A stretch of 46,851 nt of DNA. Origin: a virus. Positions 1 to 46,851 of this stretch are shown here, piece by piece. How positions within the stretch are numbered: the first letter of the stretch is position 1; each line of letters begins with the position of its first letter. The DNA is taken from positions 1 through 46,851 of IMG/VR virus record IMGVR_UViG_3300018080_004698; one strand, given 5' to 3'. A program made the translations under genes and the position numbers. Under the pieces are notes generated by a model that worked only from the letters and a program-made list of their open reading frames with translations, was not told where the DNA came from and did not search any database.

Positions 1-1749
1 GGCAAGTGGGGAATATCCGAACATACTAGTGCCGCCATTCGAACATTCCACGTTCACCGTGATCTCACATGAACATGTAATTGTGGGAACATCTCCCCAA
101 CAAACACTAAGGCATGGAGGTTCGCCCCACTCGACAGATATCACACTAGGAATATCACAACCTACTATCGAAATGGTACTGGGAATATCACAACCTACTA
201 GCGAAATGGTACTTGGGATATCATGTTCAACGACAACCGATATTGTGGCACTGACATTGACATCGACATCGACGGAAATATCATCCCCCGTTACAGATAT
301 TATGCCAGTTTTAAAGGCCACCATGTTCGCAAAATCACCATAATCGGTCACCGAGATTCTGCCTTCATAAAAGGCCGACATTCCAGCGAAACCACCCACA
401 TCGGTCACCGAGATAATTCCGGTCTTCATGGCTTCAAGGTCATGAAGATTATCAACTATAGAGATAACACTAGGATCAGGCCCACCAACAATTTGTATAA
501 CACTAGGATCAGGCCCACCAACAATTTGTATTTCGCTCGGAATTGCAGGATCGGGTCCAGTGATCTGTATTTCGCTCGGAATTGGAGGATCGGGTCCAGT
601 GATCTGTATCTCGGTCGGAATCGGAGGATCGGGTCCAGTGATCTGTATCTCGGTCGGAATCGGAGGATCGGGTCCAGTGATTTCAATTATACTCGGAATA
701 TTGGGAACTATTGTGATTATACTTGGAATCGGTGGCTCAATGAGTATTATAGATGGAAGCGTCGGCTCTAACGTGATTATAGTAGGAATCGGAGGAACGA
801 GACTAATTATAGACGGAACGTTGATGTTAAAACTGATTCCGCTGATTCCAAAACCAATATCTGGAAATACGAACTGAGGAATTTCTAGATTAACATCTGT
901 ATCAACATCTGGAATGACAATCTCGGGGAAATCCGGTGGCGGCGGTATCGGAAGCAAAAAGTCTTCCAGAATCTCGGGAGCAACTGGTTCATCTGCTTCT
1001 GTGCGAGTAATCGGCGTTTGTGTCACCTGACAAAAATCGCTCGAAACAGTGACAATTGGATCTATCGTCGTATTCGGAGGATAAGTGTGTGTGCCTACTA
1101 GACTTCCTTGTTCAACAGTTCCGTCGCCAAAGTCCAAAGAAAATGAATTATACGTACCAGTAATCGTTATGTTGTAGGCTACCTCAACTTCTCTACATTC
1201 GTCCTGCTCGCTCGTTGGATCTACAACAATGAGATCGAAATCAACCTCTGGGCAAAAGACATCATCTATGCAAACCGCTTCATCTTCCAGCCTTACCAAA
1301 CTATCGTTGGTAACATCTAACAATTGCTCAGTTGCAATGATGGCATCGACCAACTGATTGTGATGTTCAGCAATTACAAAGCCCCTAACCCATGTACCTT
1401 TTTCAGTATTGGGAGGGCATCCTCCCTCCGAAGGGAGGGAGGATGCCTTATTAAATTTCGTTGATTGTCCACCTAGATTTCTGGCACATCTCTTGAATTT
1501 GTATACCTTCCCATTTGAATCTTTTTCTACGGCATCGTAATAGAAAAGTTCCCCTTCAATCGTAGCAAATCCATTATCTGCCCATATCTCTGATTCGTCG
1601 GCACCAACGGGGATAATTTCTATCTCTTCCGACCATGCAGAATTATCCGCAGCCAGTCTTGCTTCTGCGGTATTATAAACCAAGAAAAGCGTTCTGTCTG
1701 AGTCAATTGCGTGTGGATAGACTGGTTGTGGTGGGAAACTAGCCGCCAT
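1..1749 (-). CDS. PKD-containing tail fibre/appendage protein, partial
   Basis: The frame is open for 583 codons from ATG at 1749 to the window edge, so the C-terminus is missing. An AGGGG/AAGGA-type ribosome binding site precedes the start. Residues 10-150 form a module shared with the next two genes (an 'AID...L(F/Y)LV' start and an 'AEHHNQLVDAI' helix). A PKD-like strand with 'LDFGDGT' follows near residue 225. The rest is an Ile/Pro-rich string of imperfect repeats with an alternating 'IPSII.I' pattern, including 13-residue units 'ITGPDPPIPTEIQ', suggesting an extended beta structure. It is probably a virion appendage or adhesin whose conserved N-terminus attaches to the baseplate. A 14-bp perfect hairpin lies inside the reading frame at 1416-1447. 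Receptor binding is inferred from architecture only. Confidence 0.8.
   Translation of the reverse strand, partial: MAASFPPQPVYPHAIDSDRTLFLVYNTAEARLAADNSAWSEEIEIIPVGADESEIWADNGFATIEGELFYYDAVEKDSNGKVYKFKRCARNLGGQSTKFNKASSLPSEGGCPPNTEKGTWVRGFVIAEHHNQLVDAIIATEQLLDVTNDSLVRLEDEAVCIDDVFCPEVDFDLIVVDPTSEQDECREVEVAYNITITGTYNSFSLDFGDGTVEQGSLVGTHTYPPNTTIDPIVTVSSDFCQVTQTPITRTEADEPVAPEILEDFLLPIPPPPDFPEIVIPDVDTDVNLEIPQFVFPDIGFGISGISFNINVPSIISLVPPIPTIITLEPTLPSIILIEPPIPSIITIVPNIPSIIEITGPDPPIPTEIQITGPDPPIPTEIQITGPDPPIPSEIQITGPDPAIPSEIQIVGGPDPSVIQIVGGPDPSVISIVDNLHDLEAMKTGIISVTDVGGFAGMSAFYEGRISVTDYGDFANMVAFKTGIISVTGDDISVDVDVNVSATISVVVEHDIPSTISLVGCDIPSTISIVGCDIPSVISVEWGEPPCLSVCWGDVPTITCSCEITVNVECSNGGTSMFGYSPLA
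465..686 (-). repeat. 39-bp and 33-bp tandem repeats in fibre gene
   Basis: Four copies of a 39-bp unit (about 531-686, coding ITGPDPPIPTEIQ-type) adjoin two exact copies of a 33-bp unit (about 465-530, coding IVGGPDPSVIQ-type). All keep frame in the minus-strand fibre gene. Confidence 0.8.
1416..1447. repeat. Perfect 14-bp hairpin inside fibre gene
   Basis: Arms GGCATCCTCCCTCC / GGAGGGAGGATGCC with loop GAAG lie in frame in the partial fibre gene. They encode a segment that has no counterpart in the shared module of the two paralogous proteins, so it looks like an insertion. Confidence 0.8.
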
Positions 1750-1768
1750 ATTTTTCCTTTTCCCCTAT

Positions 1769-4102
1769 CTAGTAAATCCCCATTAGGAATTGGTTCCCTG
1801 CTGGTCTCGCCCCGGCGCTACTAAAGGTGATATCAGTGCTATTGTACTTAATAAATGCTCTGGGACTATAGTCGTAACTTAAATAGACCACACTATCATT
1901 ATCGGAAGCCGCCAAGAGTGTATTGGCCGCACTGTCAAACCCAGATACTTCCGTATCTTGCAGTGATCTGAACGAAACAGACTGCAAGCTAGGAACCCCG
2001 ACCTCCCATACCCCAGAGGTCTCATTATAAGCCAAAATTTCTCCTGAGTTGTTGAAGAAGTAAACTCCATTGCTTAGAGCGACTAATTCTCCTTCAACTT
2101 TTGTCGATCCTCCCAGGCTCGGCAGTGTTGTTATGGTTTGGACTGGATCAAGTGCCGTGCCTTGCGTTCCGTAAAATTGCTCTAATCTAAAAAATTCATT
2201 TACAGCACTGTTGCGGACAATATATCCAGTTTGTCCCTTCCACGCGGTTCTATATGTTGCAAAGTATCCGTTGGTAGGAATGCCGCCATCATATATGGAG
2301 GGATGCTCTAGGAGGACTTCCGCTCCATTAGTGAAGTCCGAAGTCGTTAGTGTGTGGTTTGTTTTGGTTAGACTTGTTAGCGAGTAAACAGTCTTCTCTG
2401 GTTTCGCCTCATTAGTACCAGAAGGAGTTACGTATTCTTGTGTGCCAAAGAAGAAGTAAACATCGTCAGGCGAAACTAAAGCCGCCCAGTTCCAAGGCTT
2501 TCGTTTGATGGAATTTCTTACCGTGTAAGCATCACTGAATCCGTCGTATTCTTTGACAACGATTTTCTGGTTCGCCACATCACTTCCGCCCGTAGACCAG
2601 AATAACAATGCTGTTCCTGATAGTCCTGATGGGATTGTCCCTCTCGGTGCGAAGGCGGTATTTCTCGAAAACTCATGTTTGGCTCTAGCCTCGGTCCCTT
2701 CGTAATATGGGGGATTGGCAAGGTAATCAAGAAACGAATCGTCTCTGTTGATGTAAACAGTTTGAGTGGCAGTTTTGAATGTCTCGCTTGCCAAACCAAA
2801 TTCATGTGCCCGTGCAAAAGCACTGTTAAACATCCACAACCAGAGGTTCTCTTCTTCAACAATGTCGAAGGTATTTTCATAGTTGGTAATTCGATAGGCT
2901 CCATATTGCGTATCGACTCTCAAACTTAGATTGTAAAGTCCCCCGATGCTGAAAGAGGCTCTTGTTGTAGGCAAACTTGCATGTTCCAGATCATCAGCTA
3001 TATCCCACGTATATTCCAATATGGGATCTATCGGAGATCCACAGCCATCCAAAAGTTCGCCCGCGTATGATCTTCCTGGCGTATTGGGATTCTCGCCACT
3101 TGGAATTTCAATCTCTATGAATGTGTCTGTTGGAGAACGAATAATGGGAGGTGTAGTATATGGTCCCCCTGATGGAATTCCTGGAGTAACACTTTGGGTA
3201 CTGGCGGGATCGTAGTTAATTACCGCCTCACCAGGAGCCTCGATGCGAGCGTTGATGATATCGGGGAATATGACTGTATCGCGACCGTATTCATTTATGA
3301 CGGTAAGTGTAGGGGTGTAGAAATTAGGTGTCGTATAGCACTTTTGGATTGATCCGCCGTCCATGTCCCTTACCAATACATTTCTTTCGCTTACCGGAAC
3401 TGTCGATGTGACCGAGATGGTCCGAACAGGAGGAACCGATGGTGTAGAAGGCACAGACGGAAGTGATATGGCGGATGAAACACAGGATATTATAGATGAT
3501 GTCTCATCACCGAAATCCCAAATGTAAATTACTTCGCCATCTCCCACATTAAAACTCTCGTCAGTAAAAGTTACGCACAATGGGACCAGCCCAATTCTTT
3601 TGTCCATTGTGTACCAAGCTTTTGGCGTGAATATCAATTTGGTAATGAAATTCAATCTTCCCTGGATCGTGTCGCCACCAGGAACCAAGTCTGTTTCTCC
3701 CTCTATCCCGACAAATTCTTGTATGGCAATCACAGCATCTTTAATTGCATTGTGGTGGCTAGCCATTACATTTTGTGTCACGTTGGTGATGGTTTTGGGT
3801 TTTGCAACATCGTCAAATCCCGGCAAAAGAATCAATCCATCGAATGTTGTGTCGGTTTTGGAAGAATAGTAAAAGCTAATAGCTCTTTCGTCTATGTCGC
3901 TCTGTTGTTCAGTTAAAGTGATGAGTCCCGTATCGGGAAAGGTGGCCATGATGGTGCCATCATCGTCGTCTTGAACAGTAATACTAGTATCCCCAGGAGT
4001 GTAATCATCTGAAAGAACAATTCTCAATCCATCGTGAACCAAGTACAAATTGTCCTCAGTATCAAATGCTTCTGGATAATTACTGGATTCTGGAATAGGC
4101 AT
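1769..4102 (-). CDS. PKD-domain tail fibre/appendage protein
   Basis: This is a 777-residue virion-type protein. Residues 7-130 are the N-terminal module shared with both flanking genes ('PEAFDTEDNLYLV', then 'ASHHNAIKDAVIAIQEFVG'). A PKD domain follows around residues 165-200 ('VIYIWDFGDETSS'), and a second PKD-like segment lies near residues 340-395 ('LEYTWDIADD'). The C-terminal 350 residues are rich in short beta strands with repeated 'Y.S...' patterns, compatible with a beta-propeller or jelly-roll ligand-binding region. The start overlaps the stop of the upstream gene by one base (TAATG), so the two are translationally linked. The family is known from phage tail fibres; the exact role is inferred. 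Confidence 0.8.
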   Translation of the reverse strand: MPIPESSNYPEAFDTEDNLYLVHDGLRIVLSDDYTPGDTSITVQDDDDGTIMATFPDTGLITLTEQQSDIDERAISFYYSSKTDTTFDGLILLPGFDDVAKPKTITNVTQNVMASHHNAIKDAVIAIQEFVGIEGETDLVPGGDTIQGRLNFITKLIFTPKAWYTMDKRIGLVPLCVTFTDESFNVGDGEVIYIWDFGDETSSIISCVSSAISLPSVPSTPSVPPVRTISVTSTVPVSERNVLVRDMDGGSIQKCYTTPNFYTPTLTVINEYGRDTVIFPDIINARIEAPGEAVINYDPASTQSVTPGIPSGGPYTTPPIIRSPTDTFIEIEIPSGENPNTPGRSYAGELLDGCGSPIDPILEYTWDIADDLEHASLPTTRASFSIGGLYNLSLRVDTQYGAYRITNYENTFDIVEEENLWLWMFNSAFARAHEFGLASETFKTATQTVYINRDDSFLDYLANPPYYEGTEARAKHEFSRNTAFAPRGTIPSGLSGTALLFWSTGGSDVANQKIVVKEYDGFSDAYTVRNSIKRKPWNWAALVSPDDVYFFFGTQEYVTPSGTNEAKPEKTVYSLTSLTKTNHTLTTSDFTNGAEVLLEHPSIYDGGIPTNGYFATYRTAWKGQTGYIVRNSAVNEFFRLEQFYGTQGTALDPVQTITTLPSLGGSTKVEGELVALSNGVYFFNNSGEILAYNETSGVWEVGVPSLQSVSFRSLQDTEVSGFDSAANTLLAASDNDSVVYLSYDYSPRAFIKYNSTDITFSSAGARPAGNQFLMGIY

Positions 4103-5154
4103 TATATTACCACCACTGGTTCGTCTAATGTTACAATTCTCTGTCGTTCATCGGCAAAAATCAACAATAGAGTAGGATTGTATTCTCCTGGAGCTTGATA
4201 AGTATGATTTACGGTATGGACATTGGGATCGGAAACCGTTTCGTCATTTCCATCTCCAAAAACCCATATTCTAGTTGCAATGTTGCCTTCCGATTGATCT
4301 ACAAAGTTAAAGACAGCAGCCACCGCACTTGGATCTGTGCCTGAACTCACCAATTCTTGAGCGGTTTCAACAGAATATGCTGGCCTCGAAGGATTTGCCA
4401 AGACCGCATAGAAAAAGCTAATTGCCTCATCTTCGGAGACTTTGATGTAGTTTGGTTTGATACTCGTACCTTGAGCCCCTGTTGATGTTATGACGTTGAG
4501 CTTTACTGTGTAAAAACCTTCGCTGTAATACGTGTGAGTTACGCTCCTTTCGAGCGAAAAGCCACCATCTCCAAAGTCCCACAAGTATCGAACAACATTT
4601 CCCGAAGAAAAATTTTGGAATCGGACTTTTAATGGTGGCGGTCCTTTCTTGGGAAAGGCTCTGAAAACAGCTTTGGGAGCTAGATATTTTGTTTCTAGAG
4701 CCCTCAAGCGGGCATGTATAGAACCCTCTGCTGGCTGTGTTTCTAGGCCAATGTAGTTTTCTATGTTTATGATTGCGTCCTTGATCGCATTATGAGCCTC
4801 GGCGGAAACTGCGTTGATAACATGAACGCCAGCATTCCATTGGTTCTGTCTGGAGCCTACGAATCCACGTATCGTTCCCGTGAATACGGTATCAGTTCTT
4901 TGTGCATAATAAACGATTTCTGCCATGCCCAATTCGCCTGGAGGGGGACCGATTCGGAGCAATCCTTGAGGAGGGAACGCGGACGCATCATTGACAATAA
5001 TGTTTTGGGCACTGTAGGGGAGGCTTTGCTTTAAGACAGTTTGTGCGTTATTCCTAACCGTGTACAGACTGTCCTTATCGTCTATAGCTTCTGGAAATAC
5101 TGATAAATCACCAGCTTGATATCCTTCGTCTAAGCTTGAGACTCGTTCTGGCAT
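4102..5154 (-). CDS. PKD-domain tail fibre/appendage protein
   Basis: This 350-residue protein is the shortest of the three tandem paralogues. Residues 18-150 are the shared N-terminal module ('FPEAIDDKDSLYTVRNNAQ', then 'SAEAHNAIKDAIINIENYIG'). Two PKD domains follow: one with 'VRYLWDFGDGG' and 'THTYYSEGFYTVKL' near residues 185-225, and one with 'TRIWVFGDGND' near residues 290-335. The start at 5154 has a clear AAGGAGG site five bases upstream and overlaps the end of the coiled-coil gene. It lacks the large C-terminal region of its neighbours, so it may be a connector or truncated copy rather than the receptor-binding tip. Function is inferred from architecture and position. Confidence 0.8.
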   Translation of the reverse strand: MPERVSSLDEGYQAGDLSVFPEAIDDKDSLYTVRNNAQTVLKQSLPYSAQNIIVNDASAFPPQGLLRIGPPPGELGMAEIVYYAQRTDTVFTGTIRGFVGSRQNQWNAGVHVINAVSAEAHNAIKDAIINIENYIGLETQPAEGSIHARLRALETKYLAPKAVFRAFPKKGPPPLKVRFQNFSSGNVVRYLWDFGDGGFSLERSVTHTYYSEGFYTVKLNVITSTGAQGTSIKPNYIKVSEDEAISFFYAVLANPSRPAYSVETAQELVSSGTDPSAVAAVFNFVDQSEGNIATRIWVFGDGNDETVSDPNVHTVNHTYQAPGEYNPTLLLIFADERQRIVTLDEPVVVI

Positions 5155-5825
5155 GTATCCTCCTTTTTGTTCAGTAATTTCTGCCGCTCGATTGCTTCGG
5201 CCTCGATTTGCAGCAACATTTCCGTAAGTTCCTTCCGAACCGGGGCTTCTCTATCTAGGGCTAGGATGCTTTTCATAAGTTGTAGGTCTAGTGGTTTTTG
5301 CGTAAGTAATCTCAGATGTACTTCTTCCCGGTATCTTTCGTCCCAAAGTTTCAGATTTGACTCATAATCATCGAACGGTTTTAGGGGCTCGGCTTTTTCG
5401 AGGGCCTTGAAAGCCTCTAGGAAAAATTTGGCTTCCTCTTCCGTTTCCCGCAAGGTTTTATACAAACTTTCGAGATTCAATTCGGCCTTTTTCCTCTTGC
5501 GTTCCAATTTCCGAATTTTAATCTCTTGGCACTCTTGGCACTCTTGGCACTCTTTATTTAGCTCATTTTCCGCTAATTCCGATGATGCCTGCTCGATTTC
5601 AAGCTCTTTTAGCCGCAATTCGTCTTTTTGTTCCTCGATGGCAAGGGCAAGATGCTCCAATGACTCTTTTCTGGAAGAAAGTTCGTTCAAACACAGTCGT
5701 AATCTTGCCTGTATTGTGGGTTCTTTTCCGATGAGGAAATATTTCATTTGAAAAAAGCTAAGTCTATTTACCACTCTATTCTCTTCTAAAATAGACCTTA
5801 GTTCTGGGAGAATCTCGCTTGACAT
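5130..5825 (-). CDS. Coiled-coil protein, unknown function, fibre operon
   Basis: This 231-residue, highly charged protein is predicted to be almost wholly alpha-helical coiled coil (long Glu/Lys/Leu heptads at residues 40-160). The middle carries a tandem triplication of Glu-Cys-Gln, encoded by exact 9-bp repeats at about 5526-5554. It starts at ATG 5825 with AGGAG seven bases upstream. It is first in the minus-strand fibre operon and overlaps the next gene by 25 bp. I do not recognise the family. Fibre chaperone or assembly scaffold is a guess from the helical character and position. Confidence 0.75.
   Translation of the reverse strand: MSSEILPELRSILEENRVVNRLSFFQMKYFLIGKEPTIQARLRLCLNELSSRKESLEHLALAIEEQKDELRLKELEIEQASSELAENELNKECQECQECQEIKIRKLERKRKKAELNLESLYKTLRETEEEAKFFLEAFKALEKAEPLKPFDDYESNLKLWDERYREEVHLRLLTQKPLDLQLMKSILALDREAPVRKELTEMLLQIEAEAIERQKLLNKKEDTCQNESQA
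5526..5554 (-). repeat. 9-bp tandem repeat encoding Glu-Cys-Gln
   Basis: Three head-to-tail copies of a 9-bp unit (plus-strand reading ACTCTTGGC) encode ECQ-ECQ-ECQ inside the coiled-coil protein. A degenerate fourth copy flanks them. The repeat keeps the reading frame and adds three cysteines to an otherwise cysteine-poor helix. It is a plausible slippage site. Confidence 0.85.
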
Positions 5826-5899
5826 TTTTGGGCTCCTATTGGATAATAATCTAGTGGTATTTCTGGCCTCTCTGACTTTTCAATGAGGGATCTTTAAGT

Positions 5900-5917
5900 A
5901 CTCTAGCATAATAGAGT
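5900..5917. promoter_or_regulatory. Palindromic promoter/operator-like site
   Basis: The inverted repeat ACTCTA-6 nt-TAGAGT lies in the 105-bp divergent gap between genes 5825(-) and 5931(+). A CATAAT hexamer (5907-5912), which could be a -10 element, lies in its centre. No convincing -35 was found. It sits just upstream of the AGGAGG site of the 5931 gene, so an operator overlapping the promoter is plausible. Confidence 0.35.
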
Positions 5918-5930
5918 AGGAGGAAACAAA

Positions 5931-6503
5931 ATGGGACTTCTTGATAAGGCGGTTGTCTACCTATCGGGTGCGATGGAATTCGTCGCAGACCACGGGGTAG
6001 AATGGCGGAGGAAATTTATTAGACTCATTCGAGAATCCGGTCTGGACATAGATCCTATCGATCCCACGGATAAGCCTGGACCTGATGACATGCGTATTGG
6101 TGAAAACCAAGACTACCAAATCAAACTTCAAAAAGCGGGCAAGTTCGAGGAGCTTAAAAAATATGTTCGTAAGTATCGGCATTACGATCTCCGATTTGTC
6201 GATATTTCTGACTTTTTGGTTGCCCTGATAGATCCCCGTGTGCCCCAATGGGGGACATCAAATGAAATCTATGTCGCAGAAGAACAGCATAAGCCGACAT
6301 TTCTTATTTGCGAGGGCGGCTTGCATAATCTTCCTCGCTGGTTGTTCGATGTTGTTGAATTAAATCATGTCTTCGAAAACGTCGAAGGCGTTGTTGAACA
6401 ACTTGTCATGTTAGATAACGGGGAACTGGAGCTTGATGAGGGATGGATTTTGGTTAGGAAATACATCGAAGACAGCCGAAGCCATCGAATTAACACATCT
6501 TAG
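5931..6503 (+). CDS. Nucleoside 2-deoxyribosyltransferase-like protein
   Basis: This 190-residue protein is similar in layout to the nucleoside 2-deoxyribosyltransferase family, which cleaves or exchanges N-glycosidic bonds of (deoxy)nucleosides. The N-terminal 'VVYLSGAM' strand-turn (residues 8-15) followed by a 'WRR' helix is typical of the nucleotide-binding start. 'DPRVPQWGTSNEIYVA' (about 100-114) carries the GT..E pattern in which Glu is the usual catalytic nucleophile. AGGAGG lies seven bases before the ATG. It is the only plus-strand gene among 28 kb of minus-strand structural genes, and its 3' end overlaps the convergent 6490-7068 gene by 14 bp. Possible roles are nucleotide salvage, base modification or counter-defence; the sequence does not decide. 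Confidence 0.7.
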   Translation: MGLLDKAVVYLSGAMEFVADHGVEWRRKFIRLIRESGLDIDPIDPTDKPGPDDMRIGENQDYQIKLQKAGKFEELKKYVRKYRHYDLRFVDISDFLVALIDPRVPQWGTSNEIYVAEEQHKPTFLICEGGLHNLPRWLFDVVELNHVFENVEGVVEQLVMLDNGELELDEGWILVRKYIEDSRSHRINTS

Positions 6504-7068
6504 CTCCCAAGACAGCTTTGAATCTCACTCCCTTTTGGGCAGCATCTAGAGCCCAGATCTTCTTAGCTACTTCGATGGGATTCTTGCTACTAAAATCTCC
6601 CACTTCTTTGAATGTCTTTTGATGGATACACAACCCATTCAATGTGGCATCATGGAATTCATTGCAAATCTTCATAGGCAGCATCTTCTGATTAACTGCC
6701 CTGTAGGTGACCACAAGCGGGTAAAGGACATCCTTTTCATCCTCGATCCAGAATCCGTACCGACGATCTAATCTGGGTCGGACTAGGCTACCGGCCATCA
6801 GGATGATATTCCACTCTTTGTGGCCTTTCTTGATGCCGGTATTGATGAGAGAAGTGAAGGTGTCTTTCCCGCGATTTGCGGGGCATAATTCTTTTATCTC
6901 TTTGAGTTCGGCGGCTGTTGTCTGTTTGCCTACTGCACAAGTAATCGGCGGATCATTCCAATATCGATTTTTAATAGACCGAAAAGTACTCTTGAGTAAA
7001 TTAGGATTGTACTCAGGCAATACGATAACAAAACCGAAACTCAATTCTTTTGCTTTGAACTGAGTCAC
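6490..7068 (-). CDS. Glycosyltransferase-like (GT-A fold) protein
   Basis: This 192-residue protein starts with GTG at 7068, with AAGG six bases upstream and 9 bp after the previous stop. The N-terminus ('FGFVIVLPEYNPNLLKSTFRSIKNRYW') resembles the first Rossmann-like strand and helix of GT2-type glycosyltransferases. 'KEWNIILMAGSLVRP' (about 85-98) occupies the place of the acidic metal-binding strand, but no clear DxD is visible. It may modify fibres or other virion parts encoded next to it, or be a degenerate member. Family assignment is by pattern only. Confidence 0.55.
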   Translation of the reverse strand: MTQFKAKELSFGFVIVLPEYNPNLLKSTFRSIKNRYWNDPPITCAVGKQTTAAELKEIKELCPANRGKDTFTSLINTGIKKGHKEWNIILMAGSLVRPRLDRRYGFWIEDEKDVLYPLVVTYRAVNQKMLPMKICNEFHDATLNGLCIHQKTFKEVGDFSSKNPIEVAKKIWALDAAQKGVRFKAVLGAKMC

Positions 7069-7076
7069 TTTTTACC

Positions 7077-7880
7077 TTATGGAGCTAGGCTCCTATCAAA
7101 ATCTATTCTAATGACATCGGACGAATCCAACGCACGGTTCAAACTAAACAAACCGGACGCAGGAGTAGTCGATGCAACGTAAGTCAGAGTCCATGTCCCA
7201 TCAGGCCCGGTTGAGCCATCGTAGACATAAACCGCTTCATCTGCACTCAAACGGATACCGTTTACATAGACCCTCAAAGTATCGGTCATGAAAGCGGTTC
7301 CTAAAGAAGTGGTCTTATAGTTCTTGTAATCGGGCGATGAAGGAGTAGCATGTGCCGGGGCCAAATCAAAAAAGTGCTGGTGGGCGGCATCAGGCGGAAA
7401 AATCGTATGAGCCTTGATAATGTCGGGAGCATCAAGCGAAAAGCTCACCGTATCAGAATGCCTAAATCTAGCTGTCCCAGTCGTCAGTGTTTCTGTGGTG
7501 GAGATAGATTGAATTTCCAGATCCAAAAGATTCGCTTCGGATTGAATCAAATCCAGCTTGTCTCTCTCCGACTCTTTCATCCGAACATACGTGGTGGAGA
7601 TTCCATCAGTTCCATCCGTATGCATGGCGATATTGTGCATCGCATCATCAATAGCAGAACTTTTCAAGTCTCCGCTATCTTCTAAAGACTGGTTGAGCCG
7701 ATTGTCCAATGTTCCCGCACTTCCAATGGAATTACGAAGAATATCCGCATTGATATCAACTTGGGAATTTATCAAATCAATTCTGGTGAGGATATTCCGC
7801 AGAGGAAGATTGTCGTAATGGACATGGTAAGGCCAAGCTGAACTATAAAGTACGTCTTGTATTAGATCAATTTCTGGCAT
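7077..7880 (-). CDS. Tail fibre/structural protein
   Basis: This 267-residue protein has an N-terminal helical region ('LRNILTRIDLINSQVDINADIL', residues 28-49, coiled-coil-like) and a beta-rich C-terminal half. That half contains 'TLRVYVNGIRLSADEAVYVYDG', a pattern common in phage fibre and neck-appendage proteins. AGGAG precedes the ATG by six bases. It lies between the baseplate operon and the fibre genes on the same strand. A short trimeric fibre or baseplate-attached appendage is the most likely role. No enzymatic motif was seen. Confidence 0.7.
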   Translation of the reverse strand: MPEIDLIQDVLYSSAWPYHVHYDNLPLRNILTRIDLINSQVDINADILRNSIGSAGTLDNRLNQSLEDSGDLKSSAIDDAMHNIAMHTDGTDGISTTYVRMKESERDKLDLIQSEANLLDLEIQSISTTETLTTGTARFRHSDTVSFSLDAPDIIKAHTIFPPDAAHQHFFDLAPAHATPSSPDYKNYKTTSLGTAFMTDTLRVYVNGIRLSADEAVYVYDGSTGPDGTWTLTYVASTTPASGLFSLNRALDSSDVIRIDFDRSLAP

Positions 7881-7889
7881 TTTGCTCTC

Positions 7890-8414
7890 CTAAAAGGACA
7901 TCAGTTCCTTGAGATTATATAGGTTGAATGACAAAAAGGTTTCCCATTCATCTCCTATATCCTCTGCCTTTGTTTCGGCCCAATCCATAACCCTCATCCA
8001 TTCTTCGCCATAATTGCCAAGAATTTCTTCGTCTTTGCGGATATTACGCAAAAATCTGTAGATCGCCTGCCCAGCCGCAGTATTGCGTCTAGGCCCCTTG
8101 TAGTAGTCAATTGCCGCGTTTTGAAGCTCGGGCCTCGGGGCATGATTGACTATTCCTCCATATCCCATAGGGACAATCTTGCGATCAAAATGAACTTGTT
8201 GTTTGCCTTTAACGACCTTTCCTGTCGCGGCAAATTTGTATTTGTCTGCATAGTGGGTGCATTTGTCGGCAATAGAGCCAACCTTTACTTGAGGACCTAT
8301 GATTTCTAGCCAATCCCCCTTTTTAAGATCCTCGGCTGCAAATAGACCCAATCCGGCATTGGTAACCGTCGATTCTTTGATGTAAAAACGCTTGTCGGTC
8401 TCTTCAATCAACAT
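7890..8414 (-). CDS. SET-domain protein (putative lysine methyltransferase)
   Basis: This 174-residue protein has a recognisable SET fold. 'STVTNAGLGLFAAEDLKKGD' (residues 15-34) is the N-terminal GxG strand pair. 'GGIVNHAPRPELQNA' (86-100) corresponds to the NH(S)C pseudoknot region. 'KDEEILGNYGEEW' (127-139) matches the C-terminal E-x-L-x-x-x-Y-G motif with the catalytic tyrosine. The usual post-SET cysteines are absent. It overlaps the upstream gene by 7 bp and is followed 10 bp later by a fibre gene, so it is cotranscribed with baseplate genes. SET proteins use S-adenosylmethionine to methylate lysines; the substrate here (virion or host protein) is unknown. Confidence 0.75.
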   Translation of the reverse strand: MLIEETDKRFYIKESTVTNAGLGLFAAEDLKKGDWLEIIGPQVKVGSIADKCTHYADKYKFAATGKVVKGKQQVHFDRKIVPMGYGGIVNHAPRPELQNAAIDYYKGPRRNTAAGQAIYRFLRNIRKDEEILGNYGEEWMRVMDWAETKAEDIGDEWETFLSFNLYNLKELMSF

Positions 8415-8686
8415 TCCAAATACCCTTGCTTTAACGCTTCATTCACCTGTCCAAGAGTGACTTCTGTCTCCAACACCTCCGACAAGCAATTCAGGAAAAA
8501 TCGGCAAATATCTCCCTGAATGCTCTTTTTGAAAAACGGATCGTTGCCGCATAGCTTCTTGGCATTCGCCAAATCACTATCATTTACGCCCCAATCGAAA
8601 ACCTCTCCATTTATCACCAGCACGCGGTATTGTGCTTGCGTATCGGGATCGTAAACTTCTTGTATTTCAAATTTGAACTTCTTCAT
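8408..8686 (-). CDS. Small conserved-type protein in baseplate operon, unknown
   Basis: This 92-residue protein is mixed alpha/beta, starting with 'MKKFKFEIQE' and ending in a helix. Its ATG overlaps the stop of the upstream structural gene (ATGA), and its 3' end overlaps the SET gene, which argues for coupled translation. I do not recognise the family. Position suggests a partner of the SET protein or a small virion component. Confidence 0.65.
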   Translation of the reverse strand: MKKFKFEIQEVYDPDTQAQYRVLVINGEVFDWGVNDSDLANAKKLCGNDPFFKKSIQGDICRFFLNCLSEVLETEVTLGQVNEALKQGYLEC

Positions 8687-9156
8687 ATTATGCTTAGTCG
8701 CCAGTTCCAGGTGAGTTGCATCACGGAAGTCTTCGTTATCCCTCCAAAAGTAGCCATGCTGTAAAGATCGCCACTGTTCATCTGGAGAGCCATTTCATTT
8801 AGAACAAATCCGTTGCCTTCGCTGTAAGAAATGACCGAAGTGAAGATAACTTGAGTGGCATTCGTAGGATCAATGGTACTTATGACGGGCTTGTTTACCT
8901 GAGTTGTACCAAAAAGACCGGTTCGCTCTGTTCCTACGAACTTGGGCTGTCCGTCGCCACTTGTTCCGCCATCTCCAAACAACATCCTCGTAATGAAGTA
9001 GTTGTACTCGTTCCCGAATTCATTCCCCAAACTGGCCGCTATAGCTTGCCGCCCTTTGAGCAAGATCGTGTTAGGAAAACAGATGATTTCCTGTTCTTCA
9101 TCCTTTCGATCTATGATTAGTTCAATATCACCCTTCAATTTGATAGTATCTTCCAC
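8683..9156 (-). CDS. Baseplate-associated structural protein
   Basis: This 157-residue beta-rich protein starts with GTG. GGAGG lies four bases upstream and the start overlaps the stop of the 1094-residue baseplate gene. The C-terminal stretch 'FVLNEMALQMNSGDLYSMA' and 'TKTSVMQLTWNWRLSI' is a pattern frequent in small phage structural proteins encoded just after the baseplate wedge genes. No catalytic motif is seen. It may connect the wedge to fibres; that is inferred from its position. Confidence 0.65.
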   Translation of the reverse strand: MEDTIKLKGDIELIIDRKDEEQEIICFPNTILLKGRQAIAASLGNEFGNEYNYFITRMLFGDGGTSGDGQPKFVGTERTGLFGTTQVNKPVISTIDPTNATQVIFTSVISYSEGNGFVLNEMALQMNSGDLYSMATFGGITKTSVMQLTWNWRLSII

Positions 9157-12100
9157 TATACCTCCATATCATCTTGTGTCCCATCTGCGTATTCTATCTC
9201 GCAACTAATGGATTCTGTCTGACGAACAATATCACACATTTCGTCTGGTCGGTTCTTTGCGGCATTCAATATATGAACATTTAATGCCATCGGTGTCGCT
9301 GTCTCCGTTTCTACCTCGATTATCGCCTTGCCCCGACGATCTACGAAATCAAAATCATGTCCTGGGACATATGGCTCGGATCGCTCTGGAATGCTCAATG
9401 GCTGATTTACGAATCTGTAAATATCGTAGGTAACCGAAGTCCCAGCCACCTTCCAATCATTGTGAGGACCACCCAGGGTAATGATTTTGCCATCGATTTC
9501 TTCAATAGCATAGTAATCCGTACCAATTAGAATTAGGTAGTTTTCCTTGAATTTGCTGCTCTCTGATGCGTCCAAGCTGCCATCCGGTAGATGAGCAGCA
9601 TTGACTCCATTTGTAATCGGAAGCCCCGTCTCATGATCCACAAGGGTCTCTAGTCGGAGACCTTTATAGCCAAATTGCCCTATCGCGTTTTCGATCAAAC
9701 GACGATAAACACTCACTGTGACTCCAGCTACGTCGCCACTTGTGTACTCGCTAATGTAGCATTGATGTGCGTCCGATTCGTGAAAACCGATGATTTTATA
9801 CTGTGTCCCACTGTAGAGAAGGTAATCGCCAATTTTAATGTAATTTCTAATATCTTCTATCGGTACAGCAACACTTCCAGGTCTAAAGTCCACCCTTCCG
9901 CGACGACGTACAGAAAGGGCACCACCCGTGCCAGAGGCACGGGTGGTGCCTCCATCATCCTTTATAATCCAGGTTAGACCGCTTGTGTCGGATGTGGGTA
10001 GACTTCCATCATCTTCTATCAGGAGAATTCCATCTGGAAGCACATTTATCACTTCGTAAGTGCTGTAACCGCTGGACGTTATGGTTAGTTCCCAAGGATT
10101 TCCTGTATATTCTGTATACTCCTTATCCCATTGGCTTTTTACCCCTAGTTCTGCGAAATCTACGGCGGAATCGTTAAAAGTAAATACATCATCTTGGCTG
10201 ATATTCACAGGATCTTCTTCAAGTATTTTGTTAGATAGTCTGAATGTAAATTGGCTCTCGTCTACTGGTTCCGTGTAGGCTGGATTGGATGCGGCAATTA
10301 CAGCCGAATAGTCCTCTGGATCTTTTACCGAATAATCCCCTGCCAGGACGTGTGGGGCAAAAATCTCAAGCCAGTTCGAATTATCCAAGGGAGTCCCACT
10401 GACACTTTCTGTGTTGATCGGTAATTCATCGAATTTCTCAAAGCCGCCTTGAGCATCATCTCCTCTGGTAGTAGATCCTGGCGAATAGATTGCAACATAA
10501 TCGTTGTATGCTGTCCCACTGGCCGATGTCACCTTACTCTCCATATCCGCCAGCATTGTTCTTTTAAGTATCGCCAGGGTTGTTTCGTTGGGGACTACTC
10601 GATTGAAGATGTATTGCCCTTCTCCTGCCAATACAATTTCTTCTCCACGCATATGAATCAGCACGTTAATTTCTTCAACAGGAGGCTTTACAAATTCATT
10701 GATTGCTCCTGTAAAATTGATCGAATGGAGAATAGCTTGGAAAGGAACAAAATCCCGCAGAGTATTCTGGGCCTCTACGATCCTGTCGTCTGCCAATCCC
10801 TCGACCTCGATATCGACACTGTAATTGCTTCCCAAGCAGTTCGTGCAAGGATCAATAAAAGCCTTATCAATATGGCACGGATTCGTGGATTCCCTCGTAC
10901 TGCCATTGTATTCTTCCATATTATAGACATTTTCCGAATAGGGGAATTCTGTTCGGATCATGCCGAATATAAGAAGGTCATGTAGAGGATGCCTGATGGG
11001 AATGACCAAATCAAACATCGGGTCGTCTTCTTCAATTACCCTGACGTTCCAGTTCTTGGGCGGATAGCACTGATCTCTTTCATCTCTTAGATCTGCTAAT
11101 GGCAAACTACGGATATAATCTTCAATGGCTTGTTCTGTGCTTCCTGGAACCTCGACTATTTTGTAGATTATCCTGATCGAATCTCCTGTTTCCAAAATGA
11201 TGGGCTCTACGGAAAGTTGATCCCCAATCCAGGTGAATGAATCGTTGGTATCATCAAAATCGATATAGTCCGATGTTAATTCTGTCCAATTTTCATCATC
11301 GACGCCTCGCCAATACAGTTCAAAGTTGTCGAGATCTAGTGGAAGGGCATTCTTGCATAGGGTAAATTCTATTTGGTCTTCCGCCACATCGAAATAATCC
11401 TGCCATGTGTAAGGGGAAATAACCTGCCAAAGTCGCGTGAATTTCTGGAGCGACATACCCGCTGCTCCCAAGGCATCACTCAAACCTTGATAGGTGCCCT
11501 TTTTCTTGTAGGTGGGTATTGCCTGCTTGATCTGTCGCCGCCAAAGTGTCGGGTCGGCGGTTTTAAGCTGCAAATCAAACAGATTGCCCATAGCGGGGAG
11601 AAAGTTTTCCCTTGTGACGTTGGCATCGACCATATCGACAATCTGGTTTGCCAAATCTTCCAGGAAAGTGAAACCCGCCGCCACAGAATTATTAAGTTCT
11701 TGAAGAACCTCGGGGCTAAGATCGGATGAGGCGAGTCTTCTCTTAAAAGTTTCCGGCAGATATCTTTCCATCAAAGTTTCGTACTTCTCTGGATCTGTGA
11801 AGTGCGTGGGAATTGACGTTGTGAGTCTCGAATCACCCAGCAAAAAGAACGGCAAATGGGCTGTTATCGTATCGCTAGCTACGTAAGGAGTCCAGGTCCA
11901 ACAGATGAAATAGTCGCCCTCTTGCATTCCCAAAGGCTCCCAGATTAGGTTGAATTTCCCGTCTATGGGATCTCCATCATCGTCGAGTTCCTGTGTGAGA
12001 ATGTTGTCTTCTTTTACCTTTTCTCTTTCATCTGGTGGTACGCTGTCTGGATTGAGCCATGCAGGAAAGTCTTCTGTTTCTCCCGTCGAGTCTTGGAATC

Positions 12101-12440
12101 CAAAGGTTTGAACTGGAACTGCGTGTTTGTAATAGAAGGTAGAAACCTTCTTTGTCAGTTCTATCTGCTCTTCGACATCAGCCAAAGCCTTGAGATTCGC
12201 TTCCGTTGGATCATCACAGGCGGCTCTCTTTGCCTCCTCGTATTCTTCGAGTAATCGGGGCTCTATGAGCGTATTGTCATACGACGTGTAGTTTTGACTT
12301 GTAAACTCACGTTCTGCGAAGTAAATTGTTACCCTATCGACTTTGTATGGAGTCAATGGACATCCATCTGAATCTGTTGTCAGTAACTCGAACAGAATCG
12401 TATCGGTTATCGTGGGTGATTCATATATTGTTTTTATCAT
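9156..12440 (-). CDS. Large baseplate wedge protein (tail protein I/gp7-like)
   Basis: This 1094-residue protein contains, near residues 225-330, the sequence 'MERYLPETFKRR' through 'TYKKKGTYQGLSDALGAAG', which matches the pattern of P2-type tail protein I and T4 wedge components that join the J/gp6 protein. The N-terminal 200 residues and C-terminal 600 residues are extra beta-rich domains. The order tail-I after gp6/J after gp25 is the conserved baseplate order. Its ATG overlaps the upstream stop (ATGA). A perfect 15-bp-arm inverted repeat lies inside the frame at 9918-9950. The wedge role is well supported by synteny; the extra domains are unassigned. Confidence 0.8.
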   Translation of the reverse strand: MIKTIYESPTITDTILFELLTTDSDGCPLTPYKVDRVTIYFAEREFTSQNYTSYDNTLIEPRLLEEYEEAKRAACDDPTEANLKALADVEEQIELTKKVSTFYYKHAVPVQTFGFQDSTGETEDFPAWLNPDSVPPDEREKVKEDNILTQELDDDGDPIDGKFNLIWEPLGMQEGDYFICWTWTPYVASDTITAHLPFFLLGDSRLTTSIPTHFTDPEKYETLMERYLPETFKRRLASSDLSPEVLQELNNSVAAGFTFLEDLANQIVDMVDANVTRENFLPAMGNLFDLQLKTADPTLWRRQIKQAIPTYKKKGTYQGLSDALGAAGMSLQKFTRLWQVISPYTWQDYFDVAEDQIEFTLCKNALPLDLDNFELYWRGVDDENWTELTSDYIDFDDTNDSFTWIGDQLSVEPIILETGDSIRIIYKIVEVPGSTEQAIEDYIRSLPLADLRDERDQCYPPKNWNVRVIEEDDPMFDLVIPIRHPLHDLLIFGMIRTEFPYSENVYNMEEYNGSTRESTNPCHIDKAFIDPCTNCLGSNYSVDIEVEGLADDRIVEAQNTLRDFVPFQAILHSINFTGAINEFVKPPVEEINVLIHMRGEEIVLAGEGQYIFNRVVPNETTLAILKRTMLADMESKVTSASGTAYNDYVAIYSPGSTTRGDDAQGGFEKFDELPINTESVSGTPLDNSNWLEIFAPHVLAGDYSVKDPEDYSAVIAASNPAYTEPVDESQFTFRLSNKILEEDPVNISQDDVFTFNDSAVDFAELGVKSQWDKEYTEYTGNPWELTITSSGYSTYEVINVLPDGILLIEDDGSLPTSDTSGLTWIIKDDGGTTRASGTGGALSVRRRGRVDFRPGSVAVPIEDIRNYIKIGDYLLYSGTQYKIIGFHESDAHQCYISEYTSGDVAGVTVSVYRRLIENAIGQFGYKGLRLETLVDHETGLPITNGVNAAHLPDGSLDASESSKFKENYLILIGTDYYAIEEIDGKIITLGGPHNDWKVAGTSVTYDIYRFVNQPLSIPERSEPYVPGHDFDFVDRRGKAIIEVETETATPMALNVHILNAAKNRPDEMCDIVRQTESISCEIEYADGTQDDMEV
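9918..9950. repeat. Perfect 15-bp hairpin inside baseplate wedge gene
   Basis: Arms GGCACCACCCGTGCC / GGCACGGGTGGTGCC with a 3-nt loop (AGA) lie in frame in the 1094-residue wedge gene, encoding 'GGTTRASGTGGA'. No T-run follows on the coding strand, so it is not a terminator. Confidence 0.85.
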
Positions 12441-14008
12441 GTGAATACGAATGAAATTGTTAGCTCGTCTGGTCGGATTATCTCGAAAAATTCGGCTGTG
12501 ATAATTGTGCCTGAATTGTTCTCGTCATTCGTGACGAAAGTAATCTCGTAGCTTTGGACCTGCCCGATATCAGCCAGAGCTTTAGTTAGATCTTTAGCTT
12601 GAAGAGTTTGCCCAAATTCCCAGTTATTTAGATCGAAGAAGGAATCTACCCTTCTTTCAATATTCGTGCGGATTTCCTGCTCGAATTTCCGATTGAAACG
12701 ATCTGTTACGGCCTCTAGCGAAATGTCTACAAGGATTTTTGTGCCATCTTTGATGCAAACATGGTCTGTTAGCATCTTTTTCTCGTCCAATTCGTCCAAA
12801 AGATCAGCCTTAAGTTCATCTCCAGCAGGAATTAAGGTAAATCCATCCCTCGCCAGGATGTAAAGATCAACAATGTTAGCGGCACATCCACTTTGTCTCA
12901 AAACAGCAGTACTTTTCCCGACTTGCCCGTGATATGGGGTGGCAAATTGGTCAGCCAATGTCTTATAGTCTAATCCTGTCACGGCCCTGTCCTGGGTTCT
13001 TAACCATTCAGGCAATTTGCGTCGAATGTCTTCCAACGTGTCCCCATCGTAGCCAAATTCTCCCCTTGTGTAGTTTCTAAGGCCAACAGGAACCGAAAAA
13101 TCTAGGCCTTGTACTACCGCTTGTCGCTGTGTTTCTACGTACCCTGTTACGATATTTCCTCTGGTGCCTCCGCCAATTCTATAGGTTACCTCTATTATCG
13201 ATCCCACAGATGGGCTCAATCCGGCACGATTGTTGCCAAACATAATGAATGCCGTATAGGTTGAGTTATATTCTACCCTATATTCTCTACGAGGTTGAGA
13301 ATCTGTAAAGAAATCGACCCTATCCCAAGTTACACCATCAACTTTTACTATAATTGAATCAAATATAACGGAGGGATTTGTAAGTTCGTAATTCTGCAAG
13401 GTTTCGCCATTTCCCGTGAAGGCATCAATAATTGTTCGACCTTCTAATCCAACTATGCTCTGGTTCACTAAACTACCCGCAGGAATAATGATGTCTTCGT
13501 CAAAAATCGGATTGTTATTTGGGTCTGCCGGAAATAACTCTATCGTTATGGGACCTTCGTCTACTGTCAGGTCTACCAAAACAGGAGCAGCAAGAGCCAC
13601 ATCATTTAATAGGGTGTTGAATATGGTAGCCGTCCAGAGAGATCTAGAGGGAATAGGAGGAGTTGGCTCGAATCCAACAAGTTTGGATAGACGAAACGCA
13701 TTTTCAAGTTCAGTAACGGTGTCTATGAATAATTCATTGACTATTTGATCCATTTTGAAAGACAACGTATCAGCCAGAAAGGCCCAGTTTTCAATCAACA
13801 TAATGGCAATTGATGATTCAACTAGATCATTAAAAGCGTTCGGTATGACTGTTCCATTTTCTCCGAAACGTTCATTGATAAACTCCACAAGCCGTGTCTT
13901 CATAGACCAAAAATCTTGATTCGTGTAGTTTAAATTGAATACGTTGGGATTTTGCAGTATCTCTGATTGTGCGAGAGGCTGTACTTCTGGTGGACAATTT
14001 TCAGGCAT
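12437..14008 (-). CDS. Baseplate wedge protein, gp6/J-like
   Basis: This 523-residue protein has the baseplate J/gp6 architecture. It has an N-terminal helical region, a central beta domain containing 'GGGTRGNIVTGYV' (about 280-292), then 'RTQDRAVTGLDYKTLA' and 'LYILARDGF' near residues 340-400, and a C-terminal alpha/beta domain. This family forms the (gp6)2-gp7 wedge heart that triggers sheath contraction. I chose ATG 14008 rather than an upstream TTG because GGAGG lies eight bases before it. It follows gp25 directly, as in many contractile systems, and shares an ATGA overlap with the next gene. Confidence 0.85.
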   Translation of the reverse strand: MPENCPPEVQPLAQSEILQNPNVFNLNYTNQDFWSMKTRLVEFINERFGENGTVIPNAFNDLVESSIAIMLIENWAFLADTLSFKMDQIVNELFIDTVTELENAFRLSKLVGFEPTPPIPSRSLWTATIFNTLLNDVALAAPVLVDLTVDEGPITIELFPADPNNNPIFDEDIIIPAGSLVNQSIVGLEGRTIIDAFTGNGETLQNYELTNPSVIFDSIIVKVDGVTWDRVDFFTDSQPRREYRVEYNSTYTAFIMFGNNRAGLSPSVGSIIEVTYRIGGGTRGNIVTGYVETQRQAVVQGLDFSVPVGLRNYTRGEFGYDGDTLEDIRRKLPEWLRTQDRAVTGLDYKTLADQFATPYHGQVGKSTAVLRQSGCAANIVDLYILARDGFTLIPAGDELKADLLDELDEKKMLTDHVCIKDGTKILVDISLEAVTDRFNRKFEQEIRTNIERRVDSFFDLNNWEFGQTLQAKDLTKALADIGQVQSYEITFVTNDENNSGTIITAEFFEIIRPDELTISFVFT

Positions 14009-14009
14009 A

Positions 14010-14426
14010 TTATGTTCCTCCAAGAGGCACTTCTAGTCTTAGTTCTTGTACCTCTTGAATATTATCAAAGTCACTAAAATTGATTCTTATCAAAAGAATG
14101 TGTTCGATATCGTCTTTTGGATCTAGGGGGCTGATGCTATCTTCTTTGTTCACATTGACTTGTATTTCCGAAACTACGATTCGTGGCTCCCATGCCTCGA
14201 TTGCAGTGACTATCATATCTCTTGCTGTCTCCGCGATTTCCAAATCATTTGGATCGAAAAACAATCTATTCAACGGAGTTCCAAAATCTGGGAGCATTAC
14301 CCTCTCCCCAGGGTTCGTCAAAAGCAAAGCTAATAAATCAGATTTGACCTGATTAGTTCCTCTCTGAGTATGGAGAAGTCCATTGGCGTGCTTTACTATA
14401 GGATAAGGTGCCCCCAAAAATTCCAT
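14010..14426 (-). CDS. Baseplate wedge protein, gp25/W-like
   Basis: This 138-residue protein has the gp25 (GPW) signature: 'HANGLLHTQRGTNQVKSDLLALL' with 'LTNPGERVMLPDFGTPL' (about 13-58), then 'AIEAWEPRIVVSEI'. gp25 is a conserved wedge component that binds sheath and nucleates its assembly. ATG 14426 is preferred over the upstream in-frame start because AAGGAG lies four bases before it. It lies between the spike and J-like genes, the usual location. Confidence 0.9.
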   Translation of the reverse strand: MEFLGAPYPIVKHANGLLHTQRGTNQVKSDLLALLLTNPGERVMLPDFGTPLNRLFFDPNDLEIAETARDMIVTAIEAWEPRIVVSEIQVNVNKEDSISPLDPKDDIEHILLIRINFSDFDNIQEVQELRLEVPLGGT

Positions 14427-14434
14427 ATGTCTCC

Positions 14435-16513
14435 TTAACAACCAAAATCAACGGTGTCATTACTCTGAAATGGTTGTAGATTAAAAATACCAACAACCTG
14501 CGGAGGTTTGCTTGGATCATCTCCGGTTTTCCCCGACGCAGAGGCGAATACTCTATCACTTGCCACTACTCGACTACCCTGCAAAACGCAAACCGGCCAC
14601 ATCGTAGGCCCGCATTCTCCTGTCCTTGGACTTTTCGCATCCTTACCGGCCAACAATAAAATGCGGCTTTCTGCAACGAACAGGTGTAAGTCAGCCGCAT
14701 TTACATATGCTTCACACGAATAATGTAGAGTGTGACGACTAACAACGGTGATTTTATTTCTAGGTCCATAGCAACCGCCCTCACAGAATTTCGTTAGCTC
14801 TGTTGGGACCTGTGTCGGACTCCTCAGCACCCCAGCACCTACGGCTGATTTATCTCCACCTCCTACGACAGTGTAGTGATCCCTTTCAGTGTGGCAGAAA
14901 AAGTCTCCCGCTGCCCGAATTCCAATTTGACCACCATCTGGGTCTTCCTGGATTCGGATGATATGCGGACCCGCACAGACCCCTTTTTGTGGAGCAAGGA
15001 GTTGGATAAATTGTCGATTGCAATCTTTTTGGTCGTACCAATCTCCCATCATTACTTCTAATCCATAACCAGTTCTTGCTCTAATAAAGGCATTTTTAGC
15101 TGTAGGGCTCGGTTCACCTCCTTCTTTTCGTTCCTTGGATTGCTGATTATCTACATCAGACAGATCTAGGGTGTGCCCACAGGTACTACCGATATGGACT
15201 CCGCGTTTTTTTCCTGCTTGATTTCTCCCTGCGGTATGATCGTTAAATTCTGCAAAGTTACCACATGCGGTTCGAATGAAAATTCCATTTTCATCATCTC
15301 TAATCTCCGCATCATCACTCTCGGTATCACTCTGTTTTATAAAATGCCCGGTAGCAGAATACCACCCTGTTCCTCCAAGAAACTTATTATGTTTGCCGAA
15401 ACTGAATTTTTCCCCTCGGCTTCTCCAATCCGCAGGATCTTCTATTGGTTCTTCAACCTTGTCGTCTCCGTAGAAATAATGGCCGCTTTGAGAAATTAGG
15501 CCCCATCCCGTTTGATCGAGATCTATTTTGTTGTTTTGAGGAGTTCCGGGTCCCTTGTATGGCCTACATTCACTCTGATGTTTATGGTAGGGATTAGCAC
15601 ACTTAGGCGTTTCATCTTGAAAGAAAGCATTGCCTATTGGTTTACCATTTTGGTCATTACATAGACTAACATCTCCTCCTCCACATCCGCATTTTGGATT
15701 TAACCATTGCCCGGAAGGATGTAGATGATCGTCTTTGAAGAGCAGACAATTTCCCCCGCCCGTCATAAGTTCTGCCCTAGACCATCTATGGTTACATTTG
15801 TAATTTCCATCTACAAACACCCACATGTGTTTCTGAGGAGTTTTGCATCCATACATGTGAGGATAGGTGATCTTTTGTTGTGCTTCGGGATCTTCATCAA
15901 ATTCAGTTATTGAATCGATATCCTTACCATTATAGTTGCTTGTATTCCAGGGAGGCAGATTTTCTGAGCCGTCTTTCCTCCCAATAAAATATCCACCTCG
16001 TTTCCCCTCGAATAATTCATTGTACTCTTCCATCGCAATATTGGAACCTTTCGGAACCCAATTGTGATTGCCTGTTGGTCCGATATTTCTATCCCAAGTT
16101 GTACCAATATAGTATGGCATACGTCTTTCGCCGTGTTCGAATATGAGTACAAGTTTCGAACCAGCGGGTGGCACCCAAGTGAGTCCGCAATCATCGATTC
16201 CACCCATAGATGATATCGGATAAGCAAAGTCAAGTTGCTTCGTGGTAGCACTTGGGCTATTGAGCAAGGGACTGAAAAAGCGAACTCGGTTTTGCTTCCA
16301 AGGATCTATTGTATCGACACAAATCGCGGTATGGACTCCGAACAAAGTGGTGGCTTGAGCAGGAACCTTCCAGCGAGTTTTGATTTCTGACTGAACTAAA
16401 GTTTTGGTAGTAAAGCCCAATTCAGAAAATCGACCCTCCATCACCTCGATTCTTTCAAGGAGAGTGTCAATAACGTCCCGCATAGACATATCGGCAGTGA
16501 TTGGATTTACCAT
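14435..16513 (-). CDS. Baseplate central spike protein, gp5/VgrG-like OB domain
   Basis: This protein of about 692 residues contains the OB-fold module typical of gp5/gpV/VgrG spikes: 'CVDTIDPWKQNRVRFF' (about 66-81), then 'GLTWVPPAGSKLVLIFEHGE' and 'MPYYIGTTW' (about 110-145). The C-terminal part is rich in Gly, Asp and Cys with 'GVHIGSTCGHTLDLSD' and 'HIIRIQEDPDGGQIGIRAAGD', compatible with a beta-helical needle. No lysozyme motif was recognised. A GTG at 16531 could add six residues; ATG 16513, just after the upstream stop, is equally plausible. The spike pierces the outer membrane during contraction. Confidence 0.85.
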   Translation of the reverse strand: MVNPITADMSMRDVIDTLLERIEVMEGRFSELGFTTKTLVQSEIKTRWKVPAQATTLFGVHTAICVDTIDPWKQNRVRFFSPLLNSPSATTKQLDFAYPISSMGGIDDCGLTWVPPAGSKLVLIFEHGERRMPYYIGTTWDRNIGPTGNHNWVPKGSNIAMEEYNELFEGKRGGYFIGRKDGSENLPPWNTSNYNGKDIDSITEFDEDPEAQQKITYPHMYGCKTPQKHMWVFVDGNYKCNHRWSRAELMTGGGNCLLFKDDHLHPSGQWLNPKCGCGGGDVSLCNDQNGKPIGNAFFQDETPKCANPYHKHQSECRPYKGPGTPQNNKIDLDQTGWGLISQSGHYFYGDDKVEEPIEDPADWRSRGEKFSFGKHNKFLGGTGWYSATGHFIKQSDTESDDAEIRDDENGIFIRTACGNFAEFNDHTAGRNQAGKKRGVHIGSTCGHTLDLSDVDNQQSKERKEGGEPSPTAKNAFIRARTGYGLEVMMGDWYDQKDCNRQFIQLLAPQKGVCAGPHIIRIQEDPDGGQIGIRAAGDFFCHTERDHYTVVGGGDKSAVGAGVLRSPTQVPTELTKFCEGGCYGPRNKITVVSRHTLHYSCEAYVNAADLHLFVAESRILLLAGKDAKSPRTGECGPTMWPVCVLQGSRVVASDRVFASASGKTGDDPSKPPQVVGIFNLQPFQSNDTVDFGC

Positions 16514-16517
16514 TTGT

Positions 16518-18065
16518 TTATTGCCCGTCACATAAGTTTTTCAATTCTTGTCTAGCTGCTGGATCTAGTTTCTTTTCCTCTTCTGTTATTCCTGGGGTCT
16601 CTAGAAATAACTTGAGCGTAGTTACATACGATCCTTCTTTAATAGAGTGATTAACCCCTCTAACCATCCATTTTCTACTTGTTAGCACATCATTACACCC
16701 AGGTCTTGCCAACCAGTCTCCACATGTTTCATTGGGTTGGAATTTTCCAACCGATCCACGTATATGGAATGGATTTATGGCAACAATCGAACACGTCAAA
16801 GCACCTTTATTGGTGGGATCTATATAATCTTTGCGGGGATCTCCAATAATTCGCAATTCTGCTTCTATAGGAAAATATTGTTCATTTATGCGATTGGCTT
16901 CTGCGTGTTGTCTTTCGGCCTTATTTGTTTTTTCGACGGCGTTTTCACCATATACACTTTGATTTGTTTGGTCGGTGACGATTGCTTCTTGAGGCCCCCC
17001 ACTCATACAGCTATCTTTATTATCGTGTTTTTCTTCTACTTTGCTCTTCCCTCCCTTTTCCTTAAAAGAGCTTTTCCCACTCATTGGCCCCCCTGTACCA
17101 CCACCGGAACCAAATGCCCCAAATCCTCCCGTCCAATTCATCTTTGGACTAAATTCCAATACATTACTACATTTTCCGCCATTGACGATAAATGTCCCTA
17201 AAGAAGGGGCAAATCCTTGACACTTTCGACCCTCATCTAAGCTTTGAACCACAAGAAGTTTTCTGCCGCTTTGGTCGGCTGTGTCCATATAGATTCTAAC
17301 TCCTGGATCTTCCCCTTCACAAGGATGTTTATTTATCCAACTCCTTATCGTGGTTAATCGATCATGACTCATGGCGGGCCATCTATCCAATGGGCCTCCT
17401 TTGCCCTTTCCTTTTTCCCACGATATTGGATTTCCAAGATCGTCTCCATTTTTTTCTATTCTTTTAAATTCGACTTCACATTTGGGATCTTTATTGCAAA
17501 TTTGTCGGATGGCATCTTCGAGGTGCATTTTTTGATCGTCTGATCCCTCTATACAGTCTTCTCGCGTGCCAAACAGGGAGTTCAATGGATCTTTGCACGT
17601 TATGTTGTATTTTATTTTCCCCTCGGCGTAATTAACATCAAGATCAACAGGAAATGAGACTAGTGGATGAGGAGTTTCAATTACCCTGTGATTTCCGGTG
17701 AAACAATCGGTAATTATCCATCCAAAAGTAACCTCGACCTTTACTTTTGCGGAACTTGCATTTTTTGCACATTTAGCGAGGCCATTAACAAAATCATTGA
17801 ATATGGAGCCTCTTTCATCCAAAACTTCAAATTTTAGTTCCATTCCATCTGTATGTCCATATTCGAAACTTCGTATAACAGCATCGTTTTTTCGCTGGGG
17901 AGCGGATTTATTACCTACTGTTAGTTCAATTTTTCCATTGCTGAATTTTGCTCTCACGAACGGAGCCATTGTTGGCCCGTCTTTAGACCCATCAACATCT
18001 TGCAGAGGGAGATTGAGGGGCTCGCATTGGAACGTTTTGATACATCCTTTTAAACAATTAGTCAC
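16518..18065 (-). CDS. Baseplate hub protein (gpD/gp27-like)
   Basis: This 515-residue protein lies directly upstream of the spike. 'RSFEYGHTDGMELKFEVLDE' and the following 'FNDFVNGL' match the first tube-like barrel of gpD/gp27-type hubs, and a second barrel-like segment lies in the C-terminal third ('WMVRGVNHSIKEGSYVTTLKL'). The middle (about 275-420) is Gly/Lys/Ser-rich and probably disordered. I chose GTG 18065: AGGAG lies five bases upstream and it avoids a long overlap with the gp53-like gene, whereas the longest frame would start at 18164. The hub threads the tube and holds the spike. Confidence 0.75.
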   Translation of the reverse strand: MTNCLKGCIKTFQCEPLNLPLQDVDGSKDGPTMAPFVRAKFSNGKIELTVGNKSAPQRKNDAVIRSFEYGHTDGMELKFEVLDERGSIFNDFVNGLAKCAKNASSAKVKVEVTFGWIITDCFTGNHRVIETPHPLVSFPVDLDVNYAEGKIKYNITCKDPLNSLFGTREDCIEGSDDQKMHLEDAIRQICNKDPKCEVEFKRIEKNGDDLGNPISWEKGKGKGGPLDRWPAMSHDRLTTIRSWINKHPCEGEDPGVRIYMDTADQSGRKLLVVQSLDEGRKCQGFAPSLGTFIVNGGKCSNVLEFSPKMNWTGGFGAFGSGGGTGGPMSGKSSFKEKGGKSKVEEKHDNKDSCMSGGPQEAIVTDQTNQSVYGENAVEKTNKAERQHAEANRINEQYFPIEAELRIIGDPRKDYIDPTNKGALTCSIVAINPFHIRGSVGKFQPNETCGDWLARPGCNDVLTSRKWMVRGVNHSIKEGSYVTTLKLFLETPGITEEEKKLDPAARQELKNLCDGQ

Positions 18066-18073
18066 TCTATCTC

Positions 18074-18391
18074 CTAGAAAATGTTTTCGGGCAATCTCAC
18101 ATTTACCCCGGCCTTGAAATCCCAAATATCCCAAAGGTTGTTGGCCTGCATGATTTTCCACCAAAAATCGGGACTGCCGTAAGCTTCTTGAGAAAGCAAA
18201 TCGGGTCTATACGGTTGTGTAATCACGGTGAATCGATCTCCCTCACTGACGGGAATTTCTTCTCTTTTGTAGGTTTCAAAAGTTATCTTGTTTTCATCGC
18301 CATAGTATAGAATTGCACTTTCCGCGTAGCGACTGGTGCTTGTCACAACCGTGCTGTTGTCCACATTCGATATTTCTATTTTGTTGGCCAT
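18074..18391 (-). CDS. Baseplate wedge/LysM-like protein, gp53/tail-X family
   Basis: This 105-residue protein ends with 'YGSPDFWWKIMQANN' and 'IWDFKAGVNVRLPENIF', the LysM-like fold seen in T4 gp53 and P2 tail protein X. In T4, gp53 clamps neighbouring wedges during baseplate assembly. ATG 18391 has GGAGG four bases upstream. It is placed between the tube-end/hub genes, as expected. Confidence 0.8.
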   Translation of the reverse strand: MANKIEISNVDNSTVVTSTSRYAESAILYYGDENKITFETYKREEIPVSEGDRFTVITQPYRPDLLSQEAYGSPDFWWKIMQANNLWDIWDFKAGVNVRLPENIF

Positions 18392-18934
18392 TTATCCTCC
18401 GCTTTGGAATATTCTCTGCTGCCCAGGTAGCCTTTCGGTTTTGTAGACAACATCCCAACTAGTATCCACGTCAAACTTAAACGGAGTAAAAATATTCTCA
18501 TCCCAAGCTGCATCGGTAGGGAATTTAACAGAATAGCTCTTAAGAACGACACAAAGTTCTCCCGAAGATAGAAGTTCTCCGCATCTAATTCGGCAAATTG
18601 GAGGTGGTACAAAAGGCACTCCAAAACCCTCTCTAGGATAAACAGCACTTTGAATAACCCTAAGATCTTGCAGGTGCGTAAAAACATCTGATGGCCTGCT
18701 TACAACGAAGTGCATCCCAACACTAAGGGACCTATTTTCTGACGTGGAATATGTTTTAAGGGGAGATGATCGGGCGATAACCGTTTCATCGTTGTAAGCT
18801 GCCCCCTTTTGGTCAGATATATCAGGTAAAATATTGAATGTTATTTTTCGTTCACTACCGGTTTCGAGAGGAACTATTATATAACAACCTGCTATCGGCT
18901 TTAAAGGTCCGCCATCAAAAGTAGCTTTTGGCAT
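18392..18934 (-). CDS. Tail/baseplate protein downstream of tape measure, unknown
   Basis: This 180-residue, mainly beta-stranded protein contains 'HFVVSRPSDVFTHLQDLRVIQSA' and a C-terminal 'TPFKFDVDTSWDVVYKTERL'. AAGGAG lies four bases before the ATG, 8 bp after the tape measure stop. Its place between tape measure and gp53-like genes is where other contractile phages encode tube-initiator or tube-cap proteins (gp48/gp54 functions), but I see no decisive motif. Confidence 0.6.
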   Translation of the reverse strand: MPKATFDGGPLKPIAGCYIIVPLETGSERKITFNILPDISDQKGAAYNDETVIARSSPLKTYSTSENRSLSVGMHFVVSRPSDVFTHLQDLRVIQSAVYPREGFGVPFVPPPICRIRCGELLSSGELCVVLKSYSVKFPTDAAWDENIFTPFKFDVDTSWDVVYKTERLPGQQRIFQSGG

Positions 18935-18942
18935 TTGACTCC

Positions 18943-21900
18943 TTACATTCCATCATTTATGAGGTTTCTATTTGGTGTACCGCTGGGCTTTCCATACTTC
19001 CAAACTCCATATTGTGGGGATTGTACCGGTAAAGTTTTGTTTCTGGTGCTTAAAGTAGGAGCAGTAGCAGCGGCCCCGATCACAGAGGTGCTGGGCTTCA
19101 TAAGATCGACCAATTCAAAGATTCCATCTATTACTTGAGATAATTGCCCAACTTGTGTGTTGGTAGCATCTTCTATTCCTGCTAACTCATCAGCCTTTAG
19201 TGTCGGAGTTCCTGCTTCGACACTGGCCTTCTCCCGCATCATTGTTTCTCTAATTCCGCCCGGAGGTATTGGTTGGGCTGGCTGAACACCTCCCGCTGGT
19301 TCGATATTCACTCTTTCTGCCCCTGACTCCCCTACAAATAGCAGTTCAGGACCAGAAGTGATGAATGATCCTCCTGCGGCCATAGCTCTTGGGCCTTTAA
19401 CCTTTATGCCCCCTGCTCGGTATCCACCTTCGTATTTCATGGTAGATATTTTTAGTTGTTCTTCCTTAGATTTCAAAGCAAATTTTGTGTTTTCGCGTAC
19501 CAATTCAGCGTTTATTTCATCTATCTGTTGTCGTTTGCTTTTCTCCTTTACGACAGCTTTCTCAAGTCCAACTGTTTGTTCCGACAGTTGCCTTTCTTTT
19601 TCAAGTTTTCTGAGATATTCCTGTCTGTTTTTTTTGTGAGCCCGCATAGCCCCAACGATATTTTTGTAACTCTCGGGAGCATGTTTTCGCTGTAGCTCCA
19701 GCAAACTCAATCCGCTCTCTTCCACACCCCTGCCAGTCATTCTTGCCGCCTGTTGTGGCGTGGCCCCCCTAGCAAGAGCTTGCCCCTGTGCTTCCCATCG
19801 TTCAAACTGGTCCGCGCTTTTAATCTGAGTTTCCGTAGCTTTCTTAACAGATTCATCTACGCTCTTATTGACTTGTTGTGATTCCGAAATAGCTTTTCTT
19901 AATTGTTCCTCATTCATTCCCATTCTGGCGAGTTGCCGACGACCGGCCTCGCGATTTTCTATGTGGGCGGATTCCAAATTTACAAGCGTTCTTTCTAGGG
20001 CGGCTATAGTGGGAACAATCTCGCCTTCTACGGTTTTTTTCCACATCATTTGCTCGCCTGGAGAACGAGCTTTTGCTGCCAATTCTTGTTCGTATACTGT
20101 TTTTAGTTCGGCTTGAGTAAGCCTTGCGGTTGTAGGAGCGGCTCCCGGAATTCTAGCTCCGCCTCTGCCACCTGGGCCGCCTCTGCCACCTGGGCCGCCT
20201 CTTTCGAGTTCTCTTGTTTTACTATCAAAGAATGGCAAAGCACCACCAATTACTCCAAAGATGGTCGATATGGCCTTTTCAACAAAACTCTTAGACTCGC
20301 GACCCTTGTATTGAGCTTTTTTCTTGCTGTCTTTGGATGTTTTGTTTGTTTCTTCACTAAATTTGTTTATACCCTCGTCATACACACTTGTCAGTATTTT
20401 CTTTTGTACAACTTCTCCTTCGGCCTTATTGGTCTGAATATCTCGCACAGTTTTTTGTGCTTCTCTCCCAAAGAACATCTTCTTTGTAAGAAGACCGATT
20501 GGACCGAACAAACCAAATGTTAGAGCATCTTGTAGAAAGCCTCCCATTCCTCCTTTGCCGCCGCCTCCGCCACCTTGTAGATTACGGAGAGTTTTTCTTC
20601 GCAATTCTCGTTTGGCCGCTGCGTCCGCACCGCCTCCTAGTTCAACTTTGGCAAGGTCCCCGGCCATTGCCAAACGACCGCCTTCTCTGGCTTTTCCTGG
20701 TTCGAACGCTCCCAGTTGAAGAGCCGATACTTCACCTAAAGCCGCATTTATCTTTTCACCGGCCCCCTCGATATTTTCTAGCTCACTTCCTTTGAGCTTA
20801 TTCATTACCGCACCCAATGCATCAAGTACGTCTGCAATGCTTCCCATTATTGTTGTTAGATGGTCTAGTTTGGCAATTGCTGCTTCTAGTTGCTCCGTGT
20901 CAGGGAAATATTCATTGATCGGGTCAATAATTCCTATCTTTAGAGCCCACGCTATGCCCTCGAAATAACTGGCAAATTGGAGCGTCAGTGAAGATAGCTC
21001 TTCCATGATTGAAGATGAGAACCATCCACCACCACCCGCCAATTCTTGCATACGTTCGGATAGATTTTGGAGAAATGGCATTAGTTTTTGGATCACTGAC
21101 GACATGTTGGCTACCTTACTTCCCGCACTCTTTACCTCTTCTTCATCTGGGAACCATACCCCAACTGGTCTGATAATCCCCATGTAAAGAAAGCGACCCA
21201 ATTCCCAGAATATTTCCTCAAATTCCGGCATCATTTCGCTGAGTTTGCTACCAATAGATTCACCTGTCCATAAACTTTTCTTCGTCCATTCAAGAACAAC
21301 CTCAGTCATGAAGTCCATAATCGGCTTGAGGTTAGACAAGATTCTTGCCATGCCTTGAATTTTAGGAACTGTTTCGCTTACCTCGTCTTCGGATGGGAAG
21401 TATCCCTTTAGAGGTGCTATTATCCCGAATTTGAGGAAATACCCCATCTCCGAGAATAGTCCTTGAAACATTGGCATTGCTTTTTTAAGTTGAGCGGCAG
21501 GAGATGCAGAAAACCACCCTGGAGTCACAAGTGGCAGAATCGATTCGACAAAAACATCTGTCGTTTCCGCTAGTGCCCTAGCTATTTGACTTAAGTCCGT
21601 CAGAGAACTTTCAATTTGCTTTGCCTCTTCTGGATCAGCTATTCCCGCCAGTTTTCTGCCTATATCGATCACAGCTTCCATGAACATAACAATTGGAGGG
21701 GTAAGCATTCGCAATACAGAGACCCCTAACATCATGGCAATAGCCATTACTCCCGCCGTAAAAGCGAAAGCTCCCAATGCGGCGATAATTGGAGCGTAAA
21801 AGAGTACGGCTTTTGTTAATTTCCATGTTATGTCAAAGATAGCGGTTAATCCTTTATTGACTTCTTCGGCCTCTTCAAGACTGATTAGTGCCGTAAATTC

Positions 21901-24900
21901 TTGTGCAATTTTTACAAGTGCGGTTGATAACATCAGCATAGCTGGGGCCAATAGAAGAAGAGCAGCCGCCCCGAGAACCATAAGTGGAACGACAGTGCCC
22001 GCAAAAAGTGCCAGAACCCCCAATACGGCTAAAGAACCGGCCATTTTAACGACCGACCAAGCTATAGAACTTGCGGCCTTAAGAACTTCTCCGATGGTTT
22101 CGGCCTTTTTAGCAGCATCAATTCCTGGATCGACCATGCTGGCAATCATTATAACGGCCTGCCCTAATTTAATCATCGCGGGCACCAACAACATTAAAGC
22201 GATGGCTCCTGCCATCATGAACGGTAATATAGTACCTGCAAAAACCGACATAATTCCCAAGACCGTCAAACTTGCTGCTGCTACCAAAACAGCACCAGCT
22301 ATTTTTCCAGCAGCCATAAAGAGAGCCGTAACGTTTTTAACAGCTTGGTCAGCAAAACTAGGATCTACAGCAAGTGCTTGGCTAATTTTCAAAATTGCTG
22401 TAGCCAACAGAAGCATAGCTGGAATCATTAGTAATAATACACCGGCTCCGATAGTCATTAGTGTTATAACAGCGGCAGCCCCCAGTGGGCCAGCAAGATA
22501 AACAAATGATCCAAAAACAGTTAATGCTGCTGCTGCCGCCAATACGGCAACAGCAATTAAGCCCGCTCCAACCAACAATGCTGTGACAGCAGTAACAATT
22601 TTTACAACCGTTGCAGGACTAACAAACATTGCAACAATTGCTCCCATCCCTAAAATTGCTCCCGCCAGTAAAAGCATAGCCGGAATCATCAGCATCAATA
22701 TACCGGCCCCTATAAGCATATCGACATAGGCGTTGGGGGGAATTTGCTTTATAAGCTGTAGGGCTTGGGCGGCACCCATAACTGCTACGGATATAAGGGC
22801 CGCTGCCCCGAGAATTAGACCAATTGTTAGTCCTATCTCTAAAACCTTCATGGGAGTTAATCCCATACCACCAACAATAACCTTGTGGGCAATCATTAAA
22901 ATGGCAGCTAGAGCCGCAATACCGGCAATTATAACAGCCAAGCCCGCAGCCCATTTAAGCATTTGTTTTCCCTGTGAGGCCATTTTCTGCATGTCGATTT
23001 TAGGCATGTCGGGAACCTTGGGAATTGCAGCCGCAACTTGTTCTGCTGGTCCCATAGGGGCTGCTATAGGCAAAGCTTTCGTCAAACCAGCAGTAGGGCC
23101 ACCGGCCAATTCTAATCCACCACCTCCAGCACCACCTCCAGCACCACCTCTACGACCTATAAATCCTCCCACAGTTCCTAAAAGGCCACCACCTCCTCCG
23201 CCGACAAATCCTCTTACGCCACCTACAAGTTGCCCAAGAGATCCAGCCATAGGAGCCATAAATCCAGCCATAATTCCCAAAGGTCCCATTAGGTCCACTA
23301 AGCCACGAATAAATCCTTTGGACATCCCTCTAAGAGTTTCATTGATCTCCATGACGTATTGAGCAATATCTGTAATCGGATCTACACCCTTCTTTTGTTC
23401 TACTCCTAGCTTTTGCTGTTCTTTGTTCATTTCGCCAAGGATTTCACGAACTCGACCCATGTCACCACCAGACATAGCCGCCTGGATATCAGCAGTGAAA
23501 TCCTTTGCCCCGGCCTCAGCTAGTTTCTTGGCTGTAATGAGGGCAACTCCCTGCATATTCTCCATAGCAGTGGCCCCCTTACCCAGATTCATCCCAAGCT
23601 CTTGACCGAAGGCAGCAAGATCTTCCCATTCATCAGGGCTTAATTTATTCAACATCTTGGTGGCCGCTTCTTCCATAGACACACCGGCCTTTTGGGCTTG
23701 TTCATCAAATTTGGTCATAAACTCAAAACCAGTACTCATTAACTGGTCTTGCATTTTCTTCTGTAGGGCGGTTTGTTCTTCCGTTGTGAGGTTGGTGTTT
23801 TTCATCTGCTCACGCAGATCGCCCATTCTTTCGCCAAGACTCATAGAACCAGTTTTGGCGACTTCCCACATACGCTCAAGTTCACCCGATTCGATGCCAT
23901 ATGCGGATTTCAGACGCAAGTTTAACCTCATCAATTGATCCGCCGATAAATTCTCCAGGTTGTCAAATGAAGTTCCGAATTGCTGCAAAACATTTTCAAG
24001 ACCTTGTGCGAATGCCGCTTGTCCTCCACGCGTTGCCATCAACTCGCCGGTTCTAAGCTCTTGTATTTTGCCGACACTACCTGCTGCGGAAAACAACAGT
24101 CTTTGTGTTTCTGCACTGGCTTCCATGAAGAGTTTGGTTGAGCTAGTGGCTGCGTCTAGAACCGATTGCATTTGTTCCGCAATGCCTAATTTTTGAGCTT
24201 CGGCAACCATCATTGTGATTTGCTTGGTTGCGGCGGCTGTTAGCGTACCGGCATTACGCATGTTCTCCACATACTTTCTCGAAGCCTCTACAGCTTTGAT
24301 TAGATTGTCGCCTGTAACACCTGTCCACCTTGCTACTTCTTGAACATTTCTGGAAACTTGAGCCAATTGATTGTCCGAGAGCCCAAGCTGCATATTCCAT
24401 TCATACATCAAGTCTGCGGTGGCACTTGCATCACTTCCGATCATTGTAGATAGGTTTAATCCCGTTTTTAGGACCTTAATGCCTTCTTTTTGGCTTTTAA
24501 CACCTCTTCTTATGTTTTTAAGCCACTCTTCTTGGAATTTTGTGGCATGAACTCCGGTTTGAGCCACCGTCGCCCCAGTTTCGGCAAATGCCTTTTGCAT
24601 TTCTCTCGCATTGCCGGTGATGCCCTCTAATTCGAATCCTATTTTCCGCATTTCTTGGCTGAATTTAAGTTCGTCTTTAACGACACCTGCGAAAAGAGTC
24701 TGTATTGGGTCATAGCCGCCCACAACAACCTTGCTCATTTCATAGACCCACGTAGACCACCTCGCTCTACTTTCTTTTTGCAAACCCAGATGAAATTTCT
24801 TGGCAAATGCGGTTCCAGTTTGCATTGCATCGCCAGGGCTTGGAACAAAAGCTCCTCCGCCACCACGACCGCCACCGCCTCCACCGCGACGACCACCGCC

Positions 24901-25293
24901 TCCACCGCCAACACCACCGATCCCCGCCTTTTTTACTGCTCCGGTAAGAGCATCTGTTTTTCCACTCAAATCGGCCAAAGCTCCCGTCATATCACTAAAA
25001 TCTTTCGACGCCTTGCTCGGACCACCTTTCTTTCCCTCAGCTACCAACTTTGATGCATCTTGGATATACTTGCCTGCATCCTTGAACTGTTTTTTGAAAT
25101 CATCAACATAGTCTTGGAGAAGCTTTTTAATTTCTTCAATGAGCTTTTTATGTTCTTTTTGTAGTTCGGCATCTTTATCGGCAATTTTGGTTACCTTACC
25201 GAGGGGAGCTTCTAACAAACCTTTAAGTGTGTCGAAATTATTATCCAGGCTGTTGATTACTTGCCCCAGACGATTCGTAATGTCTCCATTCAT
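18943..25293 (-). CDS. Tail tape measure protein
   Basis: This 2116-residue protein is the largest in the window. Order: N-terminal coiled coil (1-75); Gly/Arg-rich linker (about 124-151); helical tape-measure core; a very hydrophobic block (about 780-1217) built from roughly 84-residue repeats, each with a 'PAMLLLAGAIL'-like helix; then three repeats of about 88 residues with 'GIIxP...FP(S/D)' motifs (near 1285, 1373, 1460); a Gly-rich linker with 'GPGGRGG' units; coiled coil; and the typical C-terminal 'GPELLFVGESGAE' tail. It sets tail length (at about 1.5 angstrom per residue, roughly 300 nm) and probably forms a membrane channel on ejection. ATGA overlap with the upstream gene. No peptidoglycan hydrolase domain recognised. 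Confidence 0.93.
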   Translation of the reverse strand: MNGDITNRLGQVINSLDNNFDTLKGLLEAPLGKVTKIADKDAELQKEHKKLIEEIKKLLQDYVDDFKKQFKDAGKYIQDASKLVAEGKKGGPSKASKDFSDMTGALADLSGKTDALTGAVKKAGIGGVGGGGGGRRGGGGGGRGGGGAFVPSPGDAMQTGTAFAKKFHLGLQKESRARWSTWVYEMSKVVVGGYDPIQTLFAGVVKDELKFSQEMRKIGFELEGITGNAREMQKAFAETGATVAQTGVHATKFQEEWLKNIRRGVKSQKEGIKVLKTGLNLSTMIGSDASATADLMYEWNMQLGLSDNQLAQVSRNVQEVARWTGVTGDNLIKAVEASRKYVENMRNAGTLTAAATKQITMMVAEAQKLGIAEQMQSVLDAATSSTKLFMEASAETQRLLFSAAGSVGKIQELRTGELMATRGGQAAFAQGLENVLQQFGTSFDNLENLSADQLMRLNLRLKSAYGIESGELERMWEVAKTGSMSLGERMGDLREQMKNTNLTTEEQTALQKKMQDQLMSTGFEFMTKFDEQAQKAGVSMEEAATKMLNKLSPDEWEDLAAFGQELGMNLGKGATAMENMQGVALITAKKLAEAGAKDFTADIQAAMSGGDMGRVREILGEMNKEQQKLGVEQKKGVDPITDIAQYVMEINETLRGMSKGFIRGLVDLMGPLGIMAGFMAPMAGSLGQLVGGVRGFVGGGGGGLLGTVGGFIGRRGGAGGGAGGGGLELAGGPTAGLTKALPIAAPMGPAEQVAAAIPKVPDMPKIDMQKMASQGKQMLKWAAGLAVIIAGIAALAAILMIAHKVIVGGMGLTPMKVLEIGLTIGLILGAAALISVAVMGAAQALQLIKQIPPNAYVDMLIGAGILMLMIPAMLLLAGAILGMGAIVAMFVSPATVVKIVTAVTALLVGAGLIAVAVLAAAAALTVFGSFVYLAGPLGAAAVITLMTIGAGVLLLMIPAMLLLATAILKISQALAVDPSFADQAVKNVTALFMAAGKIAGAVLVAAASLTVLGIMSVFAGTILPFMMAGAIALMLLVPAMIKLGQAVIMIASMVDPGIDAAKKAETIGEVLKAASSIAWSVVKMAGSLAVLGVLALFAGTVVPLMVLGAAALLLLAPAMLMLSTALVKIAQEFTALISLEEAEEVNKGLTAIFDITWKLTKAVLFYAPIIAALGAFAFTAGVMAIAMMLGVSVLRMLTPPIVMFMEAVIDIGRKLAGIADPEEAKQIESSLTDLSQIARALAETTDVFVESILPLVTPGWFSASPAAQLKKAMPMFQGLFSEMGYFLKFGIIAPLKGYFPSEDEVSETVPKIQGMARILSNLKPIMDFMTEVVLEWTKKSLWTGESIGSKLSEMMPEFEEIFWELGRFLYMGIIRPVGVWFPDEEEVKSAGSKVANMSSVIQKLMPFLQNLSERMQELAGGGGWFSSSIMEELSSLTLQFASYFEGIAWALKIGIIDPINEYFPDTEQLEAAIAKLDHLTTIMGSIADVLDALGAVMNKLKGSELENIEGAGEKINAALGEVSALQLGAFEPGKAREGGRLAMAGDLAKVELGGGADAAAKRELRRKTLRNLQGGGGGGKGGMGGFLQDALTFGLFGPIGLLTKKMFFGREAQKTVRDIQTNKAEGEVVQKKILTSVYDEGINKFSEETNKTSKDSKKKAQYKGRESKSFVEKAISTIFGVIGGALPFFDSKTRELERGGPGGRGGPGGRGGARIPGAAPTTARLTQAELKTVYEQELAAKARSPGEQMMWKKTVEGEIVPTIAALERTLVNLESAHIENREAGRRQLARMGMNEEQLRKAISESQQVNKSVDESVKKATETQIKSADQFERWEAQGQALARGATPQQAARMTGRGVEESGLSLLELQRKHAPESYKNIVGAMRAHKKNRQEYLRKLEKERQLSEQTVGLEKAVVKEKSKRQQIDEINAELVRENTKFALKSKEEQLKISTMKYEGGYRAGGIKVKGPRAMAAGGSFITSGPELLFVGESGAERVNIEPAGGVQPAQPIPPGGIRETMMREKASVEAGTPTLKADELAGIEDATNTQVGQLSQVIDGIFELVDLMKPSTSVIGAAATAPTLSTRNKTLPVQSPQYGVWKYGKPSGTPNRNLINDGM
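20890..22705 (-). repeat. Two internal repeat families in tape measure protein
   Basis: Family 1: five units of roughly 84 residues, each with a 'PAMLLL'-type hydrophobic helix (near nt 22690, 22430, 22180, 21940, 21700). Family 2: three units of roughly 88 residues with 'GIIxPxxxxFP(S/D)' (near nt 21420, 21170, 20920). They are diverged at the DNA level. Confidence 0.7.
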
Positions 25294-25805
25294 TCAGCCA
25301 CCTCCTCTCCTGGAGCCGGAACTGTCGGATTGATCTGTTGATTTATTTGCTCATAGACCTGCTGCCTAATTCGCTCTATTTCTTGTGGATCGAAACTTCT
25401 GACTAATTGCATGATTTGAGCTATGAATTTACAATCCAATTTCCTTACGTTTCTAATTCCATCCCATTTGTATGTTCTGAATGCTTCTACAAGCGGATTT
25501 GTGTCATAGGGACTCGCTGGGCGAAACATTCTGTATGAAAAATAGGTACTATCACAATTTTGATTGAGAAGGGCCTTAATTTCATGAAACATCAAGTAGT
25601 TAATATTTACTCCTCGCAATCTTGTTCCTGGTCGTCTGTCCGTAATAAGAACAAAAGGATAAGGGTCGTTCTTCCAATATAAATAGTTGAAAGAGATCAG
25701 GTCTCCTCGATCAAATCCTGGATCGTATGGCCCAACCCGCTCTGGAGACGTGAAGAGTTGTTCAACAGTAGGATCTGTTATATCTCCATAGGGTACTTGT
25801 GCCAT
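25290..25805 (-). CDS. Conserved-type phage protein upstream of tape measure
   Basis: This 171-residue protein contains 'FDRGDLISFNYLYWKNDPYP' then 'RRPGTRLRGVNINYL' (about 30-75) and 'YKWDGIRNVRKLDCKFI' (about 113-130). I have a general impression of this pattern in tail-proximal hypothetical proteins of large myophages, but I cannot name the family. The gene starts 52 bp after the preceding stop and a T4-late-type CATAAATA box sits in that gap, so it may head the tail transcription unit. No Shine-Dalgarno is evident. Confidence 0.7.
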   Translation of the reverse strand: MAQVPYGDITDPTVEQLFTSPERVGPYDPGFDRGDLISFNYLYWKNDPYPFVLITDRRPGTRLRGVNINYLMFHEIKALLNQNCDSTYFSYRMFRPASPYDTNPLVEAFRTYKWDGIRNVRKLDCKFIAQIMQLVRSFDPQEIERIRQQVYEQINQQINPTVPAPGEEVAE

Positions 25806-25834
25806 GATCTAGTGAGCAGGGAGGGATCATTAGT

Positions 25835-25842
25835 TATTTATG
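25835..25842 (-). promoter_or_regulatory. Candidate late promoter CATAAATA for tail operon
   Basis: The octamer CATAAATA (minus strand) differs by one base from the T4 late consensus TATAAATA. It lies in the 52-bp gap between gene 26370(-) and gene 25805(-). The predicted start would be near 25829, giving a leader of about 24 nt. The same box recurs before several tagged genes. Confidence 0.45.
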
Positions 25843-25857
25843 CTTGAGGGGGTCAAT

Positions 25858-26370
25858 TTACAGAGGAGAATACGTTCTAGTATTGTTTTGAACCGTATTA
25901 GCGTAATCTGTTCCTGTCGTGCTATTAAGTGCCTTGCCCATTGGATCGGTTTGTCGGTCCAATTCGGCTGCTCGGACTTCTTTATCTGCTTCTACACTCT
26001 TAACAAAGAAATTCCGCATCTCTTCTCCGACCGATTTTATGACCGTCTTTCCTGCTTTCTCCTCGTCTGTGTTGTCTGAAATTAAATCTTCATACATTCC
26101 CTCGATATCAAGAAGATATGCTTTGCCAAAGGGATGTGTTTTCTCTTCTTTCTGTACACGATAAGCGATACTGTCACCAATTCTGTAGATTCTCAGCCCA
26201 TCAAAAGGCAAGCCGCCAGTTGTGCTTTTCAAATAGATGTAGGGGTCATCCTCACTTAAGAAATTCCCTACCGTCATCCCTTGCTTTTTCAGGATCTTTT
26301 CTACGATCTCAAGTCGTTTCTTGGATTCTCTGGCCTTTTTGTCTACAAACTCTCGGAAAGTATTGGGCAT
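25858..26370 (-). CDS. Unknown protein with tag-like N-terminus
   Basis: This 170-residue, Lys/Glu-rich protein begins 'MPNTFREFVDKKARESKK', reminiscent of the capsid-targeting-like peptides elsewhere in the window but less close to the consensus. ATG 26370 is preferred because AGGAG lies six bases upstream; the longest frame starts 51 bp earlier inside the previous gene. The core has 'PYIYLKSTTGGLPFDGLRIYRIGDSIAYRV', a small beta domain. Family not recognised. A head or tail completion role is inferred from position. Confidence 0.65.
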   Translation of the reverse strand: MPNTFREFVDKKARESKKRLEIVEKILKKQGMTVGNFLSEDDPYIYLKSTTGGLPFDGLRIYRIGDSIAYRVQKEEKTHPFGKAYLLDIEGMYEDLISDNTDEEKAGKTVIKSVGEEMRNFFVKSVEADKEVRAAELDRQTDPMGKALNSTTGTDYANTVQNNTRTYSPL

Positions 26371-26378
26371 TTGTTCTC

Positions 26379-27683
26379 CTAGCAGGTTCTCATTATTAGG
26401 TCGTGTGCTGAATAAACACAACGCTTGAGAGTTTTTAGGTCACTCGGATTTCCTTGATAAGGCGTCTCTTTGAACCGCATTCCCTGCATTGCATTTGCTG
26501 CTTCTTGAATGGTTTGCAAACCAGCAGTTAAGAATAGACTTCCATCTCGACGTTGAATGAATTCGATTTCTTCTGTCGCTGGATTTCCGTCTTCGTCTTG
26601 CTCTCCGGTTTCCTTAACGAAATAGATGTTCAAGTCAATAAACGGAAGGATATTGCCATCGTCATCGATCATGGCCTCCGAGTTGTCAGACTTTCGAGTT
26701 CTGACGACGACCTTTCCTTCTGAATATGCCGCTCGGAGAGAATTGGCTAAATCCCACCCGAGGCTATAGATTGTACCATCGTCTCCAACGACATTGATGA
26801 TAAACGCACGCGTTTCAAACTCCTTGGCGACGGACTCAATAACGAGCCTATGTCGCAGAACCTCTTTTTCTTCTGGGCTTCCTTCTTCTAGCCGTTTGAG
26901 TTCCGGCTCCGATAGATACCGCTCGGGATCATCTTCCCGCAGGCTCCAAGTTCCCAATATAAGATTACCCCAGTCGGCATTGAGCCTTGTTGCCATTTTA
27001 ATCGAATATTCATTCTCATTGAAAATAACATTCTCTTGATCTGGACTGCTGCTTACCTGAACAGAACCAGTAAGGGCCGCGATGTACTTTCTGTGAAGTT
27101 CGCCCTTATAGCTTCCATATCCCAAGATTTGGATAAACTTCGTATTGAGCATCGTCATTGTTTCGAGAACAGTTGTAATATGGTCGCAAACAGTGGTAGC
27201 TGGATTATTTCGGTCAAGTTGATCCTTGATGCCCTTACGGATTTCCTGTGATGCTTTTTCTATGTTGGAATTCTGTCTCAAGAGTTGAATGTTCCAGTTA
27301 TCCTCAACAAATTTTCTTTGGTAGGGCGGCAAGGTTTCCTGCTCACGCATGGGAGACAATACATCCAGAAGTGCGTTCGGATCTCCCTTGATAGATTCCT
27401 TGAAGTATTTTTTCTTCCAGATTTCGAAGTCGTCTTCTTGAGGCTGTTCTTCGGGCATTTCAGGGGCTTCTGGATCTTGAGTAACATCCGCAGGTTGTTC
27501 TTCCGCTCCCATTTCTGGCGGCATTCCTTGAGGCACATTCGCGATGTTTGGATCTGGCGGCATGGGTGCCATCGTAGGATCGGTTTGCGGAGTCATTCCG
27601 AAGGGATCTGGTTGCCCACCAGCCGCAGGGATATCTTGTTCATTCAACGTTCTCATCCAATCTTCAATGACATAATTTTTCAT
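26379..27683 (-). CDS. Structural-type protein with Pro-rich N-terminus, unknown
   Basis: This 434-residue protein begins 'MKNYVIEDWMRTLNE', then has a disordered Pro/Met/Gln/Asp-rich stretch (about 18-85) and a folded alpha/beta region. The first 15 residues could be a capsid-targeting-type tag, with 'LNE' as a possible protease site. The ATG overlaps the upstream stop (ATGA), with GAGG upstream. It lies just before the tail genes in transcription order. I do not recognise the family; a virion or virion-assembly protein is likely. Confidence 0.65.
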   Translation of the reverse strand: MKNYVIEDWMRTLNEQDIPAAGGQPDPFGMTPQTDPTMAPMPPDPNIANVPQGMPPEMGAEEQPADVTQDPEAPEMPEEQPQEDDFEIWKKKYFKESIKGDPNALLDVLSPMREQETLPPYQRKFVEDNWNIQLLRQNSNIEKASQEIRKGIKDQLDRNNPATTVCDHITTVLETMTMLNTKFIQILGYGSYKGELHRKYIAALTGSVQVSSSPDQENVIFNENEYSIKMATRLNADWGNLILGTWSLREDDPERYLSEPELKRLEEGSPEEKEVLRHRLVIESVAKEFETRAFIINVVGDDGTIYSLGWDLANSLRAAYSEGKVVVRTRKSDNSEAMIDDDGNILPFIDLNIYFVKETGEQDEDGNPATEEIEFIQRRDGSLFLTAGLQTIQEAANAMQGMRFKETPYQGNPSDLKTLKRCVYSAHDLIMRTC

Positions 27684-28150
27684 TTAGTGCCTCTTTTTTT
27701 CTGTGCCTTGCTGATAGTATCTATGAGTGCCCGCTTGTTAATGCCACCTTGATCGTAAATGTTGATCGTATTGCCACTGGCACCACCGGAATCCTTACCC
27801 TTATTTAGATAGGCTTTTGATTCTCCGTATGGTTGCTTGAGTTTGACGCGGGTCATCAATTCGGCAATTTTAGCCATCTTGTCAGCGGTATCGAGTTTAT
27901 GTCGCACCAGATTGACCAGGGCTTCTTTGCTGGCATTTGAGGAATCCCCGCCGTTTATGACCATTTCTGCGAATTCGTCTAATAATTCGGAGGTTTGGGT
28001 CCTATCTTCACGGAGATTTGACATGATTTCGTCATAAACTCCTAGCAATGCATCATCGCTTACCAAATCAAGATGGTTTGGAGTAGGATTTGCTGGAAGA
28101 TTAGGTTGAGATTCTACTAGTTCTCCCGTTGTTTTTTCATCTTTTTTCAT
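27680..28150 (-). CDS. Small helical protein, possible terminase small subunit
   Basis: This 156-residue protein has a helical core ('LREDRTQTSELLDEFAEM', then 'ASKEALVNLVRHKLDTADKM', about 45-95) and a basic C-terminus ending 'KKRGTK'. Small helical proteins with this character, encoded just before structural genes, are often terminase small subunits, but no helix-turn-helix is clear and no large subunit is in the window. It is the first gene of the minus-strand structural unit, facing a divergent intergenic region. Confidence 0.55.
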   Translation of the reverse strand: MKKDEKTTGELVESQPNLPANPTPNHLDLVSDDALLGVYDEIMSNLREDRTQTSELLDEFAEMVINGGDSSNASKEALVNLVRHKLDTADKMAKIAELMTRVKLKQPYGESKAYLNKGKDSGGASGNTINIYDQGGINKRALIDTISKAQKKRGTK

Positions 28151-28160
28151 GATATGATAT

Positions 28161-28240
28161 ATAGAATAGTGAGGACTAATTATCAGGCAACTATTCTATC
28201 TAGGACCACAAAAACAAATGCCAATCGTACATAGAATAGT
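28161..28240. promoter_or_regulatory. Three alternating ATAGAATAGT elements in divergent promoter region
   Basis: The 10-mer ATAGAATAGT occurs at 28161-28170, inverted at 28190-28199, and direct again at 28231-28240, all within the 102-bp gap between divergent genes 28150(-) and 28253(+). The last copy contains TAGAAT placed like a -10 before the 28253 gene. Alternating exact copies suggest operator half-sites or paired phage promoters. Confidence 0.5.
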
Positions 28241-28252
28241 GACAGGAGACAA

Positions 28253-28969
28253 ATGAAAACATTCAAGAAGTGGCTTGTCCTAAGAGAGGCCCAAACTGGT
28301 GGTACTAAAAGACCGAAAGCCACGGGCGGAGGCTTTGTAGCCAATAGGAGTCAATTTTGGGGTCCTGCCGCCCACTTCGGACACGATGCCGAGAAGGTGC
28401 AATCTATTTGGAACAAAGCGATTGCAGCCGGTCCAGCAGCGGTGGGATCACTTTTTGCCGATGAATTAGGCTATAGCCCAGAGGCCATACCCAAGCTGGA
28501 AAAGTGGCCTACGGACACAATGACACGAACCCATGTATTTAAAGATGGAACGCTTCCGCTACAAGTTTTGATTAAGTATGAGGGCGAGTGTATGAATTGC
28601 GGAGAAGATCTGGACTGTTTGTGGAAAAACTGTCAAATGGATGAGCAAGAAATGAAAAATGGAATAGATGATCCCAATTACATGGACAAACAAATTGTCC
28701 CCAAAATGAAAGAAAAACCTTCAATATATCCCAATCCACAAGATTACCATATGGTGGAAATGGCCAAGAAATTTACCGAAGCACTAATTATGAGGGATCT
28801 GTGGTGGCGTTTGGTAAATGATCCAGAGGGCGGGAATCAAACAGAATATGTGGATTTCAAGAATCCCAAGATTGAAAGGCGTATCGAGGGGGCTAGTCCA
28901 TACAGGACCTTGACGATAGCCGCTATGTTTCCACGAACAGACATAAAAGGGGCACAGGAATACGAATAA
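28253..28969 (+). CDS. Tagged protein of unknown function
   Basis: This 238-residue protein starts 'MKTFKKWLVLREA', a close match to T4-type capsid-targeting peptides (predicted cleavage after LRE). The next 20 residues are Gly/Lys-rich. The body has a Cys cluster 'CMNCGEDLDCLWKNC' (about 112-126) that could bind metal, and a C-terminal beta segment. AGGAG lies five bases before the ATG. The following nucleotidyltransferase gene starts 11 bp downstream and also carries the tag, so the two are probably coexpressed and copackaged. I do not recognise the body. Confidence 0.75.
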   Translation: MKTFKKWLVLREAQTGGTKRPKATGGGFVANRSQFWGPAAHFGHDAEKVQSIWNKAIAAGPAAVGSLFADELGYSPEAIPKLEKWPTDTMTRTHVFKDGTLPLQVLIKYEGECMNCGEDLDCLWKNCQMDEQEMKNGIDDPNYMDKQIVPKMKEKPSIYPNPQDYHMVEMAKKFTEALIMRDLWWRLVNDPEGGNQTEYVDFKNPKIERRIEGASPYRTLTIAAMFPRTDIKGAQEYE

Positions 28970-28980
28970 TAGGAGAATAA

Positions 28981-30570
28981 ATGAAATCATTCAAAGACTA
29001 CCTTGTTCTCAAAGAAGCAGAGGAAAAGGCGGAAGGCAAGAAGGACTGGAGAAAAGAGTTTATTACACTTGAGAAGGGATTCAATCCCAAGCTCCACGCA
29101 GCCAATCTTGCCCCGATCATCCAGGCTTTTCAGGACAGCCCAAAAATTTCTCTGACAAAAGACACAACGAAAGATGTTACGATGCCCAAGAAGTCTCTAT
29201 TCTTGGTAGGTGGTGCTGTTCGCGATTTCCTCAAAGGTAAGACCCCTAAAGATTTTGATTTGGCTACCAATGCCACCCCTGCTCAAATCGCACGCATTCT
29301 TCACGAAGCCGACTTCAAAGCACCAACGAAAGGCGAGAGCAACAAGCTCGACTACGACCGAAGTGGAAAGGGTGGCGAATTTGAACTGGGATTCAAGCCA
29401 GAACCGGCCAAACCAGGAGACAAAAAACTCTGGATGCTTACGGGCCGCGATTCCAGCAAAAGCAGAAAGCCATTTGTTATCACAGCAGTCGTGGATGGAC
29501 AAGAATTTGAAATTGCCACATTCCGCAGAGATGCAAAGGTGAGCGAAGGTCAAGCCATCGTAGATTTTGTCGATAATCCTGCCGAAGATGCGGCGAGACG
29601 GGATCTCACCATCAACGCAATGTACATCGAATTAACCAACCCAGAGGGCGAAAATAAGAAACTATTTGATCCAACGAAGAAGGGCTGGCATGACATTACA
29701 CACGGAATAGTACAAACAGTCGGAAAAGCCCGAGATAGATTCGAGGAAGACAATATTAGAACAATGAGAGCCATTCGATTCCATTGCCGTTTTGGTAGCG
29801 GCTGGAAGATGCACGAAGATATCGAAGATGCAATTCCAGAATTTAGACAGCTAGAAGGAGTTGCCCTAGAGCGAGTACGAGATGAATTTCTCAAAGGCCT
29901 AATTCATCCAGACATCGACCCAAGATGTTACTTATCGATCTATAAGCGTACAGGACTTATGAACAAAGTCTTCCCGAATGTAAACGTGAACCTCCAAGTT
30001 CCCGCTAAACTTCGGGACAAGAAAGACAAGATCCTGTCTCTGGCCTGGATACTGCAAGATAATCCGGTCACAAAAGTAGAAGAGGTGCTATCTACCAAGA
30101 GGGGAGAGACCCCAACGGGTTGGCCGACTAAAGAACGTGATGCTGTCATTTATCTCTTGAACTTGAAGTATTTCGATCCCGACATGCTTCCCACATACCT
30201 CAAGAAAAAGAAGACTGCTGGCCTGTCTCCCAAGCAGATCCGAGATTGGGTAGATCTTTTTTCCGTTACGAAAGAAGGGAAGGTCAAGAGCCTTCACGGT
30301 CCCAAATGGGCACGGTCTATACGGAAACTATCCGAATTTGAACCCGATCCCAAAGAACTAATCCAGTGGCAAGAGAAGATACCTTGCGATAGATGCCAAG
30401 GAGAGGGCTGCGAACATTGTGACTATCGAGGTTCCCATAAAGGCGGCGTCCATCCAGAAATCATTGCGAGAGGTTTGCAAGGAGTATTCCCTAAGCAAAG
30501 ATCCTCCGTTGTTGATTTGCTGAATAAAGAAAGATTACGCAAGAAGTTCGAAGAACTTCCCGATGTGTAA
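28981..30570 (+). CDS. tRNA nucleotidyltransferase/poly(A) polymerase family, tagged
   Basis: This 529-residue class II nucleotidyltransferase-type protein has 'LVGGAVRDFLKG' (about 75-85) and 'DFDLATNATP' (about 91-100), the GG-x-RD and DxD catalytic motifs. A further Asp-rich 'RRDLTINAMYIE' (about 204-215) and the 'IRTMRAIRFHCRFG' neck follow. Such enzymes add or repair the 3' CCA of tRNA, or add poly(A); specificity is not readable here. It is longer than usual and has a C-terminal 'CDRCQGEGCEHCDYRG' zinc-knuckle-like motif (about 469-484). The N-terminus 'MKSFKDYLVLKEA' is a capsid-targeting-like tag ending in LKE. AGGAG precedes the ATG. Confidence 0.9.
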   Translation: MKSFKDYLVLKEAEEKAEGKKDWRKEFITLEKGFNPKLHAANLAPIIQAFQDSPKISLTKDTTKDVTMPKKSLFLVGGAVRDFLKGKTPKDFDLATNATPAQIARILHEADFKAPTKGESNKLDYDRSGKGGEFELGFKPEPAKPGDKKLWMLTGRDSSKSRKPFVITAVVDGQEFEIATFRRDAKVSEGQAIVDFVDNPAEDAARRDLTINAMYIELTNPEGENKKLFDPTKKGWHDITHGIVQTVGKARDRFEEDNIRTMRAIRFHCRFGSGWKMHEDIEDAIPEFRQLEGVALERVRDEFLKGLIHPDIDPRCYLSIYKRTGLMNKVFPNVNVNLQVPAKLRDKKDKILSLAWILQDNPVTKVEEVLSTKRGETPTGWPTKERDAVIYLLNLKYFDPDMLPTYLKKKKTAGLSPKQIRDWVDLFSVTKEGKVKSLHGPKWARSIRKLSEFEPDPKELIQWQEKIPCDRCQGEGCEHCDYRGSHKGGVHPEIIARGLQGVFPKQRSSVVDLLNKERLRKKFEELPDV

Positions 30571-30632
30571 ACTCTCTTAACACAGAATTCGCACGATAAC
30601 ATGTCCTATGTTACAATTGCAGCGGAGACGTT

Positions 30633-31457
30633 ATGCAATATTTCGTTAGTATTGAAAATACCACCTATTTCTATTGGCAGATTGACCTTCTCATCGAAAG
30701 TTTCAAGATGTGCGGCCAAGAAGACAATCTCGTTATAGCTATTGCGGAAAATGATGGCCCTAAGTCACCAAATTATGGTAAGAACCTACTCCAGCACAAA
30801 CATAGATTTATGCACAATAACTTGGGCAAGAATCGCAATTATCTTCCACTAAATAAATTTTACGGACTTACCTTAGCCCTTTCCAACAAGGTCATCAAGT
30901 CTCCATTTGCCGTTATTCATCCCGATATGGTGCTGCAAAAACCGTTGGAAGAGCCGGATGTAAATATTCTCTTTCAGAATAATCCAAATACCATTCCCTT
31001 GGTAGAGAAGATCAAGCCTCAATTGGAAGAAATGGCGGAGAAGAACAAGTTCGATCTTAAACGATTGCCGCCAAGCATTCCTTTAGGGGCAACGATGGTA
31101 TTCAAAAATGTCGCCCCGGATTTTTTCAATCGGGTAATGGCAAGAACGAATTGGTTTATCAGCAAAAATCCCCAAGCGGATTGGGATCTCGCCACAGCCG
31201 CATGGCTACTAACAATCTACGAACATCTTACTAGCTACAAGACAAAAGCAATATCGTTGGAATGTAGATTGATTGACAACGATTTCCCGGCAAATCTCAT
31301 TCATTACAGATCTGGTTTGCCACCTGTCTTTTCAAAGAAATACTACAAGGGATTACTGCAAGTAGGTCGAAATCCCTATGATGTGTTGATGGCACACAAT
31401 CCAACTTCTGCCACCGAGTTTATGCGAAAAGTGGTCCAAAGCTATCGGGCCAAGTAA
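30633..31457 (+). CDS. Glycosyltransferase-like protein
   Basis: This 274-residue protein begins 'MQYFVSIENTTYFYWQIDLLIESFK', resembling the first beta-alpha unit of GT-A-fold glycosyltransferases of the arabinosyl/galactosyltransferase-like group. 'PFAVIHPDMVLQKP' (about 90-103) sits where a DxD metal site is expected, here H-P-D. 'WDLATAAWLL' and 'HYRSGLP' are later conserved-looking segments. GGAG lies seven bases before the ATG. It could glycosylate phage DNA, virion proteins or host surface molecules. Its 3' end overlaps the convergent gene by 38 bp. Assignment is by pattern. Confidence 0.6.
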   Translation: MQYFVSIENTTYFYWQIDLLIESFKMCGQEDNLVIAIAENDGPKSPNYGKNLLQHKHRFMHNNLGKNRNYLPLNKFYGLTLALSNKVIKSPFAVIHPDMVLQKPLEEPDVNILFQNNPNTIPLVEKIKPQLEEMAEKNKFDLKRLPPSIPLGATMVFKNVAPDFFNRVMARTNWFISKNPQADWDLATAAWLLTIYEHLTSYKTKAISLECRLIDNDFPANLIHYRSGLPPVFSKKYYKGLLQVGRNPYDVLMAHNPTSATEFMRKVVQSYRAK

Positions 31458-31755
31458 TATCCCCCTCAGAGATGTAGAATAGCGGTTCGCTATCAAACTC
31501 AAGCTTGACTTGCTTTCTTACCTCTTCAATATGCTCATTCGTGAAATACTCAAACAAAATATTCCAGTCATCTACTTCTTCTTGTGTGAGTGGTCCCGTG
31601 AGTGGAGCCGACATCAAAGCTCCACGAAATATCGCGTCCTGTAAGGCTTCCTTGGCAACACTCATATGATGAATGTTGTACTTGGTTTTAAGCTCATCAC
31701 AGAATTCTTCCGATATAACTCTCAATTCGACTAATCTTTCTAGTTCTACCTTCAT
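31420..31755 (-). CDS. Small protein, unknown function
   Basis: This 111-residue, acidic, helical protein has GAGGAG four bases before the ATG. Its start overlaps the stop of a 54-residue membrane-protein gene (ATGA), so the pair is an operon. Its C-terminal 12 codons overlap the end of the convergent 30633 gene. No family recognised. Confidence 0.65.
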   Translation of the reverse strand: MKVELERLVELRVISEEFCDELKTKYNIHHMSVAKEALQDAIFRGALMSAPLTGPLTQEEVDDWNILFEYFTNEHIEEVRKQVKLEFDSEPLFYISEGDITWPDSFGPLFA

Positions 31756-31916
31756 TTTTCTCCTCTGAAATAATCCTCAATGTCCCACCAAATGTAGGTC
31801 AATGTGAATCCAATAATCATTAACTGCACCACCAAATAGACTTTTAGTTTTTCAAACCAGCCCATTTGTTGCCATTCTTTTTCGAGTTCTTTTTCTATTT
31901 TGTCCATTTTAGTCAT
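31752..31916 (-). CDS. Small single-pass membrane protein
   Basis: This 54-residue frame runs from ATG 31916 to a TGA that overlaps the next ATG (ATGA). Order: Lys/Glu-rich amphipathic helix (1-23), then a hydrophobic segment 'VYLVVQLMIIGFTLTYIWW' (26-44), then an acidic tail. The overlap with a gene that has a strong ribosome binding site supports coding. No clear Shine-Dalgarno precedes it. A small phage membrane protein; function unknown (holin-like or superinfection exclusion are guesses). Confidence 0.55.
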   Translation of the reverse strand: MTKMDKIEKELEKEWQQMGWFEKLKVYLVVQLMIIGFTLTYIWWDIEDYFRGEK

Positions 31917-31921
31917 CAAAC

Positions 31922-31958
31922 GGCCCTTTTCGCCGCAGGCGAAAAGGGCCTTATTATT
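31922..31958 (+). terminator. Perfect 13-bp hairpin followed by TTATTATT
   Basis: Arms GGCCCTTTTCGCC / GGCGAAAAGGGCC (31922-31934, 31938-31950) enclose a 3-nt loop (GCA), followed on the plus strand by TTATTATTA. It lies between divergent genes, so it could only end plus-strand transcripts that read through from the 28253-31457 genes antisense to 31420-31916. It shares its core with hairpins at 43859, 44006 and 44383. Confidence 0.6.
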
Positions 31959-32052
31959 ACCCGTTATTATCTAAGTAAAATTTTCCAATTCCCACTCTTT
32001 TATTTTCAAACAAGAACGTGCGAAAGCACTGCAAAATGAAGGAGAGAAAGAT

Positions 32053-32994
32053 ATGCGTAAATTGATCGTTCTAATGCTCGTAGCATTTCTTTTCTGCTCG
32101 CTGGGGTATGCAAAAGATAAGGAAACGACGGAGACTGATGCCGCAAAGGTTGAGGTCAATTGGAAAAAGCTGCTACCCGACAAAGAGGGGGTAGCCCAAT
32201 ACCTTCAAGATATTAGTGTTACTGTCAATGTCGGTATGGGGGAAGGATCTGGAGTCGTTAAGACAGTAACCATGAAGAAAAACGGACAGGACGTAAAGGT
32301 TAATTTTGTTTGGACTGCCGCTCATGTTGTAGATACACTACGATCTGTTGAGACAGTAATTGATCCCCAAACAGGCACAGAGCGAGTTGTTGTAAAATTT
32401 GATGACGCACATATCGTCAAGGAACTAGTTGAAGACGGTCGTCGCGTCGGAGAATTGAAAATGTTAGCGGAGGTCATTCGGTACAGCGAAAAAGAGGATC
32501 TAGCACTTCTGAGAATCCGAAAGACCAATTTTGTCGCCGCTAGCGTTGTCTTCTATCAAGACAAAAAGATTCCTGCAATTGGAACAGATGTTTTTCATGT
32601 TGGTAGCTTGCTAGGGCAGTTGGGTTCCAACTCGATGACATCTGGAATTATCTCCCAAATTGGACGTATTCTTTCGGGAGAAAAGGTCGAATTCGACCAG
32701 ACAACCGCCACAAGTTTCCCAGGCTCGTCGGGAGGAGGTGTTTACACAAGAGACGGTGCCTATGTTGGAATGGTTGTCCGTGGTGCGGGTGAGGGATTCA
32801 ACCTCATTATTCCCGTTAGACGAATGGCCCGTTGGGCAAAGAAGTCCGGTGTCCTTTGGGCATTGGATGATAACGTCCCAGTACCCACCGAAGAAGAGTT
32901 AGAAGCCCTTCCGGTCGAGGACAGCGGACATCGTTTTAATAGAAGCAAGAGCGGTAAGAAGAATTTCCCAACACTTTTGCGTACCGTTAAGTAA
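32053..32994 (+). CDS. Exported trypsin-like serine protease (HtrA/S1C-like)
   Basis: This 313-residue protein has a classic signal peptide: MRK, then a hydrophobic core to about residue 18, with likely cleavage after 'LGYA'. The mature part carries the chymotrypsin-fold triad: 'WTAAHVV' (His, about 90), 'EKEDLALLRI' (Asp, about 150) and 'FPGSSGGGVYT' (Ser, about 227). There is no PDZ domain; a short Pro/Glu linker and a basic tail end the protein. GGAG lies nine bases before the ATG and a strong terminator follows, so it is a single-gene unit. It is expected to act in the periplasm or outside the cell. Substrate unknown. Confidence 0.85.
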   Translation: MRKLIVLMLVAFLFCSLGYAKDKETTETDAAKVEVNWKKLLPDKEGVAQYLQDISVTVNVGMGEGSGVVKTVTMKKNGQDVKVNFVWTAAHVVDTLRSVETVIDPQTGTERVVVKFDDAHIVKELVEDGRRVGELKMLAEVIRYSEKEDLALLRIRKTNFVAASVVFYQDKKIPAIGTDVFHVGSLLGQLGSNSMTSGIISQIGRILSGEKVEFDQTTATSFPGSSGGGVYTRDGAYVGMVVRGAGEGFNLIIPVRRMARWAKKSGVLWALDDNVPVPTEEELEALPVEDSGHRFNRSKSGKKNFPTLLRTVK

Positions 32995-33023
32995 GAACGG
33001 TTGATTTTCGTGTATTAAGGAGA

Positions 33024-33060
33024 GAAAATCCTCCCCCGTTAGGGGGAGGATTTTCGTTAT
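33024..33060 (+). terminator. Intrinsic terminator after protease gene
   Basis: A 14-bp perfect stem (33024-33037 / 33042-33055) with loop GTTA is built of C5/G5 tracts flanked by A and T tracts, so it is symmetric and could terminate either strand. It lies about 30 bp after the protease stop. Confidence 0.8.
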
Positions 33061-33126
33061 ATCCCCCATGCGGGTTATTGCAATCACCGTGAGTTATGTT
33101 AGGATTCGGTAAACGTGACTTTTAGT

Positions 33127-33453
33127 ATGAAGAAACATCTCGTAATTGCAGAAGACGGCTCCCCTTCGGATTGGTACAAGTCTCTTTCGGTAGAGGTCAT
33201 CAAAGTTGTTTCCGAATTGCCGGATCGTATTTTTGATCCACCTAGAATACATGCAATGCTTACTGATGAGGATGCAGCAACGCTATCTGATAATCCGAAC
33301 ATACGCCTTGTTTGTTGTGTAGAGCCACTAACTGACAATGAGATTAGCGATAAATTGCTGGGACTATATGGTGAGGGAAACCTATTCGCAGACAAAGCCG
33401 CTGATGCATGGTTGGATTTGATAGTTCACACAAAACGATTGGAAGATGGGTAA
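33127..33453 (+). CDS. Small protein, unknown function
   Basis: This 108-residue, acidic, mixed alpha/beta protein starts at ATG 33127 ('MKKHLVIAEDGSPSDWYKSL'). An in-frame GTG 12 bp upstream is a possible alternative, with AGGA 11 bases before it. Contains 'VCCVEPLTDNEISDKLLGLYGEG'. No family recognised. It is followed by a zinc-ribbon gene on the same strand. Confidence 0.6.
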   Translation: MKKHLVIAEDGSPSDWYKSLSVEVIKVVSELPDRIFDPPRIHAMLTDEDAATLSDNPNIRLVCCVEPLTDNEISDKLLGLYGEGNLFADKAADAWLDLIVHTKRLEDG

Positions 33454-33493
33454 ACTGATTTTGGTGTTTCAGGGTGAGTATTAAAGGTGAAAC

Positions 33494-33781
33494 ATGAATC
33501 TCCTTGACGAAAAAGATCTCGATCAAATCAATGAGTCTGGGTTGTGTATCGTCTGCAAGAAAGGGGAATTGGTATCTGGGCCGAGGGGCGGCAGCAGCCA
33601 GAATTTCCGATGCGAAGAATGCGGGCAGGAATACAATTTGGGGTTCAATGTTATTTCTTCTCATCCTTTAATCTGGATCGGTAGCAAACTTCCCAAAGAC
33701 GAGTCCCGAAAAGGTTACTATCGCGGCGATAATCTTTCCAATCATCCATATTTGAAGAATAGTTCGACCGGCTCTAAATAA
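33494..33781 (+). CDS. Small zinc-ribbon protein
   Basis: This 95-residue protein has two CxxC knuckles, 'CIVC' (about 18-21) and 'CEEC' (about 40-43), separated by a basic loop, the layout of a zinc ribbon. GGTG lies a few bases before the ATG. Its stop codon lies inside the TCTAAATA box that precedes the 2H phosphoesterase gene. Function unknown. Confidence 0.65.
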   Translation: MNLLDEKDLDQINESGLCIVCKKGELVSGPRGGSSQNFRCEECGQEYNLGFNVISSHPLIWIGSKLPKDESRKGYYRGDNLSNHPYLKNSSTGSK

Positions 33782-33784
33782 TGC
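33773..33784 (+). promoter_or_regulatory. TCTAAATA box 4 nt before ATG (late promoter candidate)
   Basis: TCTAAATA (33773-33780) has one mismatch to TATAAATA and is followed by exactly 4 nt and then ATG of a tagged gene with no Shine-Dalgarno. The box overlaps the stop codon of the upstream gene, so coincidence is possible for this single case; the identical spacing at three other genes argues against it. Confidence 0.5.
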
Positions 33785-34642
33785 ATGGACTTTAGAGCCT
33801 TCTTAGAACAAGAGCAACAAGAATTGATGCCAATTGGGAAGCTGCCCACCATTCTCGGAACAGGGGAATCTGAAAAACTCAGTTTTGGCTCTGCTCCGCA
33901 TTTCAAAAAACCGTTTCTTTACGTCCCTCTTGGCGAACGTGGCACAACGGCCCAAGCCCTAAAAGCAATACGTCGTAAAGCTGAAAAACAAAACAGGGCT
34001 CTTGTTTGTGTTCCTCATCCGAAAAAGAAGTTTCATTGTCATCCGATATTTCCCAAAAAACTAGGCCCCACAGGGGAGATTCTGGAAGATCCATATGAAG
34101 ATATCGGAAAAGAAAATAGAGCAAAATTTGCCAGTGTAGGGGAAATGCACCTTACTGTTGCCTATGGTGATGAATTGGAGGAGGCAAAATCTCAATTGAT
34201 CGCCAAATACGGATTGCCACCAGAATCGAGCATGAAAAATGTACTTGCGAATGTAAAATTCCCCGATGATCCAGAATACGGGATTTACAAAGACCATCCT
34301 CTTTTCACTTATCCAGAAGAAGGAGGGGTGGGAGTTCGATGTCCTGTTTACTATGAAGATCCTGATGTCAAGCCTCAATTTGTGGTAGCAAATACCTATA
34401 CGATTCCAAGAGTAGGAAATTTGCCGCCAATTGCTATGATCGTCCCCGTTCAGTCTAACATGGTCCTCCGAATTCGAGATCTCTTGGGGCTTGAAAAGCC
34501 ACGTTATCGATTACACGTCACGTTGGGATATGTTATTCCGACTCAAAAAGAAAGCTCGCCCAAACGACTTACGACGCTTGGGCGACAAAAAGGCGAACCG
34601 ACCGCAGTAGGACAGCTTCATCCTGGACGCCTCCAGAATTAG
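33785..34642 (+). CDS. 2H phosphoesterase superfamily protein, tagged
   Basis: This 285-residue protein has the two HxT motifs that define 2H phosphoesterases: 'HLTVAYGD' (about 122-129) and 'HVTLGYV' (about 245-251). The family (LigT, CPDases, phage Acb1) hydrolyses 2',3'-cyclic or other cyclic phosphodiester bonds in RNA ends or second messengers. The N-terminus 'MDFRAFLEQEQQE' is a capsid-targeting-like tag. There is no Shine-Dalgarno; a TCTAAATA box sits 4 nt upstream. The gene meets the convergent RNA ligase gene tail to tail with a 4-bp overlap. It is longer than LigT-type enzymes because of N-terminal and inter-motif insertions. Role in RNA repair or anti-CBASS defence is inferred. Confidence 0.8.
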   Translation: MDFRAFLEQEQQELMPIGKLPTILGTGESEKLSFGSAPHFKKPFLYVPLGERGTTAQALKAIRRKAEKQNRALVCVPHPKKKFHCHPIFPKKLGPTGEILEDPYEDIGKENRAKFASVGEMHLTVAYGDELEEAKSQLIAKYGLPPESSMKNVLANVKFPDDPEYGIYKDHPLFTYPEEGGVGVRCPVYYEDPDVKPQFVVANTYTIPRVGNLPPIAMIVPVQSNMVLRIRDLLGLEKPRYRLHVTLGYVIPTQKESSPKRLTTLGRQKGEPTAVGQLHPGRLQN

Positions 34643-35301
34643 TCTTCCGCTAATTTGTTTGGTTCAACCGGCTTGCTCATCCAGAATTGATCTGTTTTTA
34701 CGTGTCCTTTTCTCACAAATTTAGCGACATGATCTTTGAAAGCCTCAAAGGGAAATCCTTCGTAGGTTCGGACAACATAACCCTCTTGCTCGCCACCCAT
34801 CTTAGATTCGCCAGTGAAAAGATCGCGAATAGCGTCTTCATCCCACTCCCCGACATAAAGCTCAGGAACCGTCTTGAGATTCAACAACTGGCACCATTCC
34901 TTTGTAGATCCCCAATCTAGGCAAAAGTTCTTCTCATTCCAAATCGAGAAGACCAGAAAGTAGCTTGGCAGAGCCTCGTATTTGATGGAATGAACTGCAT
35001 AGATGTTCTCTCCACAAATCCGCCACCCCTCGGGAATGTCGTTCTTGATGGTTCCATGCATCATCTTTACCCAAGAACGAGAGGGGTGATGCCCGCTATC
35101 TAGAGAACGAGCATGAATGTCGTCTCGGTACATCGTGCAATTCTCGCCGTCCATCTTCTCAGTTACGACGACCTTCTTTCCTGAGAATTGCGCAATGTCC
35201 TGTAGAACTCTATCGTCGTCCGTAATCTCCCTGCTCCACGGGAGATGAAACGTCCGAGGGTATTTTTGAAGTTCGGCTTCCATGAATTGCCTAAAATTCA
35301 T
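34639..35301 (-). CDS. RNA ligase (Rnl2-like nucleotidyltransferase), tagged
   Basis: This 220-residue protein has all core ligase motifs in order: I 'EKMDGEN' (AMP-acceptor Lys, about 47-53), III/IIIa 'SYFLVFSIW' (about 118-126), IV 'EGYVVRT' (about 171-177) and V 'VAKFVRKGH' (about 190-198). There is no separate OB domain, which fits an RNA ligase rather than a DNA ligase. ATG 35301 is chosen because it overlaps the stop of a small upstream membrane gene (ATGA); an upstream start at 35334 has no ribosome site. The N-terminus 'MNFRQFMEAEL' is a capsid-targeting-like tag. Such enzymes seal nicked tRNA or mRNA, for example after host anticodon nucleases act. Confidence 0.85.
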   Translation of the reverse strand: MNFRQFMEAELQKYPRTFHLPWSREITDDDRVLQDIAQFSGKKVVVTEKMDGENCTMYRDDIHARSLDSGHHPSRSWVKMMHGTIKNDIPEGWRICGENIYAVHSIKYEALPSYFLVFSIWNEKNFCLDWGSTKEWCQLLNLKTVPELYVGEWDEDAIRDLFTGESKMGGEQEGYVVRTYEGFPFEAFKDHVAKFVRKGHVKTDQFWMSKPVEPNKLAED

Positions 35302-35444
35302 TTCTTTATGAGTCCTGTCTTGAACCCAATCCATAGGAAAAAGCCAAATACAATAGATAAAGTCGCTAAGGGAAGAGCTATTATCGATGCAACAATGTTT
35401 ATGACGAAACTCTTGTCTCGGTACTTATCTCGCTCGACGGTCAT
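35298..35444 (-). CDS. Small single-pass membrane protein
   Basis: This 48-residue frame starts with a basic/charged N-terminus ('MTVERDKYRDK'), then has one long hydrophobic helix ('FVINIVASIIALPLATLSIV', about 13-32, continuing to about 41) and a basic end. GAGGAG lies four bases before the ATG, and its stop overlaps the ligase start (ATGA). It sits one base after the stop of the basic 71-residue gene, so the three form an operon. Function unknown. Confidence 0.65.
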   Translation of the reverse strand: MTVERDKYRDKSFVINIVASIIALPLATLSIVFGFFLWIGFKTGLIKK

Positions 35445-35445
35445 A

Positions 35446-35661
35446 CTACTCCTCAAAGGACTCTCTCTTCATCTTCTTTTTCATCTTCTGAAACTCTTCC
35501 CAGCCCTTTTCGCTCTGCTTCCAACGATCACCGACGCCACGGCCATACTGTTTAGCAGACTCGATACCCTTTTTGATGATCTTGCCAACTTTTCCAGCAC
35601 CGCCGCTCAAAGCGGCGATCACGCCTTCGTTGCGTAGTCGTACATATTCTTCAAATCTCAT
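35446..35661 (-). CDS. Small basic tagged protein (internal-protein-like)
   Basis: This 71-residue, Lys/Gly-rich protein starts 'MRFEEYVRLRNEG', resembling the capsid-targeting tag, followed by a Gly-rich turn and a basic helix ending 'KMKKKMKRESFEE'. Small basic tagged proteins are typical of T4 internal proteins packed with DNA. ATG 35661 is preferred over an earlier in-frame start; GGTGG lies about ten bases upstream. It is first in the operon with the membrane protein and RNA ligase. Confidence 0.65.
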   Translation of the reverse strand: MRFEEYVRLRNEGVIAALSGGAGKVGKIIKKGIESAKQYGRGVGDRWKQSEKGWEEFQKMKKKMKRESFEE

Positions 35662-35792
35662 GATAAGCACCACCAAAATAAATCCATGTCTCCTTTGTTA
35701 GACTACAATATCTACACATCGTATGAATTTTTCACCATCATCAGAGTGCTTTGCCGATAGTCTGCATAGATATTTTTGGAGAAGAAAGTACG

Positions 35793-36218
35793 ATGGAAAG
35801 TCATGAACTTCAAGATATTATCGATACACAAAAGAAAATTCTAAAGGAACTTTCCAACCTCAAATATGGTAGCAGAAAAGCCACTTATGGAGAAAAACTC
35901 TCTGACACAATCGTGACTTTCATAGGAAGTTGGAAATTCCTGATGATGCAGTCATTTATTCTTATGGCCTGGATTTTTATCAACCTTTTTAGCTTTGCAT
36001 TCGACCAGTATCCGTTTATTCTTTTGAATCTGGTACTTTCGTTCCAGGCTGCATTTGCTACTCCACTTATTTTGATGGCCGCCAACCGATCCGAGAAAAA
36101 AGATCGCCGTCGTGCAAATGACGCTTATAGAGCCATCGATCACATTGAAAAAATGATGGAACGCATGGTTCAACCATGTCAGAAATTATACGATGAAGTC
36201 AATGGAAACAAAAAATGA
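35793..36218 (+). CDS. DUF1003-like membrane protein
   Basis: This 141-residue protein has an N-terminal coiled helix, then 'FIGSWKFLMMQSFILMAWIF' and 'PFILLNLVLSFQAAFATPLI', two membrane segments in a hairpin, then 'AANRSEKKDRRRANDAY', a characteristic DUF1003 tail. ATG 35793 has GGAGAAG upstream; a longer frame starting with TTG at 35751 is unlikely. The family occurs in bacteria and phages, function unknown. Confidence 0.75.
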   Translation: MESHELQDIIDTQKKILKELSNLKYGSRKATYGEKLSDTIVTFIGSWKFLMMQSFILMAWIFINLFSFAFDQYPFILLNLVLSFQAAFATPLILMAANRSEKKDRRRANDAYRAIDHIEKMMERMVQPCQKLYDEVNGNKK

Positions 36219-36366
36219 AAATGAACCGCAGGCTAATGCCCTAGTTCAGAAAATTGAAAAAACCGAAGAAATGGGAAAGGAAATTCTCGTTATGATGATG
36301 TCTTCCCAAACAACTCAGATCGGGTTTTTCGAAAAATTAAGCCGAGGGAGGAAAGCCTCGGCTTAA
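36202..36366 (+). CDS. Possible small protein overlapping a terminator
   Basis: This 54-codon frame starts 17 bp before the DUF1003 stop and ends exactly at the end of the hairpin at 36337-36366, so its last residues ('KLSRGRKASA') are encoded by the hairpin. Composition (Glu/Lys/Met-rich helix) is plausible for a real protein, but there is no good ribosome binding site. Confidence 0.4.
   Translation: METKNENEPQANALVQKIEKTEEMGKEILVMMMSSQTTQIGFFEKLSRGRKASA
36332..36366 (-). terminator. 11-bp hairpin with T-run on minus strand
   Basis: Arms TTAAGCCGAGG / CCTCGGCTTAA (36337-36347, 36356-36366) are perfectly complementary. Read on the minus strand they are followed by TTTTT (36332-36336 region). 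This would end a leftward transcript from the promoter at 36553-36580. On the plus strand it could also act after the DUF1003 gene, though with no T-run. Confidence 0.6.
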
Positions 36367-36546
36367 TCTGGAGACACAGGTCAGTTATTTCAGGCTCGTT
36401 CGCTTTCGACCTGTAAAATGACTACCAGCCCCTTCGGCTGGACCCGACGATACCTGCGCGGGTTAGTAAGGAGCCCTCTTTGCCGGAAAGACAAAGAGGG
36501 CTGTTTTCCACTCTCGTTGAAGAAGCGACCGTGAGAGTGACTGTCC
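36332..36546 (-). ncRNA. Candidate structured RNA A1 (promoter-to-terminator cassette)
   Basis: A near-consensus minus-strand promoter (TTGACA, 16 bp, TACAAT at 36553-36580) would start RNA near 36546, and the hairpin/T-run at 36332-36366 would end it, giving about 215 nt. Between them lie perfect stems of 7 bp (36509-36515/36533-36539), 11 bp (36472-36482/36492-36502), 6 bp (36425-36430/36436-36441) and 7 bp (36376-36382/36408-36414). No coding frame with a ribosome site is seen. Expression is inferred. Confidence 0.4.
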
Positions 36547-36551
36547 AATGT

Positions 36552-36566
36552 AATTGTAGTACAATT
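36552..36566. promoter_or_regulatory. Perfect palindrome over the A1 promoter -10
   Basis: AATTGTA-G-TACAATT is a 7-bp-arm palindrome that contains the -10 hexamer (TACAAT, minus) of the A1 promoter. It is a natural operator candidate, and because it reads the same on both strands it could also serve a rightward -10. Confidence 0.5.
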
Positions 36567-36580
36567 CGCAATATTGTCAA
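36553..36580 (-). promoter_or_regulatory. Sigma-70-type promoter A1
   Basis: On the minus strand, TTGACA (36580-36575), a 16-bp spacer, and TACAAT (36558-36553). Full -35 consensus and 5 of 6 at -10. Points left into hairpin-rich noncoding DNA. Confidence 0.6.
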
Positions 36581-36583
36581 GTA

Positions 36584-36623
36584 GAAATAAAAGGTTCCGC
36601 CAACCTCCTTCTTGGCGGAACCT
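36584..36623 (-). terminator. 12-bp hairpin with TTTTATTT on minus strand
   Basis: Perfect arms of 12 bp (36592-36603, 36612-36623, core GGTTCCGCCAA) with an 8-nt loop. On the minus strand they are followed by TTTTATTT. It lies just before promoter A1, separating cassettes A2 and A1. Confidence 0.65.
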
Positions 36624-36763
36624 ACCGACAAAGGAGAAGTGCCGGGAAAGGGGTCGAGCCTGTTCCCGGCCACCCTTCGCAATGGTTATCTGGGCACCCC
36701 CGCGAAGGAATTTCGGTTTTCGCTCCAAGCGAAAACCAGCCCGCTGGAAAGCGGGCCTGCTTC
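36584..36763 (-). ncRNA. Candidate structured RNA A2 (promoter-to-terminator cassette)
   Basis: Promoter TTGACA-17-TATATT (36770-36798, minus) and terminator 36584-36623 bound a region of about 180 nt. It contains stems of 7 bp (36739-36745/36750-36756), 10 bp with 3-nt loop (36715-36724/36728-36737), 7 bp (36674-36680/36702-36708) and 8 bp (36641-36648/36663-36670). The unpaired part contains CTTCTCCTTT, complementary to AAGGAG ribosome sites. No coding frame with a ribosome site. Expression is inferred. Confidence 0.4.
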
Positions 36764-36769
36764 ATGGGA

Positions 36770-36798
36770 AATATACCCCTGACTCAAAACTTTGTCAA
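36770..36798 (-). promoter_or_regulatory. Sigma-70-type promoter A2
   Basis: Minus strand: TTGACA (36798-36793), 17-bp spacer, TATATT (36775-36770). It is divergent from the plus-strand promoter of the 36860 gene 27 bp away. Confidence 0.6.
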
Positions 36799-36824
36799 GA
36801 GAGTGTTCCCCTCTAATGGGGTAT

Positions 36825-36853
36825 TTTACAAAGATTTTTTTTTGGACTATAAT
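36825..36853 (+). promoter_or_regulatory. Sigma-70-type promoter for the 36860 operon
   Basis: TTTACA (36825-36830), 17-bp spacer, TATAAT (36848-36853). The predicted start falls on or next to ATG 36860, so the first gene would be leaderless. The -10 lies within a small GGAC/GTCC inverted repeat (36844-36858). Confidence 0.7.
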
Positions 36854-36859
36854 TGTCCC

Positions 36860-37504
36860 ATGAAAACAGTCCCCGAAGTATTCAATGCGTTGGTAGAGAA
36901 AGCTTCCCCTATTTTGCATGAATACTATAGCCATGACTGCTGCATTGCTGCCACGAAATGTGGTATTGAGGTATGTAAGTATTTTGGTATTGTGACATGG
37001 GGAATAGCGGCTAGACTAGAGATCTTTAACCCAACTTTTTGCCGTCTTGTTGGGGAACATGGGCGGGTTCCCCAATCCGATCAGGAAAGTTTGGAATGGG
37101 CGGGAAAAGGAGCATGGATTGTCGATATAGGGAATCCTGAGAACGAGCTACGACAAAAAGGGTGGAATGGGCATCTTCTTCTTGCTTCGGTAGATGATGG
37201 AAGGGTTCATATTGCTGACTTGGCATTAGAGCAAGCCAACAGGCCTCACAAGGATATCAATTTAGTTCCATTTCATTTCTGCGTCTCTGGTGAGTTTTTG
37301 CGAGAAGAAATTCAAGTTGCGACCTACTTGAATGGTTGTCTTTTGAATTACCATTCTTGGCCTACTGATCGCTCGTACTACACAGCCGCCGATTGGTCGG
37401 CACAAAGAGAAAAGGAAAGAAAGCCCATCGTCGGAAGGATTATTCGTGCAATAAAGGAGGAAGAACCAAACAACACTATTCCAGAGGTATTGGACAAATG
37501 TTAG
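36860..37504 (+). CDS. Predicted papain-like cysteine hydrolase
   Basis: This 214-residue protein carries 'HDCCIAATKCGIEVCKYFGI' (about 25-44), with Cys at the start of a long helix, then 'GWNGHLLLASVDDGRVHIADLALEQA' about 70 residues later with His and a following Asp. This Cys...His...Asp layout on a 'D-C-C-I-A' helix is typical of papain-like peptidase/transglutaminase folds of unknown substrate. ATG 36860 is chosen over the longer frame at 36764: the longer one would run through hairpins and the promoter, while TATAAT lies 6 nt before 36860. No Shine-Dalgarno, so translation is probably leaderless. First gene of a long plus-strand operon. Confidence 0.65.
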   Translation: MKTVPEVFNALVEKASPILHEYYSHDCCIAATKCGIEVCKYFGIVTWGIAARLEIFNPTFCRLVGEHGRVPQSDQESLEWAGKGAWIVDIGNPENELRQKGWNGHLLLASVDDGRVHIADLALEQANRPHKDINLVPFHFCVSGEFLREEIQVATYLNGCLLNYHSWPTDRSYYTAADWSAQREKERKPIVGRIIRAIKEEEPNNTIPEVLDKC

Positions 37505-37869
37505 AACAAGAAATCCGATTGGGTAAGCGACTCAAGGCCGATCAAATTGGCCGGATGAAAATGATCGGTAACGAACTTGACATCGATAATGGCGGATATT
37601 TTGATTCTCGCATGGGAGCAATCAACATTTGGTGCGGCCCAGAAGATAAGCCAGAATCTTGGGAGGCAGAAATTATTCAGGCAGCACTTAATCATCCGAG
37701 GTGCATTGTTGGAACTTTGCAGTGGACATGGATAAGTGATAATGAAGCCGAATTGACCCTTTGTATTTGTCCTTACGAACTTGAGGATCAGAAAAAGCCC
37801 GTTGTTGTGGAAGATCTTTTGAAGTGGTTGGAAATCAAGGTAGCATTTTTGCTCGAAAAGTCGGCGTAG
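37498..37869 (+). CDS. Small protein, unknown function
   Basis: This 123-residue protein starts at ATG 37498, overlapping the previous stop by 7 bp; the longest frame (from 37393) lies inside the upstream gene. It has an alpha/beta layout with 'LQWTWISDNEAELTLCICPYE' as paired strands and a C-terminal helix. No family recognised. Confidence 0.65.
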   Translation: MLEQEIRLGKRLKADQIGRMKMIGNELDIDNGGYFDSRMGAINIWCGPEDKPESWEAEIIQAALNHPRCIVGTLQWTWISDNEAELTLCICPYELEDQKKPVVVEDLLKWLEIKVAFLLEKSA

Positions 37870-37952
37870 GGACGGCTACACGCGAAGGCTTTTGCTTCCA
37901 TTGCTCAAAGAGCATTTGAACGTGGTCAAGAATACGAAAGAAAAATGTCTCA

Positions 37953-38648
37953 ATGAGTACCAAAATCTACAGAGGCATCCGAATACCGAAGTCGAAAATT
38001 GAGGATTTTATGGAGTGGTTTGCTCAAACCTGTCTTGAGCAAGCTGCCGATCTTACGGTAGAATTCAGCGAGGCCATCAAGGAGAAAGTCGTTCGAGAGA
38101 AAGCAAAGCTGTTCCTCAAGAATACCGATAATTGGGGAAAAACCACCAAGAAATTCCTCGAAAAATTTGAGAGGGAATTTCGAACGGCATTGACGTTCGA
38201 ATTTTTCATGGAGGGCTCTAAGAAAAGTTGGGCTGTAGGAAATCTGGATTGTTGGGCCAACTTTTTTCCAAAGGGGCGGTACTACTACATCGTCCCCATG
38301 TATCCCAAGTCAAACAAGACTCCGAAATATCCGCCGTATGTAGAAGAATACGGCTATTGGGACAATACCGACGAACCCGATAACGTCACCAGACGACAAT
38401 GGAGAACCAGAGCAAAGAATTGGGAAGTTGCCACCGATGATAAGAATTTCCATCTTCGAAGATTATCTCTTACAATCATTGATGCAAAAGAGATTATGAA
38501 TACGGGGTTGTATTGGGTCGAAAAAGAACTAGTTGAACGAGGCTGGCTGAAAAGTGACGAGGAAACCAGATTTAGTCCAAGTTGGATAGCTGCCTACCCC
38601 CTGTGGAAAGAGGAGAAGAATGAACCTAACCACCGAAAACGTAAGTAA
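37953..38648 (+). CDS. Unknown protein, accessory operon
   Basis: This 231-residue basic protein is rich in aromatic residues ('GRYYYIVPMYPKSNKTPKYP'), with a helical N-terminal half. It begins 83 bp after the previous gene with only a weak ribosome site; its end overlaps the GNAT-like gene by 29 bp. I do not recognise it. Confidence 0.65.
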   Translation: MSTKIYRGIRIPKSKIEDFMEWFAQTCLEQAADLTVEFSEAIKEKVVREKAKLFLKNTDNWGKTTKKFLEKFEREFRTALTFEFFMEGSKKSWAVGNLDCWANFFPKGRYYYIVPMYPKSNKTPKYPPYVEEYGYWDNTDEPDNVTRRQWRTRAKNWEVATDDKNFHLRRLSLTIIDAKEIMNTGLYWVEKELVERGWLKSDEETRFSPSWIAAYPLWKEEKNEPNHRKRK

Positions 38649-38967
38649 AACACACATCTACCTTGCCATTGATAGATCCGTGGCAGAATTGGATCGTGCT
38701 GACCATCTGGCCGATGAATATGAGCTAATGCCGCCCGTTTTCTGGTTTGCCCGAATCAAAGCCGATCCAGAGGGCCTTGGTCGAGGAACTGCCTTAATGA
38801 AAAAGGTATGCGAACATGCCGATGCCCTCGAAGCAACCATCGTCAATGCAATTAACCCGTATGGCCGAATGAACTTGGAAGAACTTCAAGAATGGTTTCA
38901 GAAATTCGGCTTTGAACTAATCCACAAAGGACTTGTTATTAGGAAGCCCCAAAATGGCGAAGGGTAG
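38620..38967 (+). CDS. Minimal GNAT-like acetyltransferase
   Basis: This 115-residue protein has 'FWFARIKADPEGLGRGTALMKKVCEHAD' (about 41-68), the beta4-loop-alpha3 acetyl-CoA site (Q/R-x-x-G-x-G/A) of GNAT enzymes, followed by 'ATIVNAINPYGRMNLEELQEWFQKFGFELI', the usual beta5-alpha4 with a terminal 'F.KFGF' turn. The N-terminal strands are short, so it is near the minimum size. GAGGAG lies four bases before the ATG. Substrate unknown. Confidence 0.65.
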   Translation: MNLTTENVSKTHIYLAIDRSVAELDRADHLADEYELMPPVFWFARIKADPEGLGRGTALMKKVCEHADALEATIVNAINPYGRMNLEELQEWFQKFGFELIHKGLVIRKPQNGEG

Positions 38968-39175
38968 AAAAGACAAATACTTGCGAAAACGTTTGGTCAA
39001 GCCAGATAGCAGTCACCGCATGGGGAGATGGCATACCGACATTCGTTGTCCTGCATCGACACCGAGGTTCTATACTTGTCGAGAATGCGTGAAGTGTGGC
39101 GAAGGTCAAATGTATCATGCGGCAGGAATATTTAATGATCCCGGCCTTTCAGAAGAATGTCAAGGTGACACATGA
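38954..39175 (+). CDS. Small basic Cys-containing protein
   Basis: This 73-residue protein starts at ATG 38954 ('MAKGRKDKYLRKR'), overlapping the GNAT stop. It contains 'CRECVKCGEG' (about 44-53), a possible metal knuckle, and a basic N-terminus suited to nucleic acid binding. Its stop overlaps the next start (ATGA). Confidence 0.6.
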   Translation: MAKGRKDKYLRKRLVKPDSSHRMGRWHTDIRCPASTPRFYTCRECVKCGEGQMYHAAGIFNDPGLSEECQGDT

Positions 39176-39738
39176 AAAACACGGAAGCAATTGTCCACTG
39201 TAGCGTAAGAACGGCTTTGCTCGTCGTATCAATGCTGGGATATTGGTCTACCAATGTCGGCACATTCAATACTATGTGCCTTGCCTACATCGTTTTCTAC
39301 ATCCTGTGGGAAATGTTCGTGTTTTCTTTCCTCTGCTACGAGATTGTAATCGGATGGTGCTTTACTTGGCTTGCCAAACGTCGCGATCCGAAAAGACCAA
39401 CTACAAAAGAAATAAAGTGGCAAACGCTTCTCCAAAAACATAAGAAGCACACTCGGGACAATTATTCAGGCTGTAGCGATTGGTTAGAAGGGGTGGAAAC
39501 TGTGGAATTGTTTGCCATGTCGGCTTTGTTCGTCTTGTTGTTAGTGTATTGGAAATTCCCAGAATTGGCGACATGTCATGTAATAGTTGGCATATCTGTT
39601 TACCTAATGAGAAGTTATTTGAGAGCAAAGCTCAGATACCAAAAACCAGATCATGTCCCGATGGTCACTTGCCCTGACGGCGAATCGTTTGATTCCCTCT
39701 GCGATAAGCTCTTCAATAGCCGGATGAAGGAACAGTAA
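39172..39738 (+). CDS. Multi-pass membrane protein
   Basis: This 188-residue protein has about four membrane segments, near 12-30, 35-65 ('CLAYIVFYILWEMFVFSFLC' is part), 115-130 ('FAMSALFVLLLVYW') and 136-148. A basic cytoplasmic loop lies in the middle and a soluble tail at the end. ATGA overlap upstream and one-base overlap downstream (TAATG). Function unknown; superinfection exclusion is one guess. Confidence 0.65.
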   Translation: MKNTEAIVHCSVRTALLVVSMLGYWSTNVGTFNTMCLAYIVFYILWEMFVFSFLCYEIVIGWCFTWLAKRRDPKRPTTKEIKWQTLLQKHKKHTRDNYSGCSDWLEGVETVELFAMSALFVLLLVYWKFPELATCHVIVGISVYLMRSYLRAKLRYQKPDHVPMVTCPDGESFDSLCDKLFNSRMKEQ

Positions 39739-40079
39739 TGGCACTCGATAGATTCATAACATGGGATGATCCCAAGGACAAGCCTTCAACAACAGACATT
39801 CGGTTCTTGCTGGAGGACTATTTGGGAGAGGCGGGGAAAATCACAAGTGATAGCAGCATGTTTACCGCCCTCCTTCCTGGCAAGCCATCTCATCCTCTGA
39901 AAAGATTGGAACCGGAATTTGTTCGTCCATTACGAGATGAACGGTGGTTTGAAGTACATTGCGGGCATCTTTTGTCGATTGACGTATTGACCCGCGAAGC
40001 CGACGAATTTACCAACAATGTCGCCCAAGGATTTGCCGAATTGGTGGCACGTTGGTTCAAAGGAGATCTCGAAAAATGA
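39738..40079 (+). CDS. Small protein, unknown function
   Basis: This 113-residue protein begins 'MALDRFITWDDPKDKPST' and has a compact alpha/beta pattern with 'WFEVHCGHLLSIDVLTREADEF'. It overlaps its neighbours at both ends (TAATG, ATGA), which supports coding. No family named. Confidence 0.65.
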   Translation: MALDRFITWDDPKDKPSTTDIRFLLEDYLGEAGKITSDSSMFTALLPGKPSHPLKRLEPEFVRPLRDERWFEVHCGHLLSIDVLTREADEFTNNVAQGFAELVARWFKGDLEK

Positions 40080-40693
40080 AGATGGATCATTTGTACATAA
40101 ACGGCACATACCACACGATTCTTCAATTGTTGCACTATGTTCTTCCCACCCTCGTTCATAGTTTCGGAGCAAGTGGAGAATATGCCGCCAAACTTTATAC
40201 AATGGTTGGACATTACACAGGCATCCTCTGTCAAAAAGCAGGGGGAGATCCTTACGAAGTTCTGGGCGATTTTAAAGAAATAGTTGCCGAAGCCCTTGCA
40301 AAATCTATCAGGACAGACGAAGAAGATGATGTCGATTATGCCGCCAACCTTGGTTTAGAAATCGTCGCTGCTGGTTATGCGTTTGTTCGCGATGCCATCA
40401 AGGACGTAGACATGAGCGATGAGCAAGTTAAGAATTGTACGGAAGCATGGCTCTTTTTGACTTGCCTTACGTTTTCTCTTGTTGCCGTTATTTACGGTCA
40501 AGAGGAGGCAAGCAAAATGAGCTACGAGGTTACTGGTCGTTTGGTCAAAGAGAGGGTGCTTCATCCTACGTTTGCTGAATTGGTATTTAACGAAAAAACG
40601 CTCCCGGAACGCTTTTTCGATAATGCCATTCACGTCACAAGAGAAACATCCGGCCCTGACTATTTAAGCAAGTTTTTTCCAGGAAGCAATTGA
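40076..40693 (+). CDS. Helical protein, paralogue of the 41920 gene
   Basis: This 205-residue, nearly all-helical protein starts at ATG 40076 (overlap ATGA with upstream stop). Its C-terminal half ('CLTFSLVAVIYGQEEASKMSYE' region, then 'TGRLVKERV') aligns by eye with 'CLVFPIAARATSVEHASAVTYE' and 'TERFVKEVI' of the 41920 product, so the two look like diverged duplicates. No known domain. Confidence 0.65.
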   Translation: MKMDHLYINGTYHTILQLLHYVLPTLVHSFGASGEYAAKLYTMVGHYTGILCQKAGGDPYEVLGDFKEIVAEALAKSIRTDEEDDVDYAANLGLEIVAAGYAFVRDAIKDVDMSDEQVKNCTEAWLFLTCLTFSLVAVIYGQEEASKMSYEVTGRLVKERVLHPTFAELVFNEKTLPERFFDNAIHVTRETSGPDYLSKFFPGSN

Positions 40694-41130
40694 TGCCTAC
40701 TCCAATACAACTCGTCCGAGACATTCTCAAAGACCTAGAAGGTCGCAAAGGAATTGGCGACGAACTACTTAGTATCGATGACGACATTCGGAAAGAAATG
40801 GAAGCCGAGTTAGCCGAGATCGTCGGTCATTATATGCCGCCCATTCCTCGAAAAGGACAAAAGGCCATCATCGTGGATGCGGTCCATACCGCCCCCTTGG
40901 TTCATTGGGCTTTATGTCAAAATCTCAAGGAAAACGAATCGACCTTGAGGATCTTGCAACGGATACCAAAGGAAGATCGCGACTTAACCTTCACAGAGAG
41001 GCGAATGCTCCCGCTTACTTTGCGGGATTTGGCAAAGGACGAATTGCTCGAACAAATTGACCCCTGGATTACAGCAGTGGATACGTGTAAAGGGCTCATC
41101 AAAGAATTCGAATTTTTCAAAGACGAATGA
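40693..41130 (+). CDS. Helical protein, unknown function
   Basis: This 145-residue acidic helical protein starts at ATG 40693, overlapping the upstream stop by one base (TGATG). Includes 'HWALCQNLKENESTLRILQRIP'. Its stop overlaps the Nudix start. Family not recognised. Confidence 0.6.
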   Translation: MPTPIQLVRDILKDLEGRKGIGDELLSIDDDIRKEMEAELAEIVGHYMPPIPRKGQKAIIVDAVHTAPLVHWALCQNLKENESTLRILQRIPKEDRDLTFTERRMLPLTLRDLAKDELLEQIDPWITAVDTCKGLIKEFEFFKDE

Positions 41131-41744
41131 ACTGCTACACGATAACAAAGATCGAGCATAAGAAGCCGGATCGCGGCGAAGGGAAGTGGTTTTATCACAC
41201 TTCTCGGGGGGTGTTATATCTTCCTGATAAAGACGTTGGGAGAGTGTCTAGGGTAGACGACAATCTAGCCAATTTCGTCAATGCTGGGAATCCGATCATA
41301 AAGCATCTCGTCACAGAGAATTTTCGAATCATCGAGGCCGCAAATGTTTGCGTGGATGTCGTCCCCTATCGAAACGGCGAAATCTACTTGATAGAGCGAA
41401 AAGACGGTCGTGGCACTGCAATTCCAGGTGGGTTCATTGACGAAGGGGAAACCCCTATGCAGGCGGCGGTAAGGGAGCTTGGAGAGGAAACCGAAGCAGA
41501 AGTAGATCAGTACGAACTATACAGCTTGGGGGATTTTGTCGAGGGTGTTGATCCGAGAGAAGTTAATACCTGGACTTTTCCTTTTCTCGCTAAAGTCCAC
41601 GATGGCGTGATATTGGGGTTTGGTGATGACGCAATAGGCGGTCAATGGCATCCTGTGGCTTCTGTGGAAAATATGACCCTGGCCTTCCCCCACCACAAAG
41701 AGATTATCCAACTGGCGATAGATCAATGCCAAACTACGAAGTAA
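41127..41744 (+). CDS. Nudix hydrolase
   Basis: This 205-residue protein has a complete Nudix box (about 101-123): G-x5-E-x7-RE-L-G-EE, read in 'GGFIDEGETPMQAAVRELGE' and the following 'ET'. Nudix enzymes hydrolyse nucleoside diphosphates linked to another group (for example NTPs, NAD, ADP-ribose, capped RNA). About 70 extra N-terminal residues of mixed structure may set specificity. ATGA overlap with the preceding gene. Its role here may be housecleaning or NAD/ADP-ribose handling; substrate not readable. Confidence 0.85.
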   Translation: MNCYTITKIEHKKPDRGEGKWFYHTSRGVLYLPDKDVGRVSRVDDNLANFVNAGNPIIKHLVTENFRIIEAANVCVDVVPYRNGEIYLIERKDGRGTAIPGGFIDEGETPMQAAVRELGEETEAEVDQYELYSLGDFVEGVDPREVNTWTFPFLAKVHDGVILGFGDDAIGGQWHPVASVENMTLAFPHHKEIIQLAIDQCQTTK

Positions 41745-41923
41745 AAATTCGATTAGCAGACCAGACGACAACGGATGTTCATGTTACTGCCCCATCTCAC
41801 AACGATGCACCGGATGAGGCTATGAGATCGCTTGATCCCAAAAAGCGAGATGGAGCCGTTGTCGAGGGAGTTAATCGCACAGATGTTGTAAGCACTTCCC
41901 AACAACGCAGGAGGCATGAATGA
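41726..41923 (+). CDS. Small protein, unknown function
   Basis: This 65-residue protein starts at ATG 41726, overlapping the Nudix stop by 19 bp; its start 'MPNYEVKIRLADQTTTDVHV' forms two strands, followed by a helix. The ATGA overlap with the next gene supports it. A small ferredoxin-like or ubiquitin-like fold is possible; no family named. Confidence 0.55.
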   Translation: MPNYEVKIRLADQTTTDVHVTAPSHNDAPDEAMRSLDPKKRDGAVVEGVNRTDVVSTSQQRRRHE

Positions 41924-42585
41924 CCGAAACGAATATCGAAACCAATGCCATCGCGGCTACCGATCTGCTCGTCTTTCTGATGCGGGGCGAAACGATCAAG
42001 AAGAAAGACCACGATAAAGTCTTCGACGTATTTCGAGGAATTGTGGCGGGCATGTTTGTGATGCTCTGCAAGATCGAGGTGAATCTTACTGGCATAATGG
42101 ATAAGCTAATCAAATACTACGAGAAGATGGGAAGCGACGAAGAAGCAACGTGCAGGCTGTACAGGTCGTTGCGAATCTACGCCCAGGCATTTGAAGACGA
42201 TCAAATACCAAAAAATGTAAGCGACGTAGTAGGGCCAACTTTTTCCCTGATGCTGTCTCTGTTTCCTCTCGTTCTTGAGGGCATCGAGGATGAAAAAGCC
42301 TTCGAAAACAAGGAATCGGAATTGCAACTTCTGTGCTGTCTGGTTTTTCCGATAGCGGCTAGAGCCACATCCGTCGAACATGCCTCGGCTGTGACGTATG
42401 AGAGAACAGAAAGATTCGTGAAGGAAGTCATTAAAGCTGGCAATTTCGTAGACTTTCCATCCGTTCGACTGCCGCTCAAAGGCCCAGAGGCAGTCTTCGA
42501 TGCCAAATTCCTGCCCGATAAATACAAAAGTATGGGAAAATATGAAGACGACGAATACTACTATCCGCCAGGATCTTTGAACTAA
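41920..42585 (+). CDS. Helical protein, paralogue of the 40076 gene
   Basis: This 221-residue helical protein resembles the 40076 product in its C-terminal half (shared C-L-x-F, E-x-A-S, Y-E-x-T, V-K-E pattern). It ends with an acidic/aromatic tail ('EDDEYYYPPG'). Two copies separated by three small genes suggest an old duplication within the operon. Function unknown. Confidence 0.65.
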   Translation: MTETNIETNAIAATDLLVFLMRGETIKKKDHDKVFDVFRGIVAGMFVMLCKIEVNLTGIMDKLIKYYEKMGSDEEATCRLYRSLRIYAQAFEDDQIPKNVSDVVGPTFSLMLSLFPLVLEGIEDEKAFENKESELQLLCCLVFPIAARATSVEHASAVTYERTERFVKEVIKAGNFVDFPSVRLPLKGPEAVFDAKFLPDKYKSMGKYEDDEYYYPPGSLN

Positions 42586-42597
42586 GCAGAGTTAAAA

Positions 42598-42867
42598 ATG
42601 CTTTTCTTTATCATTCCTACTATTGCTGTGGTTATTGTTGGTATTGTTCTGGTTCTGGCATTAGCTCGTCCCAAAAAGTGTCCGTCGTGTGGTGAAAGAT
42701 CCTTACGAACGGAGACTAATGAAGGAGATGAAACAGGCCAAAATGAGTATTATGGGTGGGGAATATGGCTGATTCAATACAACGAAAGGACTACGACAAA
42801 AGCCATATGTGACAAGTGTGGCTATTCGAAAATAATAAAAGTAAAAGAACGTATTTTGTATGGTTAA
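42598..42867 (+). CDS. Membrane-anchored zinc-ribbon protein
   Basis: This 89-residue protein has an N-terminal membrane segment (residues 2-23, 'FFIIPTIAVVIVGIVLVLAL') and then a zinc ribbon 'CPSCG' ... 'CDKCG' (about 28-32 and 73-77). Last gene of the plus-strand operon. It meets the convergent 42883 gene after 15 bp. Function unknown. Confidence 0.65.
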   Translation: MLFFIIPTIAVVIVGIVLVLALARPKKCPSCGERSLRTETNEGDETGQNEYYGWGIWLIQYNERTTTKAICDKCGYSKIIKVKERILYG

Positions 42868-42882
42868 TCGGGTCCTGTCGAA

Positions 42883-43317
42883 TTAAGCAGGCATCGGTTC
42901 TGGAAGGCCCAACATCTCTTTTATTCTCGGATGCTCCTGTATTTCTTCTACGGAGATATGAGGTGTTGTATATTGAGCAACCACTATTGTGCGTCCTTCA
43001 TCGCGAAGAATAAAAGCCATCTTAGTGTTCTCTCCGATTTCACGTTCCATATCGTCATGAGAAAGAATGCTACGAGGCCAAATATAGAGATCATCAGCCG
43101 TCGTTATTATCCCACCAAGTTGCAAATTACTTGAAAATTCCTTGCACCAAGTCGTCAATTTAGCAAGCTCTTGTTTTGTAGGGTTTTTGTAAATAGGATA
43201 GGTGACATTTCTCTCAATCCAAGGATCAGCGGCATAACTTCGTGGATTTCTAACCAAAGTTTGCCCTGACATGGTTTTAAATAACTCTTCACCTATAAGC
43301 CAATTTCGAAAGTCCAT
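42883..43317 (-). CDS. Tagged protein of unknown function
   Basis: This 144-residue protein begins 'MDFRNWLIGEEL', a capsid-targeting-like tag with 'IGE' as a possible prohead-protease site. The body is alpha/beta with 'DDLYIWPRSILSHDDMERE' and 'IVVAQYTTPHISVEEI'. It has no Shine-Dalgarno, but GCTAAATA lies exactly 4 nt before the ATG, in the 17-bp gap after the tail-tube-like gene. Family not recognised; predicted virion-internal protein. Confidence 0.65.
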   Translation of the reverse strand: MDFRNWLIGEELFKTMSGQTLVRNPRSYAADPWIERNVTYPIYKNPTKQELAKLTTWCKEFSSNLQLGGIITTADDLYIWPRSILSHDDMEREIGENTKMAFILRDEGRTIVVAQYTTPHISVEEIQEHPRIKEMLGLPEPMPA

Positions 43318-43321
43318 GCCT

Positions 43322-43329
43322 TATTTAGC
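43322..43329 (-). promoter_or_regulatory. GCTAAATA box 4 nt before ATG (late promoter candidate)
   Basis: Minus-strand GCTAAATA, then AGGC, then ATG 43317. Two mismatches to TATAAATA but identical spacing to the boxes before genes 33785, 45708 and 46705. It lies between two minus-strand genes and would give the second its own leaderless transcript. Confidence 0.45.
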
Positions 43330-43334
43330 AAGAA

Positions 43335-43784
43335 CTAATCGGGTTTCGGCCAAGGAACAAATTCTGCCCTCGAATATCTAATGGTCATTTCTGTATTGTG
43401 CGGGCATGGATCGGTCCCTAAAAGACTTGAGTCCACCTTCGTCCGAGCCGTCCTGGCAGCGTGTACGATCCAAGTTTCCAAAAGCCCGCCACATCCATCG
43501 TACAGAAGCAATTCGACCGTATCTAATTCCCTCACGGCATTCTGCCACTTCTCTAGAACTTCATCGGTGGCACCATAGTGGTTAATAGTGATCTCCTCCC
43601 ATGATGCCTTTCCAGGTATCCATGTCTTAGACGAGAGAAAATTGATTTCTTCGTCATTAAGTTGAGGTCGGGCGGGCACTTTGGCAAATCCCTCAAATAA
43701 GACCTCATCGCCCCTCTTGAATCTCGCCATCCAGCGGAACCGCTTCTTGAAAACAGTGTCTTCGGGTCGCTTATCGTAATCCAT
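43335..43784 (-). CDS. Tail-tube-like protein (gp19 family pattern)
   Basis: This 149-residue protein has the gp19-type order: 'KKRFRWMARF' first strand, 'FAKVPARPQLNDEEI', 'PGKASWEEITINHYGA' (about 57-72), a helix, 'ELLLYDGCGGLLETWIVHAA' (about 91-110) and a final 'EMTIRYSRAEFVPW'. gp19 proteins form the inner tube of contractile tails. It is outside the main tail operon and has a Shine-Dalgarno (AAGGAG) locked in a long inverted repeat at 43786-43844. It may be the major tube protein or a minor paralogue. Confidence 0.6.
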   Translation of the reverse strand: MDYDKRPEDTVFKKRFRWMARFKRGDEVLFEGFAKVPARPQLNDEEINFLSSKTWIPGKASWEEITINHYGATDEVLEKWQNAVRELDTVELLLYDGCGGLLETWIVHAARTARTKVDSSLLGTDPCPHNTEMTIRYSRAEFVPWPKPD

Positions 43785-43785
43785 A

Positions 43786-43844
43786 ATACTCCTTGGTGTG
43801 AAAAGTTAGGTGTGAAATTAAGGTATGCACACCTAAAGGAGTAT
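43786..43844 (-). promoter_or_regulatory. Bistable hairpin masking the ribosome site of the tube-like gene
   Basis: On the minus-strand mRNA the segment AUACUCCUU-UA-GGUGUG (43844-43828) is complementary to CACACCAAGGAGUAU (43800-43786), which contains the Shine-Dalgarno just before AUG 43784: 15 bp with a 2-nt bulge. The same GGUGUG can instead pair with CACACCU (43814-43808), freeing the ribosome site. The two pairings are mutually exclusive, as in switches or attenuators. Confidence 0.6.
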
Positions 43845-43858
43845 CATTCGTTAAGAAA

Positions 43859-43887
43859 GCACCGTTTCGCCTGCGGCGAAACGGTGC
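43859..43887 (-). terminator. Perfect 13-bp hairpin with 3-nt loop, TTTCTT on minus strand
   Basis: Arms GCACCGTTTCGCC / GGCGAAACGGTGC with a 3-nt loop. On the minus strand followed by TTTCTTAA. It lies upstream of the switch hairpin and the tube-like gene, separating them from the iteron region. Confidence 0.6.
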
Positions 43888-43889
43888 CC

Positions 43890-43960
43890 ATCCAAACAAA
43901 TCCCAACAAATCCTAACAAATCCTAACAAATCCGGCCAAAATCCGGCCAAATCCGGCCAA
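43890..43960. repeat. Seven 10-bp iterons
   Basis: Seven head-to-tail copies of a 10-bp unit, plus-strand ATCCnnnCAA: four AC-type copies (AAA, CAA or TAA in the middle, 43890-43929), then three ATCCGGCCAA copies (43930-43960, one extra A at 43940). The 10-bp period places every copy on the same helix face. Candidate protein-binding array or replication-origin iterons. Confidence 0.75.
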
Positions 43961-43999
43961 GGTTTCACAAAGCATGTTCGCAGTTCGCGAACAGTGAAC

Positions 44000-44036
44000 A
44001 AAAAAGCACCCTTTCGCCCTACGGGCGAAAGGGTGC
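44000..44036 (-). terminator. Perfect 14-bp hairpin with T6 on minus strand
   Basis: Arms GCACCCTTTCGCCC / GGGCGAAAGGGTGC (44006-44019, 44023-44036), 3-nt loop, followed on the minus strand by TTTTTT. A strong intrinsic terminator for leftward RNA from the 44343-44370 promoter. Confidence 0.75.
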
Positions 44037-44336
44037 CTTATGGTATCCATCCCAACCCATCCTAAAAGGGTTCCGTCCCGACAATTCATCCTGAAAAGAT
44101 TCAAGAACACTCTAATGATAGCAAGCCCTCCCTCGGGTCACATTAAGAGGGAGGGGGCCAAAGATACGACTTTACCCCATCCTGCCCGTGCCAAGTGACA
44201 GAATGGGGCATCCCGAGGGATGAATATCACCTTCATCATTGCTTACACCTCCATGCGTGTGAACCACTCCTCCTTCCCGCGTGAGCGGGAAGGAGGACAG
44301 AAAGGAGAAGCAAAATGGCCTTCATTTGAAGGCAAC
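44000..44336 (-). ncRNA. Candidate structured RNA B2 (promoter-to-terminator cassette)
   Basis: The perfect-consensus promoter at 44343-44370 would start RNA near 44336, and the T6 hairpin at 44000-44036 would end it (about 335 nt). Stems in between: 7 bp (44318-44324/44327-44333), 13 bp (44268-44280/44285-44297), 6 bp (44209-44214/44217-44222), 6 bp (44175-44180/44203-44208) and 9 bp (44126-44134/44147-44155). A 33-codon frame at 44138-44239 with GGAGG eight bases before ATG might be translated. Contains CTTCTCCTTT, as in RNA A2. Confidence 0.4.
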
Positions 44337-44342
44337 AGCGAG

Positions 44343-44370
44343 ATTATACGGATCTGGGAGAGCTTGTCAA
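44343..44370 (-). promoter_or_regulatory. Perfect-consensus sigma-70 promoter B2
   Basis: Minus strand: TTGACA (44370-44365), 16-bp spacer, TATAAT (44348-44343). Both hexamers match consensus exactly. It follows immediately after the terminator of cassette B1. Confidence 0.75.
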
Positions 44371-44372
44371 GC

Positions 44373-44439
44373 GGAAAAAACAGGGCCGATTCGCCGTAGG
44401 CGAATCGGCCCCTTTTTGGCAGGAACCGCAGTCTTAGAC
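44373..44439 (-). ncRNA. Candidate short RNA B1
   Basis: Promoter TTGACA-16-GATAAT (44446-44473, minus) would start RNA near 44439. The perfect hairpin 44383-44411 followed by TGTTTTTT ends it, giving an RNA of about 65 nt made of a short single-stranded 5' part and the hairpin. Too short to code. Expression is inferred. Confidence 0.4.
44383..44417. terminator. Bidirectional perfect 13-bp hairpin
   Basis: Arms GGGCCGATTCGCC / GGCGAATCGGCCC (44383-44395, 44399-44411), 3-nt loop. T-runs follow on both strands (CCTTTTT on plus, TGTTTTTT on minus), so it can end transcripts from either side. Confidence 0.75.
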
Positions 44440-44445
44440 AAGAGC

Positions 44446-44473
44446 ATTATCACAGATTCTTGGGATTTGTCAA
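44446..44473 (-). promoter_or_regulatory. Sigma-70-type promoter B1
   Basis: Minus strand: TTGACA (44473-44468), 16-bp spacer, GATAAT (44451-44446). Back to back with the plus-strand promoter of the 44552 gene. Confidence 0.65.
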
Positions 44474-44479
44474 GCCAGC

Positions 44480-44508
44480 TTTACGAATATCCGACTTCGG
44501 GCTATAAT
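44480..44508 (+). promoter_or_regulatory. Sigma-70-type promoter for the 44552 operon
   Basis: TTTACG (44480-44485), 17-bp spacer, TATAAT (44503-44508). Close in form to the promoter at 36825-36853. The leader would be about 37 nt and contains AAGGAGA before ATG 44552. Confidence 0.6.
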
Positions 44509-44551
44509 CATCTATTCGGTTATGAGGTGTTTGTGAATCAAGGAGAGCGAT

Positions 44552-45010
44552 ATGGAAGCCCCGCGACACGATGCGGAGTGCAAATGTATGGCCTGCCGCG
44601 ATGGTTGGGAGGCTTTTCAGAAGCACCAGGACGAGATGTTGGAGAAACACGGCTGGGTCGTTCATTACGTCATAGATCATGGCATCCACACGCACGGTTT
44701 GGCTGAGAACTTCGATCATCCAGATTTAGAGATCACTTTGCCAGCCGATCCCAAGATTTTGCATCCAGTTTTTAGTGGAATCGTGGAACAGATCAAAGAT
44801 GGGAAAAAATTCTCAGACGGCGAGATCTCGGATACGGTGCTTAGTGGCGATTACAAAGCGTTGTTTGTCGAAGCCCAAGAGGGAAACCGGACGGTTTTGC
44901 GAATCATTCTCCCTGATTCTGATGGTAATTTGGAGCAGGAGAAAATGGTTCCCTGCTATGCGGAGCAATATCTCCGCCGATGGAAATCTGACGAACCTAG
45001 CGAGAATTAG
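44552..45010 (+). CDS. DUF4262-like protein
   Basis: This 152-residue protein has 'HGWVVHYVIDHGIHTHGLAE' (about 33-52) followed by 'FDHPDLEITLPADP', resembling the DUF4262 pattern (a strand, 'THGL', then 'HPEL'). The N-terminus 'CKCMACRDGWE' is a possible metal knuckle. AGGAGA lies five bases before the ATG. It heads a three-gene plus-strand operon. Function of the family is unknown. Confidence 0.65.
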   Translation: MEAPRHDAECKCMACRDGWEAFQKHQDEMLEKHGWVVHYVIDHGIHTHGLAENFDHPDLEITLPADPKILHPVFSGIVEQIKDGKKFSDGEISDTVLSGDYKALFVEAQEGNRTVLRIILPDSDGNLEQEKMVPCYAEQYLRRWKSDEPSEN

Positions 45011-45011
45011 G

Positions 45012-45476
45012 ATGAAAGAAGTAGGTTCTGCTGGTATTGCCGCTCATTGTGATTGTCCCAAATGCGGCGGGTATGCCTTTTCCACCCCGAAGGAGGACTT
45101 TCGGTGTGAGTGTGGGGAGGTCGTTCCTCTGATGGGGAATCACATCAAGATGGCCGAGGCCTCTGGCCCCGCCTATTATATTGAAGACTGCCCTTGTTGC
45201 CACAAGTCATTTTACATTCGTTGCGAAGAAGTCGAGAAGGGGAATGGCAAGGAGATCCACGAATTGTTTTCTCCTAGCAATGGGGTCTATTATTCTTCCC
45301 CGGATGAAAAGGTTTCCTTGTCGTGTGAGATTCGAGGCCTTTACTGGCGGGTCGGCGGTTTTGACGCAACTTGTCCTCATTGTTCCAGCAAGTATCGGGT
45401 TTGTATAAGTCGGATTGTGATGGGTCCGATGGGGATACAGGATCATCAGGTTTTATTGTATGAGGAGTCGTTATGA
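45012..45476 (+). CDS. Multi-zinc-ribbon protein
   Basis: This 154-residue protein starts at ATG 45012 (one base after the upstream stop). It has four CxxC/CxC-type knuckles: 'CPKCGG', 'CECGE', 'CPCCHK' and 'CPHCSS', forming two predicted zinc ribbons. A longer frame from 44775 lies inside the upstream gene and is rejected. ATGA overlap with the next gene. Function unknown. Confidence 0.65.
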   Translation: MKEVGSAGIAAHCDCPKCGGYAFSTPKEDFRCECGEVVPLMGNHIKMAEASGPAYYIEDCPCCHKSFYIRCEEVEKGNGKEIHELFSPSNGVYYSSPDEKVSLSCEIRGLYWRVGGFDATCPHCSSKYRVCISRIVMGPMGIQDHQVLLYEESL

Positions 45477-45700
45477 TTTGTTGCGAAGCATTGGGCAAAC
45501 GCATTGCCAATCCCGAGGAAGAGGATCGTCGCTCTGGCCGCATTTTTCTTGAGGACCCGGCTTCTCCTGGGGCGGTGGATCTTTACATTGAGGGATCTGG
45601 GGAGATGGTGCCCTTTAATTTCTGCCCATTTTGCGGGGAGCCATTTGCTCGAAATTCTAAAGCCCTTTGGGCGAAAGGGTTTTTGTTTTTACATGTCTAA
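45473..45700 (+). CDS. Small Cys-rich protein ending in a terminator
   Basis: This 75-residue protein has Cys at residues 3-4 and a 'CPFCGEPF' knuckle near the end. The last 12 residues are encoded by the hairpin and T-run at 45663-45690, so the gene end and the terminator coincide. ATGA overlap with the upstream gene. Function unknown. Confidence 0.65.
   Translation: MICCEALGKRIANPEEEDRRSGRIFLEDPASPGAVDLYIEGSGEMVPFNFCPFCGEPFARNSKALWAKGFLFLHV
45663..45690 (+). terminator. Intrinsic terminator at end of 44552-45700 operon
   Basis: CCCTTT / AAAGGG (45663-45668, 45674-45679), loop GGGCG, then TTTTTGTTTTT. It precedes the late-type TCTAAATA box, so it separates two transcription units although it lies within the coding frame. 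Confidence 0.75.
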
Positions 45701-45707
45701 ATAGGGT
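45696..45707 (+). promoter_or_regulatory. TCTAAATA box 4 nt before ATG (late promoter candidate)
   Basis: TCTAAATA (45696-45703), one mismatch to TATAAATA, then GGGT and ATG 45708. It follows a terminator, so a new transcript must start here for the next gene to be expressed on its own. No Shine-Dalgarno at suitable spacing. Confidence 0.55.
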
Positions 45708-46037
45708 ATGAAAACATTTCATCAATGGTTAGAGGCAATGGCAACTCCTCCTGGTGGTCCTATTCCAGGTGGACAACCAATAAATGTCGCTCTTGCCCAA
45801 CAGCAACAACAGCAGGAAGATCCAGAATCAAAGAATCCAGATCTCAAGGCAGCAAAAGATGCGGTAAAAAAGAAGACTGCCGCCCAGGCCGACATTGACA
45901 TAAGAAAGGCTATCACTGCCATGAAGGGTGCTTTAGATCCCACCGATCCTGCTCAAGCTGGCCAAATGGCACAGCTTAACACGTCGGCTTCTCAAACTTT
46001 AGACGATCTCGCCCAGGCAGCAATGCCTAAGAAATGA
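45708..46037 (+). CDS. Small tagged virion-type protein
   Basis: This 109-residue protein starts 'MKTFHQWLEAMATPP', closely matching the capsid-targeting-like tag, then has a Pro/Gly linker, a Gln run ('QQQQQQ', about 32-37), a Lys-rich helix and an Ala-rich helical end. Preceded by a terminator and a TCTAAATA box. Likely an internal or scaffold-associated head protein. Confidence 0.65.
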   Translation: MKTFHQWLEAMATPPGGPIPGGQPINVALAQQQQQQEDPESKNPDLKAAKDAVKKKTAAQADIDIRKAITAMKGALDPTDPAQAGQMAQLNTSASQTLDDLAQAAMPKK

Positions 46038-46072
46038 TTTCCCCTTACTTCTTTATAGAAAAGGAGGAAAAG

Positions 46073-46627
46073 ATGTCTACAATCATTCGCTGGGGACTAG
46101 TTGGTGTCGGGGCCGTAGCCATTACGATTCTTGTCTTATTGCTTGTCGATTTTAATCCCATACAACACGGAATTGGCAATCCTGTGGTTCCCACCCCGCC
46201 GAACAGTTATTACTCTGATTATCCGATGAATTTGGAGATGCGGGGGACAATGGGGATCAATGACATGAAGGTGACATTAACTCACAAGGTCACCTACAAT
46301 GGCACTTTGGAGAAATACACCTATTATTATCGCATTGAATCGAAGGGAGATTCTGTTGTTTTGTTTGAGTGGGATGTTTTGCAACCAGCGTCGAATCAAA
46401 TAGCGGGTCGTTCTTTATTGGAGCTTACTCCTGGAGATCCTCAAGAATTTATAGTTCATGATGCTTCGCCTCCCGCATTGTTGAATGGCATGGCCACCAT
46501 TTACGAAAAATGCGAGGATGGCAAGTGGACTGTAGCCATGAGAGCCCTTCAACCTGGGCCTTGGCCTTCCAGCAAGTATCTCCCAATGGGGAAGACTAGC
46601 GTCCCCGAGGAAAAGGGAATTGATTAA
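46073..46627 (+). CDS. Membrane-anchored protein with exported domain
   Basis: This 184-residue protein starts at ATG 46073, which has AAGGAGG six bases upstream (the longer frame at 46034 does not). A single N-terminal membrane anchor ('WGLVGVGAVAITILVLLLVD', about 7-26) is followed by a Pro-rich spacer and a beta-rich domain expected outside the cytoplasm. No family recognised. A strong terminator follows. Confidence 0.65.
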   Translation: MSTIIRWGLVGVGAVAITILVLLLVDFNPIQHGIGNPVVPTPPNSYYSDYPMNLEMRGTMGINDMKVTLTHKVTYNGTLEKYTYYYRIESKGDSVVLFEWDVLQPASNQIAGRSLLELTPGDPQEFIVHDASPPALLNGMATIYEKCEDGKWTVAMRALQPGPWPSSKYLPMGKTSVPEEKGID

Positions 46628-46644
46628 ATTCATTCCCGCTGAAA

Positions 46645-46682
46645 AGAAGCCCGCTCGCTTACGCTCGCGGGCTTCTTTTTTT
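46645..46682 (+). terminator. Intrinsic terminator after membrane-anchored protein
   Basis: AGAAGCCCGC / GCGGGCTTCT (46645-46654, 46667-46676), 12-nt loop, followed by a run of six T. Located 17 bp after the stop at 46627. Confidence 0.8.
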
Positions 46683-46692
46683 ACTATTGGGT

Positions 46693-46704
46693 GATAAATA
46701 AGAT
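46693..46704 (+). promoter_or_regulatory. GATAAATA box 4 nt before ATG (late promoter candidate)
   Basis: GATAAATA (46693-46700), one mismatch to TATAAATA, followed by AGAT and ATG 46705. It lies between a terminator and a gene without Shine-Dalgarno, the cleanest example of the motif. Confidence 0.6.
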
Positions 46705-46851
46705 ATGGAACCGCCCAAAACACATGCTTGGAAGATGCCTGGAACAGAAGGATGGAAGCGGCCTTCTTCTATGGCGGGGGCACCGCCTTCTACGCGTCCC
46801 GAGCCAGAAGTTCAACAAGAACCTTTTCCACCCGAGCCGCCCGAGCCGCCC
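46705..46851 (+). CDS. Pro/Glu-rich protein, partial
   Basis: An open frame of 49 codons runs off the window end. It begins 'MEPPKTHAWKMPGTEGWKRP' and continues as a Pro/Glu-rich disordered stretch. Start supported by the GATAAATA box 4 nt upstream; no Shine-Dalgarno. Probably a structural or internal virion protein, but too little is visible to name it. Confidence 0.55.
   Translation, partial: MEPPKTHAWKMPGTEGWKRPSSMAGAPPSTRPEPEVQQEPFPPEPPEPP

Follow-up and report, generated by a model that had tools for sequence, protein, structure and literature searches.

Two predicted small-RNA transcription units with near-consensus promoters in an intergenic region of a huge-phage genome fragment

The window analyzed here is an entire IMG/VR record of 46,851 bp, a fragment of the genome of a huge tailed bacteriophage, with tail and baseplate genes in the left 30 kb of the window. 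The closest named record is LR756511.1, an uncultured phage of 595 kb with a baseplate protein identity of 46%, and approximately 555-582 kb of that record is collinear with window positions 1.8-30.6 kb. In addition, relatives of the 434-amino-acid protein at 26379-27683 are encoded by 17 IMG/VR loci. The segment from 31 to 46.9 kb, which holds the two regions described below as A and B, has almost no synteny with the relatives. Within this segment only the DUF1003 gene (35751-36218) and the gene at 43335-43784 have homologues in the fetched stretches, located elsewhere in LR756511 or in G013. Region B is intergenic, lying between two protein genes, and contains no large ORF. No tRNAs were found in the window.

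Several other features were observed in the window. Three genes of RNA-repair type, which code for a tRNA nucleotidyltransferase, a 2H phosphoesterase (a weak match) and an RNA ligase, are clustered at 28981-30570, 33785-34642 and 34639-35334, adjoining the region A RNAs. Similar amphipathic N-termini (MKTFKKWLVLREA, MKSFKDYLVLKEA, MDFRAFLEQE, MNFRQFMEAE, MDFRNWLIGEE and MKTFHQWLEAM) occur in several unrelated proteins at 28253, 28981, 33785, 34639-35334, 42883-43317 and 45708, and these are perhaps a common targeting or processing signal, for example a capsid-targeting propeptide. The divergent intergenic region at 28151-28252 carries direct and inverted copies of the repeat AGAATAGTGA and is perhaps an operator. 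Also, a 15-bp perfect palindrome (GGCACCACCCGTGCC..) is located within a coding gene at 9918-9950, and the relative G002 has the same palindrome with a different loop at 19083-19115.

Region B contains two successive units on the minus strand, B1 and B2, each of which has a predicted sigma-70 promoter and an intrinsic terminator of its own (Table 1). The promoters match the consensus at 11/12 (P1) and 12/12 (P2) positions, and P2 is the sole 12/12 site across the scanned 11-kb stretch. The terminators are perfect hairpins of 13 bp and 14 bp, each with a T6 run. Both reading of the sequence and the hairpin scan place the B1 hairpin at 44411-44383, followed by G and T6, and this hairpin is bidirectional. 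The first-pass annotation had described this layout, with TTGACA-16-GATAAT ahead of a short RNA and TTGACA-16-TATAAT ahead of a longer RNA ended by a 14-bp hairpin and T6, and all of its sequence claims proved correct. Its reading of these elements as promoter, hairpin RNA and terminator is well supported by the sequence (promoters above chance, perfect terminators, folding z-scores and no large ORF), and the RNAs themselves are predictions. Overlapping palindromes, TGTTCACTGTTCGCGAACTGCGAACA, are found on the minus strand at 43972-43997, directly after the B2 terminator, and are perhaps a repressor site.

Table 1. Positions of the predicted features of regions A and B in the window.
Feature	Position	Strand	Description
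Region A promoter 1	36770..36798	-	TTGACA-17-TATATT
Region A RNA A1 (predicted, structured)	36588..36763	-	Terminator 36592-36623; z -5.2; z -3.8 without terminator
Region A promoter 2	36553..36580	-	TTGACA-16-TACAAT
Region A RNA A2 (predicted, structured)	36330..36546	-	Terminator 36336-36367; z -4.9; z -3.3 without terminator
Promoter P1	44446..44473	-	TTGACA 44473-44468, 16-nt spacer, GATAAT 44451-44446; TG precedes the -10 element
RNA B1 (predicted, ~65 nt)	44375..44439	-	Start ~44439; open 5' tail of ~27 nt, 13-bp perfect hairpin, T6
Promoter P2	44343..44370	-	TTGACA 44370-44365, 16-nt spacer, TATAAT 44348-44343
RNA B2 (predicted, ~337 nt)	44000..44336	-	Start ~44336; strongly structured
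B2 5' structured domain	44234..44333	-	Short hairpin, then long stem with nested 12-13 bp hairpin
Micro-ORF1 (29 aa)	44236..44325	-	Hydrophobic signal-like N-terminus; no Shine-Dalgarno
Micro-ORF2 (33 aa)	44138..44239	-	Shine-Dalgarno GGAGG; start overlaps micro-ORF1 stop (ATGA)
B2 intrinsic terminator	44000..44039	-	14-bp perfect hairpin 44036-44006, then T6 (44005-44000)
Seven GGAT decamers	43893..43957	-	GGATTTGTTN type; minisatellite-like
Third hairpin/terminator	43859..43887	-	Paralogous to B2 terminator; precedes gene 43784-43335

The third terminator, its decamer array and the overlapping micro-ORFs of B2 were absent from the first-pass annotation. The similarity score between the B2 terminator and the third terminator is 31, compared with 17 for the best of 300 shuffles, and this was the only paralogy found among the units of regions A and B. 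The array sits between these two terminators. A search with the decamer pattern returned one viral contig and stretches of cellular genomes from unrelated phyla (archaeal and bacterial), which contained no cassette and no window genes except for one weak NUDIX-domain match. Since the same decamer occurs in unrelated genomes without the cassette or the window genes, the array is best seen as a minisatellite.

Region A contains two further units on the minus strand, A1 and A2. Both genes flanking region A run antisense to A1 and A2, with the end of a plus-strand gene ahead of them and no minus-strand gene directly behind, and thus A1 and A2 are not leaders of a gene. The string TTGTCAAG occurs exactly four times in the window, at 36574, 36792, 44364 and 44467. 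The first-pass annotation had given this count and had placed all four copies in regions A and B, and both the count and the places are right. The word count alone is near chance, as CTTGACAA has four copies against a shuffle mean of 2.2, and four or more were present in 19 of 100 shuffles, which is not significant. Significance is reached only together with a -10 element. The 8-mer together with a correctly spaced -10 element that matches at least five of six positions occurs four times in the window; 60 dinucleotide-shuffled versions of the window averaged 0.017. In the relatives this CTTGACAA combination was found at 6 sites in 1.07 Mb, and very few of the relatives' promoter sites precede a stretch poor in ORFs and then a terminator. 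Thus, the density of the promoter combination in the window is unusual even within its own lineage. A strict scan for the cassette in 2.3 Mb of fetched loci from the relatives yielded just two candidates, one at 17535 of L080 and one at 8777 of L118, and the first of these (G008:277536) has a z-score of only -2.0 without its terminator.

Two further observations concern the relatives. The whole LR756511.1 record contains TTGTCAAG 33 times against 5 times for the reversed control, an excess that is possibly due to codon usage. The relative G005 (IMGVR_UViG_3300018080_000116; loci L068-L075) has 41 perfect hairpins in 142 kb, with stems of 10-15 bp and short loops, and several of them are preceded or followed by a recurring string, GTGTATAAGGGGGCG, which is perhaps a late promoter.

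Folding of B2 (339 nt) gave a minimum free energy of -157.8 and a z-score of -7.5 against shuffled copies, and the z-score without the terminator was -4.6. The 105 nt at the 5' end (44232-44336) had a z-score of -6.1 when folded alone. The 3' domain alone (190 nt) had a z-score of -1.8, so its structure is not unusual. In a structure scan of the whole window, many of the lowest z-scores fell in regions A and B. The opposite strand folds nearly as well, and for this reason the strand assignment rests on the promoters and T-runs and not on the folding.

The first-pass annotation had also proposed that the four units are cassettes of one type. This holds for the promoters, which are alike and have CTTGACAA in all four cases, but A1, A2 and B2 share neither sequence nor structure. 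The local alignment scores among these three RNAs were within the range of shuffled sequences, and covariance models, each built from a single sequence (A1, A2 or the B2 5' domain), matched only that sequence and, on the opposite strand, its palindromes. Blastn searches of phage and plasmid sequences and of E. coli genomes returned no homologue of the RNAs, and 18 related viral records gave only short matches at chance level. Exact patterns for A1 and for the Shine-Dalgarno region of B2 identified no homologue in IMG/VR, and neither did searches there with the flanking genes. In 80 DUF1003 loci there was neither a second gene of the window nor a convincing match to region A or B. Rfam gave no match at gathering level in the window, where the weak matches were terminator-like only, and no model of GOLLD, ROOL or other Rfam phage RNAs matched. 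With respect to antisense targets in the start regions of the window genes, the best RNA duplexes were roughly equal in quality to those formed by shuffled RNA. The duplex of A1 with gene 45012 was slightly beyond 20 shuffles, which is not significant after multiple tests.

We lean towards the reading that a huge tailed phage carries two stand-alone small-RNA genes in region B, which the host polymerase transcribes. Host RNA polymerase would read B1 and B2, probably early in infection, since the promoters are of the host housekeeping (sigma-70) type. B1 would be a minimal RNA, little more than an open 5' tail of ~27 nt joined to a terminator hairpin that ends in a U-tail. B2 would be non-coding and structured and would act in trans, and its folded 5' domain and hairpins may bind an mRNA or a factor from the host or the phage. 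Another two unrelated RNAs would come from region A, whose promoters are of the same type. This leaning is backed by the enrichment of the promoter with its -10 element, the perfect T6 terminators directly after each unit, and the z-scores of B2, A1 and A2 with and without their terminators. The micro-ORF peptides without relatives, the orientation of region A and the precedent of PhiKZ and ICP1 point in the same direction. Our confidence is only a little above even. The points that weigh against the reading are the missing RNA homologues, the z-score of the B2 3' domain, the folding of the opposite strand, the 33-aa ORF with a Shine-Dalgarno sequence and the duplexes at shuffle level.

The main rival of a non-coding B2 is a B2 that serves as a short mRNA, translated into one or two micro-proteins. 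Micro-ORF1 would be read from near the 5' end, and the start of micro-ORF2, sequestered in the 5' stem, would become accessible when micro-ORF1 is translated (translational coupling). This reading is consistent with the position of GGAGG 7-8 nt ahead of the micro-ORF2 ATG, with the ATGA overlap that joins the stop of one ORF to the start of the next, and with the predicted fold, in which the 5' domain pairs both the Shine-Dalgarno sequence and the start of micro-ORF2. However, micro-ORF1 has no Shine-Dalgarno sequence, and its hydrophobic residues derive from a pyrimidine run on one side of a hairpin stem. Pfam and tblastn gave no relative for either peptide, one Shine-Dalgarno-like string is not rare in a G-rich RNA with several ATGs, and A1 and A2, which are of the same design, contain no good ORF. 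We hold the mRNA reading to be unlikely. Quite unlikely, in our judgement, is that region B acts in cis as a leader for two minus-strand genes, 43784-43335 and 43317-42883, in which case transcripts from P1 and P2 would meet tandem terminators and read-through (anti-termination) would control the genes downstream. Region B does lie upstream of gene 43784 and on its strand, with three successive terminators between, and no good sigma-70 promoter was seen between the last terminator and this gene. Region A does not have such an arrangement. It has the same promoter-RNA-terminator design but is aimed at the end of a plus-strand gene and leads no gene, and in LR756511 and G013 the homologues of gene 43784 directly follow coding sequence and lack such a leader.

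The GGA content of B2 raises the possibility of a sponge for a CsrA/RsmA-type protein, similar to CsrB/RsmZ. B2 has five (A/G)GGATG motifs where ~0.26 per 340 nt are expected on this strand, and the 13 GGAT in 340 nt, including the decamer array, make this the densest place in the window. However, most GGA triplets of B2 are predicted to be paired (of 13, approximately four are mostly free of pairing and a single one sits in a clear hairpin loop), Rfam at a relaxed threshold returned no Csr/Rsm family, and the decamer array is found in unrelated genomes too. A sponge was therefore rejected as the main reading, with GGA motifs mostly paired rather than exposed and no Rfam match, and is considered very improbable. 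The same low standing is given to the view that these features are an ordinary bidirectional intergenic terminator cluster with promoter-like words, from which no functional small RNA is made. Perfect hairpins are indeed scattered through the phage and even more so through the relative G005 (41 in 142 kb), and the B1 hairpin is bidirectional, but the enrichment of the promoters over shuffles and the structure of B2, A1 and A2 beyond their terminators both argue otherwise.

A wider form of the small-RNA reading is put forward only tentatively and is doubtful. Regions A and B may together be an island in which three or more structured RNAs (A1, A2 and B2), unrelated to one another and not described before, accompany one minimal hairpin RNA, all under host housekeeping promoters; it would provide regulatory RNA of the huge phage at the start of infection. 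To our knowledge, very little of the small-RNA repertoire of huge phages has been charted. The near-consensus promoters and the terminators allow exact predictions, with 5' ends near 44439 and 44336 and lengths of ~65 and ~337 nt. If the small-RNA reading is true, the RNAs would be new families absent from Rfam; if not, the locus is an ordinary intergenic terminator cluster.

Judged from sequence, B1 and B2 are a plausible addition to the familiar phage small RNAs, without known relatives, and not something wholly new. Small RNAs derived from phages have been reviewed (PMC12197685). As predicted, B1 and B2 resemble these in being short intergenic transcription units, here with their own sigma-70 promoter and intrinsic terminator, but have no sequence or Rfam relation to the described RNAs. 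In the jumbo phage PhiKZ, an abundant structured RNA of ~100 nt lies between PHIKZ298 and PHIKZ297 and has been interpreted as a product cleaved from a 3' UTR (PMC8545117). It resembles the predicted RNAs of region B in its small size, its structure, its jumbo-phage origin and the terminator hairpin at its end, but it has no start of its own, whereas each unit of region B has a near-consensus promoter. The most abundant transcript of ICP1 is a non-coding RNA of ~800 nt (PMC7567579). This RNA, GOLLD and ROOL (PMC7567579) share with B2, whose non-coding status is predicted, the location in an ORF-free phage gap, but they are much longer, and the window RNAs have no Rfam match and the window has no tRNAs. 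B2 is similar to CsrB in size and to CsrB/RsmZ in its strong terminator and cluster of GGATG motifs, but differs in that its GGA motifs are mostly in stems and no covariance model matches. PhiKZ and ICP1 indicate that phage small RNAs can be abundant yet unexplained, and B1 and B2 may be further members of this kind.
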